Assembly: GCF_025965085.1 (NCBI RefSeq)
Contig: NZ_JAOPXP010000136.1
Coordinates: 1 to 46,411, forward strand
From: Marmoricola sp.
Lineage (GTDB): Bacteria > Actinomycetota > Actinomycetes > Propionibacteriales > Nocardioidaceae
Length of the DNA: 46,411 bases
Direction: 5' to 3'
Positions 1 through 46,411 of the stretch are shown piece after piece (position 1 is the stretch's first letter; each line of letters begins with the position of its first letter). Position numbers and translations under genes: made by a program. The notes beneath the pieces were generated by a model. The model was not told where the DNA came from. It worked only from the letters and a program-made list of their open reading frames with translations, and did no database searches.

Positions 1-126
1 CACGAGCGGCTCTACCGCGAGTGGCCCCGGCTGGCCCAGCAGTACCGTGACTCCCTGGGAGAGATCACCTCTCCCGCCCGTTGGGAGAAGACGTTCTCCG
101 CCTCCGAGGAGATGCAGACGAAGTGA
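1..126 (+). CDS. C-terminal fragment of an upstream gene, probably cell-wall polymer biosynthesis
   Basis: The first 41 codons of the window form an open frame ending in TGA at 124-126; the start lies outside. The visible tail includes LYREWPRLAQQYRDSLGEIT followed by a WEKTF stretch, an amphipathic C-terminal helix of the kind seen at the ends of glycosyltransferases and CDP-glycerol glycerophosphotransferases, but this is too short to identify. Its stop overlaps the GTG start of the ABC permease by four bases (GTGA), so it is translationally coupled to the exporter. This makes a role in building the exported polymer likely. No domain can be assigned. Confidence 0.6.
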   Translation, partial: HERLYREWPRLAQQYRDSLGEITSPARWEKTFSASEEMQTK

Positions 127-1136
127 AAGCAGCCGACAAGCGCGAGTCCCAGCTCGTCGAGGCCGATCGCCGGCCGAACGCCGCCAAGCGCGCGCGCCGG
201 CTGCTGGCCAACAACGCCGACGCGATGCCGGTCGTCGAGGCCGCCGGCCCGACGCAGGCACGCGAGGTGCAGGCCGAGCTGGTCGACCCCTCGCCCCGGG
301 GCGGTCTGCTGGAGGTCTTCCAGCAGCGCTACGTCCTGAAGCTGATCGTCTCCCGCCAGCTCGCCCAGATGTACGCCGCCTCGCTCCTGGGCCTGGCCTG
401 GTCCTACGTGCAGCCGGCGATGCGCTTCGGCGTCTACTACGTGGTGATGGGGTTCATCCTCAACCTCCACGAGGGTGTCCCGTTCTTTGCGATCCATCTG
501 TTCACCGGGATCGTGGTCGTGCACTACTTCGGCGAGACCTGGAACGGCGGCACCAGATCGATCTGGGGCAACAAGGCACTGGTGCAGAAGATGCGCATGC
601 CCCGGGAGATCTTCCCGGTGGCCTCGATGCTCGTGGCGGCCTACCACACGCTGCCGCAGATCCTCGTGCTCACGCTCTTCTGCGTCCTGGCGGGGTGGCA
701 CCTGACCTGGGGGGCGGTGGCGGCCGGGTTGCTGGGCATGCTGATCCTGGTCACGTTCGCGCTCGCCCTGGCGCTGTTCTTCTCGGCGCTCAACGTGTTC
801 TTCCGCGACTTCCAGAACATCGTCCAGACGATCATGCAGTTCATGCACTTCCTGGTGCCGATGATGTACCCGTTCTCCCGGGTGTGGTCCCAGCACGAGG
901 CGCACCCGATCCTCTACAACCTCTACATGGCCAACCCCGTCGCCCAGTCGGTGATCCTGCTGCAGCGGTTCTTCTGGCGCCCGATCATCGACGACCCCTC
1001 CACGCTCCGGGGTCGGCAGTTCCCGCCCGACATGTGGGAGCGCGGCCTGATCACCCTGGTCGTCTGCCTCGTCCTGCTGTACCTCGCGCAGAGGTTCTTC
1101 TCGCGCGTCGAAGGAAAGTTCCCGGAGCGCCTCTGA
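123..1136 (+). CDS. ABC transporter permease, TagG/Wzm type (teichoic acid or polysaccharide export)
   Basis: A 337-residue integral membrane protein of the ABC-2 exporter family. The start is taken as GTG 123 because it overlaps the previous stop (GTGA); an ATG at 81 would run deep into that gene. The first ~65 residues are a charged, probably cytoplasmic extension, which makes it longer than the usual 260-300 residues. Then come about six hydrophobic segments, including VYYVVMGFIL, FTGIVVVHYF, LVLTLFCVLAGW, LILVTFALALALFF, FLVPMMYPF and LITLVVCLVLLYLA. The FFRDFQNIVQ stretch before the fifth segment is typical of TagG/Wzm proteins. It is followed with a one-base overlap (TGATG) by the matching ATPase. 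The exported polymer cannot be read from sequence. Confidence 0.9.
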   Translation: MKAADKRESQLVEADRRPNAAKRARRLLANNADAMPVVEAAGPTQAREVQAELVDPSPRGGLLEVFQQRYVLKLIVSRQLAQMYAASLLGLAWSYVQPAMRFGVYYVVMGFILNLHEGVPFFAIHLFTGIVVVHYFGETWNGGTRSIWGNKALVQKMRMPREIFPVASMLVAAYHTLPQILVLTLFCVLAGWHLTWGAVAAGLLGMLILVTFALALALFFSALNVFFRDFQNIVQTIMQFMHFLVPMMYPFSRVWSQHEAHPILYNLYMANPVAQSVILLQRFFWRPIIDDPSTLRGRQFPPDMWERGLITLVVCLVLLYLAQRFFSRVEGKFPERL

Positions 1137-1927
1137 TGTCGGTTTCCATCCTGGTCGAGAACGTCACCAAAGAGTTCACGATGCAGTACCACCGCACCCT
1201 CAAGCAGATGGCGGTGGCGTCAGTGAAACGGCTGCCCCTCCAGGAGCAGTTCCTGGCCGTCAACGGCGTGTCCTTCACCGTGGAGCAGGGAGAGTCCGTG
1301 GGCCTCATGGGCCTCAACGGGTCGGGCAAGAGCACGCTGCTCAAGCTCATCAACGGCGTGATGAAGCCCGACAAGGGCAGCATCCTCACGCGTGGCCGCA
1401 TCGCCGGCCTGATCGCCACCGGCGCCGGTTTCCACCCGCAGCTGACCGGCCGGGAGAACCTCTACCTCAACGCCGCGATCATGGGCATGAGCGAGGCCGA
1501 GACCAAGCGCAAGTTCGACGCCATCGTCGACTTCGCCGACATCGGCAAGTTCATGGACACCCCGGTCTCCCACTACTCATCGGGCATGTACGCCCGACTG
1601 GGGTTCTCGATCGCCATCCACGTCGACGCCGACATCTTCTTGGCCGACGAGGTCCTGGCCGTGGGGGACCGGCCCTTCAAGAAGAAGTGCATGGCCAAGA
1701 TGCAGGAGATCCGACAACAGGGCACCACGATCTTCTACGTCAGCCACGCGGCAGCCTCCGTGCGGGCCATGTGCGACCGGGTGCTCGTGCTGGAGTCGGG
1801 TCACCTGAACTACGACTCGAAGATCGTCGAGGGCGGAAGCGTCGAAGGTGGCATCCACTACCTCGAGTACGACGACGCGGACGACGAAGAGGTCACCAGC
1901 GACGAGGAGCTCGGCGCGGACATCTGA
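1136..1927 (+). CDS. ABC transporter ATP-binding protein, TagH/Wzt type
   Basis: A 263-residue nucleotide-binding subunit that should power the permease encoded just upstream. Visible motifs are Walker A GLNGSGKST (residues 59-67, K65), the signature SSGM (148-151) with following YARLGFSIAIH, Walker B DIFLADE (166-172, E172 catalytic) and the switch His in YVSHAA. The MGLNGSGKSTLLK context, the TGRENLYLNA stretch and ADEVLAVGD are characteristic of the teichoic-acid and O-antigen exporter subfamily. The C-terminus is short and acidic (EYDDADDEEVTSDEELG) and lacks the carbohydrate-binding domain of Wzt proteins that recognise capped chains, which fits a TagH-like or cap-independent exporter. 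ATG 1136 overlaps the permease stop. Confidence 0.93.
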   Translation: MSVSILVENVTKEFTMQYHRTLKQMAVASVKRLPLQEQFLAVNGVSFTVEQGESVGLMGLNGSGKSTLLKLINGVMKPDKGSILTRGRIAGLIATGAGFHPQLTGRENLYLNAAIMGMSEAETKRKFDAIVDFADIGKFMDTPVSHYSSGMYARLGFSIAIHVDADIFLADEVLAVGDRPFKKKCMAKMQEIRQQGTTIFYVSHAAASVRAMCDRVLVLESGHLNYDSKIVEGGSVEGGIHYLEYDDADDEEVTSDEELGADI

Positions 1928-1977
1928 CGTCCCCACAGAGAAGTCAAATCGCAGACAACACCATTGTCGTCCCGAAG

Positions 1978-2018
1978 AAATACAGCGTTGTAATTCATTA
2001 AATACAGCTTTGTAATTC
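1978..2018. promoter_or_regulatory. Tandem operator-like boxes (TACA-N4-TGTA, two copies)
   Basis: Two 19-nt copies differing at one base lie at 1978-1996 and 2000-2018, 22 bp apart (about two helical turns). Each holds a TACA-N4-TGTA inverted repeat (spacer GCGT or GCTT) followed by ATTC. They sit in the AT-rich 176-bp gap upstream of the secreted amidase gene. A dimeric regulator binding both copies is the simplest reading; the regulator is unknown. Confidence 0.6.
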
Positions 2019-2050
2019 GGGCAATTTGCTTTTCAAACACCTGTAACGGG

Positions 2051-2088
2051 TGTGAACCTTGGTACTCGTGTGACTCCTTCCCTTCACA
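2051..2088. promoter_or_regulatory. TGTGA half-site cluster upstream of the amidase gene
   Basis: TGTGA occurs at 2051-2055 and 2069-2073 (direct repeats 18 bp apart), and its inverse TCACA at 2084-2088. The last two form an inverted repeat with a 10-nt spacer. The cluster ends just before the GGAG ribosome-binding site. It could be a transcription factor site or a leader hairpin; I cannot tell which. Confidence 0.35.
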
Positions 2089-2103
2089 CATGGAGTGCCT
2101 TCT

Positions 2104-5100
2104 ATGCGATTCAGTCGTGCCCGCTACGTCACGTTGTGCCAGCAATCCCTGGTCACGGCTGCCGTTCTTGCCGTCGGAGTGTCCGCCGCCGGCGTCAAGA
2201 CCCTCGACATCGTCCCGCAGCCCGGCCCGATCGCCGGGGCCCAGGAAGTGGCACCCGGAGGGCTGGCCCGCGAGGCATTGGCCGACCACGGCGTCACCCG
2301 TCCAACGAGCCTTCCGGGGAAGGCTCGGGTCGACGTCGCCCCGGTGACGCCCACGGTGCGCGAGGTCAAGGTGACCGGTATCTCCGCGAGGGCCCAGCAG
2401 GAGGCCCTTCCGGAGGCCCAGCAGAAGACCGGACGGCAGATGGCCCCCGGGGCGAGCACCCGGAAGGTGGCTCCCGACCCGAACCGGCGCCAGGAGCCCA
2501 CCTCACCGCAGACGCCGACCCACAAGACGACGCCCACCACCAAGCGCCTGGTGGCACTGTCCGACCCACAGCCGGTGACGGGCTACGCCACGGTCGGGGT
2601 CACCTGGAAGCAGGGGGTCCGCTACACCGACAACCTCGGCATCGAGGTTCGCACGAAGAAGGGCCGCACCTGGTCTGCGTGGACGGTGCTGGGCCACGAC
2701 GAGGAGGACGGACCCGACAGCGGGTCCTCGGAGCTGGACGGCGCGAGGTCGCGCCCCGGCACCGACGCGCTCGTCATCGGCGACGTCGACCAGGTGCAGA
2801 TGCGTGCCGAGACCTCCGACGGGACCACCCCGCCGGACCTCGAGCTCGCCGTCATCGACCCGGGGGTCGGGAAGCTGACCACCGAGGCCCCCGCGATCGA
2901 CACCTCGAAGCTGCCGGGGCCGCAGGCGAGCGCAGCGACGTCCTCGAGCGACGCCGCCGGCCAGCCGCAGGCAGCAGCCGACTCCGGGGCCCAGGACACC
3001 GCGGCCCTCAGTGCGATGAAGGTCGCGCCCAAGCCCTACATCTACTCCCGTGCCCAGTGGGGTGCGAACGAGAAGATGCGTGACCAGTCCCAGCCCAGCA
3101 TGGGCACGGTGAAGGCCGGCTTCATCCACCACACGGTGAACGCCAACGACTACACCTCCGAGCAGGTGCCGGCGCTGCTCCGCGGCATCTACGCCTACCA
3201 CACGCAGTCACGGGGCTGGCGAGACATCGGCTACAACTTCCTCGTCGACCGGTTCGGCCGCATCTGGGAAGGCCGCTACGGCGGTGTGGGCAACCCGGTC
3301 GTCGGTGCCCACACCCTCGGCTACAACGAGGTGTCCTTCGCGATGTCGGCGATCGGAAACTTCGACATCGCCGCGCCGCCGCAGGCCGTGTCCGATGCCT
3401 ACGCCCGCCTGTTCGCCTGGAAGCTGTCGCTGTACAACATCAAGGCCAACGCGACGAGGATCTTCGTCAAGGACCGGTACATGCAGGCGATCAACGGCCA
3501 CCGGGACGTCGGGCAGACCGCGTGTCCGGGGCGCTACCTCTACGCCAAGATCCCTGCCATCCGGGTGGCCGCGCAGCGCATCCAGGACGCGGCACAGTCG
3601 GGAACGGCGCCCACGACCCCGCCACCGGCTACTCCACCCCCGGCTCCCGCGCCGGCTCCGGCCCCGAACCCCGACGTGTTCACCTCGCCGACCCAGACCC
3701 CGCGACCGGCCACGACCCAGCCCTCGGGCCTGCGCTTCCCGCGCTCACTGAACCTCGCGGGTGACGCCGCCCCCGAGCTGGTGCTCAAGTCGAGCACCGG
3801 TGCCGTGCAGGTGTTCCCCACCGGGGGGCAGACGGGCTTCCTGCCGGCGGTCAGCACGCCAGGTGCGTGGTCGGGCCTCGACCAGGTCGTGGCCGTCGGT
3901 GACCTCAACGGCGACGGCAAGGGTGACGTTCTCGGACGCACGCGCTCGGACAGGCTGGCCCGGGTCTATTTCGGCGACGGCGCGGGCCATGTCTCCACCG
4001 CGGGGGTGAACGCCACGCCCACCTTCCGCTACGCCAACATGATCATCGGTGCAGGAGACTGGAACCGCGACGGTCGCAACGACGCGTTCATGCGGGACAC
4101 CAAGACCGGCTGGCTGATGCTGGTCCCCGGGCTCGGGAACGGCCGGTTCGGTCGGCCGGTGCTGGTCAGCAAGTCGTGGAAGAACTTCACCGCCACCGGT
4201 GTGGCCGGTGACCTGACCGGCGACGGTCGCGCGGACCTCGTGGCCATCAGCCGTGACGGGTTCGTGTACGCCGCCGCTGCCACCACCACCGGTGGGCTGT
4301 CGAGGTTCTCCAAGCGCCAGTGGGTCGGAACCCGGTTCAACGCGCTCGTGGGCGGGGCGCGCGACATGAACGGCGACGGCTTCGGCGACGTGGTCGTGCG
4401 GTCCGCCAGCACCGGGGAGGCGTTGATCCTGCCCGGGGCGCGCGGCACCTTCGCCAAGGCGCTCGGCCCGTTCGACGCGGCCAGGGGGCTGGGCCACCTG
4501 AGCGCCGGTCAGATGACGGGCGGCTCGCAGCCCGACCTGGTCGGCACCAACAGTGCCGGCACCGCGCTCCTCGTGGTGGCCAACAACGGCCTGGTGAACC
4601 TCAAGGCGCCGCTGCCGTCGACTCTCGCGCGTGCGGACATCACCCAGCTGCTCACCGTGGGTGACTGGAACCGGGACGGTCGCGGCGACGTCATCACCCG
4701 CCAGACGGGCGGCGACTCGCTGGTGCTGCAACCGGGGCTGGGCAACGGAGGGTTCGGCACGCCGACCGTGATGAGCCGTGGCTGGAAGGGCTTCACCAAC
4801 CTCGCGGCCGTCGGCGACGTCACCGGCGACTCGCTGCCCGACCTCGCCGGGAGGACCGCGACCGGGAAGACGCTCATCTTCCCGGGCAACGGCGTGCGCG
4901 GGTTCAAGGCTCCGCTCGTGGCGCCCAACTTCCTGAAGTCCTACAACCAGATCGGTCTCGGGTTCTGGAAGCCGCAACGGCTGCCAGGGTCGGCGTACAT
5001 CAGCTCCGACGGCTCGTTCGTGCCGTTCAAGGGGACCGGGGTCGGTGACCTCGCCGATTACGACTGGGTCATCGGTCCGGGCGACGTTGACGGCGACGGA

Positions 5101-5223
5101 CGCAGCGATCTCGTCGTCAGGGACGCCGCCGGCACGTTGTGGCTGCTGCCCGGCACCGACATCGGCTACGGCACCCGGCGCGTCATCGCCACCGGGTTCA
5201 GCGGATACTCGCTCGGCGGCTGA
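2104..5223 (+). CDS. Secreted N-acetylmuramoyl-L-alanine amidase (PGRP/Amidase_2) with FG-GAP/VCBS repeats
   Basis: A 1039-residue exported protein that should cleave the amide bond between MurNAc and the stem peptide. ATG 2104 is preceded by GGAG at 2092-2095. An N-terminal signal peptide is visible (Arg-rich start, then SLVTAAVLAVGVSAAG). Residues ~30-310 are low-complexity, followed by a PGRP-like amidase domain (~310-490) with Zn ligands in HHTVN (H342/H343), GHRD (H466) and TACPG (C474), and the typical WRDIGYNFLVDRFGRIWEGR. A Pro/Ala linker (~500-545) leads to a C-terminal half with at least seven FG-GAP/VCBS units of the DxNxDGxxD kind (GDLNGDGKGD, GDWNRDGRND, GDVDGDGRSD), expected to form a calcium-binding beta-propeller. 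It stands alone, with its own promoter region. Confidence 0.93.
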   Translation: MRFSRARYVTLCQQSLVTAAVLAVGVSAAGVKTLDIVPQPGPIAGAQEVAPGGLAREALADHGVTRPTSLPGKARVDVAPVTPTVREVKVTGISARAQQEALPEAQQKTGRQMAPGASTRKVAPDPNRRQEPTSPQTPTHKTTPTTKRLVALSDPQPVTGYATVGVTWKQGVRYTDNLGIEVRTKKGRTWSAWTVLGHDEEDGPDSGSSELDGARSRPGTDALVIGDVDQVQMRAETSDGTTPPDLELAVIDPGVGKLTTEAPAIDTSKLPGPQASAATSSSDAAGQPQAAADSGAQDTAALSAMKVAPKPYIYSRAQWGANEKMRDQSQPSMGTVKAGFIHHTVNANDYTSEQVPALLRGIYAYHTQSRGWRDIGYNFLVDRFGRIWEGRYGGVGNPVVGAHTLGYNEVSFAMSAIGNFDIAAPPQAVSDAYARLFAWKLSLYNIKANATRIFVKDRYMQAINGHRDVGQTACPGRYLYAKIPAIRVAAQRIQDAAQSGTAPTTPPPATPPPAPAPAPAPNPDVFTSPTQTPRPATTQPSGLRFPRSLNLAGDAAPELVLKSSTGAVQVFPTGGQTGFLPAVSTPGAWSGLDQVVAVGDLNGDGKGDVLGRTRSDRLARVYFGDGAGHVSTAGVNATPTFRYANMIIGAGDWNRDGRNDAFMRDTKTGWLMLVPGLGNGRFGRPVLVSKSWKNFTATGVAGDLTGDGRADLVAISRDGFVYAAAATTTGGLSRFSKRQWVGTRFNALVGGARDMNGDGFGDVVVRSASTGEALILPGARGTFAKALGPFDAARGLGHLSAGQMTGGSQPDLVGTNSAGTALLVVANNGLVNLKAPLPSTLARADITQLLTVGDWNRDGRGDVITRQTGGDSLVLQPGLGNGGFGTPTVMSRGWKGFTNLAAVGDVTGDSLPDLAGRTATGKTLIFPGNGVRGFKAPLVAPNFLKSYNQIGLGFWKPQRLPGSAYISSDGSFVPFKGTGVGDLADYDWVIGPGDVDGDGRSDLVVRDAAGTLWLLPGTDIGYGTRRVIATGFSGYSLGG

Positions 5224-5229
5224 GGCCGA

Positions 5230-5955
5230 CTACGCACGCAGCACGGCAGTGGCCCGTTCGTCGTCCTGACGAGCGGGCCAGCTGCCGTCCGTGGCGTTGC
5301 GCAGCAGCACCAGCGAGCCACCGCGCAGCAGAGGGCCGAGGAACGCGGGGACGCCATCGTCCTGGGCGGGGTGGACGTCGGTGAGCAGCCGTACGCCGGG
5401 CTCGTAGCCCCGGGAGGTGGCATCCTCGAGCAGGTCCGCCTGCGTCCGGGCGGTCCCGTCCGCGAGCCAGGCCACCGTGTCGGGGCTCGGGGGAGTGAGC
5501 CCCATGAAGACGTCGCTCTGTCCCGGCCACAGCAGGCCGTAGTCGAGGACGCCGCTGGGCAGCGTGTCGGCGAACCGCACCGCGAAGGGCAGCAGGGAGC
5601 AGGCGACGACCTGGGGGGCATCGCGATGCCGGTGGACGGTGTCGGGGCCGCACACGACCAGGGCATGGTCCCTGCCCTCCGTCCGGGTCACCGACAACCC
5701 GGCGCTCCAGGCGGCGCCGAGGAACACGGGCACCAGCCAGTGCGAGGGGAGGTCGAGCAGCACGGTGTCACCTGCCTCGAGACCGAGCTCGTCGGTCAGC
5801 AGGTTGGCGGTCTTGCTCACCCAGTTGGCGTAGGTGGTGACCGAGAGCTCGGTGCGCTCACCCGTCGCGTCGTCGTAGGCAGTGACGAGGGGTTGGCCGG
5901 GGTCGGTCCGCAGGCGGTCGACGAGCAGGTGCGGGAAGGTGCGTGGAGTGCTCAC
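5230..5955 (-). CDS. TIGR03089-type protein (truncated adenylate-forming enzyme-like)
   Basis: A 241-residue protein beginning STPRTFPHLLVDRLRTDPG after the initiator. It resembles the N-terminal part of AMP-binding acyl-CoA synthetases (YANWVSKTANLLTDELGL, GDTVLLDLPSHWLVPVFLGA) but is far too short for a complete enzyme, and I see no phosphate-binding SGTTGxPK loop. This matches the uncharacterised actinobacterial family TIGR03089, which in mycobacteria (Rv3268, from memory) lies near the mannose-1-phosphate guanylyltransferase gene, as it does here. GTG 5955 is preferred over GTG 5964 because TACCGT lies 7 nt upstream, suggesting a leaderless start. Transcribed divergently from manC across 53 bp. 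Function unknown. Confidence 0.82.
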   Translation of the reverse strand: MSTPRTFPHLLVDRLRTDPGQPLVTAYDDATGERTELSVTTYANWVSKTANLLTDELGLEAGDTVLLDLPSHWLVPVFLGAAWSAGLSVTRTEGRDHALVVCGPDTVHRHRDAPQVVACSLLPFAVRFADTLPSGVLDYGLLWPGQSDVFMGLTPPSPDTVAWLADGTARTQADLLEDATSRGYEPGVRLLTDVHPAQDDGVPAFLGPLLRGGSLVLLRNATDGSWPARQDDERATAVLRA

Positions 5956-5962
5956 GTGCGTC

Positions 5963-5968
5963 ACGGTA
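5963..5968 (-). promoter_or_regulatory. -10 hexamer TACCGT, leaderless promoter of the TIGR03089 gene
   Basis: On the minus strand TACCGT ends 7 nt before GTG 5955, placing the transcription start at or next to the start codon. No ribosome-binding site is visible, consistent with leaderless translation. No clear -35 element. Confidence 0.5.
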
Positions 5969-6008
5969 GCCGGGCGGTCCGGATCCGCCGGATGGCAGGA
6001 TGCGCGGC

Positions 6009-7127
6009 ATGACTTCCCCCGCCAGCGAGGACAGGCACCACGACGCCCGCCAGCACGGGCCCCTGGACAGGCTGTGGGCCGTCGTGCCCGCCGGAGGAGC
6101 GGGAACCCGGCTGTGGCCGCTCTCGCGGGCCGGCGCACCCAAGTTCCTGCTCGATCTGACCGGCAGCGGCCGCACGCTGATCCAAGCCACCGCCGACCGG
6201 CTGGCACCGCTGGTGGGGGAGCGGGTCGTGGTCGTGACCGGCGCCGCCCACGAGGCGGCCGTGCGCCGTCAGCTTCCCCACGTCGCGCAGGTGATCGCCG
6301 AGCCCTCGCCCCGGGACTCGATGGCCGCGATCGGGCTCGCGGCGGCCCGCCTCGAGCTCGAGGACCCCGAGGCGCTGATCGGCTCGTTCGCGGCCGACCA
6401 CGTCATCACCGACGAGGAGGCCTTCGCGGCGTGCGTCGCCGAGGCTGCCGAGGTGGCCGCCCGCGGGCTGCTGGTCACCATCGGCATCGAGCCGACCCAC
6501 GCGGCCACCGGTTTCGGCTATGTCCGCGGAGGCGAGCCGCTCCCCGGTTTCGCCACGGCGCGCGTGGTCACCGAGTTCGTCGAGAAGCCCGACGCACAGC
6601 GGGCCGAGGCCTACGTGCTCAGCGGCGAGTACCGCTGGAACGCGGGCATGTTCCTCGTGCGTGCCGCCACGCTGCTCGACCTCCTCGCCGAGAACCACCC
6701 CGACCTCGCGGCAGGGCTGCGGGCGATCGCGGCCGACCCGTCGACCCTCGAGGAGCGCTGGCCCCGGCTGACGAAGATCGCCATCGACCACGCCGTCGCC
6801 GAGCCCGCGGCAGCGGCGGGACGGGTGGCCATGGTCCCCGGCCCGTTCGGGTGGGAGGACCTCGGCGACTTCACCGCGCTCGCCGCCATGACACCTGCCG
6901 GCCCCGATGGCATGCGGGTCCTCGGTGACGACAGCCTCGTGCTGAGCCGCGACGCCCACGGGCTCGTCGTACCTGCCGCGGGCCGCACGGTGGCCGTGGT
7001 CGGCCTCGAGGACGTCGTGGTCGTCGACACCGGGGACGCGCTGCTGGTCACGACGTACGCCCACGCCCAGGACGTGAAGGCCATCGTGGACGACCTCAAG
7101 CGGAGCGGCCGTCCCCACCTGACCTGA
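6009..7127 (+). CDS. manC: Mannose-1-phosphate guanylyltransferase (GDP-mannose pyrophosphorylase)
   Basis: A 372-residue nucleotidyltransferase making GDP-mannose from mannose-1-phosphate and GTP for glycolipid, glycan and protein mannosylation. The start is ATG 6009, with AGGA at 5997-6000; an ATG at 6000 overlaps that site. The N-terminus carries the signature GGAGTRLWPLSRAGAPKFLL, with later SPRDSMAAIGLA, FAADHVI, EKPDAQRAEAYV and the YRWNAGMFL loop. The C-terminal cupin/isomerase domain of bifunctional ManC proteins is absent, so it is the monofunctional actinobacterial type. It pairs functionally with the phosphomannomutase at 11284. It converges on the DUF3105 gene with no intervening base. 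Confidence 0.94.
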   Translation: MTSPASEDRHHDARQHGPLDRLWAVVPAGGAGTRLWPLSRAGAPKFLLDLTGSGRTLIQATADRLAPLVGERVVVVTGAAHEAAVRRQLPHVAQVIAEPSPRDSMAAIGLAAARLELEDPEALIGSFAADHVITDEEAFAACVAEAAEVAARGLLVTIGIEPTHAATGFGYVRGGEPLPGFATARVVTEFVEKPDAQRAEAYVLSGEYRWNAGMFLVRAATLLDLLAENHPDLAAGLRAIAADPSTLEERWPRLTKIAIDHAVAEPAAAAGRVAMVPGPFGWEDLGDFTALAAMTPAGPDGMRVLGDDSLVLSRDAHGLVVPAAGRTVAVVGLEDVVVVDTGDALLVTTYAHAQDVKAIVDDLKRSGRPHLT

Positions 7128-7132
7128 TCAGG
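7123..7132. other. Palindrome containing two convergent stop codons
   Basis: CCTGATCAGG is a perfect 10-bp palindrome. It contains the TGA stop of manC (7125-7127) and, on the other strand, the TGA stop of the DUF3105 gene (7128-7130). The two genes abut tail to tail with zero bases between. I see no hairpin terminator between them. Confidence 0.8.
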
Positions 7133-7847
7133 CTGCGCCGGGCTCCGGTGCGTCGGTGGCGGGGTAGTCGGTGATGAACTTCTCGACCACGGCACCGCTG
7201 GGTGCTCCGCAGTACTGCGTCACGCCCTGCTGGTTCTGGGGGCCGGTCCAGTGCGTCAGGGCGATGTGCTTGCCCGAGGGGAACGGCTTTCCGTCGGCAG
7301 GCAGCCACGGGGCGGCCATGAAGTAGGAGTCCGTGCCGAGCTTCTCGCCCATCGCCTGGATGTCCTTGTAGGCCTTCGTGCCTGCCTTCACCGTGTCGTC
7401 GTACCAGAGGATGGTGTGGCCGTGCTCGAGGCTGTGCACCAGTCGCTCCAGCGGTGGGCGGTCCTGGGGAGTGTAGAAGGTGCGGATCTCCGAGCCCTGG
7501 AGGAAGTTGCCCCAGTGCGGACCGAAGGCGGGCGGTGCATCGGGGTAGGGGATCTTCGTGCCCGGGGCGATGTGGTCGTTGTTGCCGTTGGCCTTCTTCT
7601 TCTGCACCGGGTCACAAGCGGCCGCGGACGCGCTCACGCCCAGCTCGGAGATGGGCGTGGCTGCCGCCTGCTTCTTGTCGCGCTCGCTCTTCACGTAGGG
7701 GATGACGGCAGCGGCGAGGAGCCCGAGGACCACCAGGACGCAGGCGCCCAGGATGAGCATGCTCCGTTGGCGCTCCTTGCGGGCCTGTTCCCTGCGCAGC
7801 TGCTCCGCGATGGCCCGACGGTTGTCGCGCTCGTTCTTCTTGACCAC
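7128..7847 (-). CDS. DUF3105 family membrane-anchored protein
   Basis: A 239-residue protein starting at GTG 7847, with AAGGCGGA upstream. The N-terminus is highly charged (KKNERDNRRAIAEQLRREQA), then comes one membrane segment (SMLILGACVLVVLGLLAAAV), and the rest should lie outside the membrane. The extracytoplasmic part contains FGPHWGNFLQGSEIRTFYTP and HSLEHGHTILWYDD, hallmarks of DUF3105. The clustered His residues (HSLEHGH) could bind a metal, which is inference only. The family has no assigned function known to me. It lies 62 bp downstream of fbiB on the same strand, so it may be co-transcribed with F420 genes, and it abuts manC tail to tail. Confidence 0.88.
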   Translation of the reverse strand: MVKKNERDNRRAIAEQLRREQARKERQRSMLILGACVLVVLGLLAAAVIPYVKSERDKKQAAATPISELGVSASAAACDPVQKKKANGNNDHIAPGTKIPYPDAPPAFGPHWGNFLQGSEIRTFYTPQDRPPLERLVHSLEHGHTILWYDDTVKAGTKAYKDIQAMGEKLGTDSYFMAAPWLPADGKPFPSGKHIALTHWTGPQNQQGVTQYCGAPSGAVVEKFITDYPATDAPEPGAA

Positions 7848-7909
7848 TCGTCCGCCTTCGTGAATCGGGTTGCTGCGTCTGCCAGCGCCATGTCTGCGCG
7901 TGGGCGAGT

Positions 7910-8884
7910 CTACGGAGCGACAGGTGAGATCGTGACGCTGGCCGCGAGGGCCGTGTCGCTCCGGGGTCGCCAGCCGTGGGCGTGCGCCACCAGCCGGACC
8001 CGTTCGGCGGCCGTCACCTGGTCCCGCGCGCTCTCGGGCAGGTGCACGCGCACGGAGCCGCCCTGGATGGCTCCGGAAAGCCCGCACGACGCCAGGGCGC
8101 GGACGAGCTCGTTGGCTGCGGCAGGGGCCCCGAAGCAGTCGCCGTCGCTCCCGCGCACGGCGGCCATCACCGCCTCGCGGGCGCCGAGGGCGAACATGTC
8201 CTGCTCCCGCGGGCGGATCAGCGCACGCGCCCCGGGGCCGTGCTCGCCTGCCGGGAGCAGTCGCGAGCCGAGGCCGCGCACGACGGCCACCGGCCGGCCG
8301 CCGAGCTTCCCGGTGACCAGCTCGCCGACGGAGGCGAGCTCGTCGGCCACCGCGGGCGCGGTCACGGAGAGCGCGTTGCCGTAGGAGTCGACCCTGCCCG
8401 CGTGGTCCTCGAGCGGGTCCAGGCCCGCGACACCGACCGCCAGATCGGTCTGGCCGGTTCGCCAGGCGCGACCGGCGGTGTCGGTGATGACGACGGCGAC
8501 GTTGTGGCCGGTCTCCTCGAGGACCCGCTCACGCAGGGCGCGGGCCGACGCGTCGGGGTCCTTCGGCAGGAGCACGACGTGGCCCGAGGTGACGTTGGAC
8601 GCGTCGACGCCGGCAGCGGCCATCACCAGTCCGAGGTGGTTCTCCACGATCCGGGCCGGCCCACGCTGCGCCACGACGCGGACCGTCTCGTCGCTGATGG
8701 CCTCCTCGCGGTCACCGCTGCGGACGCGTCCCTCAGCCTTGCTGACGACCTTGCTGGTCACGAGCACGACGTCGCCCTCGGCGAGGTCCAGCCCGCAGAG
8801 CAGCGCACCGAGGTCGGTGCCCTGCGCGATCTCGCCGATCCCCTCCACGGCCCACGCTCGAAGTCCGCTCACGGCGGCCGTCAT
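7910..8884 (-). CDS. fbiB: Coenzyme F420-0:L-glutamate ligase (FbiB N-terminal/CofE type)
   Basis: A 324-residue protein with the CofE ligase fold that adds gamma-linked glutamates to F420-0 using GTP. Visible CofE features are [17 protein letters not shown], the [21 protein letters not shown] region and the [20 protein letters not shown] stretch. ATG 8884 overlaps the fbiA stop (ATGA), so the two are translationally coupled. The mycobacterial FbiB is about 448 residues, with a C-terminal flavin-binding nitroreductase domain that reduces dehydro-F420-0. Here the CofE part (~245 residues) is followed by only ~80 residues with no recognisable nitroreductase core. The tail contains [14 protein letters not shown] and ends [16 protein letters not shown]. 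Confidence 0.9.
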
Positions 8885-9915
8885 CGCACGAGGTCGAGCG
8901 CCGCGACCACCATGTCGGCCGTGGCGTCGTGGTCGGTCATCCACAGGGGTACGGCGCGGCAGCGGATCCCGGCCGCGTTCACCCGGGCCACGGCGGCCTC
9001 GTCGACGGTGTCCACGAGCCAGCCGTCGAGCAGGCCACCCACCGCCCGGGCGCCGTAGTGCTCGGCGACGCCGGCCGCCGAGACCTCCACGCCGATCACC
9101 TCGAGCAGCTGGCGGGCCATGCCGTGCACGTGGTCCTGACCGATGATCCCCGAGACGCCGACGACCGGCGCCTTCGTGGCCGCGAGGGCGTCACGGATCC
9201 CGGGCACGCCGAGGATCGTGCCGACCGAGACGACCGGGTTGGACGGAGGCACGAGGACCAGGTCGGCCTCGCCGATCGCCTCGAGCACCCCGGGTCCCGG
9301 CTTGGCCTCGTCGAGACCGATCGGCACCACGGCATGGGCGAGGACGGCGGCCTGGTGCCGGATCCAGTACTCCTGGAAGTGCACCGCCCGACGCTCCCCG
9401 CTCGCGGGGTCGTCGATCACCACATGGGTCTCGACCCGGTCGTCGGTCATGGGGAGCAGCTCTACTCCTGGCTGCCAGCGGCGGCACAGGGCGGCGGTCA
9501 CCTCGCTGAGCGGGAAGCCCGCGTCGAGCATCTGCGTCCGCACGAGGTGGGTCGCGATGTCCCGGTCGCCGAGGCCGAACCAGGTCGGCTCCACGCCGTA
9601 CGACGCAAGCTCCTCCTTGGCGTTCCAGGTCTCAGCTCGGCGCCCCCACCCCCGCTCCGTGTCGATGCCGTCGCCGAGGGTGTACATCACGGTGTCGAGG
9701 TCCGGGCACACCTTGAGGCCGTGCACCCAGATGTCGTCCGCCGTGTTCGCGACGACCGTCACCGCGGTGTCCGACGAGGTGCGCTCGACGAGCCGCAGGA
9801 CGCCTTGGAGGAAGCGCGCTCCACCGACACCGCCGGACAGGACGGTGATGCGGGCGGGCAGCCGGGCAGGGGGCTGCGAGGGTTGGCTGGGGGGCATCGC
9901 AGATGAATCGGACAT
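8881..9915 (-). CDS. fbiA: 2-phospho-L-lactate transferase / phosphoenolpyruvyl transferase (CofD/FbiA)
   Basis: A 344-residue transferase that joins the lactyl-2-phospho (or phosphoenolpyruvyl) guanosine intermediate to the deazaflavin Fo, giving (dehydro-)F420-0. The N-terminus has [17 protein letters not shown], the diagnostic CofD motif, followed by [20 protein letters not shown] and [13 protein letters not shown]. The [20 protein letters not shown] and VGVSGIIGQ stretches are also typical. The start is uncertain: ATG 9915 gives an 18-residue polar leader before the fold, and ATG 9897 is possible; neither has a ribosome-binding site. It is the first gene of the fbiA-fbiB pair and is divergent from whiB across 132 bp, as in mycobacteria. 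Confidence 0.94.
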
Positions 9916-9983
9916 GGATGTAAGTGTGGACCAGTTGGCCCAATACCAGACTTTCGCTTGACTTCACGGCTACGACAGGCATG

Positions 9984-10003
9984 TAATCACACCAGTGTGA
10001 TTA
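9984..10003. promoter_or_regulatory. 20-bp perfect palindrome in the fbiA-whiB divergent promoter region
   Basis: TAATCACAC and its exact inverse GTGTGATTA flank a 2-bp spacer (CA). It is centred about 54 bp before the whiB start and 78 bp before fbiA. Nine-base perfect arms are strong evidence for a homodimeric regulator site. Position suggests control of whiB, possibly of fbiAB too. The regulator is not identified. Confidence 0.75.
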
Positions 10004-10047
10004 GCAACTCGGTCCGTCAGGATCGAAGGGTCGAAGAGGGGCAAACC

Positions 10048-10302
10048 GTGCGCGAACTGTATCTGCTCGAGGGCGAACCGGAAGACGCTGGATGGCAGGA
10101 GCGCGGGCTGTGCGCTCAGACCGATCCCGAGGCGTTCTTCCCCGAGAAGGGTGGCTCCACCAGGGAGGCCAAGAAGGTCTGCCTGACCTGTGACGTGCGC
10201 CGGGACTGCCTGGAGTACGCACTGGAGAACGACGAACGCTTCGGAATCTGGGGCGGGCTCTCCGAGCGGGAGCGCCGCAAGCTGAAGAAGCAGGCCGTCT
10301 GA
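10048..10302 (+). CDS. whiB: WhiB-family iron-sulfur transcription regulator (WhiB/WhmD/WhiB2 type)
   Basis: An 84-residue protein with the four [4Fe-4S] ligands C22, C45, C48 and C54 (C-x22-CLTC-x5-C), the RFGIWGG turn (65-70) and the basic C-terminal DNA-binding tail ERERRKLKKQAV. The sequence GWQERGLCAQTDPEAFFPEK is nearly that of Streptomyces WhiB and mycobacterial WhmD/WhiB2, which control septation with sigma factor and partner proteins. GTG 10048 is chosen because GAGGGG (10036-10041) precedes it at good spacing; an in-frame start at 9958 would place the operator palindrome inside the coding region. Divergent from fbiA and convergent with the zincin-like gene, as in mycobacteria. Confidence 0.95.
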   Translation: MRELYLLEGEPEDAGWQERGLCAQTDPEAFFPEKGGSTREAKKVCLTCDVRRDCLEYALENDERFGIWGGLSERERRKLKKQAV

Positions 10303-10313
10303 CGCTGGGTCCT

Positions 10314-10338
10314 GCTCGCCGCAAGCAGCGCGGCGAGC
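10314..10338. terminator. Hairpin between convergent whiB and zincin-like genes
   Basis: GCTCGCCGC (10314-10322) pairs perfectly with GCGGCGAGC (10330-10338) around a 7-nt loop. It begins 12 nt after the whiB stop and lies 35 nt from the stop of the convergent gene, so it may serve both directions. There is no T-run, which is common for actinobacterial terminators. Confidence 0.65.
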
Positions 10339-10372
10339 GGACTCACCAGGGCTCCACCCGCGTGATCGGACC

Positions 10373-10834
10373 TCAGGGTTCGTAGTCGGGGTGGACGTCC
10401 TCGGCCGGCACCCCGAGGTAGTCCGCGAGCTGCTCCACCACCACGGTGAGCACCAGCGCCTCGAGGTCGGCCCGGCTCTCCGCGCGGTGCTCGATGGGCC
10501 GCCGGAAGAGCACCAGCCGTGGAGGTGTCGACTGCGTGGCCGGCACCAGCGAGGCCAGTGGCACCCGCGGCGCGACCCACGTGCGCGGCAGCAACGGGAT
10601 GTCCTCGACCGCGAGCTCGACCGGCGCGAGCTCCTCGGTCCACCGCGACTCCACGTCGTTCATCACGTCGACGGCGACCTGGTCGAACCGCTCCCGTCCG
10701 GTGAGGTGCGCCGGAACCCGGCCGGCGGGGGCGCCGTCGCCGTACGCCGGTCCGCGCATCCCGCGTCCGCGACGGTCGCGCGGCGTGCGCGCCAGGACCC
10801 GGTGCCCGAAGCTTTCGGGGGAGGACTCGTTCAC
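10373..10834 (-). CDS. Zincin-like metallopeptidase family protein lacking the HExxH motif (Rv3259-like)
   Basis: A 153-residue protein with a disordered, Arg/Gly-rich first ~45 residues, then a domain resembling the small zincin-like metallopeptidase family: RERFDQVAVDVMNDV, VELAVEDIPLLP and PPRLVLFRRPIEHRA. Where active members have HExxH on the last helix, this one reads VVVEQLADYLGV. Both zinc-ligand histidines are replaced, so it should not be an active protease of that type. GTG 10834 is supported by TAGGCT 7 nt upstream. The position between whiB and the DUF3499 gene matches Rv3259 in mycobacteria (memory). Function unknown. Confidence 0.8.
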   Translation of the reverse strand: MNESSPESFGHRVLARTPRDRRGRGMRGPAYGDGAPAGRVPAHLTGRERFDQVAVDVMNDVESRWTEELAPVELAVEDIPLLPRTWVAPRVPLASLVPATQSTPPRLVLFRRPIEHRAESRADLEALVLTVVVEQLADYLGVPAEDVHPDYEP

Positions 10835-10841
10835 GACCGCG

Positions 10842-10847
10842 AGCCTA
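10842..10847 (-). promoter_or_regulatory. -10 hexamer TAGGCT, leaderless promoter of the zincin-like gene
   Basis: On the minus strand TAGGCT ends 7 nt before GTG 10834. It lies only 24 bp from the opposing -10 at 10872-10877, so the two divergent leaderless promoters share a 50-bp gap and their polymerase footprints must overlap. Confidence 0.5.
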
Positions 10848-10871
10848 CGGCGACAGGGACGTCAGGAGTTG

Positions 10872-10877
10872 TAGCCT
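10872..10877 (+). promoter_or_regulatory. -10 hexamer TAGCCT, leaderless promoter of the DUF3499 gene
   Basis: TAGCCT ends 7 nt before GTG 10885, with no ribosome-binding site between. This implies a transcript starting at or near the start codon. Confidence 0.5.
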
Positions 10878-10884
10878 CACGGCC

Positions 10885-11241
10885 GTGGGTCTCCTTCGTC
10901 GCTGTTCGCGCACCGCCTGCGGGCGTCCCGCCGTCACCACGCTCACCTACGTCTACGCCGACCAGACCGCGGTGGTCGGGCCGCTCGCGACGTACGCCGA
11001 GCCGCACGCCTACGACCTGTGCGACCGCCACAGCGAGCGACTCTCCGCCCCCCGTGGGTGGGAGGTGCTCCGGCTGGCCAGCGACAACCACCAGGGTCCG
11101 TCCTCCGACGACCTGCTGGCGCTGGCCGACGCGGTGCGCGAGGCTGCCCAGCCTCGCCCCGTCGAGGTGCAGCCGCACCCGGGAGGCCCGGCCGAGGGCA
11201 CGCGCCGCGGCCACCTGCGCGCGCTCCGCTCCGAGGACTGA
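10885..11241 (+). CDS. DUF3499 family protein (Rv3258c-like)
   Basis: A 118-residue protein starting at GTG 10885, with a putative zinc ribbon: C7-x4-C12 near the start and LCDRH (C46, H49) about 34 residues later. Between them lies the conserved-looking AVTTLTYVYADQTAVVGPL. The C-terminal 45 residues are Pro/Arg-rich and probably unstructured. The family is actinobacterial, found between whiB2 and the phosphomannomutase gene, and has no known function. Being upstream of manB with its own leaderless promoter, it may also drive the downstream genes by read-through. Confidence 0.85.
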   Translation: MGLLRRCSRTACGRPAVTTLTYVYADQTAVVGPLATYAEPHAYDLCDRHSERLSAPRGWEVLRLASDNHQGPSSDDLLALADAVREAAQPRPVEVQPHPGGPAEGTRRGHLRALRSED

Positions 11242-11271
11242 GTGACCCCGAGCGGTCGGGTGACCCGTCGA

Positions 11272-11277
11272 TAGGGT
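11272..11277 (+). promoter_or_regulatory. -10 hexamer TAGGGT, leaderless promoter of manB
   Basis: TAGGGT ends 6 nt before ATG 11284, with no ribosome-binding site in between. It would start a transcript covering manB, the Trm112-like gene and the SIS gene, which all overlap. Confidence 0.5.
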
Positions 11278-11283
11278 CGACCC

Positions 11284-12654
11284 ATGTCCCCGACCAGTGA
11301 CCCTGCCAACCTCTCCGCCATCTTCAAGGCCTACGACGTGCGCGGCACCGTGCCCGACCAGATCGACGACGACCTCGCCCGCCTCGTGGGCAACGCCTTC
11401 GTCGCGGTGACCGGTGCCGAGCGGGTGGTGGTGGGCCACGACATGAGGCCCTCCTCCCCGGGAATGTCCCGCGCCTTCGCCGAGGGGGCCGCGCTGGCAG
11501 GGGCCGACGTGACGCTGATCGGGCTCGCCTCGACCGACCAGCTCTACTTCGCCTCGGGCCGCCTCGAGCAGCCGGGAGCGATGTTCACCGCGAGCCACAA
11601 TCCGGCGCAGTACAACGGCATCAAGATGTGCCGCGCGTTCGCCTCGCCCATCGGCCAGGAGACCGGGCTGCTAGAGATCCGCGACCGTGTGGCCGCGGGC
11701 GAGACGCTCACCGCCGACGAGCCGGGCACGATCACCGAGCAGGACGTGCTGGCCGACTACGCGTCGTACCTCCTCGAGCTGGCGCCGGTGAGGGGCCGCC
11801 ACCTCAAGGTCGTGGTCGACGCAGGCAACGGCATGGCGGGGCTCACCGCGCCGGCCGTCCTGGGCCAGACCGACGCCGAGGTCGAGGAGATGTACTTCGA
11901 GCTCGACGGGAGCTTCCCCCATCACGAGGCGAACCCGATAGAGCCGGCCAACCTGGTCGACCTGCAGGCCAGGGTGCGGGAGACCGGTGCCGACATCGGC
12001 CTGGCCTTCGACGGCGACGCCGACCGCTGCTTCCTGGTCGACGAGCGCGGCGAGCTGGTCAGCCCCAGCGTCCTGACCGGCCTGATCGCCGCGCGCGAGC
12101 TGCTCAAGCATCCGGGCGCCACGATCATCCACAACCTGATCACCTCGCGCGGGGTGCCCGAGATCGTGCGCGAGCTCGGCGGCCGACCGGTGCGCACCCG
12201 CGTGGGCCACTCCTACATCAAGGCCCGGATGGCCGAGACCGGAGCCGCCTTCGGTGGCGAGCACTCCGGGCACTTCTACTTCCGCGACTTCTGGCGCGCC
12301 GACTCCGGCATGCTGGCCGCGCTGCACGCCCTGGCCGCGCTCGCCGAGAGCGACCAGCCGCTCTCGGAGGTGCTGCGCCCCTACGCGCGGCACACCGCGA
12401 GCGGCGAGATCAACTCCGAGGTCGACGACCAGCAGGCGATCCTCGACGAGCTCGAGGGGACCTGGGGCGCCCGCGAGGACGTCGAGGTGGACCACCTCGA
12501 CGGGCTGACCGTCAACCACGCCGACTGGTGGTTCAATGTTCGCGCGTCCAACACCGAACCCCTGCTGCGGCTCAACGCGGAGGGCAGGGACGAAGCCACC
12601 ATGGTCCGGGTACGCGACGACGCCCTGGCCGTGATCCGAAGGAGCCTGAGATGA
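11284..12654 (+). CDS. manB: Phosphomannomutase/phosphoglucomutase
   Basis: A 456-residue alpha-D-phosphohexomutase converting mannose-6-phosphate to mannose-1-phosphate, the substrate of ManC encoded at 6009. It has the phosphoserine loop TASHNP (residues 102-107, S104), the metal-binding loop DGDADR (243-248), the sugar-binding loop GEHSGH and a C-terminal phosphate-binding region RASNTEPLLRLN. The N-terminal FKAYDVRGTVPDQ is typical. Length is normal for the family. It is the first gene of a tightly coupled set: its stop overlaps the start of the Trm112-like gene (ATGA). Corresponds to Rv3257c/pmmA in gene order. Confidence 0.95.
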   Translation: MSPTSDPANLSAIFKAYDVRGTVPDQIDDDLARLVGNAFVAVTGAERVVVGHDMRPSSPGMSRAFAEGAALAGADVTLIGLASTDQLYFASGRLEQPGAMFTASHNPAQYNGIKMCRAFASPIGQETGLLEIRDRVAAGETLTADEPGTITEQDVLADYASYLLELAPVRGRHLKVVVDAGNGMAGLTAPAVLGQTDAEVEEMYFELDGSFPHHEANPIEPANLVDLQARVRETGADIGLAFDGDADRCFLVDERGELVSPSVLTGLIAARELLKHPGATIIHNLITSRGVPEIVRELGGRPVRTRVGHSYIKARMAETGAAFGGEHSGHFYFRDFWRADSGMLAALHALAALAESDQPLSEVLRPYARHTASGEINSEVDDQQAILDELEGTWGAREDVEVDHLDGLTVNHADWWFNVRASNTEPLLRLNAEGRDEATMVRVRDDALAVIRRSLR

Positions 12655-12821
12655 ATCTCGACAGCCATCTGCTGGACGTGATCGTGTGCCCCGCCTGCCG
12701 GCAGTCGCTCGCCGTCGACGAGGCCGCCGAGGAGCTGGTCTGCGTCGGCTGCGGACTGGCCTACCCGGTGCGCGACGACATCCCCGTCCTGCTGGTCGAC
12801 GAGGCCCGCAAGCCGCAATGA
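12651..12821 (+). CDS. Trm112-like small zinc-ribbon protein
   Basis: A 56-residue protein of the Trm112/YcaR-like family: HLLDVIVCPACRQSL with C13-x2-C16, then C31-x2-C34 and the AYPVRDDIPVLLVDEAR tail. Such proteins are small activators or chaperones of methyltransferases in eukaryotes and archaea; the bacterial role is not established. It overlaps manB upstream (ATGA) and the SIS gene downstream (ATGA), so all three are translationally coupled. A partner methyltransferase is not present in this window. Confidence 0.9.
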   Translation: MNLDSHLLDVIVCPACRQSLAVDEAAEELVCVGCGLAYPVRDDIPVLLVDEARKPQ

Positions 12822-13837
12822 CCTTCGACGACGGGCTGCTCGACGACGAGGCCGCGCTCGCCCACGGCGACGTGCGACTGCGCTACCTGGCCGAGGGCGG
12901 CGCCCGCGTACGCCGTGAGGCCGTCGCCGCCCAGGAGGCGGTCGGCGTGGCCGTCGAACGGCTCTCCGAGGGCCAGGCCCGTGCCGTGGTCGCTGCCGGT
13001 CCCGACTCCCGGCTGCTCCGGGCCGTGCTGGAGCCGGTCTGCCCGGTGCCGTTCGTCGCCTGGCCCGGTCACGGCCTCCCGGGATGGGCCGGCAGCCTCG
13101 ACCTCGTGGTCGTGCTCGCACCGGACGGCCGCGATGTCGCCACGGCTGCCGCGGTCGCCGAGGCCGTACGCCGTGGCTGCCAGCTGGTCGTCGCGGCACC
13201 CGAGGGGTCCCTGGTGGCCGACCACGCCCAGGGTCGTTACGCAACCCTGCTGCCCACCCAGACGGGCGACCAGCTCGCCGTCGCCGTGGTGGTGCTCGAC
13301 CTCCTCGACCGTGTCCACCTCGGACCCCGGACCGATCCCGAGGTGATCGCCACCGCCCTCGACGAGGTCGCGGTCGCCTGCGGACCGCACCGGGACATCG
13401 CGGTGAACCCCGCCAAGATCCTGGCCATCGGCATCGCCGACTCCAACCCGATCTTCTGGGGCGGCACGGTCCTCGCCGCGCGCGCCGGCCGGCGGATCGC
13501 GGAGTCCGTCCGCCGCGCCACCGGCCGGACGGCGCTGGCGGCCGACGCCGAGCACCTGTTGCCGATCCTCGCCGCGACCGCACCGGCCGACGTGTTCGCC
13601 GACCCGGTCGCCGACGGAGGACCGGCCCGGCGGCCGGCGCTCGTAGTCCTCGACGACGGCTCCACCGAGCCGGCCGTCCGCGAGACGCGGGAACGGCTCG
13701 AGGAGGCAGCGCACGCGGTGGGAGTGCGGGTCGAGACGATCTCGTCGGAGGCCGACGGTCACGTCGCCCGCTACGCGGCCATGCTCTCCAGTGGGATGTA
13801 CGCCGCGGCGTACCTCCAGCTCGGGCTCGACGCCTGA
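12818..13837 (+). CDS. SIS-domain protein, TobH / phosphomannose isomerase-like (Rv3256c-like)
   Basis: A 339-residue protein that begins TFDDGLLDDEAALAHGD after the initiator. It has two Rossmann-like halves, seen as LDLVVVLAPDGRDVATAAAV and the LGPRTDPEVIATALDEVA to NPAKILAIGIADSNPIFWGG region. The latter resembles the C-terminal part of bifunctional phosphoglucose/phosphomannose isomerases (YVDPAKVLALGIADSNPVFWG-like). The ATG overlaps the Trm112-like stop. In mycobacteria and Streptomyces it is followed by manA; here manA is absent. The protein might therefore supply, or help with, mannose-6-phosphate isomerase activity, but this is inference. It may equally be a non-catalytic sugar-phosphate binding protein. 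Confidence 0.82.
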   Translation: MTFDDGLLDDEAALAHGDVRLRYLAEGGARVRREAVAAQEAVGVAVERLSEGQARAVVAAGPDSRLLRAVLEPVCPVPFVAWPGHGLPGWAGSLDLVVVLAPDGRDVATAAAVAEAVRRGCQLVVAAPEGSLVADHAQGRYATLLPTQTGDQLAVAVVVLDLLDRVHLGPRTDPEVIATALDEVAVACGPHRDIAVNPAKILAIGIADSNPIFWGGTVLAARAGRRIAESVRRATGRTALAADAEHLLPILAATAPADVFADPVADGGPARRPALVVLDDGSTEPAVRETRERLEEAAHAVGVRVETISSEADGHVARYAAMLSSGMYAAAYLQLGLDA

Positions 13838-13855
13838 CCGGAGGCCGCTCGCCGG

Positions 13856-13861
13856 TACTCT
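13856..13861 (+). promoter_or_regulatory. -10 hexamer TACTCT, leaderless promoter of the CDF gene
   Basis: TACTCT ends 6 nt before ATG 13868. A weak -35 (CTGACC, 13834-13839) lies 16 bp upstream. No ribosome-binding site. Confidence 0.5.
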
Positions 13862-13867
13862 CACGCC

Positions 13868-14818
13868 ATGGCAACCGAAGGTGGGACCAAGGCCGTGGTG
13901 GCGGCGTTGCTGGCCAACACCGGCATCGCCCTGACGAAGTTCCTGGCGTTCGCGCTGACCCAGTCATCGTCCATGCTCGCCGAGGCGATCCACTCGGTCG
14001 CGGACTCGGGCAACCAGCTGCTGCTCCTGCTCGGCGGTCGCAAGGCGCGCAAGGAGGCCACGCCCGAGCATCCCTTCGGCTTCGGGCGCGAGCGCTACAT
14101 CTACTCGTTCATCGTGGCCATCGTGCTGTTCAGCGTGGGCGGCCTGTTCGCGCTCTACGAGGCGTACCACAAGTGGCACGAGGTGCATGCCCACCCCGGC
14201 GACCTCGGCCAGCTCGACGGCCGGTGGTGGTGGGTGCCGCTCGCCGTGCTCGGCGCGGCCATCGTCATGGAGAGCTTCAGCTTCCGCACCGCCATCCGCG
14301 AGTCCAACCGCGACCGGGGTACGGCGTCGTGGCCGGAGTTCGTGCGCCGGGCCAAGGCACCTGAGCTCCCCGTGATCCTGCTCGAGGACCTCGCCGCACT
14401 GCTGGGCCTGACCTTCGCCCTGCTGGGCGTGGGACTGACGCTGATCACCCGGGAGCCGATCTTCGACGTGATCGGCACCGGCCTGATCGGGGTGCTGCTG
14501 GTGGTCGTCGCGGTCATCCTGGCTATCGAGACGAAGAGCCTGCTGCTGGGTGAGGCCGCGACGCCGGAGGCGCAGCGACGCATCCGCGCGGCGATCGAGG
14601 GCAGCGACGGGATCGAGGGCCTGATCCACATGAAGACCCTGCACCTCGGCCCCGACGAGCTGCTCGTCGCCGCGAAGATCGCGGTGACCGCGTCGGACTC
14701 GGCGGCAGACGTGGCCCGCGCGATCGACCTCGCAGAGGCCGCCATCCGGGAGGTCGACCCTGCGGCACGCGTCATCTACCTCGAGCCCGACCTGCGACGC
14801 ACGCACGTGCCCTCCTGA
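13868..14818 (+). CDS. Cation diffusion facilitator family transporter
   Basis: A 316-residue inner-membrane CDF protein, expected to exchange a divalent metal (Zn, Mn, Fe or similar) for protons. Around six membrane segments are visible: AVVAALLANTGIALTKFLAF, SFIVAIVLFSVGGLFALY, VPLAVLGAAIVMESFSF, LLGLTFALLGVGLTLI and GTGLIGVLLVVVAVILAI, with the last ones close together. The first metal motif is HSVAD (H42, D46). In the fifth segment the usual HxxxD is replaced by EDLAA around E173-D174, as in the SLC30A9-like branch, so Zn specificity is uncertain. A C-terminal cytoplasmic domain (LHLGPDELLVAAKIAV) follows. It occupies the place where manA is found in relatives. Confidence 0.9.
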   Translation: MATEGGTKAVVAALLANTGIALTKFLAFALTQSSSMLAEAIHSVADSGNQLLLLLGGRKARKEATPEHPFGFGRERYIYSFIVAIVLFSVGGLFALYEAYHKWHEVHAHPGDLGQLDGRWWWVPLAVLGAAIVMESFSFRTAIRESNRDRGTASWPEFVRRAKAPELPVILLEDLAALLGLTFALLGVGLTLITREPIFDVIGTGLIGVLLVVVAVILAIETKSLLLGEAATPEAQRRIRAAIEGSDGIEGLIHMKTLHLGPDELLVAAKIAVTASDSAADVARAIDLAEAAIREVDPAARVIYLEPDLRRTHVPS

Positions 14819-14854
14819 GACCCCGACGGGTCCGAGGCGCCCGCTGTCGAGGTG

Positions 14855-14884
14855 TTGGGTGGGCACACGCCCTGGGCCTACACT
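14855..14884 (+). promoter_or_regulatory. Putative sahH promoter (TTGGGT-N18-TACACT)
   Basis: TTGGGT at 14855-14860 and TACACT at 14879-14884 are 18 bp apart. The start site would be near 14891, leaving an ~88-nt leader before sahH. Confidence 0.5.
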
Positions 14885-14889
14885 CTGCG

Positions 14890-14950
14890 ATGCGCCTTTC
14901 GCACGAGATCGTGGTCAGACGCTGCCGCACCTCAGACGTGCGCGCTGACC
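14890..14950 (+). ncRNA. Structured 5' leader of sahH (candidate cis-regulatory RNA)
   Basis: A small hairpin TGCG/CGCA (14890-14903) is followed by a nested structure. GGTCAG (14913-14918) pairs with CTGACC (14945-14950), and inside it CGCAC (14926-14930) pairs with GTGCG (14938-14942) around a 7-nt loop. The structure ends 17 nt before the AAGGA ribosome-binding site. It does not show the conserved sequence of the SAH riboswitch that I remember. Covariation is untested. Confidence 0.35.
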
Positions 14951-14978
14951 CCTGACCCGACGCAAGCAAGGACCCGCA

Positions 14979-16409
14979 ATGGACTTCAAGGTTGCCGACC
15001 TGACCTTGGCCGACTACGGCCGCACCGAGATCGAGCTCGCCGAGCACGAGATGCCCGGCCTGATGGCGATGCGCGAGCGCTACGGCGCCGACAAGCCGCT
15101 CGCTGGGGCACGCATCGCCGGCTCACTCCACATGACCATCCAGACCGCCGTGCTCATCGAGACGCTCGTCGCGCTCGGCGCCGAGGTCCGGTGGGCCTCC
15201 TGCAACATCTTCTCCACCCAGGACCACGCGGCGGCCGCCGTCGTGGTGGGCCGCGAGGGCACCGCCGAGAACCCCCAGGGTGTTCCGGTCTTCGCGTGGA
15301 AGGGTGAGAACCTCGAGGAGTACTGGTGGTGCACCCAGCAGATCCTCGACTGGCCCGGCGACGAGCACCCCAACATGATCCTTGACGACGGTGGCGACGC
15401 CACGATGCTGCTGCACCTCGGGGTGCAGGCCGAGAAGACCGGTGTCGCACCCGACCCCGACACGGCCGGCAGCACCGAGCAGCGGATCGTCTTCCAGGTC
15501 CTCAACACCGTGCTCGCCGAGCGCGAGAACCACTGGACGCCGATCGCCAACTCGGTCAAGGGCGTCACCGAGGAGACCACCACCGGCGTGCACCGTCTCT
15601 ACGAGATGATGCGCGAGGGCTCGCTGCTCTTCCCGGCGATCAACGTCAACGACTCGGTCACCAAGTCGAAGTTCGACAACAAGTACGGCTGCCGCCACTC
15701 GCTGATCGACGGCCTCAACCGGGCGACCGACGTGCTCATCGGCGGGAAGGTCGCGGTCGTCTGCGGCTACGGGGACGTCGGCAAGGGCTGCGCCGAGTCG
15801 CTGCGGGGCCAGGGCGCCCGCGTCATCGTCACCGAGATCGACCCGATCTGCGCGCTGCAGGCGGCGATGGACGGCTACCAGGTCGACACCCTCGAGAACG
15901 CCCTGCCCCACGCGGACATCATCATCACCGCGACCGGCAACAAGGACGTCGTGACGATCGACCACATGAAGTCGATGAAGCACAACGCGATCGTCGGCAA
16001 CATCGGTCACTTCGACAACGAGATCGACATGGCCGGCCTCGAGGCGCCGGGCGTCGCGGAGCGCAAGAATGTCAAGCCGCAGGTCGACCTGTGGACGTTC
16101 CCGAACGGCAACGCGGTCATCATCCTGTCCGAGGGTCGCCTGATGAACCTCGGCAACGCCACGGGCCACCCGTCGTTCGTGATGTCGAACTCCTTCACCA
16201 ACCAGGTGCTCGCGCAGATCGAGATCTTCACCAAGACCGAGGAGTACCCCGTCGGCGTCTACGTGCTGCCCAAGCACCTCGACGAGGAGGTCGCCCGCCT
16301 GCACCTCGGTGCGCTCGGCGTCCACCTGACGACCTTGACCGAGGACCAGGCTGCCTACCTCGGCATCCCCCAGCAGGGTCCGTACAAGTCCGAGCACTAC
16401 CGGTACTGA
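14979..16409 (+). CDS. sahH: Adenosylhomocysteinase (S-adenosyl-L-homocysteine hydrolase)
   Basis: A 476-residue cytosolic enzyme that splits SAH into adenosine and homocysteine with tightly bound NAD, keeping methylation reactions going. Visible signatures are [31 protein letters not shown], the substrate-site region [20 protein letters not shown] and the NAD-binding glycine motif [13 protein letters not shown]. The C-terminus KSEHYRY is the usual Lys-Tyr end that contacts NAD of the neighbouring subunit. ATG 14979 has AAGGA at 14968-14972. The mycobacterial-type insertion is present, given the length. mtrA begins 11 bp downstream; the tmk gene found between them in mycobacteria is missing. 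Confidence 0.97.
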
Positions 16410-16420
16410 CGGGGACTCGC

Positions 16421-17140
16421 GTGGCGCTGCCGGAGGTCGTGGATCGGCCACGGGTCCTCGTCGTCGATGACGACGCGGCCCTGGCCGAGATGCTGACGCT
16501 CGTGCTGCGCAACGAGGGCTTCCTGAGCCACATCGTCGGACGCGGCGACGAGGCGATGGCGGCCTTCCGCGCCTTCCGGCCCGACGTCGTGCTGCTCGAC
16601 CTGATGCTGCCCGGCAAGGACGGCATCGACGTCTGTCGCGAGATCCGCGCCGAGTCCGGCGTGCCGATCGTGATGCTGACGGCACGCAGCGACACCGTCG
16701 ACGTGGTCGTCGGCCTCGAGTCCGGGGCCGACGACTACGTCGCGAAGCCGTTCAAGCCCAAGGAGCTGATCGCCCGCATCCGCGCGCGCGTACGCCGCTT
16801 CGAGGTGCCGACGCCCGAGGACCTCCACATCGGGGACCTCACCATCGACGTCGCCGGGCACGCGGTCACCCGTGACGGCAGGCCGATCGGGCTGACCCCG
16901 CTCGAGTTCGACCTGCTGGCGTGCCTGGCCCAGAACCCGCGCAAGGTCTTCACCCGGGAGGTCCTGCTCGAGCAGGTGTGGGGCTACCGCCACGCGGCGG
17001 ACACGCGTCTGGTGAACGTGCACGTCCAGCGGTTGAGGGCCAAGATCGAGGTCGACCCCGAGAACCCCACGATCGTGGTGACCGTTCGGGGCGTGGGCTA
17101 CAAGGCGGGCGTCGCAGATGAGCCGTCTCCCGGCGAGTGA
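16421..17140 (+). CDS. mtrA: OmpR-family response regulator MtrA
   Basis: A 239-residue response regulator with an N-terminal receiver (VLVVDDDAALAEML, phospho-acceptor D60 in VVLLDLMLPGKDG, conserved T in MLTARSD and K in YVAKPFKPKEL) and a C-terminal winged helix (LTPLEFDLLACLAQ, QVWGYRHAADTRLVNVHVQR, VRGVGYKAG). The near-identity of these stretches to mycobacterial MtrA, and the mtrB-lpqB context, identify it. It controls cell-wall turnover, septation and replication-linked genes. GTG 16421 has GGGG at 16411-16414 and gives a ~10-residue leader before the fold. It overlaps mtrB by 23 bp. It follows sahH by 11 bp, so read-through from the sahH promoter is likely. Confidence 0.95.
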   Translation: MALPEVVDRPRVLVVDDDAALAEMLTLVLRNEGFLSHIVGRGDEAMAAFRAFRPDVVLLDLMLPGKDGIDVCREIRAESGVPIVMLTARSDTVDVVVGLESGADDYVAKPFKPKELIARIRARVRRFEVPTPEDLHIGDLTIDVAGHAVTRDGRPIGLTPLEFDLLACLAQNPRKVFTREVLLEQVWGYRHAADTRLVNVHVQRLRAKIEVDPENPTIVVTVRGVGYKAGVADEPSPGE

Positions 17141-18743
17141 GCTGCTGAGGCAGCTGCGCGGCCTTCCTGGCAGCGTGCTCACCTTCTGGCGCCGGTCGCT
17201 GCGCACCCGCGTGGTGACCGCCATCGTCCTGCTGTGCGCCATCCTCGTGGGATCGGTGGGCTGGCTGGTGATGAGCCAGATCACCGACGGGCTGGTCAAG
17301 GCCCGGGTCGAGGCGTCGGTCGCCGAGGCGCGAACCGAGACCGACACCGCCCGGGAACGGCTGGGCTCGGCCGGCGGCAACGACTTCGATCCCGAGACCC
17401 AGCTGCGCCTGCTCGTGGAGAACCTGGTGGCCCGGGGAGAGGTCAAGGGCTTCGAGGTGGTGGTACTCGGCCCCGTCCGTGCCGGCAGCAACTTAGGCGG
17501 CGTACGCACCACCCCGGCGGTCGACGCGACCAGCGTGCCCGTGGAACTGCGACGCACCGTCGAGACCGGCGAGAACAGCCTCGTGTGGACCTACACGCGG
17601 ATCAGCTACACGCCGACGGCCGACGGCAGTCCACGACGCCCTTCGCAGCCCGGGGTCGCGGTCGGGTCCGCCGTCGTGCTTCCCTCCGACGGCGGGACCT
17701 ACGCGCTCTACTACCTGTTCCCCATGACGGAGGAGCAGCAGACGCTGCTGCTCCTGCGCCGGGTGCTGCTCACGTCCGGTCTCCTGCTGCTGGTCCTGGT
17801 CGCAGGAGTCGCCTGGGTGGTCACCAGGCAGGTGATCACGCCCGTGCGCCTGGCGCGCCGCGTCGCCGAACGGATCGCCTCGGGCCGGCTCGAGGAACGG
17901 ATGCACGTGGCCGGAGAGGACGACATCGCCCGGCTGGCGATGTCGTTCAACCAGATGGCCGAGGCGCTGCAGTCGCAGATCCGCAAGCTGGTGGAGCTCT
18001 CCCGCGTGCAGCGGACCTTCGTCTCCGACGTCTCCCACGAGCTGCGCACGCCGCTGACGACCGTACGGATGGCCGGCGACGTCCTGCACGACGCCAGAGC
18101 GAGCTTCGACCCCGTGACGGCCCGGGCCGCCGAGCTCCTGCAGACCGAGCTCGACCGTTTCGAGAACCTGCTCGGCGACCTCCTCGAGATCAGCCGCTTC
18201 GACGCCGGGGCGGCCGCCCTCGACCTCGAGGACACGAACCTGTGCGACGTGGCCCACCGCGTCGTGGCCGCGACCGCGCCGATGGCGCTGCAGCGTGGCG
18301 TGACGGTACGCATCGTCGACGACGGCGTGTTCATGGCTCAGGCGGACGCACGCAGGGTGGAACGGATCGTCCGCAACCTGGTGACCAACGCGATCGACCA
18401 CGCCGACGCGGGAGGTGTGACGCTGCGCCTGGCCAGCGATGGCGGGGCCACGGCGCTCACCGTCCGCGACCACGGGATCGGGCTGCAGCCGGGTCAGTCC
18501 GCGATGGTGTTCAACCGGTTCTGGCGAGGCGATCCGGCGCGTGCCCGCACGACGGGTGGCACCGGACTGGGCCTCGCGATCGCGCTGGAGGACGCCCGGC
18601 TGCACGGCGGCTGGCTGCAGGCGTGGGGCACACCGGGGGAGGGTGCGCAGTTCCGGTTGACCCTGCCGCGACGCGCCGGCGACCCGCTGACGCACAGCCC
18701 GCTGCCGCTCGTGCCCGAGGACGTCCGCGAGGGGGTCACATGA
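17118..18743 (+). CDS. mtrB: Sensor histidine kinase MtrB
   Basis: A 541-residue membrane kinase, the partner of MtrA. First membrane segment near residues 32-52 (AIVLLCAILVGSVGWLVM), an extracytoplasmic domain of about 165 residues, second segment near 217-237 (LLTSGLLLLVLVAGVAWVV), then HAMP (RRVAERIASGRLEERM), HisKA with H307 in VSHELRTPLTTVRM, and HATPase with RNLVTNAIDHA (N box), VRDHGIGLQP (G1) and TGGTGLGLAIA (G2). The sensor domain carries YTRISYTP and a charged coil (EARTETDTARERLG). ATG 17118 overlaps the mtrA end by 23 bp, and the stop overlaps the lpqB start (ATGA). LpqB is known to modulate MtrB in mycobacteria. Confidence 0.95.
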   Translation: MSRLPASELLRQLRGLPGSVLTFWRRSLRTRVVTAIVLLCAILVGSVGWLVMSQITDGLVKARVEASVAEARTETDTARERLGSAGGNDFDPETQLRLLVENLVARGEVKGFEVVVLGPVRAGSNLGGVRTTPAVDATSVPVELRRTVETGENSLVWTYTRISYTPTADGSPRRPSQPGVAVGSAVVLPSDGGTYALYYLFPMTEEQQTLLLLRRVLLTSGLLLLVLVAGVAWVVTRQVITPVRLARRVAERIASGRLEERMHVAGEDDIARLAMSFNQMAEALQSQIRKLVELSRVQRTFVSDVSHELRTPLTTVRMAGDVLHDARASFDPVTARAAELLQTELDRFENLLGDLLEISRFDAGAAALDLEDTNLCDVAHRVVAATAPMALQRGVTVRIVDDGVFMAQADARRVERIVRNLVTNAIDHADAGGVTLRLASDGGATALTVRDHGIGLQPGQSAMVFNRFWRGDPARARTTGGTGLGLAIALEDARLHGGWLQAWGTPGEGAQFRLTLPRRAGDPLTHSPLPLVPEDVREGVT

Positions 18744-20500
18744 GCGCCCGCAGGACCTCGCACCCGCGAACCGCCCTGGTCGCACTGCTCCTGCTGGTCG
18801 CATCGGCGCTGGCAGGCTGCACCACGCTCCCCGAGTCGGGCCCCGTGCACCGGCAGGCTGTCGACCCGTCCGAGCAGCCGTTGGACGCGCCCTACTTCAA
18901 CCCGCCCGGACCCGCGAAGGACGGCAGCCCCGCTGCCATCGTCTCCGGCTTCCTCGTCGCCATGCAGGCCAACCCGCTGAGCACCTCCGTCGCGCGGGAG
19001 TTCCTCTCCGAGCGGGCCAAGACGACCTGGAAGCCCAACCGGGGCACGATCGTCTACGAGGCCTCCACCGTGCTGCCGACCCGGACCGGCGCCACCGTCC
19101 GCCTCGCCGACACCCGGCGCCTCGACGCCCGCGGCGGCTGGCGCGGCAGCTCACCCGGCCGCTCCGAGGACCTGGACATCAGCCTGGTCTCCGAGGGGGG
19201 TCAGTGGCGCGTCGACAACCCGGTCAACGCGCTGGTGGTGCCGACGCCGTTCTTCGACCGCAGCTTCGAGCGGTTCAACCTCTACTTCTTCGACCAGACC
19301 GGGCGCGTGCTGCTGCCCGACCCGGTGTTCATCCCGAGGGGGCAGCAGACCGCGACGAACCTGGTGCGGGGCCTGCTCGCCGGGCCGGGCGCGACGATCG
19401 GCGAGATCAGCCGCTCGGCCCTCCCCGTGCGCACCGACCTCGACCTCTCGGTGGTGGTCACCGGGAGCGGTGTCGCCGAGGTACCGCTGTCCCGCGAGTT
19501 GCTGCAGGCTTCGCCTGCCGAGATCTCACGGGCCGTCGACCAGCTCGCCTGGACGCTGCGCCAGGTCCCCGACATCGAACGGGTGCGCATCACGGTCGAC
19601 GGCGCGCCGGTCCCGCTGCCCGGCGGCCGCATCGACGCCCCGGTGACCTCGGGGTCGGGGCTCGACGCCGCCGGCACCTCGGAGTCCGCGCTGTGGGGCC
19701 TGCGTGGCGGGCGGGTCGTGGAGCTCACGGCCGCCAACGCCCGAGTCGACGGTCCGCTCGGCGGTCCCGGCTACTCCATGCGCAGCCTGGCCGTCAGCGA
19801 GGCGCCACGCCGGATCGCCGCAGTCTCGGGCAACGGCACGACCGTCTTCGTCGCACCCGCACAGGGAGGGTCGGCCGCCTCCGAGGTCTCGCGTCCCGTT
19901 CTCCATGGCACGGACGTGCTGCGGCCGTCGTACGACATGTTCGGTGACCTGTGGCTGGTGGACCGCACCCACAGTGGTGCCCGGGTGCTGCTGGTCAGCG
20001 GTGACGAGACGCGCGAGGTGCAGGTTCCCGGCGTCACCGGGACCGACGTCTCGGCGTTCTCGGTCGCGCGCGACGGGAGCCGCCTCGTCGTGGCGTACGC
20101 CGGGAGCCCGGCACCGCCGATCCGGGTGACCGACATCCTGCGCACCGACGAGGGGACGGTCTCCGGGGCCGGGCAGTCCCAGACGTTCTCGCCCGGTCTC
20201 GCGGACGCGGCCCGGATCGTCGACATCGGCTGGCGCGACCCGGCGACGTTGGCCGTGCTCAGCCGTGCGACCGCCGAGACCAGCCGGGTGGACTTCATCT
20301 CCGCGGACGGCTCGCCCACCGCCCCCACCCTGGTCGAGCCCAGCGTGTTCCGAGGTGCGACGCAGGCGATGGTCGTGGTGCCCGACGCATCCTTGCCGTT
20401 GCGCCTGATCACTCCCGACCAGAGGCTCTACACGGTGAGCAGCAACGGGAGCTGGCCGCGGACGAGCTCCAACGTCGAGGCGGCCGCCTACGCGCGCTGA
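18740..20500 (+). CDS. lpqB: Lipoprotein LpqB with GerMN domain
   Basis: A 586-residue lipoprotein. The signal peptide (LVALLLLVASALAGC) ends in a lipobox with C27 as the lipidated residue. An N-terminal domain (PAAIVSGFLVAMQANP, FLSERAKTTWKPNRGTIVYE) is followed by the GerMN region (LLPDPVFIPRGQQTATNLVR, LLAGPGATIGEISRSALP, DLSVVVTGSGVAEVPLS) and a C-terminal beta-propeller-like part (LRRIAAVSGNG-like repeats, YDMFGDLWLVDRTHSGARVL). In mycobacteria LpqB binds the MtrB sensor domain and affects MtrA phosphorylation. Coupled to mtrB by an ATGA overlap. A weak hairpin (20512-20526) follows the stop. Confidence 0.94.
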   Translation: MSARRTSHPRTALVALLLLVASALAGCTTLPESGPVHRQAVDPSEQPLDAPYFNPPGPAKDGSPAAIVSGFLVAMQANPLSTSVAREFLSERAKTTWKPNRGTIVYEASTVLPTRTGATVRLADTRRLDARGGWRGSSPGRSEDLDISLVSEGGQWRVDNPVNALVVPTPFFDRSFERFNLYFFDQTGRVLLPDPVFIPRGQQTATNLVRGLLAGPGATIGEISRSALPVRTDLDLSVVVTGSGVAEVPLSRELLQASPAEISRAVDQLAWTLRQVPDIERVRITVDGAPVPLPGGRIDAPVTSGSGLDAAGTSESALWGLRGGRVVELTAANARVDGPLGGPGYSMRSLAVSEAPRRIAAVSGNGTTVFVAPAQGGSAASEVSRPVLHGTDVLRPSYDMFGDLWLVDRTHSGARVLLVSGDETREVQVPGVTGTDVSAFSVARDGSRLVVAYAGSPAPPIRVTDILRTDEGTVSGAGQSQTFSPGLADAARIVDIGWRDPATLAVLSRATAETSRVDFISADGSPTAPTLVEPSVFRGATQAMVVVPDASLPLRLITPDQRLYTVSSNGSWPRTSSNVEAAAYAR

Positions 20501-20561
20501 ACCGGTTCGCGGCCACAACCAGTGGCGGACACGGGGCCGTCCACAGCCTCGCGCGGGTCGG

Positions 20562-21293
20562 ATGACCTGGGAGCGTGCTCTCCTCCACGATGTCGTGGTG
20601 CTCGACTGGTGGCTCGACCTCGTGCACGGTGCGCGATGTGTCGGGTGCGCGGCGCCGGGTCGTTCCCTGTGCCGTGACTGCGCGTCCCGGCTGCCGGTGA
20701 GGGGCAGGCCGGCGCGTCCCACACCCTGCCCCGAGGGCCTGGCCGCCTGCTTCGCCGCGGGGGAGTACGACGACCTCCTGCGCGCCATGGTCCTGGCGCA
20801 CAAGGAGCACGGCACGTTCTCGCTCGCCGCTCCACTGGGCCACGCCCTCGCCGCGGCGGCCACCACGGCCCTGGACCCCGCTGGCCTGACCGTGCTCGTC
20901 CCGGTGCCGTCGCGCCCGTCGGTGGTCCGCGCCCGGGGGCACGACCCGGTGCTCCGGATCGCACGCCGGGCCGCACGTCGACTACGGGGGAGCGGACATC
21001 GCGTGCGGGTGGACCAGGTGCTCGAGCAACGCGGGGCGGTGCACGACCAGACCGGCCTGTCCGCGGGCCAGCGGGCGGCCAACCTCGTCGGCTCCATGGG
21101 CGTCCGGGCCACGGCGAGGCGGGCGCTGGCACGCAGCGGTGCCCTGTCCCTGCTGCTGTGCGACGACGTGCTCACCACCGGCGCGACGGCCCGCGAGGCC
21201 CAGCGTGCGCTGGAGGAATCAGGCCTCCCGGTGCGTGCGGTCGTGACCGTCGCCGCCACCCGCAAGCGCCTACCAGCGAGGCGCGCGCCGTGA
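20562..21293 (+). CDS. ComF family protein (phosphoribosyltransferase-like)
   Basis: A 243-residue cytosolic protein of the ComF/GntX family. An N-terminal Cys4 zinc finger is visible (CVGCAAPGRSLCRDC, Cys pairs near residues 26-40), then a phosphoribosyltransferase fold with VLVPVPSRPSVVRARGHDP, the QTGLSAGQRAANL stretch and the PRPP loop LLLCDDVLTTGATAREA. In competent bacteria ComF takes part in DNA uptake; in actinobacteria (Rv3242c) the role is unclear. No competence genes are present in this window. It lies 61 bp after lpqB in the conserved mtrAB-lpqB-comF-hpf order. The start ATG 20562 has a poor ribosome-binding site (CGGG), so translation may be weak. Confidence 0.9.
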   Translation: MTWERALLHDVVVLDWWLDLVHGARCVGCAAPGRSLCRDCASRLPVRGRPARPTPCPEGLAACFAAGEYDDLLRAMVLAHKEHGTFSLAAPLGHALAAAATTALDPAGLTVLVPVPSRPSVVRARGHDPVLRIARRAARRLRGSGHRVRVDQVLEQRGAVHDQTGLSAGQRAANLVGSMGVRATARRALARSGALSLLLCDDVLTTGATAREAQRALEESGLPVRAVVTVAATRKRLPARRAP

Positions 21294-21360
21294 GACGTCG
21301 ACCCGAGCCGACGGGGGCCACGAGCAGGGGGGCGCCCTGTCGCTTTCAGGGGCCGGGGAC

Positions 21361-21436
21361 TAGCGTCTTGACATGGAGCGGATCCTGGCTGACGGGAGAC
21401 TCCGAGCAACCAGGTAGCTCACGTCGACTCGTCAAG
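21361..21436 (+). ncRNA. Nested inverted repeats in the hpf upstream region (candidate structured leader)
   Basis: Three pairs of complementary segments nest correctly: CTTGAC (21367-21372) with GTCAAG (21431-21436), GAGC (21376-21379) with GCTC (21417-21420), and CCTGG (21384-21388) with CCAGG (21410-21414). The structure ends 19 nt before the AGGAGGT ribosome-binding site. TAGCGT at 21361-21366 could be the -10 element; if so, the start site near 21373 would exclude the outer 5' strand. Structured RNAs upstream of raiA/hpf genes (raiA motifs) are known in Actinobacteria; I cannot confirm a match. Confidence 0.4.
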
Positions 21437-21467
21437 CAGCAGTTTGTCGATCACCAGGAGGTCTGCG

Positions 21468-22079
21468 ATGGATGTTGTGGTCAGCAGCCGACACTGCGAG
21501 GTGTCGGAGCGATTCCGGGAACACGTCGAGGAGAAGCTCTCTCGACTGGAGAAGCACGATCACCGGATCATCCGGGTGGACGTGCTCCTGGAGAAGGAGG
21601 TCCGGGCCCGGGAACCGGAGAGGGCCGTACGCGTGGAGCTGACCGCGAAGTCCCGAGGACCCATCGTCCGCGCCGAGGCCTGCGCCGAGGACAAGATGGC
21701 TGCGCTCGACCTGGCCCTGGACAAGATGGCCTCCCAGATGCGTCGCGCCGCCGACCGACGCAAGGTGCACCGCGGCCAGCACAAGCCGGAGTCCCTCGGC
21801 GAGGCCATGGCCCGGGCCGTGCCCCCGGAGGCCGGGCAGGCCGACGACGAGATCGTCGAGCGCAAGGTCGGCCCCGTCACGGTGGACGGCGACGGCCCCC
21901 TCGTCGTACGCGAGAAGACGCACGTCGCCTCGCCGATGACCCTCGAGCAGGCGCTCTACGAGATGGAGCTGGTCGGTCACGACTTCTACCTGTTCGTCGA
22001 CAAGGAGACCGAACGAGCCTCCGTCGTCTACCGCCGCCGCGGCTACGACTACGGGGTCATCGCGCTCGACGTGAGCTGA
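21468..22079 (+). CDS. hpf: Ribosome hibernation promoting factor, long form
   Basis: A 203-residue ribosome-binding protein. The N-terminal HPF/RaiA domain (VVVSSRHCEVSERFREHVEE through ALDLALDKMASQMRRAADRR) binds the 30S decoding region and tRNA sites. The C-terminal domain (VREKTHVASPMTLEQALYEM, HDFYLFVDKETERASVVYRR) mediates dimerisation to 100S ribosomes. ATG 21468 is set by a perfect AGGAGGT (21456-21462), 5 nt upstream, the strongest ribosome-binding site in the window; this suggests high expression when transcribed. A 16-bp-stem terminator follows directly, so it appears monocistronic. Position between comF and the response regulator is conserved in actinobacteria. Confidence 0.95.
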   Translation: MDVVVSSRHCEVSERFREHVEEKLSRLEKHDHRIIRVDVLLEKEVRAREPERAVRVELTAKSRGPIVRAEACAEDKMAALDLALDKMASQMRRAADRRKVHRGQHKPESLGEAMARAVPPEAGQADDEIVERKVGPVTVDGDGPLVVREKTHVASPMTLEQALYEMELVGHDFYLFVDKETERASVVYRRRGYDYGVIALDVS

Positions 22080-22133
22080 TCGGGTCACCCGACCAGCGTG
22101 GGCGTGGTCACAACGGGCCACGCCCCGCTGGTC
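22080..22133 (+). terminator. Strong double hairpin after hpf
   Basis: First comes a short palindrome TCGGG-TCA-CCCGA (22080-22092) immediately after the stop. Then a long stem follows: GACCAGCG (22091-22098) plus GGGCGTGG (22100-22107) pair with CCACGCCC (22118-22125) plus CGCTGGTC (22126-22133). This gives 16 pairs with one bulged T and a 10-nt loop. The two share two bases, so they may compete. No T-run. Confidence 0.8.
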
Positions 22134-22163
22134 CCTCCGTGTCCAAACTGGGCGTTCCTCTGC

Positions 22164-22169
22164 CATAGT
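22164..22169 (+). promoter_or_regulatory. -10 hexamer CATAGT, leaderless promoter of the response regulator gene
   Basis: CATAGT ends 6 nt before ATG 22176, with no ribosome-binding site. It lies just after the hpf terminator, so the regulator is separately transcribed. Confidence 0.45.
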
Positions 22170-22175
22170 GAGCGA

Positions 22176-22859
22176 ATGGTCGCTGAGGGCACATCTGCCG
22201 CCGTGGAGCCCGTTCGTGTCGTCGTCGTCGACGACCAGGAGCTCTTCAGGCGTGGACTGACGATGTTGCTCGGCGTCGAGCCGGGCATCCAGGTCGTCGG
22301 CGAGGCGGGGGACGGCATCAGCGCCACCGACATCGTGGTCTCGACGGTGCCCGACGTGGTGCTCCTCGACGTGCGCATGCCCAAGCGCTCCGGCCTGCAG
22401 GCCTGCATCCAGATCAAGGAGCTCGTGCCGAGCGTCAAGATCATCATGCTCACCGTCAGCGACGAGGAGGGCGACCTCTACGAGTCGGTGAAGAACGGAG
22501 CGTCCGGCTACCTGCTCAAGGACTCCTCGATCGACGAGGTGGCGCAGGCCGTGCGCGTCGTGGCCGAGGGCCAGTCGCTGATCAGCCCGTCGATGGCGGT
22601 CAAGCTGATCGACGAGTTCAAGGAGATGGCCCGCACCGACCGCGAGCAGGTGATGACGCCGCGGCTGACCGAGCGCGAGCTCGAGGTCCTGCGCCTGGTC
22701 GCCAAGGGCATGAACAACCGAGACGCGGCGCGGCAGCTGTTCATCAGCGAGAACACCGTGAAGAACCACGTGCGCAACATCTTGGAGAAGCTGCAGCTGC
22801 ACTCGCGCATGGAGGCGGTCATGTACGCCGTCCGAGAGAAGCTCCTCGACATCCCGTGA
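22176..22859 (+). CDS. NarL/LuxR-family response regulator
   Basis: A 227-residue regulator. Receiver domain: VVVVDDQELFRRGLTMLL, phospho-acceptor D65 in VVLLDVRMPKRSG, MLTVSDEEGDLYESVKNGAS and the LLKDSSIDEVAQAV end. LuxR-type HTH: LTERELEVLRLVAKGMNNRD, LFISENTVKNHVRNILEKLQ. ATG 22176 is placed by the leaderless -10 and by loss of protein-like sequence upstream. No histidine kinase is adjacent, so it is an orphan in this window. The stop overlaps the GTG start of the YcaQ-like gene (GTGA). The position after hpf is conserved in actinobacteria from memory. Target genes unknown. Confidence 0.92.
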   Translation: MVAEGTSAAVEPVRVVVVDDQELFRRGLTMLLGVEPGIQVVGEAGDGISATDIVVSTVPDVVLLDVRMPKRSGLQACIQIKELVPSVKIIMLTVSDEEGDLYESVKNGASGYLLKDSSIDEVAQAVRVVAEGQSLISPSMAVKLIDEFKEMARTDREQVMTPRLTERELEVLRLVAKGMNNRDAARQLFISENTVKNHVRNILEKLQLHSRMEAVMYAVREKLLDIP

Positions 22860-24085
22860 CCCCTGCGCCGTTGAGCCTGTCCCGGGGGCAGGCCCGCCGG
22901 GTCGCGCTGGTCGCCCAGGGTTTCCGGGACCCGCGCCACACGGCGCCCACGATGCGCACCTTCGCGCGCACGCTCGCCCGCACCGGCGTGCTCCAGATCG
23001 ACTCGGTCAACGTGCTTCAGCGCGCCCACTACATGCCGTTGTTCTCGCGGATGGGCCCCTACGACACCGACATGCTGCAGCGGGCCTCGGAGAAGCCCCC
23101 GCGGCGGGTGGTCGAGTACTGGGCCCACGTGGCGGCGTACATGCCGGTCGACCTGTGGCCGTTCATGCAGCACCGCATGACCGGCTACCGCGAGCGGGGA
23201 CATGCCTGGACCCAGGAGAGGGCGTCGGTTCGGCTCGTCGAGTCGCTGATGGCCGAGATCCGCGAGCAGGGAGCCAGCACCTCGCGTGACCTCGACAACG
23301 GGCTCCCGCGGCAGAAGGTCGACTGGGGCTGGAACTGGAGCGAGACCAAGCGCGCCCTCGAGTACCTCTTCATCTCGGGCGAGCTCGCCGTCGCGCGCCG
23401 CAACAGCCAGTTCGAGCGGGAGTACGACCTGCCGGAGCGCGTCATCCCGGCCACGATCCTCGACCGCCCGACGCCCACCCGGCACGAGACCAGGGTCGAG
23501 CTGATCCGGCGCGCGGCCAGGTCGCACGGAGTCGCCACCGTCCGCTGCCTGCGCGACTACTACCGCCTGCAGCTGGAGCGTGACGAGGACCCCGCAACGA
23601 CGAGGCTGGCGATCGCGGAGCTGGTCGAGCAGGGCGAGCTCATCCCCGCGTCGATCGATGGGTGGGCCCGTCCGGCGTACCTCCACCGTGACGCCGTCAT
23701 GCCGCGCAAGGTCGACGCCCGGGCACTGCTGAGCCCGTTCGACCCGCTGGTGTGGGAGCGCGAACGCACCGAACGCCTCTTCGACTTCCACTACCGCATC
23801 GAGATCTACGTGCCCGAGGCCAAGCGGCAGTTCGGCTACTACGTGCTGCCCTTCCTGCTGGGGGACCAGATAGTGGGGCGCGTGGACCTGAAGGCCGACC
23901 GCAGGTCCGGCGTACTCCAGGTCAAGGCGGCGTACGCCGAGCCCGGCGCACCGCCCGAGACCGCCACTGAGCTCGCCGCCGAGCTGCGCGAGGCGGCGCG
24001 CTGGCTCGGGCTGGGAGGGATCACGGTCGACGAGCGGGGGGACCTCGCTCCCGCGCTGAGCCGGGAGGTCCTCGCCTGCGTGTGA
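22856..24085 (+). CDS. YcaQ-type (HTH_42) winged-helix DNA glycosylase
   Basis: A 409-residue protein of the YcaQ/AlkZ family, DNA glycosylases made of tandem winged helices that open interstrand crosslinks and remove alkylated bases. The catalytic region reads LQIDSVNVLQRAHYMPLFSR, with Q47-I48-D49, the QxD motif of YcaQ-like members (AlkZ-like members have QxQ). Other family stretches are VVEYWAHVAAYMP, SRDLDNGLPRQKVDWGWNWS, ALEYLFISGELAVARR, LLSPFDPLVWERERTERLFD and FHYRIEIYVPEAKRQFGYYV. Length is typical (~400). GTG 22856 overlaps the response regulator stop, so the two are translationally coupled. This is unusual for a repair enzyme and may tie its level to the regulator. Confidence 0.9.
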   Translation: MTPAPLSLSRGQARRVALVAQGFRDPRHTAPTMRTFARTLARTGVLQIDSVNVLQRAHYMPLFSRMGPYDTDMLQRASEKPPRRVVEYWAHVAAYMPVDLWPFMQHRMTGYRERGHAWTQERASVRLVESLMAEIREQGASTSRDLDNGLPRQKVDWGWNWSETKRALEYLFISGELAVARRNSQFEREYDLPERVIPATILDRPTPTRHETRVELIRRAARSHGVATVRCLRDYYRLQLERDEDPATTRLAIAELVEQGELIPASIDGWARPAYLHRDAVMPRKVDARALLSPFDPLVWERERTERLFDFHYRIEIYVPEAKRQFGYYVLPFLLGDQIVGRVDLKADRRSGVLQVKAAYAEPGAPPETATELAAELREAARWLGLGGITVDERGDLAPALSREVLACV

Positions 24086-24173
24086 GGAGCGCCCCCTCGA
24101 GCCTTCGCTCGCGCCGTGGCGTGGCCGCCCGGACGTTCTGGCCGGTCTGAAACCCAGGTGCAGTCCCGACCGT

Positions 24174-24179
24174 TACGAT
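24174..24179 (+). promoter_or_regulatory. -10 hexamer TACGAT upstream of secA
   Basis: TACGAT is the best -10 candidate in the 161-bp gap before secA. The start site would be near 24186, giving a ~60-nt leader to GTG 24247. No convincing -35. Confidence 0.35.
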
Positions 24180-24246
24180 GTTTGAGGGTCCAGAGAGCAT
24201 GTCTGCGCCCGTCCCCACCATTGATCCACCCCAGGGAGTCATCCGC

Positions 24247-27081
<2,835 letters not shown>

Positions 27082-27107
27082 GTCGAGAGGCAGGCGGGTC
27101 CTCGGAC

Positions 27108-27563
27108 GTGTACGTCAACTGTTCGTGTGGTGGCCGGCACTGGGGGCCCCGCGGGGCGGCAGGCCTGCTCCTGACCGACCCCACGCGCACGGGCGTCGTG
27201 CTCCAGCACCGCTCCGCCAACGTTCATCAGGGCAACACCTGGGGTCTGATGGGCGGTGCCATCGAGCGGGGTGAGGACCCCGCAGCGGCCGCGCTGCGTG
27301 AGGCGCACGAGGAGTCCGGCGTGGCCGCGTCCACGGTGACCGTCCTCCGCACCGTCCCCGGTCTGCGTCACCCCGAGTGGTCCTACACCTATGTCCTGGC
27401 CGAGGCGGAACGTCCTGACGACCCCGACCTGCCCGGCGGCCTCACCTGGGAGTCGGACCGCACGATGTGGGTCGACCTCGACGCTGTGGACACCTACCCG
27501 CTGCACCCGTCACTGGGCGCGGACTGGTCCCGGCTGCAGGACCTGCTCGACGCCAGCCGCTGA
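27108..27563 (+). CDS. NUDIX hydrolase
   Basis: A 151-residue pyrophosphohydrolase with a complete Nudix box GAIERGEDPAAAALREAHEE followed by SGV (GX5EX7REUXEEXGU). Flanking strands LLLTDPTRTGVVLQHRS and WGLMGG are typical, and WSYTYVLAEAE plus WVDLDAVDTYPLHP follow. The substrate (nucleotide, sugar nucleotide or other) cannot be inferred. The N-terminus YVNCSCGGRHWGPRGAAG has C-x-C-x3-H, an unusual addition that could bind zinc. GTG 27108 is 27 bp after secA on the same strand, with AGGCGGG upstream, so co-transcription with secA is likely. Confidence 0.88.
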   Translation: MYVNCSCGGRHWGPRGAAGLLLTDPTRTGVVLQHRSANVHQGNTWGLMGGAIERGEDPAAAALREAHEESGVAASTVTVLRTVPGLRHPEWSYTYVLAEAERPDDPDLPGGLTWESDRTMWVDLDAVDTYPLHPSLGADWSRLQDLLDASR

Positions 27564-27612
27564 CGGTGGCCTGGAGCGGACCGCCTCCAGCCGCACCCGG
27601 GTGAGCGCCCGT

Positions 27613-27618
27613 TATGCT
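27613..27618 (+). promoter_or_regulatory. -10 hexamer TATGCT
   Basis: Lies 38 nt before ATG 27656 of the small conserved-looking gene, in the 92-bp gap after the NUDIX gene. The -35 region is weak. Confidence 0.4.
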
Positions 27619-27655
27619 TCACCCGGGGTCGCAACCGAGGGGGATGGGGCGACCG

Positions 27656-27898
27656 ATGTGCGGCGGCTACGGCACGAGTGACCACGGCACGCTGGCTGAC
27701 CGCAGCGGCGGAGCCCGCCAAGCGGAGCGCTCGAACCCGGCGCGGCACTGTCACGTGGACGGCAGCCCGAGCCTCCTGGTGGAGTGGCGGCGCGGCGCCG
27801 GCGGCTGGGAGGGCCGGGTCATCAGTGTGGGCTGGATCGACGCCGGCGGGTGGACGACCTTGGAGCGCTGGCTGCCCGCGGCCGCGATCGAGCACTGA
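27656..27898 (+). CDS. Small hypothetical protein
   Basis: An 80-residue protein I do not recognise. Codon third positions are strongly GC-rich over the C-terminal half, which supports coding. The visible C-terminal half reads like one small beta-rich unit: HVDGSPSLLVEWRR, GGWEGRVISVGWIDAGG, WTTLERWLPAAAIEH, with four Trp. The N-terminus is Gly/Ser-rich and unconvincing. ATG 27656 has GGGG about 7 nt upstream; ATG 27644 is an alternative. It ends 8 bp before the convergent Rv3235-like gene. Confidence 0.6.
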   Translation: MCGGYGTSDHGTLADRSGGARQAERSNPARHCHVDGSPSLLVEWRRGAGGWEGRVISVGWIDAGGWTTLERWLPAAAIEH

Positions 27899-27906
27899 TC
27901 CCCGCG

Positions 27907-28398
27907 TCAACCGAACTCGAGGGCCGTGCAGCACCATCGTCCCTCGACCAGCTCGAGGCGCGCCGCGATCGCCCGTGAGCGTTCACCGTGACGCACGTGC
28001 ACGCTGATCTCGGCCGCCTCCGCCGAGGGGCAGAACACGTGCACGCTTCGGACCTGGCTGCGCAGCCGGCGTACGCGGCGGTCGCCCGGAGTCGTGCGCG
28101 CAAGCAGAGCTGACCGCCGTTGCAGGTCCGCGTAGACCCGCTCGGTCGTCCAGCGGAGCAGCTGGCTGGGGCCCCGGTCGCCACCGACGACCTCCACGAC
28201 CGCGTTGGCGAACCGGTGGGCGAAGGCCTCGAGCCCGGCGCGGTCACCTCGCAGCACCCTCAGGTCGGGAGCTCGCGTGGACCCGACCGCGCTTCCGTAG
28301 TCGAGCGCCAGGGTGCCCTGCACACTTGCGACGGGGACCGGGGAGGGGGCCTGGCGGGGCCCCTGACCCGGCACGGAGCGGTGCGTCGGGACTCTCAT
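27907..28398 (-). CDS. Rv3235-like (DUF6459-type) protein
   Basis: A 163-residue protein. The first ~45 residues are Pro/Arg-rich (MRVPTHRSVPGQGPRQAPSP) and probably disordered. The rest matches the pattern of actinobacterial Rv3235-family proteins: AFAHRFANAVVEVVGGDRGP, QLLRWTTERVYADLQRRSAL, VRSVHVFCPSAEAAEISVHV and the terminal GRWCCTALEFG. ATG 28398 has a GAGGAG ribosome-binding site and overlaps the LysM gene stop (ATGA). The family is found near secA in actinobacteria and has no known function. The small alpha/beta domain resembles in pattern a protein-protein interaction module (inference). Confidence 0.8.
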   Translation of the reverse strand: MRVPTHRSVPGQGPRQAPSPVPVASVQGTLALDYGSAVGSTRAPDLRVLRGDRAGLEAFAHRFANAVVEVVGGDRGPSQLLRWTTERVYADLQRRSALLARTTPGDRRVRRLRSQVRSVHVFCPSAEAAEISVHVRHGERSRAIAARLELVEGRWCCTALEFG

Positions 28399-28925
28399 CT
28401 GCTCTCCTCGTGGTGGCGACTGCGCTGGTGGGGAACAGGTGGGACGCTCAGGCGCTGCCCGGGCCGGATCAGGTCGGGTTCCGGACCGATGACCTCGCGG
28501 TTGCGGCGATGGAGGCGGTCGACGAGGACTGCCACCTCCCCGGCCGGCGAGGCCCTCGGGAGCCGTGTCTGCGCGAGGTGCCAGAGGGAGTCGCCCGGTC
28601 GTACCACGACATGGACGGGCAACGCTGCCCGGGACAACCCACTCGTGCGGTCCGGCAACGGGAGGGGACGCCCCGTGGAGGCGCTGGTCGGTGCTGCCGC
28701 GGACACCGGGCCGGGCGTCGAGACGAGCGCCACCCCCAGCGCCGCCAGCAACGCCCGGCGCAGGGCAGGAGGGCAACCCACCCAGGAGGTTGCGCGCAGG
28801 CGTCCCGAGCTCAGGGCCTCCAGCACCGCGGCGGCGGAGATCAGCACCGCCCAGCAGGCGCAGCCCGCGATGAGCCAGGAGGAGGCCACGACCAGGAGCT
28901 CGTCGAAGGCAGGTGAGGGGTTCAT
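28395..28925 (-). CDS. Membrane protein with C-terminal LysM domain
   Basis: A 176-residue protein with two hydrophobic stretches near the start (LLVVASSWLIAGCACWAVLI and ALRRALLAALGVALVSTPG), a Pro/Ser linker and a LysM domain from about residue 103 (HVVVRPGDSLWHLAQTRL ... EPDLIRPGQRLSVPP). LysM binds peptidoglycan-type glycans, so the C-terminus should face the wall. The domain has a longer middle than usual, with PRASPAGEVAVLVDRLHRRN between its two ends. ATG 28925 has no clear ribosome-binding site. It is the first gene of a two-gene operon with the Rv3235-like gene. The upstream gap carries repeated GTTTG motifs. Confidence 0.83.
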   Translation of the reverse strand: MNPSPAFDELLVVASSWLIAGCACWAVLISAAAVLEALSSGRLRATSWVGCPPALRRALLAALGVALVSTPGPVSAAAPTSASTGRPLPLPDRTSGLSRAALPVHVVVRPGDSLWHLAQTRLPRASPAGEVAVLVDRLHRRNREVIGPEPDLIRPGQRLSVPPVPHQRSRHHEESR

Positions 28926-28937
28926 GTGTGTTGCTTT

Positions 28938-29009
28938 CGTTTGCGTGCGTTTGCTTCAGACAACGCGCAGACGAGGGCGGTGTCAAACGTTTGTCCACAA
29001 CCGTGTTTG
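28938..29009. promoter_or_regulatory. GTTTG repeat cluster between divergent genes
   Basis: GTTTG occurs four times on the + strand: 28939-28943, 28949-28953, 28989-28993 and 29005-29009. The first two sit in 7-nt CGTTTGC repeats exactly 10 bp apart, and the third is 40 bp further, so these three lie on one helix face. The third is part of the palindrome CAAACGTTTG (28984-28993). The cluster fills the 115-bp gap between the LysM gene and the gene at 29041. Confidence 0.5.
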
Positions 29010-29040
29010 CCCGCCGGGCCCCGGGGGCATCAGCAGGGAC

Positions 29041-29616
29041 ATGAGCTGGGAAGAGTCGATGTTCGCCGTCTTCGACGACCTGGAGCAGCAGGCTGCGGGG
29101 CTGCAGCTGGTCGAGCGCGATGCCGAGGTCGCCGCACTGACGGCTGCGGAGTACTCCCGGGTCAGCCTGGCGACCCGGTTGCACGCCTCCGTCGGGCACG
29201 AGCTCAGACTTCGCCTGGTCGGCGGCGGCCTCGTGGCCGGCCGGCTCGCACGCGTGGGGCAGGACTGGCTGCTGCTGGTCGACCGTTCGGGCGAGTGGAT
29301 CGTGCGGCACCACGGACTCGTCACCCTGTCCGGCCTCTCCCCACGCGCCGACAGCGAGGAGACGTGGTCGGTGCTGGACCGCCTGACGTTGCGGACGGTG
29401 CTGCGGCGGCTCTCCGGCGTCAGTGGGCGCTGCGTCGTGCACTTCGTCGACGACCAGCGGGTCGAGGGACGCGTGGGCCGGGTGGGCGAGGACTTCTTCG
29501 AGCTCCACGTGGGAACCGGGCGGGTCCAGACGGGACTCCCATCGACCGGCCGGGACCAGACGGTGCAGGTGGTGCCGGTTGCCTCGGTCTCAGCGCTCCA
29601 GGGACGCACGCAATGA
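29041..29616 (+). CDS. Hypothetical protein with possible Sm-like beta-barrel
   Basis: A 191-residue protein. I do not recognise the family with confidence. It begins MSWEESMFAVFDDLEQQAAG (acidic helix), then a helical part (RDAEVAALTAAEYSRVSLAT) and two similar beta-rich stretches: GHELRLRLVGGGLVAGRLAR plus QDWLLLVDRSGEWIVRHHG, and later GRCVVHFVDDQRVEGRVGRV plus EDFFELHVG. The two repeats look like tandem Sm/SH3-like strands (G-x-V-x-G-R-hydrophobic). ATG 29041 has only a weak, close AGGG. Divergent from the LysM operon and convergent with the HTH regulator gene. No catalytic motif. Confidence 0.75.
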   Translation: MSWEESMFAVFDDLEQQAAGLQLVERDAEVAALTAAEYSRVSLATRLHASVGHELRLRLVGGGLVAGRLARVGQDWLLLVDRSGEWIVRHHGLVTLSGLSPRADSEETWSVLDRLTLRTVLRRLSGVSGRCVVHFVDDQRVEGRVGRVGEDFFELHVGTGRVQTGLPSTGRDQTVQVVPVASVSALQGRTQ

Positions 29617-29630
29617 CCGTGCGCGGAGGC

Positions 29631-29870
29631 TCACTCCTTGGTGGGCGTGCCCTCGACGAAGGGGTGGTCGTCGACGAACTTGTCGGCGTCGGCGTAGGCC
29701 CGCTCGATGTAGGCCTCGAGCTGGGTGGCCTCCACCCGCCACTGGCCGCGGCCGCCGATCTTGATCGCCTTGAGCTCCCCGCGTCGCACCAGCGCATAGA
29801 CCTGCGCGCCGGAGATGTTCAGGATCTCGGCCACGTCGGCCAGTTGCAGGAACCTCGGCGATGCCGTCAT
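29631..29870 (-). CDS. Excisionase/MerR-type HTH regulator (HTH_17)
   Basis: A 79-residue DNA-binding protein. The winged HTH is complete: FLQLADVAEILNISGAQVYA (helix-turn-helix), LVRRGELKAIKIGGRGQWRV (wing) and EATQLEAYIERAYADADKF. It has no sensor domain, so activity is probably set by its amount or a partner. It resembles BldC-sized regulators, but the sequence is not BldC. No integrase or phage gene is near, so it is a host regulator rather than an excisionase. ATG 29870 has no ribosome-binding site. The upstream gap holds a GTGTCAAACGTT element shared with the neighbouring regulatory region, suggesting autoregulation. Confidence 0.85.
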   Translation of the reverse strand: MTASPRFLQLADVAEILNISGAQVYALVRRGELKAIKIGGRGQWRVEATQLEAYIERAYADADKFVDDHPFVEGTPTKE

Positions 29871-29905
29871 GACCGTAACTGTGCCACCGGTCGTGTGCGG
29901 TTGCG

Positions 29906-29917
29906 AACGTTTGACAC
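29906..29917 (-). promoter_or_regulatory. GTGTCAAACGTT element upstream of the HTH gene
   Basis: The minus strand reads GTGTCAAACGTT from 29917 to 29906. The identical 12-mer lies at 28980-28991 on the plus strand, upstream of the gene at 29041, in the same orientation relative to its gene. CAACCG follows in both copies at slightly different distance. Confidence 0.5.
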
Positions 29918-29959
29918 GCCTTGCCTGTGGAAAGCCCCGCGAGAAGGAAGCCCTCGGCC

Positions 29960-30631
29960 ATGACGACCACCATTCCGACCCGTCCGGACGTGAACGCCCC
30001 CCACGCCACCCGCAGCCGCGGACCGGGATGGCGCAACCCGCGGCTGCTCCTCGGGGTCCTCCTCGTGGCAGCCTCGGTGGTGCTCGGTGCCCGGTTGCTG
30101 GCGGCGGCCGACGACAGTGTCGGGGTCTGGTCCGTGGCGCGGGACCTCCCGGCGGGCGCGGCGGTCGACCAGGGCGACCTCGTGCGGCGGCAGGTGCGGT
30201 TCCCGGACAGCGAGACGGCCAACGGCTACCTCGCTGCTGGCGACGATCCTCCGGAGGCAGCGATCCTCAACCGCCCGGTGTCCGCGGGCGAGCTGTTGCC
30301 GAGGGCGGCCCTCGCCGAGAGGACCGGTCCCGACCTGCTCGAGGTGCCGATCAGTGTCGCTGCCGACGACCTGCCCGCGACCGTGCGGCAGGGATCGGTG
30401 GTCGATGTCTGGGTGACGCCCAAGGTGCCGGCGTCGGGCGGATCGGGGCCCAGGGCGGTCCGCGTCCTCACGGACGTCGTCGTGGTGGCAGTTCCCCGCA
30501 CCTCGGACGGCTTCGCTCCGCAGGCCAGCCGCCAGGTCATCGTCGGCGTCCCTGTCGCTCGCTCCGACGACCTCGCGACGGCACTGGGCGGCATGGCGGA
30601 CGGTCGGGTCGTCATCGCGAGGAAGGGCTGA
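29960..30631 (+). CDS. SAF-domain membrane protein (CpaB/RcpC-like)
   Basis: A 223-residue protein with one N-terminal membrane segment (LLLGVLLVAASVVLGARLLA, about residues 33-52) and an extracytoplasmic SAF domain (VWSVARDLPAGAAVDQGDLV ... LNRPVSAGELLPRAAL). A second domain follows: PISVAADDLPATVRQGSVVD, WVTPKVPASGG and RVLTDVVVVAVP. This is the layout of CpaB/RcpC proteins of Tad pili, but no secretin, CpaF ATPase or pilin gene is here. ATG 29960 has AAGGAAG upstream; a TTG at 29921 is a weaker choice. It precedes the MinD/CpaE-like gene by 5 bp, so the pair is an operon. Confidence 0.83.
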   Translation: MTTTIPTRPDVNAPHATRSRGPGWRNPRLLLGVLLVAASVVLGARLLAAADDSVGVWSVARDLPAGAAVDQGDLVRRQVRFPDSETANGYLAAGDDPPEAAILNRPVSAGELLPRAALAERTGPDLLEVPISVAADDLPATVRQGSVVDVWVTPKVPASGGSGPRAVRVLTDVVVVAVPRTSDGFAPQASRQVIVGVPVARSDDLATALGGMADGRVVIARKG

Positions 30632-30636
30632 TCGCC

Positions 30637-31836
30637 ATGGGCGAGCGGGTCACCGTGCTGCTGGCGGCCGGGGGCGAGCCTTGGGAGGCACCGGCGCTGG
30701 CGCTCCTGAGCGAGGGCGACATGGTCGTCTTGAAGAGGTGCGTGGACCTCGCGGACCTGATCGCCAGCGCTGCGACCGGGCAGGCCGACGTGGCCGTGGT
30801 CGCCGGTGAGCTGCCCGGGCTGGATGCGGATGCCGTGATGCGGCTGCTCCGCGAGGACGTGCGCTGTGTGGCCGTGGGGCACGATAGGGAGGCACTGGGC
30901 CGCATCGGGGTGGTCGCGGTCGTCCCCGAGGCCGACCTGGACTCGCTCCGGGATGCTGTCAGCTCGGCCGGGACGCGCGAGCTGCTCGTCGACCCCGAGC
31001 CCGTGGTCGACTCGGCGCTGGAGGTCACCGGTTCCCGGGGGCTGGTCATCGCCGTGCACGGTCCCGCCGGCGCCCCCGGGCGTACGACGCTCGCGATCGG
31101 CCTGGCTGCGGAGCACGCCCATCGCGGTGAGCCCACCGTCCTCGTGGACGCCGATCCCCATGGTGGGGCGATCGCCCAGCATCTGGGCGTGCTCGACGAG
31201 GTCTCCGGCCTCCTGGCGGCTGCGCGGCTGGTCAACGCCGGTTCCCTCGACAGTGCCTCCTTCGCGCGCTGTCGCCGGGTGGTGGCCGACGGTTTCGAGG
31301 TGCTCACCGGGCTCCCGCGACCCGACCGTTGGGTCGAGGCCCGGCCCGGGGTCCTCGACGCTGTCCTGGACCGGGCGCGCATGGTGGGCGACGTCGTCGT
31401 CGACACCGGCTTCAGCCTCGAGGACGACACCGCCCCGGGCCGCGCCATCTCCCGCAACCAGCTGACCCTCGACGCCGTAGCCGCCGCCGACCGGGTGGTC
31501 GTCGTGGGCTCGGCCGAGCCCACCGGCCTGGCTCGTCTGGCGCGCACCCTGGTCGAGCTCCGGGACACCACCCACGTGCCGGTCACGGTGGTGGTGAACC
31601 GGATGCGCGACTCGCTCGGGTGGAGCCGACGCGACATCCTCGGCATGGTCGAGGGCTACATCCGTGCCTCCGGAGTGCTCTTCTTGCCCGAGGACCGCGC
31701 CATCACCGACAAGGCCCTGGTGGCGGGCAAGTCCCTGGTCGAGCTCGGTGACTCACCATTGCGCAAGGCCGTCACTGAGGTACACCAAGCCGTCTGGCCG
31801 GGACGGTCGGCTCAGAAGCCGCCCATCAGCAGGTAG
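30637..31836 (+). CDS. CpaE/MinD-like P-loop protein with altered Walker A
   Basis: A 399-residue protein. Residues ~1-120 look like a receiver-type fold (VTVLLAAGGEPWEAPALALL, ADVAVVAGELPGLDADAVM) without a clear phospho-acceptor, as in CpaE. From ~133 there is a MinD/ParA-like domain: VIAVHGPAGAPGRTTLAIGL, where KGGxGKTT is replaced by AGAPGRTT (144-151; both lysines lost, R149 in place of the P-loop Lys), VLVDADPHGG (Walker A' Asp D171/D173), VVVDTGFSLEDD and VVVGSAEPTGLARL. ATG 30637 follows AGGAAGGG. It is co-transcribed with the SAF gene. Its 3' end overlaps the convergent membrane protein gene by 25 bp. Such K-to-R variants may be common in actinobacterial members. Confidence 0.82.
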   Translation: MGERVTVLLAAGGEPWEAPALALLSEGDMVVLKRCVDLADLIASAATGQADVAVVAGELPGLDADAVMRLLREDVRCVAVGHDREALGRIGVVAVVPEADLDSLRDAVSSAGTRELLVDPEPVVDSALEVTGSRGLVIAVHGPAGAPGRTTLAIGLAAEHAHRGEPTVLVDADPHGGAIAQHLGVLDEVSGLLAAARLVNAGSLDSASFARCRRVVADGFEVLTGLPRPDRWVEARPGVLDAVLDRARMVGDVVVDTGFSLEDDTAPGRAISRNQLTLDAVAAADRVVVVGSAEPTGLARLARTLVELRDTTHVPVTVVVNRMRDSLGWSRRDILGMVEGYIRASGVLFLPEDRAITDKALVAGKSLVELGDSPLRKAVTEVHQAVWPGRSAQKPPISR

Positions 31837-33176
31837 AGCCCTGTGGCCGTGTAGGCGACCATCACCAGGAGCATGCCGATCTGGCCGGTGACGTGGTGCT
31901 TCGGTGGGAGCAGCTTGATAGCGCGGTCGTGCGCTGCCACGACACCGACGACGTGGCCCGTGACGACGGCGAGCACCTTGATGACGGCCAGCAGCGACGG
32001 GTGGAAGGACAGCCAGTAGTTGACCGACCAGTTGGCAGTGCCGAGCAGGTTGCTGCCGTCGACCATGGGGTCGCTGAGCTGCATCAGAGTCATCTGGCCC
32101 TGCTCGACCAGGTAGCTGAGGTAGTGGGCGGTCATGTAGCCGACGATGATCGGGATCACCGAGTGCGCCAGCAGGTCGGGCAGCGCGCTGCGGCGTACGG
32201 CGTCGCGCTCGCTGCGCTCCACACCGGTCGACATCGCGGCTGCGGTGAACGACACGCCGACGATCAGGCAGAAGACCAGCAGTGCGATCGAGTTGGTGAC
32301 CTGCTCGTTGATGCGCAGGTTGATGACGAACTGCTGCCAGGCGATCGTGTCCTTGTAGCTGTCGAACGCCGTCGACCCGAACAGCACCGCCACGACCCCG
32401 ACCAGGCCGGGGAGGGAAGCCACGGTGGCGAGGTTGGCCAGGGGACTGCGGAACACGAGCCGGTCGCCGTCTCGTCCCCAGACCGAGAGCTTCGCCAGCA
32501 GGTTGGAGTAGACCTCGAACGGGTCGGCCCGCTCGAACCACACGTCACCGAAGACGGCAGCGCCGATCAGCATGATGGCGAGGTACGCCGCGAGCCAGAT
32601 CCGCACCGACCCCAGGTAGGCGCTCTGGGGGTTGACCAGCTCCTGCCAGACGAAGGCGAACAGGCCCAGCGCGGCTGGCCAGTAGCCCAGACGCGCGGGG
32701 TAGGTGCCGAGCCCGACCGCGGGATCGCCGCCGGTGATCCTGGCCAGCAGCAGGTTGAGCGTGCGCACCGGGCTGAGGGCGCGGACCACGCGCCCGAAGA
32801 GCAACGACGCCGGCACCAGACCCACCCAGACCAGGACGTAGAACGTGCCCAGGGCGGGGTTGTTGACCAGGTCGGGACCCCGGATCAGCGCCCAGCTCAC
32901 GTAGGCGAAGAACAGCAGGCCGAGGACACGCAGCGTCCACTCGAACGCCGCGCCGTCGACCAGCCGGGCCAGGGCCGACGGCACGGGTCGTCCCCGGCCG
33001 GCGTCCTGATAACGGGGCGTGCGCCAGGCCAGTGCCAGCACGCAGAAAGAGATGACGAGTGCGGCGGTGGCCGCCGCGACCGCGAGCGGCAGCGGGATCG
33101 GCAGGTCCTTGGCCCCGCCCAACCCGTGCATCGGCACCAGGAAGGGGACCTCCACCTGCGGCAGCCCTAGCGACAC
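31812..33176 (-). CDS. Polytopic, His-rich membrane protein (function unknown; sometimes labelled fenitrothion hydrolase)
   Basis: A 454-residue integral membrane protein with about ten membrane segments (LAVAAATAALVISFCVLALA, LRVLGLLFFAYVSWALI, TFYVLVWVGLVPASLLFG, IWLAAYLAIMLIGAAVFG, IALLVFCLIVGVSFTAAAM, LLAVIKVLAVVTGHVVGVV, GMLLVMVAYTATGLYLLMG). Conserved-looking pieces are PMHGLGGAKDLPIP near the start and YMTAHYLSYLVEQGQ. Histidines cluster in or near the C-terminal membrane segments (LLAHSV, MTAHYL, SFHPSL, TGHVVG, AAHDRA, PKHHVTG), suggesting metal or heme binding. GTG 33176 directly follows the lipoprotein stop (TGAGTG), so the two are coupled. I recall the label fenitrothion hydrolase for relatives, but would not transfer it. 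Confidence 0.85.
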   Translation of the reverse strand: MSLGLPQVEVPFLVPMHGLGGAKDLPIPLPLAVAAATAALVISFCVLALAWRTPRYQDAGRGRPVPSALARLVDGAAFEWTLRVLGLLFFAYVSWALIRGPDLVNNPALGTFYVLVWVGLVPASLLFGRVVRALSPVRTLNLLLARITGGDPAVGLGTYPARLGYWPAALGLFAFVWQELVNPQSAYLGSVRIWLAAYLAIMLIGAAVFGDVWFERADPFEVYSNLLAKLSVWGRDGDRLVFRSPLANLATVASLPGLVGVVAVLFGSTAFDSYKDTIAWQQFVINLRINEQVTNSIALLVFCLIVGVSFTAAAMSTGVERSERDAVRRSALPDLLAHSVIPIIVGYMTAHYLSYLVEQGQMTLMQLSDPMVDGSNLLGTANWSVNYWLSFHPSLLAVIKVLAVVTGHVVGVVAAHDRAIKLLPPKHHVTGQIGMLLVMVAYTATGLYLLMGGF

Positions 33177-33551
33177 TCAGCGCACCTCGAGCTGCGCGAC
33201 GAGCTTGTCCAGGGCGTGTGACTCCATCTCGACGATGCCGGGCTTGTCGAGGGTCAGCGTCGCGTCGGTGGTTCCGGCCTTGTACGCGATCTGCTGCTCG
33301 GGGGAGCTGTGCACGTGCAGCTCGCCCGGCTTGTCGGCGACGATGTGCAGCTTGAGCGGGGTGCCTGCCTTGACCTTCACCAACGCACCTTGCGGCGTGA
33401 CGGTGTTGCCCTTGAAGGTGATGTCCAGGGTCGTCGTGCCGCTCGTGGCCGGCTTCGAGGAGGACGTGTTGCCGTTGCTGCCGGAGCCGCAGGCACCCAC
33501 GACGAGCACGACGACGACGAGCAGGGAGCACAGCCGCAGCGCGCGAAGCAT
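33177..33551 (-). CDS. Cupredoxin-like lipoprotein
   Basis: A 124-residue lipoprotein. The signal peptide (LRLCSLLVVVVLVVGAC) has C21 as the lipidated Cys, followed by a Gly/Ser/Asn linker (22-40). The remainder fits a small cupredoxin-like beta-barrel: TLDITFKGNTVTPQGALVKV, AGTPLKLHIVADKPGELHVH, SSPEQQIAYKAG and KPGIVEMESHALDKLVAQLE. Candidate metal ligands are H79, H81, M109 and H112; the Cys of blue copper sites is missing, so a type 1 site is unlikely. ATG 33551 has GGAGG 5 nt upstream, better than ATG 33563. It is encoded immediately before the His-rich membrane protein, its probable partner. Confidence 0.82.
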   Translation of the reverse strand: MLRALRLCSLLVVVVLVVGACGSGSNGNTSSSKPATSGTTTLDITFKGNTVTPQGALVKVKAGTPLKLHIVADKPGELHVHSSPEQQIAYKAGTTDATLTLDKPGIVEMESHALDKLVAQLEVR

Positions 33552-33578
33552 GGGATCCTCCATCAGGTGGTACAGGGG

Positions 33579-33607
33579 TTCGACGGACACGGACTCTCTG
33601 CCAGAAT
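33579..33607 (+). promoter_or_regulatory. Putative promoter TTCGAC-N17-CAGAAT of the WS/DGAT gene
   Basis: TTCGAC at 33579-33584 and CAGAAT at 33602-33607 are 17 bp apart. The start site would be near 33614, giving a ~34-nt leader with GAGAGGGGG before ATG 33648. The 96-bp gap is shared with the divergent lipoprotein gene. Confidence 0.4.
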
Positions 33608-33647
33608 CCCATGTGGCGCAAGGGCCAGGGGAGAGGGGGTTCGTCGG

Positions 33648-35090
33648 ATGAGCGAGCGACTCCGCGCCAGCGACCTCGCGCTGCTGGCCGACGAGACGCC
33701 GCACACGCCCATGCACACCGCGACGCTGGAGATCTTCGAGCCGGGTGCGCGGGGGTTCGACTACGACGCGCTCCTGGCCCACATCGACGACCGGATCGCG
33801 TTCGTCCCCCGCTATCGCCAGCACATCCGACGGGTGCCCGGCCGGCTCGCCAACCCCGTCTGGGTCGACGACGAGAACTTCGACCTCGCCTACCACGTAC
33901 GCAGATCCGCGCTGCCGCGTCCCGGAAACCTCGACCAGCTCCGCGAGCTCACCGCGCGCATCATGTCGCGGCGCCTCGACCCCGACCGCCCCCTGTGGGA
34001 GATGTACTTCGTCGAGGGGCTCGAGGGTGGCCGCGTGGCCCTGCTCTCCAAGTCCCACCAGATTCTGGTCGACGGCATCTCCACGGTCGACCTCGGCCAG
34101 GTCCTGCTCGACGTCGACCCCGGACCGCGCCAGCTGGTGCAGGACGGCTGGCGTCCCAGCGTCGAGCCCACCCCGACGGGCCTCGCGGTCAGTGCGCTCG
34201 CCGAGTCCGCCCGCGACCCCCGCGTCGCCATGGCCACGCTCCGCAGCAACGCGGAGGCGCTGGGTCGCTCGTTGACCGGTGCGGCCGGCAAGGCCCGTGC
34301 CGTCGCGGGCACGCTCTCGGGCCGGCGCCCCGCCCCCGAGTCGCCGTTCAACCTCGAACCGTCCGCGCAGCGGCGACTGGTCTGCGTGCGCACCTCGCTC
34401 AGGGACTATCGCAAGATCCGCCGGGTGCACGGTGGCACGGTCAACGACGTCATCCTCGCGACCCTGTCCGGCGCGATCCGTGCCTGGCTGATGACGCGGT
34501 CGGAGCCGGTGGGGGCCGGTCGCCGGTTGCGCGCGCTGGTCCCGATGAGCGTGATCGACGAGGAGATGGAGCCCACGTCGCTCGGCTCGCAGGTCGTCGG
34601 CCACCTGGTCGACCTCCCGATCGGCGAGGCGTCACCCGTCGTACGCCTCCACCAGGTCTCGTACGCCCTGCGCGCCCACAGCGAGACCGGCAGGGCCGTG
34701 GCGGCCGACCGGATCGCAGGGGTCGCCGGCTTCGCGCCCACCACGTTCCACTCGCTCGGCTCGCGCGTCGCCTTCAAGGAGGCCAAGGGCAGCGTCAACC
34801 TGGTGATCACCAACGTCCCCGGACCGCAGTTCCCGATGTACCTCGCCGGCGCCGAGATGGTGGAGACCTACCCCGTGCCGCCGCTGTTCCCGGGCTTCTC
34901 GCTCTCGGTCGGCGTCACGTCCTACGACGGCGCGGTCTACTACGGCATCAGCGCGGACCGCGATGCCCTGCCCGACATCGACGTCCTCGGCCAGTGCGTG
35001 CGCGAGGCGCTCGACGAGCTGGTGGACAGCGCCAGCGACACGCGTCCGCGCGCTCCGAGAGGACGCAAGAACACCGACCGGTCGCCATGA
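33648..35090 (+). CDS. WS/DGAT-family acyltransferase-like protein
   Basis: A 480-residue protein of the wax ester synthase/diacylglycerol acyltransferase family, which makes storage lipids from acyl-CoA and alcohols or diacylglycerol. The N-terminal LRASDLALLADETPHTPMHT, the LDPDRPLWEMYFVEGLEGGR stretch, NDVILATLSGAIRAWL and the C-terminal NLVITNVPGPQFPMYLAGAE, SVGVTSYDGAVYYGIS are typical. The catalytic HHxxxDG motif reads HQILVDG (137-143): the second His, the general base, is Gln. The protein may therefore be inactive, use another residue, or have a changed reaction. ATG 33648 follows GAGAGGGGG. It overlaps the DUF6912 gene (ATGA). Confidence 0.9.
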   Translation: MSERLRASDLALLADETPHTPMHTATLEIFEPGARGFDYDALLAHIDDRIAFVPRYRQHIRRVPGRLANPVWVDDENFDLAYHVRRSALPRPGNLDQLRELTARIMSRRLDPDRPLWEMYFVEGLEGGRVALLSKSHQILVDGISTVDLGQVLLDVDPGPRQLVQDGWRPSVEPTPTGLAVSALAESARDPRVAMATLRSNAEALGRSLTGAAGKARAVAGTLSGRRPAPESPFNLEPSAQRRLVCVRTSLRDYRKIRRVHGGTVNDVILATLSGAIRAWLMTRSEPVGAGRRLRALVPMSVIDEEMEPTSLGSQVVGHLVDLPIGEASPVVRLHQVSYALRAHSETGRAVAADRIAGVAGFAPTTFHSLGSRVAFKEAKGSVNLVITNVPGPQFPMYLAGAEMVETYPVPPLFPGFSLSVGVTSYDGAVYYGISADRDALPDIDVLGQCVREALDELVDSASDTRPRAPRGRKNTDRSP

Positions 35091-35497
35091 GCTTCCGGGT
35101 CTACGTCCCGACCAGCCTGGACGCACTCGCGCGCTACGCCGAGGAGGGCGGCATCGGCCCCTCCCCGGTGCACGGGCACGCGGTCACGCAGTGGCTGCGC
35201 GACTCGTGGCCAGAGGCCGACGAGGAGGAGTGGGCGTACGCCGCGCTGATGGCGGCCGCCGACCAGTCGGCGGCCGGGCTCACCGGGGGCCAGCGACCCC
35301 GACGGGTCGTGCTGGTCGCCGAGGTCGAGCGGGTCACCGCTGACCGCGAGTCCACAGCAGTCACCGTGGACTCGGCGATCGCGCTCCGGCTCCTGGAGGC
35401 GGTGCATGCCGACACCGCCGACATCGACCCCGCGTCGGAGGACGCGGGAGATCTCGCCTGGTTCGGCGTACAGGAGATCCCGGACCTGCTCGCCTGA
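35087..35497 (+). CDS. DUF6912 family protein
   Basis: A 136-residue cytosolic protein. It opens with FRVYVPTSLDALARYAEEGG, continues AVTQWLRDSWPEADEEEWAY and AALMAAADQSAAGL, then VVLVAEVERVTADRESTAVT and ends AWFGVQEIPDLLA. This matches the actinobacterial family now called DUF6912, which I remember near secA and LysM genes in Nocardioides-like genomes. No catalytic motif is seen. ATG 35087 overlaps the WS/DGAT stop, so the genes are coupled. The next 112 bp hold only the promoter of the following gene. Confidence 0.8.
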   Translation: MSFRVYVPTSLDALARYAEEGGIGPSPVHGHAVTQWLRDSWPEADEEEWAYAALMAAADQSAAGLTGGQRPRRVVLVAEVERVTADRESTAVTVDSAIALRLLEAVHADTADIDPASEDAGDLAWFGVQEIPDLLA

Positions 35498-35573
35498 CCT
35501 CGCCGACGGTCACCTGGAACCCCCCCGGCCCACGTCGGCAGAGGCGGACATCGGTGGGCCGGGCCGACTCGGG

Positions 35574-35603
35574 TTGGTCGGGCCTCGCCGCGTCTGACAA
35601 CCT
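35574..35603 (+). promoter_or_regulatory. Putative leaderless promoter of pruA (TTGGTC-N18-CAACCT)
   Basis: TTGGTC (35574-35579) and CAACCT (35598-35603) are 18 bp apart, and CAACCT ends 6 nt before ATG 35610. The -10 deviates from TANNNT at the first base. No ribosome-binding site. Confidence 0.35.
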
Positions 35604-35609
35604 TTGAGC

Positions 35610-37238
35610 ATGGACGCCATCACCACACCTCCGGCTCCCGTCAACGAGCCGAACCTGCACTACGCTCCCGACAGCCCCGAGCGTGCCTCCATCGAGGCCG
35701 AGCTCGCCCACCTGGGCGCCCGCCAGTTCGACCTCACCGCCACGATCGGCGGCCGCAAGAAGATGGGTGGCGGCGAGGAGATCCAGGTCGTCCAGCCGCA
35801 CGAGCACGCCAGCGTGCTCGGCGTACTGAAGAACTCCACGAAGCATGATGCGCAGGCGGCGGTGCAGGCAGCGACCGACGCAGCGCCGGGCTGGCGGGCG
35901 ACGTCGTTCGACGACCGTGCCGCGATCATCCTCAAGGCGGCCGATCTGCTCGCCGGCCCGTGGCGTGCACGGCTCAACGCCGCGACCATGCTGGGCCAGT
36001 CGAAGACCGTGTGGCAGGCCGAGATCGACGCGGCCTGCGAGCTCATCGACTTCTGGCGCTTCAACGTCCACTACGCCCGCCAGATCCTGGCCGAGCAGCC
36101 GATCGCGAACAGCCCGGGCGTGTGGAACCGCACCGACCACCGACCGCTCGAGGGCTTCGTCTACGCGATCACCCCGTTCAACTTCACCGCGATCGCGGGC
36201 AACCTGCCGACTGCTCCCGCGCTCATGGGCAACACCGTGATCTGGAAGCCGTCACCGACCCAGCAGCTCGCGGCCCACCTGACCATGGAGCTGCTTGAGG
36301 AGGCGGGACTGCCGCCCGGCGTGATCAACATGCTGCCCGGGGACGGGATCGAGGTCTCCGAGGTCCTGCTGCACCACCCCGACCTCGCCGGCATCCACTT
36401 CACCGGATCGACGCCCACCTTCAAGAAGCTCTGGGCCACGGTGGGGGAGGAGCTCTCGACGTACCGCACCTACCCGCGGATCGTCGGCGAGACCGGGGGC
36501 AAGGACTTCATCGTCGCCCACCCCTCGGCCGACGTCGACGTGCTGCGCGTCGCGATGATCCGGGGAGCCTTCGAGTTCCAGGGCCAGAAGTGCTCGGCCG
36601 CCTCCCGCGCCTACGTGCCGCGGTCGCTGTGGAAGAAGCTCAAGGACCAGCTCGTCGCCGACACCGAGAACCTGACGGTGGGCAACGTCACCGACCTGTC
36701 CAACTTCATGGGCGCGGTCATCGACGACCGGGCGTTCGCCAAGCACGAGAAGGCGATCGCGCGGGCCAAGGAGTCCAGCAAGCTCGAGATCATCGCCGGC
36801 GGCCAGGTCGACGACTCGATCGGCTACTTCGTGCGGCCCACGATCATCGAGTCGACCGACCCCACCGACGCGATCTTCAGCGAGGAGTACTTCGGGCCGA
36901 TCCTCGCCGTGCACGTGTACGACGACAACCGGTTCGAGGCGGTCGTCGACCAGATGGAGTCGTTCGCGCCGTACGCCCTGACGGGTGCGGTCATCTCCCA
37001 GGACCGCCAGGCCGTCGCGTGGGCCATGGAGCGGTTGCGCTTCGCCGCCGGCAACTTCTACATCAACGACAAGCCGACAGGTGCGGTCGTGGGGCAGCAG
37101 CCGTTCGGTGGCGCGCGCGCATCGGGAACCAACGACAAGGCGGGCGCGCCCGGCAACCTGACCCGCTGGATCTCGGCGCGCTCGATCAAGGAGACGTTCG
37201 TCCCGCCGAAGGACCACCGCTACCCCCACATGGGCTGA
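35610..37238 (+). CDS. pruA: L-glutamate gamma-semialdehyde (1-pyrroline-5-carboxylate) dehydrogenase
   Basis: A 542-residue NAD-dependent aldehyde dehydrogenase that oxidises P5C/glutamate semialdehyde to glutamate, the second step of proline breakdown. It has the catalytic C328 in EFQGQKCSAASRAYV, general base E294 in IVGETGGKDF, the NAD-binding WKPSPTQ and GIHFTGSTPTFKKLW, and the C-terminal ERLRFAAGNFYINDKPTGAV and QPFGGARASGTNDKAG signature. Length (~543) fits the monofunctional enzyme. ATG 35610 is preferred, with TTG 35604 as alternative. No proline dehydrogenase gene is adjacent. Its glutamate product is the substrate of the NAD-glutamate dehydrogenase encoded 2 kb further on. Confidence 0.95.
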   Translation: MDAITTPPAPVNEPNLHYAPDSPERASIEAELAHLGARQFDLTATIGGRKKMGGGEEIQVVQPHEHASVLGVLKNSTKHDAQAAVQAATDAAPGWRATSFDDRAAIILKAADLLAGPWRARLNAATMLGQSKTVWQAEIDAACELIDFWRFNVHYARQILAEQPIANSPGVWNRTDHRPLEGFVYAITPFNFTAIAGNLPTAPALMGNTVIWKPSPTQQLAAHLTMELLEEAGLPPGVINMLPGDGIEVSEVLLHHPDLAGIHFTGSTPTFKKLWATVGEELSTYRTYPRIVGETGGKDFIVAHPSADVDVLRVAMIRGAFEFQGQKCSAASRAYVPRSLWKKLKDQLVADTENLTVGNVTDLSNFMGAVIDDRAFAKHEKAIARAKESSKLEIIAGGQVDDSIGYFVRPTIIESTDPTDAIFSEEYFGPILAVHVYDDNRFEAVVDQMESFAPYALTGAVISQDRQAVAWAMERLRFAAGNFYINDKPTGAVVGQQPFGGARASGTNDKAGAPGNLTRWISARSIKETFVPPKDHRYPHMG

Positions 37239-37240
37239 CG

Positions 37241-37375
37241 GTGGTACCCCTTCACCTGGGCGCACTCCACCCGGTCGAGCGACTGCTGACGCTCCTGCTG
37301 GCGTTCGGTCCGTTCGTGCTGCTCGCGGTCACCATCTGGTTGAGCCGCCGGCGGGGATCGCGCGACGGCGACTGA
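37241..37375 (+). CDS. Small single-pass membrane protein
   Basis: A 44-residue protein starting at GTG 37241, two bases after the pruA stop. After LHLGALHPVERLL it has one hydrophobic stretch (TLLLAFGPFVLLAVTIWL) and a basic tail SRRRGSRDGD. Third codon positions are GC-rich throughout. Such short proteins with a LHPVE...AFGPF pattern occur in actinobacteria, from memory, but have no assigned role. The basic end after the helix predicts a cytoplasmic C-terminus. Co-transcription with pruA is likely. Confidence 0.6.
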   Translation: MVPLHLGALHPVERLLTLLLAFGPFVLLAVTIWLSRRRGSRDGD

Positions 37376-37394
37376 CCTCGCGCTGGCGTCGAGG
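37376..37394. terminator. Weak hairpin between convergent genes
   Basis: CCTCG (37376-37380) pairs with CGAGG (37390-37394) around a 9-nt loop, in the 28-bp gap between the small membrane protein gene and the convergent DUF2505 gene. Short stem, so low confidence. Confidence 0.3.
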
Positions 37395-37403
37395 GGCCGC
37401 CAC

Positions 37404-37892
37404 CTACCGGTGCCCCGCGAGCCACTCCACGCCGACCTCGTGCTCGGCGCGGAGCGCCTTGATGAGCAGGCCGGCGACGAGGCCCTCGATCTTGCCGCCG
37501 ACGAGGGGGATGTTGACCTTCACGGTCAGGTTGACCGTCTCGGTGGTGCCGTCGGGGTCCTGGGTGAGCAGCGCCGTACCGCTCATCTCGCCGGGCTTGC
37601 CCGGAATCGTGACCTGGATGTTGCCCTTCTCGGCAGCCGTCCAGTCCTCGGTCTGCACGATGTTGATCTCGTCGCCGACGAACTTCCTGGCGAACCCGGG
37701 GATGCCGCGCGCAGTCTGGACCTGGTCGATCTCGACCGTCATGGCCTTGCCGTCCTTCTCGATCCGGACGGTGTGGCGCAGGACGTGCTGGTGGTCGCAC
37801 ACCTTCTCCCGGAACGCCTCGTCGGCGAGCATCTCGTGCACCTGCTCGATCGTGGCTCCGTCGTAGCGGAGCTCCTCGGAGACCTTCTTCAT
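37404..37892 (-). CDS. DUF2505 family protein (second copy)
   Basis: A 162-residue protein of the DUF2505 family, which has a START/SRPBCC-like lipid-binding fold in pattern: KKVSEELRYDGATIEQVHEM, LADEAFREKVCDHQ, MTVEIDQVQTARGIPGFARK, FVGDEINIVQTEDWTAAEKG and TVKVNIPLVGGKIEGLVAGL. ATG 37892 has GGAAGGGGAG upstream and overlaps the stop of the other DUF2505 gene (ATGA). The ligand is unknown. It aligns with its neighbour over the whole length, so the pair arose by tandem duplication. Confidence 0.87.
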   Translation of the reverse strand: MKKVSEELRYDGATIEQVHEMLADEAFREKVCDHQHVLRHTVRIEKDGKAMTVEIDQVQTARGIPGFARKFVGDEINIVQTEDWTAAEKGNIQVTIPGKPGEMSGTALLTQDPDGTTETVNLTVKVNIPLVGGKIEGLVAGLLIKALRAEHEVGVEWLAGHR

Positions 37893-38380
37893 CGCTGGCT
37901 CCCCTTCCTGGCCAGCCAGGCAGCGCCGGTGACCTGTTCCTTGTCCATGCCCCTGGTGATCAGCTCGGCCATCAGCGACTCCAGCTTGCCCGCGAGCAGA
38001 GGCACCTTGACCTTCACCTCGACGTCGAGGGTCTCGGTGGTGCGACCCCCGGACTCCGTCAGCGCGAGCGTCCCCCTGGTCGACGAGGGCTTGCCGGGGG
38101 TCTCGATCGTGATGGTGCCGCCCTGCGGGAAGCTCCACTCCTCGCTCTGCACGGCACGGGTGGTCTCACCGGCGAACGTGCGGGCGAAGGCCGGCACTCC
38201 CTCGGTCGGCTGCACCTGGTCGATCCGTACGCTCATTCCTTCACCCTTCGGCGTGATGCTCACCTCGACCGAGATCACCCCCATCGCGTCGGCTGAGGCC
38301 TGCCGGAAGGCGGGGTCGGCGAGCATCGCGAAGACGTGCGCGAGGGGCGCGTCGTAGCTGATCTCGTGGCGCAGCTTCAT
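37889..38380 (-). CDS. DUF2505 family protein (first copy)
   Basis: A 163-residue DUF2505 protein: KLRHEISYDAPLAHVFAMLA, DPAFRQASADAMGVISVEVS, MSVRIDQVQPTEGVPAFART, TRAVQSEEWSFPQGGTITIE, KVKVPLLAGKLESLMAELIT. It parallels the downstream copy block by block (VRIDQVQPTEGVPAFAR against VEIDQVQTARGIPGFAR) but has diverged greatly elsewhere. ATG 38380 is chosen; ATG 38389 would add three residues. It is the first gene of the pair and is divergent from kynA across 110 bp. No signal peptide is seen, so it acts in the cytosol or at the membrane face. Confidence 0.87.
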   Translation of the reverse strand: MKLRHEISYDAPLAHVFAMLADPAFRQASADAMGVISVEVSITPKGEGMSVRIDQVQPTEGVPAFARTFAGETTRAVQSEEWSFPQGGTITIETPGKPSSTRGTLALTESGGRTTETLDVEVKVKVPLLAGKLESLMAELITRGMDKEQVTGAAWLARKGSQR

Positions 38381-38478
38381 GCCCCGCATCATGGCCCATG
38401 CCCGATGACGGCGCACAGGCGACTCACCGCCCCGACCGTGACTCGCCACGGCGCGGAGGCCGTCGTCGGGGCACCGCC

Positions 38479-38484
38479 TAGGTT
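38479..38484 (+). promoter_or_regulatory. -10 hexamer TAGGTT, leaderless promoter of kynA
   Basis: TAGGTT ends 6 nt before ATG 38491, with GGGCCC between and no ribosome-binding site of normal spacing. Confidence 0.5.
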
Positions 38485-38490
38485 GGGCCC

Positions 38491-39309
38491 ATGGAAGACG
38501 AGAACTTCGTGTCGTTCGGCGAGGAGGGGGCGCTGCTGACGTACGGCAGCTACCTCCGGCTGCCGCAGCTCCTCGACGCCCAGCACCTCGAGTCGGACCC
38601 ACCGGCGCACGACGAGCTGCTGTTCATCACGATCCACCAGGTCTACGAGCTCTGGTTCCAGCAGCTGCTGCACGAGGTGGAGGCGGTGCGCGACGCCCTA
38701 CTGTCGACGCCGGACCACCTCGCCGGCGGCGACCGGCTGTGGTGGGCGAGGCACCTGATGAACCGGGTGCACGTGATCGAGCGGGTGCTGGTGCAGCAGA
38801 TCGACGTGCTCGAGACGATGACGCCCCAGGACTTCCTGGAGTTCCGCCAACGGCTCGCACCGGCGAGCGGGTTCCAGTCGGTGCAGTTCCGCGAGCTCGA
38901 GTTCATCTCCGGAGCCAAGGACGCGGGCTACGTCCACCGCTTCAAGGGCCTCACCGACACCGAGAGGCAGAGCCTGCAGCGCCGCCTCGAGGAGCCGTCG
39001 CTGTGGGACGCCTTCGTCGGCCTGCTCGCCGCGCGCGAGCTGGACACGTCCTCGGACGAGGCCACGACCGCGTCGCTGCGCCAGGTGGCGCACGACCGGG
39101 CGACCCACGGCGACGTGTGGGCCATGGCGGAGGCGCTGATCCTGCACGACGAGCTGGCCGCTGCCTGGCGCGCCCGCCACGTGGTGATGGTCGAGCGGAT
39201 GATCGGGTCCAAGACCGGCACGGGAGGATCGACGGGGTCGACGTACCTCCGCAGCCGGCTGCAGCTGAAGTACTACCCCCTGCTCTGGGACCTGCGCTCG
39301 GTGCTCTGA
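38491..39309 (+). CDS. kynA: Tryptophan 2,3-dioxygenase
   Basis: A 272-residue heme dioxygenase that opens the indole ring of L-tryptophan to N-formylkynurenine, the first step of the kynurenine pathway. It has LLFITIHQVYELWFQQLLHE, the SGFQSVQFRELEFISG core, and WRARHVVMVERMIGSKTGTG with H230 as the likely heme ligand, followed by GGSTGSTYLRSRL. Length is normal (~270-290). No kynureninase or formamidase gene is beside it. A candidate terminator follows. The gene stands alone between the DUF2505 pair and the glutamate dehydrogenase gene. Confidence 0.95.
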   Translation: MEDENFVSFGEEGALLTYGSYLRLPQLLDAQHLESDPPAHDELLFITIHQVYELWFQQLLHEVEAVRDALLSTPDHLAGGDRLWWARHLMNRVHVIERVLVQQIDVLETMTPQDFLEFRQRLAPASGFQSVQFRELEFISGAKDAGYVHRFKGLTDTERQSLQRRLEEPSLWDAFVGLLAARELDTSSDEATTASLRQVAHDRATHGDVWAMAEALILHDELAAAWRARHVVMVERMIGSKTGTGGSTGSTYLRSRLQLKYYPLLWDLRSVL

Positions 39310-39314
39310 GCACC

Positions 39315-39347
39315 CGGCCATTTCTGGGATTCGAGACCGATTGGCCG
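39315..39347 (+). terminator. Candidate hairpin after kynA
   Basis: CGGCCA (39315-39320) pairs with TGGCCG (39342-39347) around a 21-nt loop. It begins 6 nt after the kynA stop and ends 11 nt before the -35 of the next promoter. The long loop lowers confidence. Confidence 0.35.
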
Positions 39348-39357
39348 CCGCGGGACG

Positions 39358-39386
39358 TTGTCGCCGACCCCGTGCAGGCATAACGT
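39358..39386 (+). promoter_or_regulatory. Leaderless promoter of gdh (TTGTCG-N17-TAACGT)
   Basis: TTGTCG at 39358-39363 and TAACGT at 39381-39386 are 17 bp apart, the best-formed sigma-70-type promoter in the window. TAACGT ends 7 nt before GTG 39394, so the message should be leaderless. Confidence 0.6.
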
Positions 39387-39393
39387 CAAATTC

Positions 39394-42300
39394 GTGACGG
39401 CGCTGGAACAGAGCAAGTCCGAACTGCTGACGCGACTGTGCGACTACGCGGACTCGAGAGCGGGCAAGGCGCCCGAGGGAGTGGACCTGCCGTCGGTGCT
39501 CAAAGCGTTCTACCGCCACGTCGCGCCGGAGGATCTCCTCGAGCGCGACGCCACCGATCTCTACGGCGCCGTGATGGCCCAGCTGCGACTCGCCGCGGAG
39601 CGCCCGCAGGGCACCGCCAGCGTCCGCGTGTTCACCCCCAGCGTGTCGGTCAACGGGTGGTCGGCCGGCGGTCACACGGTCGTTGAGGTGGTCACCGACG
39701 ACATGCCGTTCCTGGTCGACTCGGTGTCGATGGCGCTGGCCGAGGCCCAGCACGACATCCACCTGGTGATCCACCCCCAGCTCGTCGTACGACGCGACGT
39801 CGCGGGCCGGCTCCAGGAGGTGCTCGACGAGCACGCCGGGACCACCGAGCACGACGTGGCCCGTGAGTCCTGGATGCATCTGGAGATCGACCGCATCTCC
39901 GACGACGGGCTCGACCAGGTCACCGAGCAGCTCCGGAAGGTGCTCACCGACGTCCGCGACGCCGTCGAGGACTGGCAGCGGATGCACGCCCAGGTCGACC
40001 GGATCGTCGAGGAGCTGGAGCAGGACCCGCCGCCGCTCCCCGGCGAGGAGACCGAGCAGGGGACGGCACTGCTGCGCTGGCTCGGCGACAACCACTTCAC
40101 CTTCCTGGGCTACCGCGAGTACGCCCTCGAGGCGCGCGACGAGGGTGAGTCGCTCATCGCCGTGCCCGGCACCGGTTTCGGGATCCTGCGGGCAGACCCG
40201 TCCGCTCCCCGGCTGCTCCCCGAGGCGGTCGCGTCCCGGGCCCGCGACAAGCACCTGCTCGTCCTCGCCAAGGCCAACTCGAAGGCGACCGTGCACCGCT
40301 CGGTCTACCTCGACTACATCGGCGTGAAGAAGTTCGACGCCAGCGGCGAGGTCATCGGCGAGCGGCGCTTCCTCGGACTCTTCTCCTCGGCCGCCTACAC
40401 CGAGTCGGTGAGCCGCATCCCGGTGCTGCGCGAGAAGGCCAAGAAGGTCATCGACATCGTCGGGCTCGAGCCGATGAGCCACGCGGGCAAGGCGTTGATG
40501 GACGTGCTCGAGACCTATCCCCGCGACGAGCTCTTCCAGACGCCGGTCGAGGACCTGGTCCCGATCGCCTCGCAGGTCATGTACACCAGGGAGCGTCGCC
40601 AGCTGAAGCTGTTCGTGCGCCGTGACATCTACGGCCGCTTCCTCTCGTGCCTGATCTACCTGCCGCGCGACCGCTACAACACCACGGTGCGTGAGCGGAT
40701 CGCGGCGATCCTCAAGCAGCAGCTGAACGGCGAGAGCATCGAGTACACCGCGCACGTGGGGGAGTCCTTCGCGGCGCGCCTGCACTTCGTCGTGCGGCCG
40801 GGGGCCGGTGAGCAGATCGGCGAGCCCGACGTGCCCGACCTCGAGCGACGCCTCGCGGAGGCTGCCCGATCCTGGCGCGACGACTTCACCAGCGCCGTCA
40901 TCTCGATGTACGGCGAGGAGCAGGGTGCCCGGCTCGTCCGCACCTACGCCGGCTGCTTCCCCGAGGCCTACAAGGAGGACTACCCGCCAGCGACCGGCGC
41001 GGTCGACCTCGGACGCCTCGAGCAGATCCAGGGCGAGGAGGGCTTCGCGCTCTCGCTGTACGAGGACATCTCCGCGGCCCCGGGAGAGGCGCGGCTCAAG
41101 GTCTACCGGATCGGCCCGCGGCTCTCGCTCTCCCGGGTGCTGCCGATCCTGTCCACGACCGGGGTCGAGGTCGTCGACGAGCGGCCCTACGAGCTCGAGG
41201 GCCTGGCCCGCGAGTCCTACATCTACGACTTCGGGCTGCGCTACCACCGGCCGATGCCCGACCACGTGCGCGGGCTCTTCCAGGACACGATCGCCGCGGT
41301 GTGGAACGGCCAGAACGAGAGCGACGGCTTCAACGCCCTGGTCCTCGCGGCCGGGCTGTCCTGGCGCCAGGCGACCGTGCTGCGCGCCTATGCGAAGTAC
41401 ATGCGCCAGGGCGGCACCCCCTTCGCGCAGGACTACATCGAGGACGCGCTGCGCAACAACGTCGACATCACGCGCTACCTCGTGCGGCTCTTCGAGGCCC
41501 GCTTCGACCCCGGTCGCAACGGTGACATCGCGGCCGACAGCGAGGGGCGTACGGCGAAGTGCGCCGACCTCGAGGAGCGCATCGAGCGAGCGCTCGACGA
41601 CGTGTCGAGCCTCGACCACGACCGGATCCTTCGCTCCTACCTGACCAACATCAAGGCGACGCTGCGCACGAGCTTCTTCCAGTCCGGTCCCGACGGCCAG
41701 CCGCTGGAACGGCTCTCGCTGAAGCTGGACCCGTCCGCGATCCCCGACCTGCCGGAGCCGCGGCCGAAGTTCGAGATCTTCGTGTACTCACCGCGCGTCG
41801 AAGGGGTGCACCTGCGCTTCGGTGCGGTCGCCCGCGGCGGGCTGCGCTGGTCCGACCGTCGCGACGACTTCCGCACCGAGGTCCTCGGCTTGGTGAAGGC
41901 CCAGATGGTGAAGAACACCGTGATCGTGCCGGTCGGCGCGAAGGGCGGGTTCTTCTGCAAGCAGCTGCCCGACCAGTCGCTGCGCGAAGCGTGGATGCGT
42001 GAGGGCGTGGCCTGCTACAGGACCTTCATCTCCGGCCTGCTCGACATCACCGACAACATCGTCGACGGCCCCGAGGGCCGCCAGGTGGTGCCGCCGCGCA
42101 ACGTCGTGCGCCACGACTCGGACGACCCCTACCTGGTGGTCGCCGCCGACAAGGGCACGGCAACGTTCAGCGACATCGCCAACCAGGTCTCGGCCGACTA
42201 CGGATTCTGGCTCGGCGACGCGTTCGCGTCCGGCGGCTCGGTCGGCTACGACCACAAGGCGATGGGCATCACGGCCCGTGGTGCCTGGGTCTCGGTACGC

Positions 42301-44208
42301 CGCCACTTCCGCGAGATGGGCGTGGACTGCCAGGCCGAGGAGTTCACCTGCGTCGGCATCGGCGACATGTCGGGCGACGTGTTCGGCAACGGGATGCTCT
42401 GCTCGGAGACCACCCGCCTGGTGGCCGCCTTCGACCACCGCGACATCTTCGTCGACCCGAACCCCGACGCCTCCACGTCGTACGCCGAACGCAAGCGGCT
42501 CTTCGACCTGCCACGGTCCGCGTGGCAGGACTACGAGAAGTCGTTGATCTCCGAGGGCGGTGGCGTCTGGCCGCGCAGCGCGAAGTCGATCCCGGTCAGC
42601 GCGCAGATGCGCGAGGCGCTCGGCATCGAGGAGTCGGACCTCAAGGCTGGTCGGTTGACCCCGGCCGAGCTGATGCGCGCCATCCTGCTCGCGCCCGTGG
42701 ACCTGCTGTGGAACGGCGGCATCGGCACCTACGTCAAGAGCAGCTCCGAGACCCATGCCGACGCCGGTGACAAGGCCAACGACGCGATCCGCGTCAACGG
42801 CAGCGACCTGAGGGCCAAGAGCGTTGGGGAGGGCGGCAACCTGGGCCTGACCCAGCGCGGCCGCATCGAGTACGCCGTCCGCGGCGGCCGGCTCAACACC
42901 GACTTCATCGACAACTCCGCAGGCGTGGACACCTCCGACCACGAGGTCAACATCAAGATCCTGCTCGACCGGGTCGTGGCCGACGGCGACCTCACCGGCA
43001 AGCAGCGCAACGAGCTGCTCGCGTCGATGACCGGCGAGGTCGCTGAGCTGGTGCTGGCCGACAACTACAACCAGAACCTCGCGCTCGCCAGCGCCGTCTC
43101 GCTGGCGCCTGACCTGTTGCACGTCCACGAGGACTGGATGCGCACCCTCGAGCGCCGGGGGGTGCTCAACCGCGACCTCGAGGCGCTGCCGGCGCGGCGC
43201 GAGGTCGCCCGCAAGCGGGAGCGCAAGGAGGGACTCACCGCGCCGGAGCTCGCCGTGCTGATGGCCTACACCAAGATCGTGCTGGCCGACGACCTCGTCG
43301 ACACCGAGCTCCCGGATGACCCGTTCTTCCGTTCGGAGCTCTACTCCTACTTCCCGTCGCAGATGCGGCAGGGCTACCGGGAGTCGATGGAGCAGCACCA
43401 GCTGCGCCGGGAGATCATCGTCACGCAGATCGTCAATCAGCTGGTCAACAACGCGGGCATCACCTATCTCCACCGGCTCGCGGGGGAGACGTCGGCGAGT
43501 CCCGCCGAGCTGACCCGGGCCAACTTCGTGGCCCGCGAGATCTTCGGTGCCGGTCGGCTGCAGCGACAGATCGCCAGCTTCGACAACCAGCTCGACGCCA
43601 CGGTGCAGACACAGATGCGACTGGAGAGCCGCACCCTGGTCGAACGCGCCTCCCGGTGGCTTCTGAACAGCCGCCGCAACGACGGTGACACGGAGGCGCT
43701 GGTGGACACGTTCGAGGTCGTGGTCGAGAAGGTGATGGTCGAGCTGCCGTCACTGATGGTCGGCCGCGAGCTGGAGGCATTCGAGGCGCGACGCGACGCC
43801 CTGACGGCGAAGGGTGTGCCCGAGGACCTGGCGGTCCGGGTGGCGGTGTGCCCTCCGGCGTACATGATCCTCGGCGTGGTGGAGACCGCCGCCCGCGACG
43901 AGCGTGACCCGATGGAGGTCGCGCGCACGCACTTCGAGGTGGGCGAGCGCCTGGGGCTCCCGCTGCTCGTCTCGCGCATCCTGGCGCTGCCCCGGGAGGA
44001 CCGCTGGCAGACGATGGCACGCGCCGCGCTGCGCGACGACCTCCACGCGGTGCACACGCAGCTCACCGCCCAGGAGCTGGCCGGCAGGCCGCCGTCGGAC
44101 AAGGACATCGCGCAGGCGGTGAGGACCCTGCAGGAGATCCTCTCCGACGAGGACGCCGACCTCGCCCGTCTCTCGGTGGCGCTACGCGTCGTCCGCAAGC
44201 TGCTCTGA
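39394..44208 (+). CDS. gdh: NAD-specific glutamate dehydrogenase, large (L_180-like) type
   Basis: A 1604-residue enzyme that deaminates glutamate to 2-oxoglutarate and ammonia with NAD. The size (~1600) and long N-terminal ACT-like regulatory part (DDMPFLVDSVSMALAEAQHD, HIHLVIHPQ-like, NHFTFLGYREYALE) mark the giant family known from Streptomyces and mycobacteria (Rv2476c). The catalytic domain has RFGAVARGGLRWSDRRDDFR, GLVKAQMVKNTVIVPVGAKG, GGFFCKQLPD, the DDPYLVVAADKGTATFSDIA loop and GNGMLCSETTRLVAAFDHRD. The C-terminal domain (MVELPSLMVGRELEAFEARR) is complete. GTG 39394 is fixed by the leaderless promoter. Such enzymes respond to protein kinase/GarA control in mycobacteria; no GarA gene is here. 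Confidence 0.95.
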   Translation: MTALEQSKSELLTRLCDYADSRAGKAPEGVDLPSVLKAFYRHVAPEDLLERDATDLYGAVMAQLRLAAERPQGTASVRVFTPSVSVNGWSAGGHTVVEVVTDDMPFLVDSVSMALAEAQHDIHLVIHPQLVVRRDVAGRLQEVLDEHAGTTEHDVARESWMHLEIDRISDDGLDQVTEQLRKVLTDVRDAVEDWQRMHAQVDRIVEELEQDPPPLPGEETEQGTALLRWLGDNHFTFLGYREYALEARDEGESLIAVPGTGFGILRADPSAPRLLPEAVASRARDKHLLVLAKANSKATVHRSVYLDYIGVKKFDASGEVIGERRFLGLFSSAAYTESVSRIPVLREKAKKVIDIVGLEPMSHAGKALMDVLETYPRDELFQTPVEDLVPIASQVMYTRERRQLKLFVRRDIYGRFLSCLIYLPRDRYNTTVRERIAAILKQQLNGESIEYTAHVGESFAARLHFVVRPGAGEQIGEPDVPDLERRLAEAARSWRDDFTSAVISMYGEEQGARLVRTYAGCFPEAYKEDYPPATGAVDLGRLEQIQGEEGFALSLYEDISAAPGEARLKVYRIGPRLSLSRVLPILSTTGVEVVDERPYELEGLARESYIYDFGLRYHRPMPDHVRGLFQDTIAAVWNGQNESDGFNALVLAAGLSWRQATVLRAYAKYMRQGGTPFAQDYIEDALRNNVDITRYLVRLFEARFDPGRNGDIAADSEGRTAKCADLEERIERALDDVSSLDHDRILRSYLTNIKATLRTSFFQSGPDGQPLERLSLKLDPSAIPDLPEPRPKFEIFVYSPRVEGVHLRFGAVARGGLRWSDRRDDFRTEVLGLVKAQMVKNTVIVPVGAKGGFFCKQLPDQSLREAWMREGVACYRTFISGLLDITDNIVDGPEGRQVVPPRNVVRHDSDDPYLVVAADKGTATFSDIANQVSADYGFWLGDAFASGGSVGYDHKAMGITARGAWVSVRRHFREMGVDCQAEEFTCVGIGDMSGDVFGNGMLCSETTRLVAAFDHRDIFVDPNPDASTSYAERKRLFDLPRSAWQDYEKSLISEGGGVWPRSAKSIPVSAQMREALGIEESDLKAGRLTPAELMRAILLAPVDLLWNGGIGTYVKSSSETHADAGDKANDAIRVNGSDLRAKSVGEGGNLGLTQRGRIEYAVRGGRLNTDFIDNSAGVDTSDHEVNIKILLDRVVADGDLTGKQRNELLASMTGEVAELVLADNYNQNLALASAVSLAPDLLHVHEDWMRTLERRGVLNRDLEALPARREVARKRERKEGLTAPELAVLMAYTKIVLADDLVDTELPDDPFFRSELYSYFPSQMRQGYRESMEQHQLRREIIVTQIVNQLVNNAGITYLHRLAGETSASPAELTRANFVAREIFGAGRLQRQIASFDNQLDATVQTQMRLESRTLVERASRWLLNSRRNDGDTEALVDTFEVVVEKVMVELPSLMVGRELEAFEARRDALTAKGVPEDLAVRVAVCPPAYMILGVVETAARDERDPMEVARTHFEVGERLGLPLLVSRILALPREDRWQTMARAALRDDLHAVHTQLTAQELAGRPPSDKDIAQAVRTLQEILSDEDADLARLSVALRVVRKLL

Positions 44209-44259
44209 GGCGCTCAGCGGGGACCTCGGTGCCCGATCCTGGCCGCGGAGGCGCGCCGC

Positions 44260-44265
44260 TAGCCT
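44260..44265 (+). promoter_or_regulatory. -10 hexamer TAGCCT, leaderless promoter of the amidase gene
   Basis: TAGCCT ends 6 nt before ATG 44272; no ribosome-binding site. It should drive the amidase and coupled SDR genes. Confidence 0.5.
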
Positions 44266-44271
44266 TCGCCC

Positions 44272-45681
44272 ATGACCTCGAACCTCGCAGACCTGGGTGT
44301 GGCCGAGCTGGTCCGTCGTACGACGAGCAAGGAGGCCACCTCCGCCGAGATCGTCGAGGACTGCCTGGCACGCATCGCGCAGCGTGATCCGGCACTGAAC
44401 GCGTTCTCCGTCGTGCTCGGCGCCCAGGCGCGGGCCGAGGCGGCAGCGCGCGACCGTGCGCTGGAGACGGGGGAGACACCCGGCCCACTCCACGGGGTGC
44501 CGATCGCCGTCAAGGAGGAACTCGACGTCGCCGGGTGCGTGACCACGCACGGCGGCCGCTCGAACAGCACGCCGGCGGCCCGGGACGGGGAGGTCGTACG
44601 CCGGCTGCGGGCCGCCGGCGCGGTCATCATCGGCAAGACCCGGATGCCGGAGTTCGGGCAGTGGCCCTACACCGAGTCCGTCGACGGTGGCATCACCCGC
44701 AACCCCTGGGACCCGCGCCACACACCGGGCGGCTCGAGCGGCGGCACCGCGGTCGCGGTGGCCGCCGGCATGGTGCCGATCGCCATCGGCGGCGACGGCG
44801 GCGGTTCCATCCGCATCCCGTCGGCCTGCTGCGGGCTGTTCGGGCTCAAGCCCGAGCGGGGACGGGTGAGCACCTCCCCGGAGGAGCACCACTGGTGGGG
44901 CCTGAGCACCATCGGGCCGCTGAGCCGCTCCGTGCTCGACTCGGCCATCGTGTACGACGTGATCCGCGGCGCCTCGGACGGCGACATGTTCAGCGCCGCC
45001 CCACCGGCGACCTCCTTCACCGAGGCGGCGAACGCCGAACCCGGGCGGCTGCGGATCGGCTGGTCGACCAAGGCGGTGACCGTGGGGGTCCGTCCCCACC
45101 CGGCGCACGTGCAGGCCGTCCGGGACACCGCCCAGCTGCTCACCGATCTCGGCCACGACGTCCGTGAGGTCGACCCGCACTACCCCGACCCGACGCTGGC
45201 GTTCGTCCCGCAGTTCCTGGGCGGCGTCCGCACCCAGAGCGACGCCGTCGAGCACTTCGACCGGCTCGAGCAGCGCACCCGTCAGCTGTACCGGCTCGGC
45301 GGCTGGGTGCGCCGGTCCGTCATCGACCGGGCACTGCGCACCGGGGAGAAGGTCAGCTCGAAGGCCAACCGGGTCTTCGACGACATGGACGTGCTGCTCA
45401 CGCCGACGATCGCGCACCGACCACGACCCACCGGGGTGCTGGACCGCGGCGGACCCGTCCGTGCCGCGCTCACCGCGATGCCGATGATCGCCTACACGGC
45501 GCTGTGGAACGTCACCGGCAACCCGGCCGCATCGGTCCCCGCCGGCATCGCCGACGACGGGCTGCCGCTTGCCTGTCAGCTCGTCGGGCGACACGGCGAG
45601 GAGACGACGCTGCTCAGCCTCGCGGCCCAGATCGAGGCCGCGCGGCCGTGGTCCATGCCGGTGCTGGAGGAGCGCGCGTGA
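44272..45681 (+). CDS. Amidase signature family hydrolase
   Basis: A 469-residue cytosolic amidase. The Ser-cisSer-Lys triad is complete: K81 in IAVKEELDVAG, S155 in PGGSSGGTAVAVAAGMV and the nucleophile S179 in GGDGGGSIRIPSACCGLFGL. It starts SNLADLGVAELVRRTTSKEA, normal for the family. No GatB or GatC gene is nearby, and the family is broad, so it is a catabolic or detoxifying amidase rather than GatA; the substrate is unknown. The stop overlaps the GTG of the SDR gene (GTGA), so the two are coupled and may act on related substrates. Confidence 0.9.
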   Translation: MTSNLADLGVAELVRRTTSKEATSAEIVEDCLARIAQRDPALNAFSVVLGAQARAEAAARDRALETGETPGPLHGVPIAVKEELDVAGCVTTHGGRSNSTPAARDGEVVRRLRAAGAVIIGKTRMPEFGQWPYTESVDGGITRNPWDPRHTPGGSSGGTAVAVAAGMVPIAIGGDGGGSIRIPSACCGLFGLKPERGRVSTSPEEHHWWGLSTIGPLSRSVLDSAIVYDVIRGASDGDMFSAAPPATSFTEAANAEPGRLRIGWSTKAVTVGVRPHPAHVQAVRDTAQLLTDLGHDVREVDPHYPDPTLAFVPQFLGGVRTQSDAVEHFDRLEQRTRQLYRLGGWVRRSVIDRALRTGEKVSSKANRVFDDMDVLLTPTIAHRPRPTGVLDRGGPVRAALTAMPMIAYTALWNVTGNPAASVPAGIADDGLPLACQLVGRHGEETTLLSLAAQIEAARPWSMPVLEERA

Positions 45682-46411
45682 ACCTGCTGCTCACCCCGAG
45701 GGCGCTCGTACGCCGTCACCTGGTCGACCCGGTCGCACGCCTGGCCGGCTCGCCGCTGCCCAGCCCGCTGGCCGGGAAGGTCGTACTGGTGACCGGCGCC
45801 TCGTCGGGCGTCGGCGAGGCCACGGCCAAGGCGGTCGCCGCCCGCGGGGGCGTCGTGCTGTGCGTCGCCCGCCGCCCGGCCGAGCTCGACCGGGTGGTGC
45901 GGGAGATCGAGGAGGCGGGCGGATCCGCACACGGCTATGCCTGCGACCTCACCGACGCAAGCGCGACCGACGCCCTCGTGGAGCAGGTGCTGGAGGAGCA
46001 CGACGCAGTCGACCTGCTCGTCAACAACGCCGGCCGTTCCATCCGGCGGTCGCTGGAGCTCTCCTACGACCGGATGCACGACTTCGAGCGCACGATGGCG
46101 ATCAACTACTTCGGGCCGGTGCGGCTCACCCTCGGCCTGCTGCCCCGGATGCGCGAGCGCAGGTTCGGCCACGTCGTCAACATCGTCACGTGGGGCGTGC
46201 AGCTCAAGGCGCCGAAGTTCTCGGCGTACATCGCCTCGAAGACCGCGCTGGACACCTTCGCCCGGATCGCGGGCCGCGAGACGTGGTTCGACAACGTCAC
46301 CTTCACCAACGTGCGGCTCGACCTGGTGCGCACCGACATGATCGAGGCGACCGACGCCTACCGCCACGCCCCGGCCAAGTCGCCGGAGCAGGCTGCGCTA
46401 CTCGTCGTACG
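45678..46411 (+). CDS. Short-chain dehydrogenase/reductase, 3' truncated by the window end
   Basis: The first 244 codons of an SDR oxidoreductase, open to the end of the window. An N-terminal amphipathic stretch (LLLTPRALVRRHLVDPVARL) precedes the Rossmann fold: cofactor loop TGASSGVGEATAK, LCVARRPAELDRV, DLTDASATDALV and LLVNNAGRSIRR. The Y-x3-K pair is Y184-K188 (SAYIASK). The catalytic Ser position, 13 residues before Tyr, is T171 (VTWGVQ), a conservative but unusual change. The RR in the second strand favours NADP(H). Such N-terminally extended SDRs (as in acyl-CoA reductase-like proteins) act on lipids in actinobacteria; this is inference. GTG 45678 overlaps the amidase stop. Confidence 0.88.
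   Translation, partial: MNLLLTPRALVRRHLVDPVARLAGSPLPSPLAGKVVLVTGASSGVGEATAKAVAARGGVVLCVARRPAELDRVVREIEEAGGSAHGYACDLTDASATDALVEQVLEEHDAVDLLVNNAGRSIRRSLELSYDRMHDFERTMAINYFGPVRLTLGLLPRMRERRFGHVVNIVTWGVQLKAPKFSAYIASKTALDTFARIAGRETWFDNVTFTNVRLDLVRTDMIEATDAYRHAPAKSPEQAALLVV

Follow-up and report, generated by a model that had tools for sequence, protein, structure and literature searches.

The 20-bp palindrome at positions 9984-10003 of the window (the whole 46,411-nt stretch of Marmoricola DNA analyzed here) is very probably the operator of a MerR-family repressor of the McdR/BldO type acting on the whiB promoter. We read it in this way because its core matches the published McdR motif with 0 mismatches, it lies on a promoter, it is conserved, and the genome carries an McdR-like gene preceded by the motif expected for feedback. 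McdR/BldO operators of whiB, a gene at the center of the choice to divide or to sporulate, are already known, and the palindrome is most probably another instance of this kind. Judged by their sequences, related sites are traceable across most of the sampled actinobacteria, in two overlapping positions.

The palindrome, TAATCACAC-CA-GTGTGATTA, is located between fbiA/cofD (8881..9915, minus strand, ATG at 9915; TIGR01819, 392.8 bits) and the divergently oriented whiB (10048..10302, plus strand, GTG start; PF02467, E 8.3e-28), 68 bp from the fbiA ATG and 44 bp from the whiB GTG. The window gene probably belongs to the WhiB/WhiB2 class, an assignment suggested by the set of matches and not by a class model. 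An earlier note on this DNA had given the palindrome exactly as it reads in the window, and the perfect 9-base arms with the 2-bp spacer in the whiB-fbiA intergenic region are real. Its statement that such an arrangement is rare by chance was too strong: the window contains 6 perfect palindromes with 9-bp arms and a 2-bp spacer, including the one at 9984-10003 (the other five are GC-rich), whereas 30 sequences simulated under a first-order Markov model had 0.9 on average and 5 at most. Since the window is not short of palindromes of such a length, the argument for the site has to come from conservation and from the motif match; conservation sets the palindrome at 9984-10003 apart. A second match with up to 3 mismatches was not found in the assembly of this genome (3.55 Mb, 95.88% complete).

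In mycobacteria, the essential MerR-family protein McdR (Rv1830) is described as a repressor of whiB2 that acts via AATnACAnnnnTGTnATT around the whiB2 start; alteration of the complementary arms or of the spacer length abolishes this regulation, alteration of the spacer sequence does not, and mcdR itself is activated by WhiB2 through cGACACGc (as far as described in PMC9040748). For ResR/McdR on the whiB2 promoter of M. tuberculosis a K d of 0.33 ± 0.15 µM has been reported, and the protein is stated to be kept across actinobacteria at 50-80% identity (PMC10336103). In the window, the general form of this operator, AATnACA-N4-TGTnATT, is found at 9985-10002 (no strand assigned) as AATCACA-CCAG-TGTGATT, with 0 mismatches to AATnACAnnnnTGTnATT; this stretch, the core of the palindrome, is the candidate operator. 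With up to 2 mismatches allowed, the motif has 3 matches in the window vs. a mean of 0.04 in shuffled sequences. The likeness to the mycobacterial operator includes the exact motif, the whiB gene downstream and the overlap with the promoter: the published location is around the whiB2 start, and here 9985-10002 overlaps a -10-like TGTAAT. The mycobacterial operator has been characterized by binding measurements; that of the window, from Nocardioidaceae, is a predicted one.

A repressor dimer would be expected to sit on AATCACA and TGTGATT, 7-bp arms in inverted orientation that are separated by the 4-bp spacer. The bound dimer would cover the -10 box together with the region of the probable start, thus keeping RNA polymerase off whiB. 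The repression would limit the amount of WhiB, which works with WhiA to turn on cell division. WhiB, in turn, would raise mcdR expression via a cGACACGc box 5' of mcdR, and a negative feedback loop would result.

The putative whiB promoter consists of a -35-like hexamer TTGACT (9958..9963, plus strand) and the -10-like hexamer TGTAAT (9982..9987, plus strand), with an 18-bp spacer between them; the latter hexamer is kept in relatives. Among 60 fetched loci of the class, 56 possess TTGAC followed by TGTAAT or TCTAAT 5' of whiB, the spacer between TTGAC and TGTAAT is mostly 17 or 18 bp in the relatives among the loci listed, and many, not all, class promoters continue as TYCANNNRTGTCRTT after the -10-like hexamer. 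The position of the whiB transcription start in the window is predicted from this arrangement: as the left arm of the palindrome is part of the -10 box, the transcript should start inside or after this arm. That bears on the alternative that the whiB mRNA begins with a hairpin acting at the RNA level; an 8-bp stem could indeed form over the palindrome on the transcribed strand. We judge such a hairpin highly improbable, given a left arm placed in the -10 box and an unremarkable fold of 9984-10060 (z -1.76; 10 of 200 shuffled sequences folded equally well).

The conservation of the site was followed in 24 genomes of the same genus (the present one included) using a 21-letter pattern, TGTAATCACAYNARTGTGRTT, with up to 3 mismatches allowed. 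The pattern occurs at one place per genome in all 24, on the whiB contig and just 5' of whiB (the placement relative to whiB was compared by eye), and control matches were zero. The absence of conservation upstream of whiB in close relatives had been named beforehand as the finding that would speak against a functional site; the site is present in every one of them. The palindrome as such is less constant. Its arms are perfect over 9 bp in 3 of the 24 genomes (G000, G009 and G014, in which the place matches TGTAATCACAYNARTGTGRTT on the reverse strand too), the 16-bp core ATCACACNNGTGTGAT is present in 4 of 24, and the right arm most often reads GTGTGGTTT in the genus. The earlier note had seen in the palindrome a site placed to control whiB and perhaps fbiAB. 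The first part of this proposal gains sequence support from the conservation in 24/24 genomes and may well hold; a role of the palindrome as a control element of fbiAB, and hence a division-redox link, is hypothetical.

On the scale of the class, a whiB match (E <= 1e-20) was found in 118 of 118 genomes. A class pattern, TGTAATTYCANNNRTGTCRTT, which was derived from whiB promoters themselves, has a match (up to 1 mismatch) in 49 of the 118, once in each, the present genome not being among them. All 49 matches lie on the same strand as the whiB match, 10-347 bp 5' of it, and the reversed TGTAATTYCANNNRTGTCRTT used as a control gave 0 matches.

Other regulators of whiB have to be considered as owners of the operator, namely BldD-c-di-GMP, BldM, WhiA, BldC or MtrA. 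In Streptomyces, whiB is described as a direct target of BldC (PMC6428758), BldM (PMC4125116) and BldD (PMC4151990), and the TCAC/GTGA half-sites of the palindrome resemble those of BldD and BldM. The spacing differs: TNAC-N5-GTNA for BldD, TCAC-N8-GTGA for BldM and TCAC-N6-GTGA in the window. The box of BldD, a repressor of whiB in Streptomyces, has similar half-sites, but the spacer in the window is one base too long for it, in line with the earlier remark that the palindrome resembles the BldD consensus without fitting its spacing; the group I site of BldM, an activator of whiB in Streptomyces, has 8 bases between its half-sites vs. 6 here. In 9916-10047 there is neither a BldD box within 1 mismatch nor a BldM group I site, TCACcCgnncGgGTGA, within 5 mismatches. 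This motif test is insensitive, as of three 420-bp Streptomyces whiB upstream regions used as controls only one contained an exact BldD box and only one a BldM site within 4 mismatches. The WhiA motif GACAC (for WhiA sites and Wbl proteins, see PMC3781837 and the review PMC6282962, respectively) is absent from both strands of 9916-10047. WhiA and BldD, proposed earlier as possible binders, therefore fit poorly, with the insensitivity of the box search in mind. BldC is described to use direct repeats, AATTXXXX(C) (PMC5859096), whereas the window has an inverted repeat. Taken with the exact match to the McdR motif, an operator of one of these other regulators appears improbable.

The reading as an McdR-type operator was extended to the class by comparing whiB promoters. 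From 170 loci, 9 without a promoter call and 8 duplicates were removed, which left 153 distinct promoters; these were aligned on TGTAAT, and the 18-bp McdR motif was compared with them at every offset from -36 to +13. Few mismatches were seen in two registers only: register A at offset -14 (family mean 2.27 mismatches) and register B at offset 0 (3.05). All other offsets had family means of at least 7.48, and no case within 2 mismatches occurred there. In register A, the left arm lies in the -35/-10 spacer and the right arm on TGTAATT; in register B, the left arm lies on AATT and the right arm over the start region. The two registers share the -10-like hexamer. In the window, register B is the perfect site at 9985-10002, and register A is present in a weak form, TACGACA-GGCA-TGTAATC (9971..9988, no strand assigned, 3 mismatches), 14 bp 5' of B.

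Within 2 mismatches, at least one register is present in 150 of the 153 promoters, with A only in 62, B only in 62 and both in 26. Within 1 mismatch a register was found in 97 promoters, and neither was found at this level in the other 56. Perfect A sites occur in 10 promoters (families f2, f23, f29, f32 and f35; these and the following labels are our own), and perfect B sites in 13 (the genus of the window, genus g2 and family f7). Left arms of the TAATCACA type were seen outside the genus of the window, among the loci listed, at L146 and L147 (g2) and at L251, L266 and L280 (f7), a distribution that suggests repeated evolution of the B-type operator.

Because the TGTAAT anchor supplies part of each match, independent evidence comes from the far halves of the registers only. 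Their family means are 2.17 mismatches for the left half of A vs. 4.86 elsewhere, and 1.73 for the right half of B vs. 4.90. Furthermore, the two far halves are anticorrelated (Spearman -0.81 over 39 groups and -0.80 over 35 families; 3000 permutations gave no value as low), a figure that is optimistic, as the groups were treated as independent and relatedness was not corrected for. These numbers bear on a simpler explanation, according to which only the core promoter is conserved and the palindrome arises from the -10 box combined with chance symmetry. TGTAAT being common to the -10 box and the site, the scarcity of perfect 9-bp arms in the genus (3/24 genomes) and the five other palindromes of this type in the window agree with it. 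However, the far arms, which lie outside the -10 box, match the McdR half-sites better than the background does, and they trade off between groups (with the same reservation as to relatedness), so that we regard this explanation as a poor candidate.

Few loci depart from the two-register scheme. When the 9 loci without a promoter call were scanned separately, a site within 2 mismatches was present in 7 (in L270, solely at the far edge of the segment). L173 and L176 each have two sites at a distance of 14 bp; in L176 the weaker of the two has 3 mismatches. The 570 bp examined 5' of whiB at L273 and L282 (family f18) contain no McdR-type site within 3 mismatches; a longer leader and the loss of the site are candidate readings. 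The genomes of both loci carry an McdR-like match. Loss of the regulator was considered for the families lacking the right arm of B and was rejected: McdR-like matches are present there, and these families carry register A.

The repressor BldO of Streptomyces has a similar place in the regulation of whiB. According to PMC5485038, this MerR-family protein represses whiB in S. venezuelae, where whiB is the single ChIP-seq target; its footprint of ~40 nt, centered on TGxAATTxCA, extends over the -10 region and the start of whiBp2, and bldO is activated by WhiA/WhiB. The BldO operator thus resembles the window site in the gene (whiB), in the position over the -10 box and start, and in the repressor family. 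In the BldO system, the repressor gene is activated by WhiA/WhiB (PMC5485038), and the McdR counterpart is activated by WhiB2. The BldO repeat is not found exactly in the window, where TGTAATCACA at 9982-9991 differs from it by one mismatch and its center is 7 bp 5' of that of the palindrome. Registers A (9971-9988) and B (9985-10002) together span 32 bp with the center at 9986.5, which is also the center of TGTAATCACA, and a footprint of ~40 nt centered on 9986.5 would cover both. The BldO repeat may therefore mark where two overlapping McdR-type sites, A and B, meet, and BldO is probably the Streptomyces counterpart of McdR. In the literature searched, we found no paper naming BldO together with McdR, Rv1830 or ResR. 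The published account (PMC9040748, so far as it covers this) locates the McdR operator around the start, outside the promoter spacer; in other families of our sample it occupies that spacer (register A).

The gene for the regulator was sought by means of a gene order that we take to be that of mycobacterial mcdR, i.e., FHA protein, FtsR, BFN-domain gene, MerR gene. In the genome of the window (L299), a MerR gene (MerR_1, PF13411) is located behind the genes for an FHA protein, FtsR (NF050798) and a BFN-domain protein, and the same order is present in an f7 genome (L287) and in an f19 genome (L298; f19 was taken as Streptomyces-like from its promoter sequence). Over the aligned parts, the MerR protein is 63% identical to that of f7 (114/181) and 67% to that of f19 (110/163). 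The assumed gene order and the comparison with these two proteins suggest that the gene is McdR-like. It would be the ortholog of mcdR, with a product predicted to bind the site in the window and to repress whiB. A comparison of the protein with NCBIfam profiles named no family above the cut-off, and the search for the solved Rv1830 structure returned only distant MerR relatives. An HTH sequence pattern missed 10 of 30 loci. McdR-like matches at E <= 1e-8 are present in 116 of the 118 class genomes, which agrees with the published conservation of ResR/McdR across actinobacteria; the two genomes without such a match are drafts in 970 and 150 contigs.

The published WhiB2-response motif (cGACACGc) occurs as CGACACGC 5' of the mcdR-like gene in the genome of the window, which in this respect resembles the McdR/ResR circuit, where the activator motif precedes mcdR. 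Among 20 mcdR-like loci, 8 have CGACACGC on the forward strand and a further 4 on the reverse strand; it is absent from the forward strand in all three f19 (Streptomyces-like) loci.

Just 5' of the -35 hexamer, TACCAGA (9944-9950) represents a TA[GCT]CA[GC] box, which was observed in 93 of the 153 promoters; this box could belong to the divergent fbiA promoter or serve as an activator site. The fbiA gene was detected beside 70 of the 153 promoters and not detected beside 83, many segments being too short to decide. Within the same limit of segment length, box and divergent fbiA occur together at 59 promoters, fbiA alone at 11, the box alone at 34 and neither at 49.

Two further McdR-type sites are present in the window, AAATACA-GCGT-TGTAATT (1978..1995) and AAATACA-GCTT-TGTAATT (2000..2017), each with 1 mismatch and without an assigned strand, the second beginning 22 bp after the start of the first. 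This tandem pair lies just 5' of a gene for an N-acetylmuramoyl-L-alanine amidase with FG-GAP repeats (2095..5223, plus strand; PF01510 (Amidase_2) and PF13517; GTG at 2095 or ATG at 2104). Of 23 genus relatives, 20 were fetched and three with short contigs were left out; 18 of the 20 have clusters of 2-3 sites (up to 1 mismatch, spacing 22-33 bp), 6.7-9.0 kb from the whiB site and ~1 kb before the amidase signature, a short sequence signature being the only means by which the amidase was recognized in relatives. In the segments of G004 and G018, both the cluster and the signature were missing. In the related genera g3 and g5, 9 of 9 genomes have a 1-mismatch site ~1 kb before the amidase signature; in the remaining 11 of the 20 genomes of this comparison no such site was seen, and the f19 genome has an amidase-like signature. 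The amidase gene is thus a candidate second target, and McdR may act at additional places.

With the 21-letter pattern one site per genome is found, and with the 18-bp motif (up to 1 mismatch) there are 4-10 per genus genome, 167 in the 24 genomes. The reversed 18-bp pattern gave 0 matches, which is an imperfect null because of the stop-like triplets in it. With 4-10 sites per genome, the regulator probably serves more genes than whiB, in contrast to BldO as seen by ChIP-seq.

On balance, we favor the view that one repressor family (McdR = BldO) controls whiB across most of the class through two overlapping registers sharing the -10 box, that lineages switch between the registers yet almost always keep one, that the window is an extreme B-type case, and that the same regulator also acts on peptidoglycan hydrolase genes of Nocardioidaceae through tandem or single sites. 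The two-register layout, the trade-off and the amidase target go beyond the published accounts that we found, to the extent that these cover the subject. If this view is correct, the literature on BldO in Streptomyces and that on McdR/ResR in mycobacteria describe one circuit, with the regulator present in 116 of the 118 class genomes sampled; the operator would offer a natural experiment on how a binding site can be shifted by 14 bp and still control its gene; and the repressor of whiB would be tied to cell-wall amidases, which is a prediction.

The genome of the window has 9 places matching the 18-bp motif with up to 1 mismatch. One of them is a perfect motif, AATTACA-GATA-TGTAATT, at positions 1501-1518 of L329 (G000:C57:12399-12416); it precedes by 74 bp the start of the gene encoding an Rv2525c-like glycoside hydrolase/peptidoglycan-binding protein, which hints at a cell-wall regulon.
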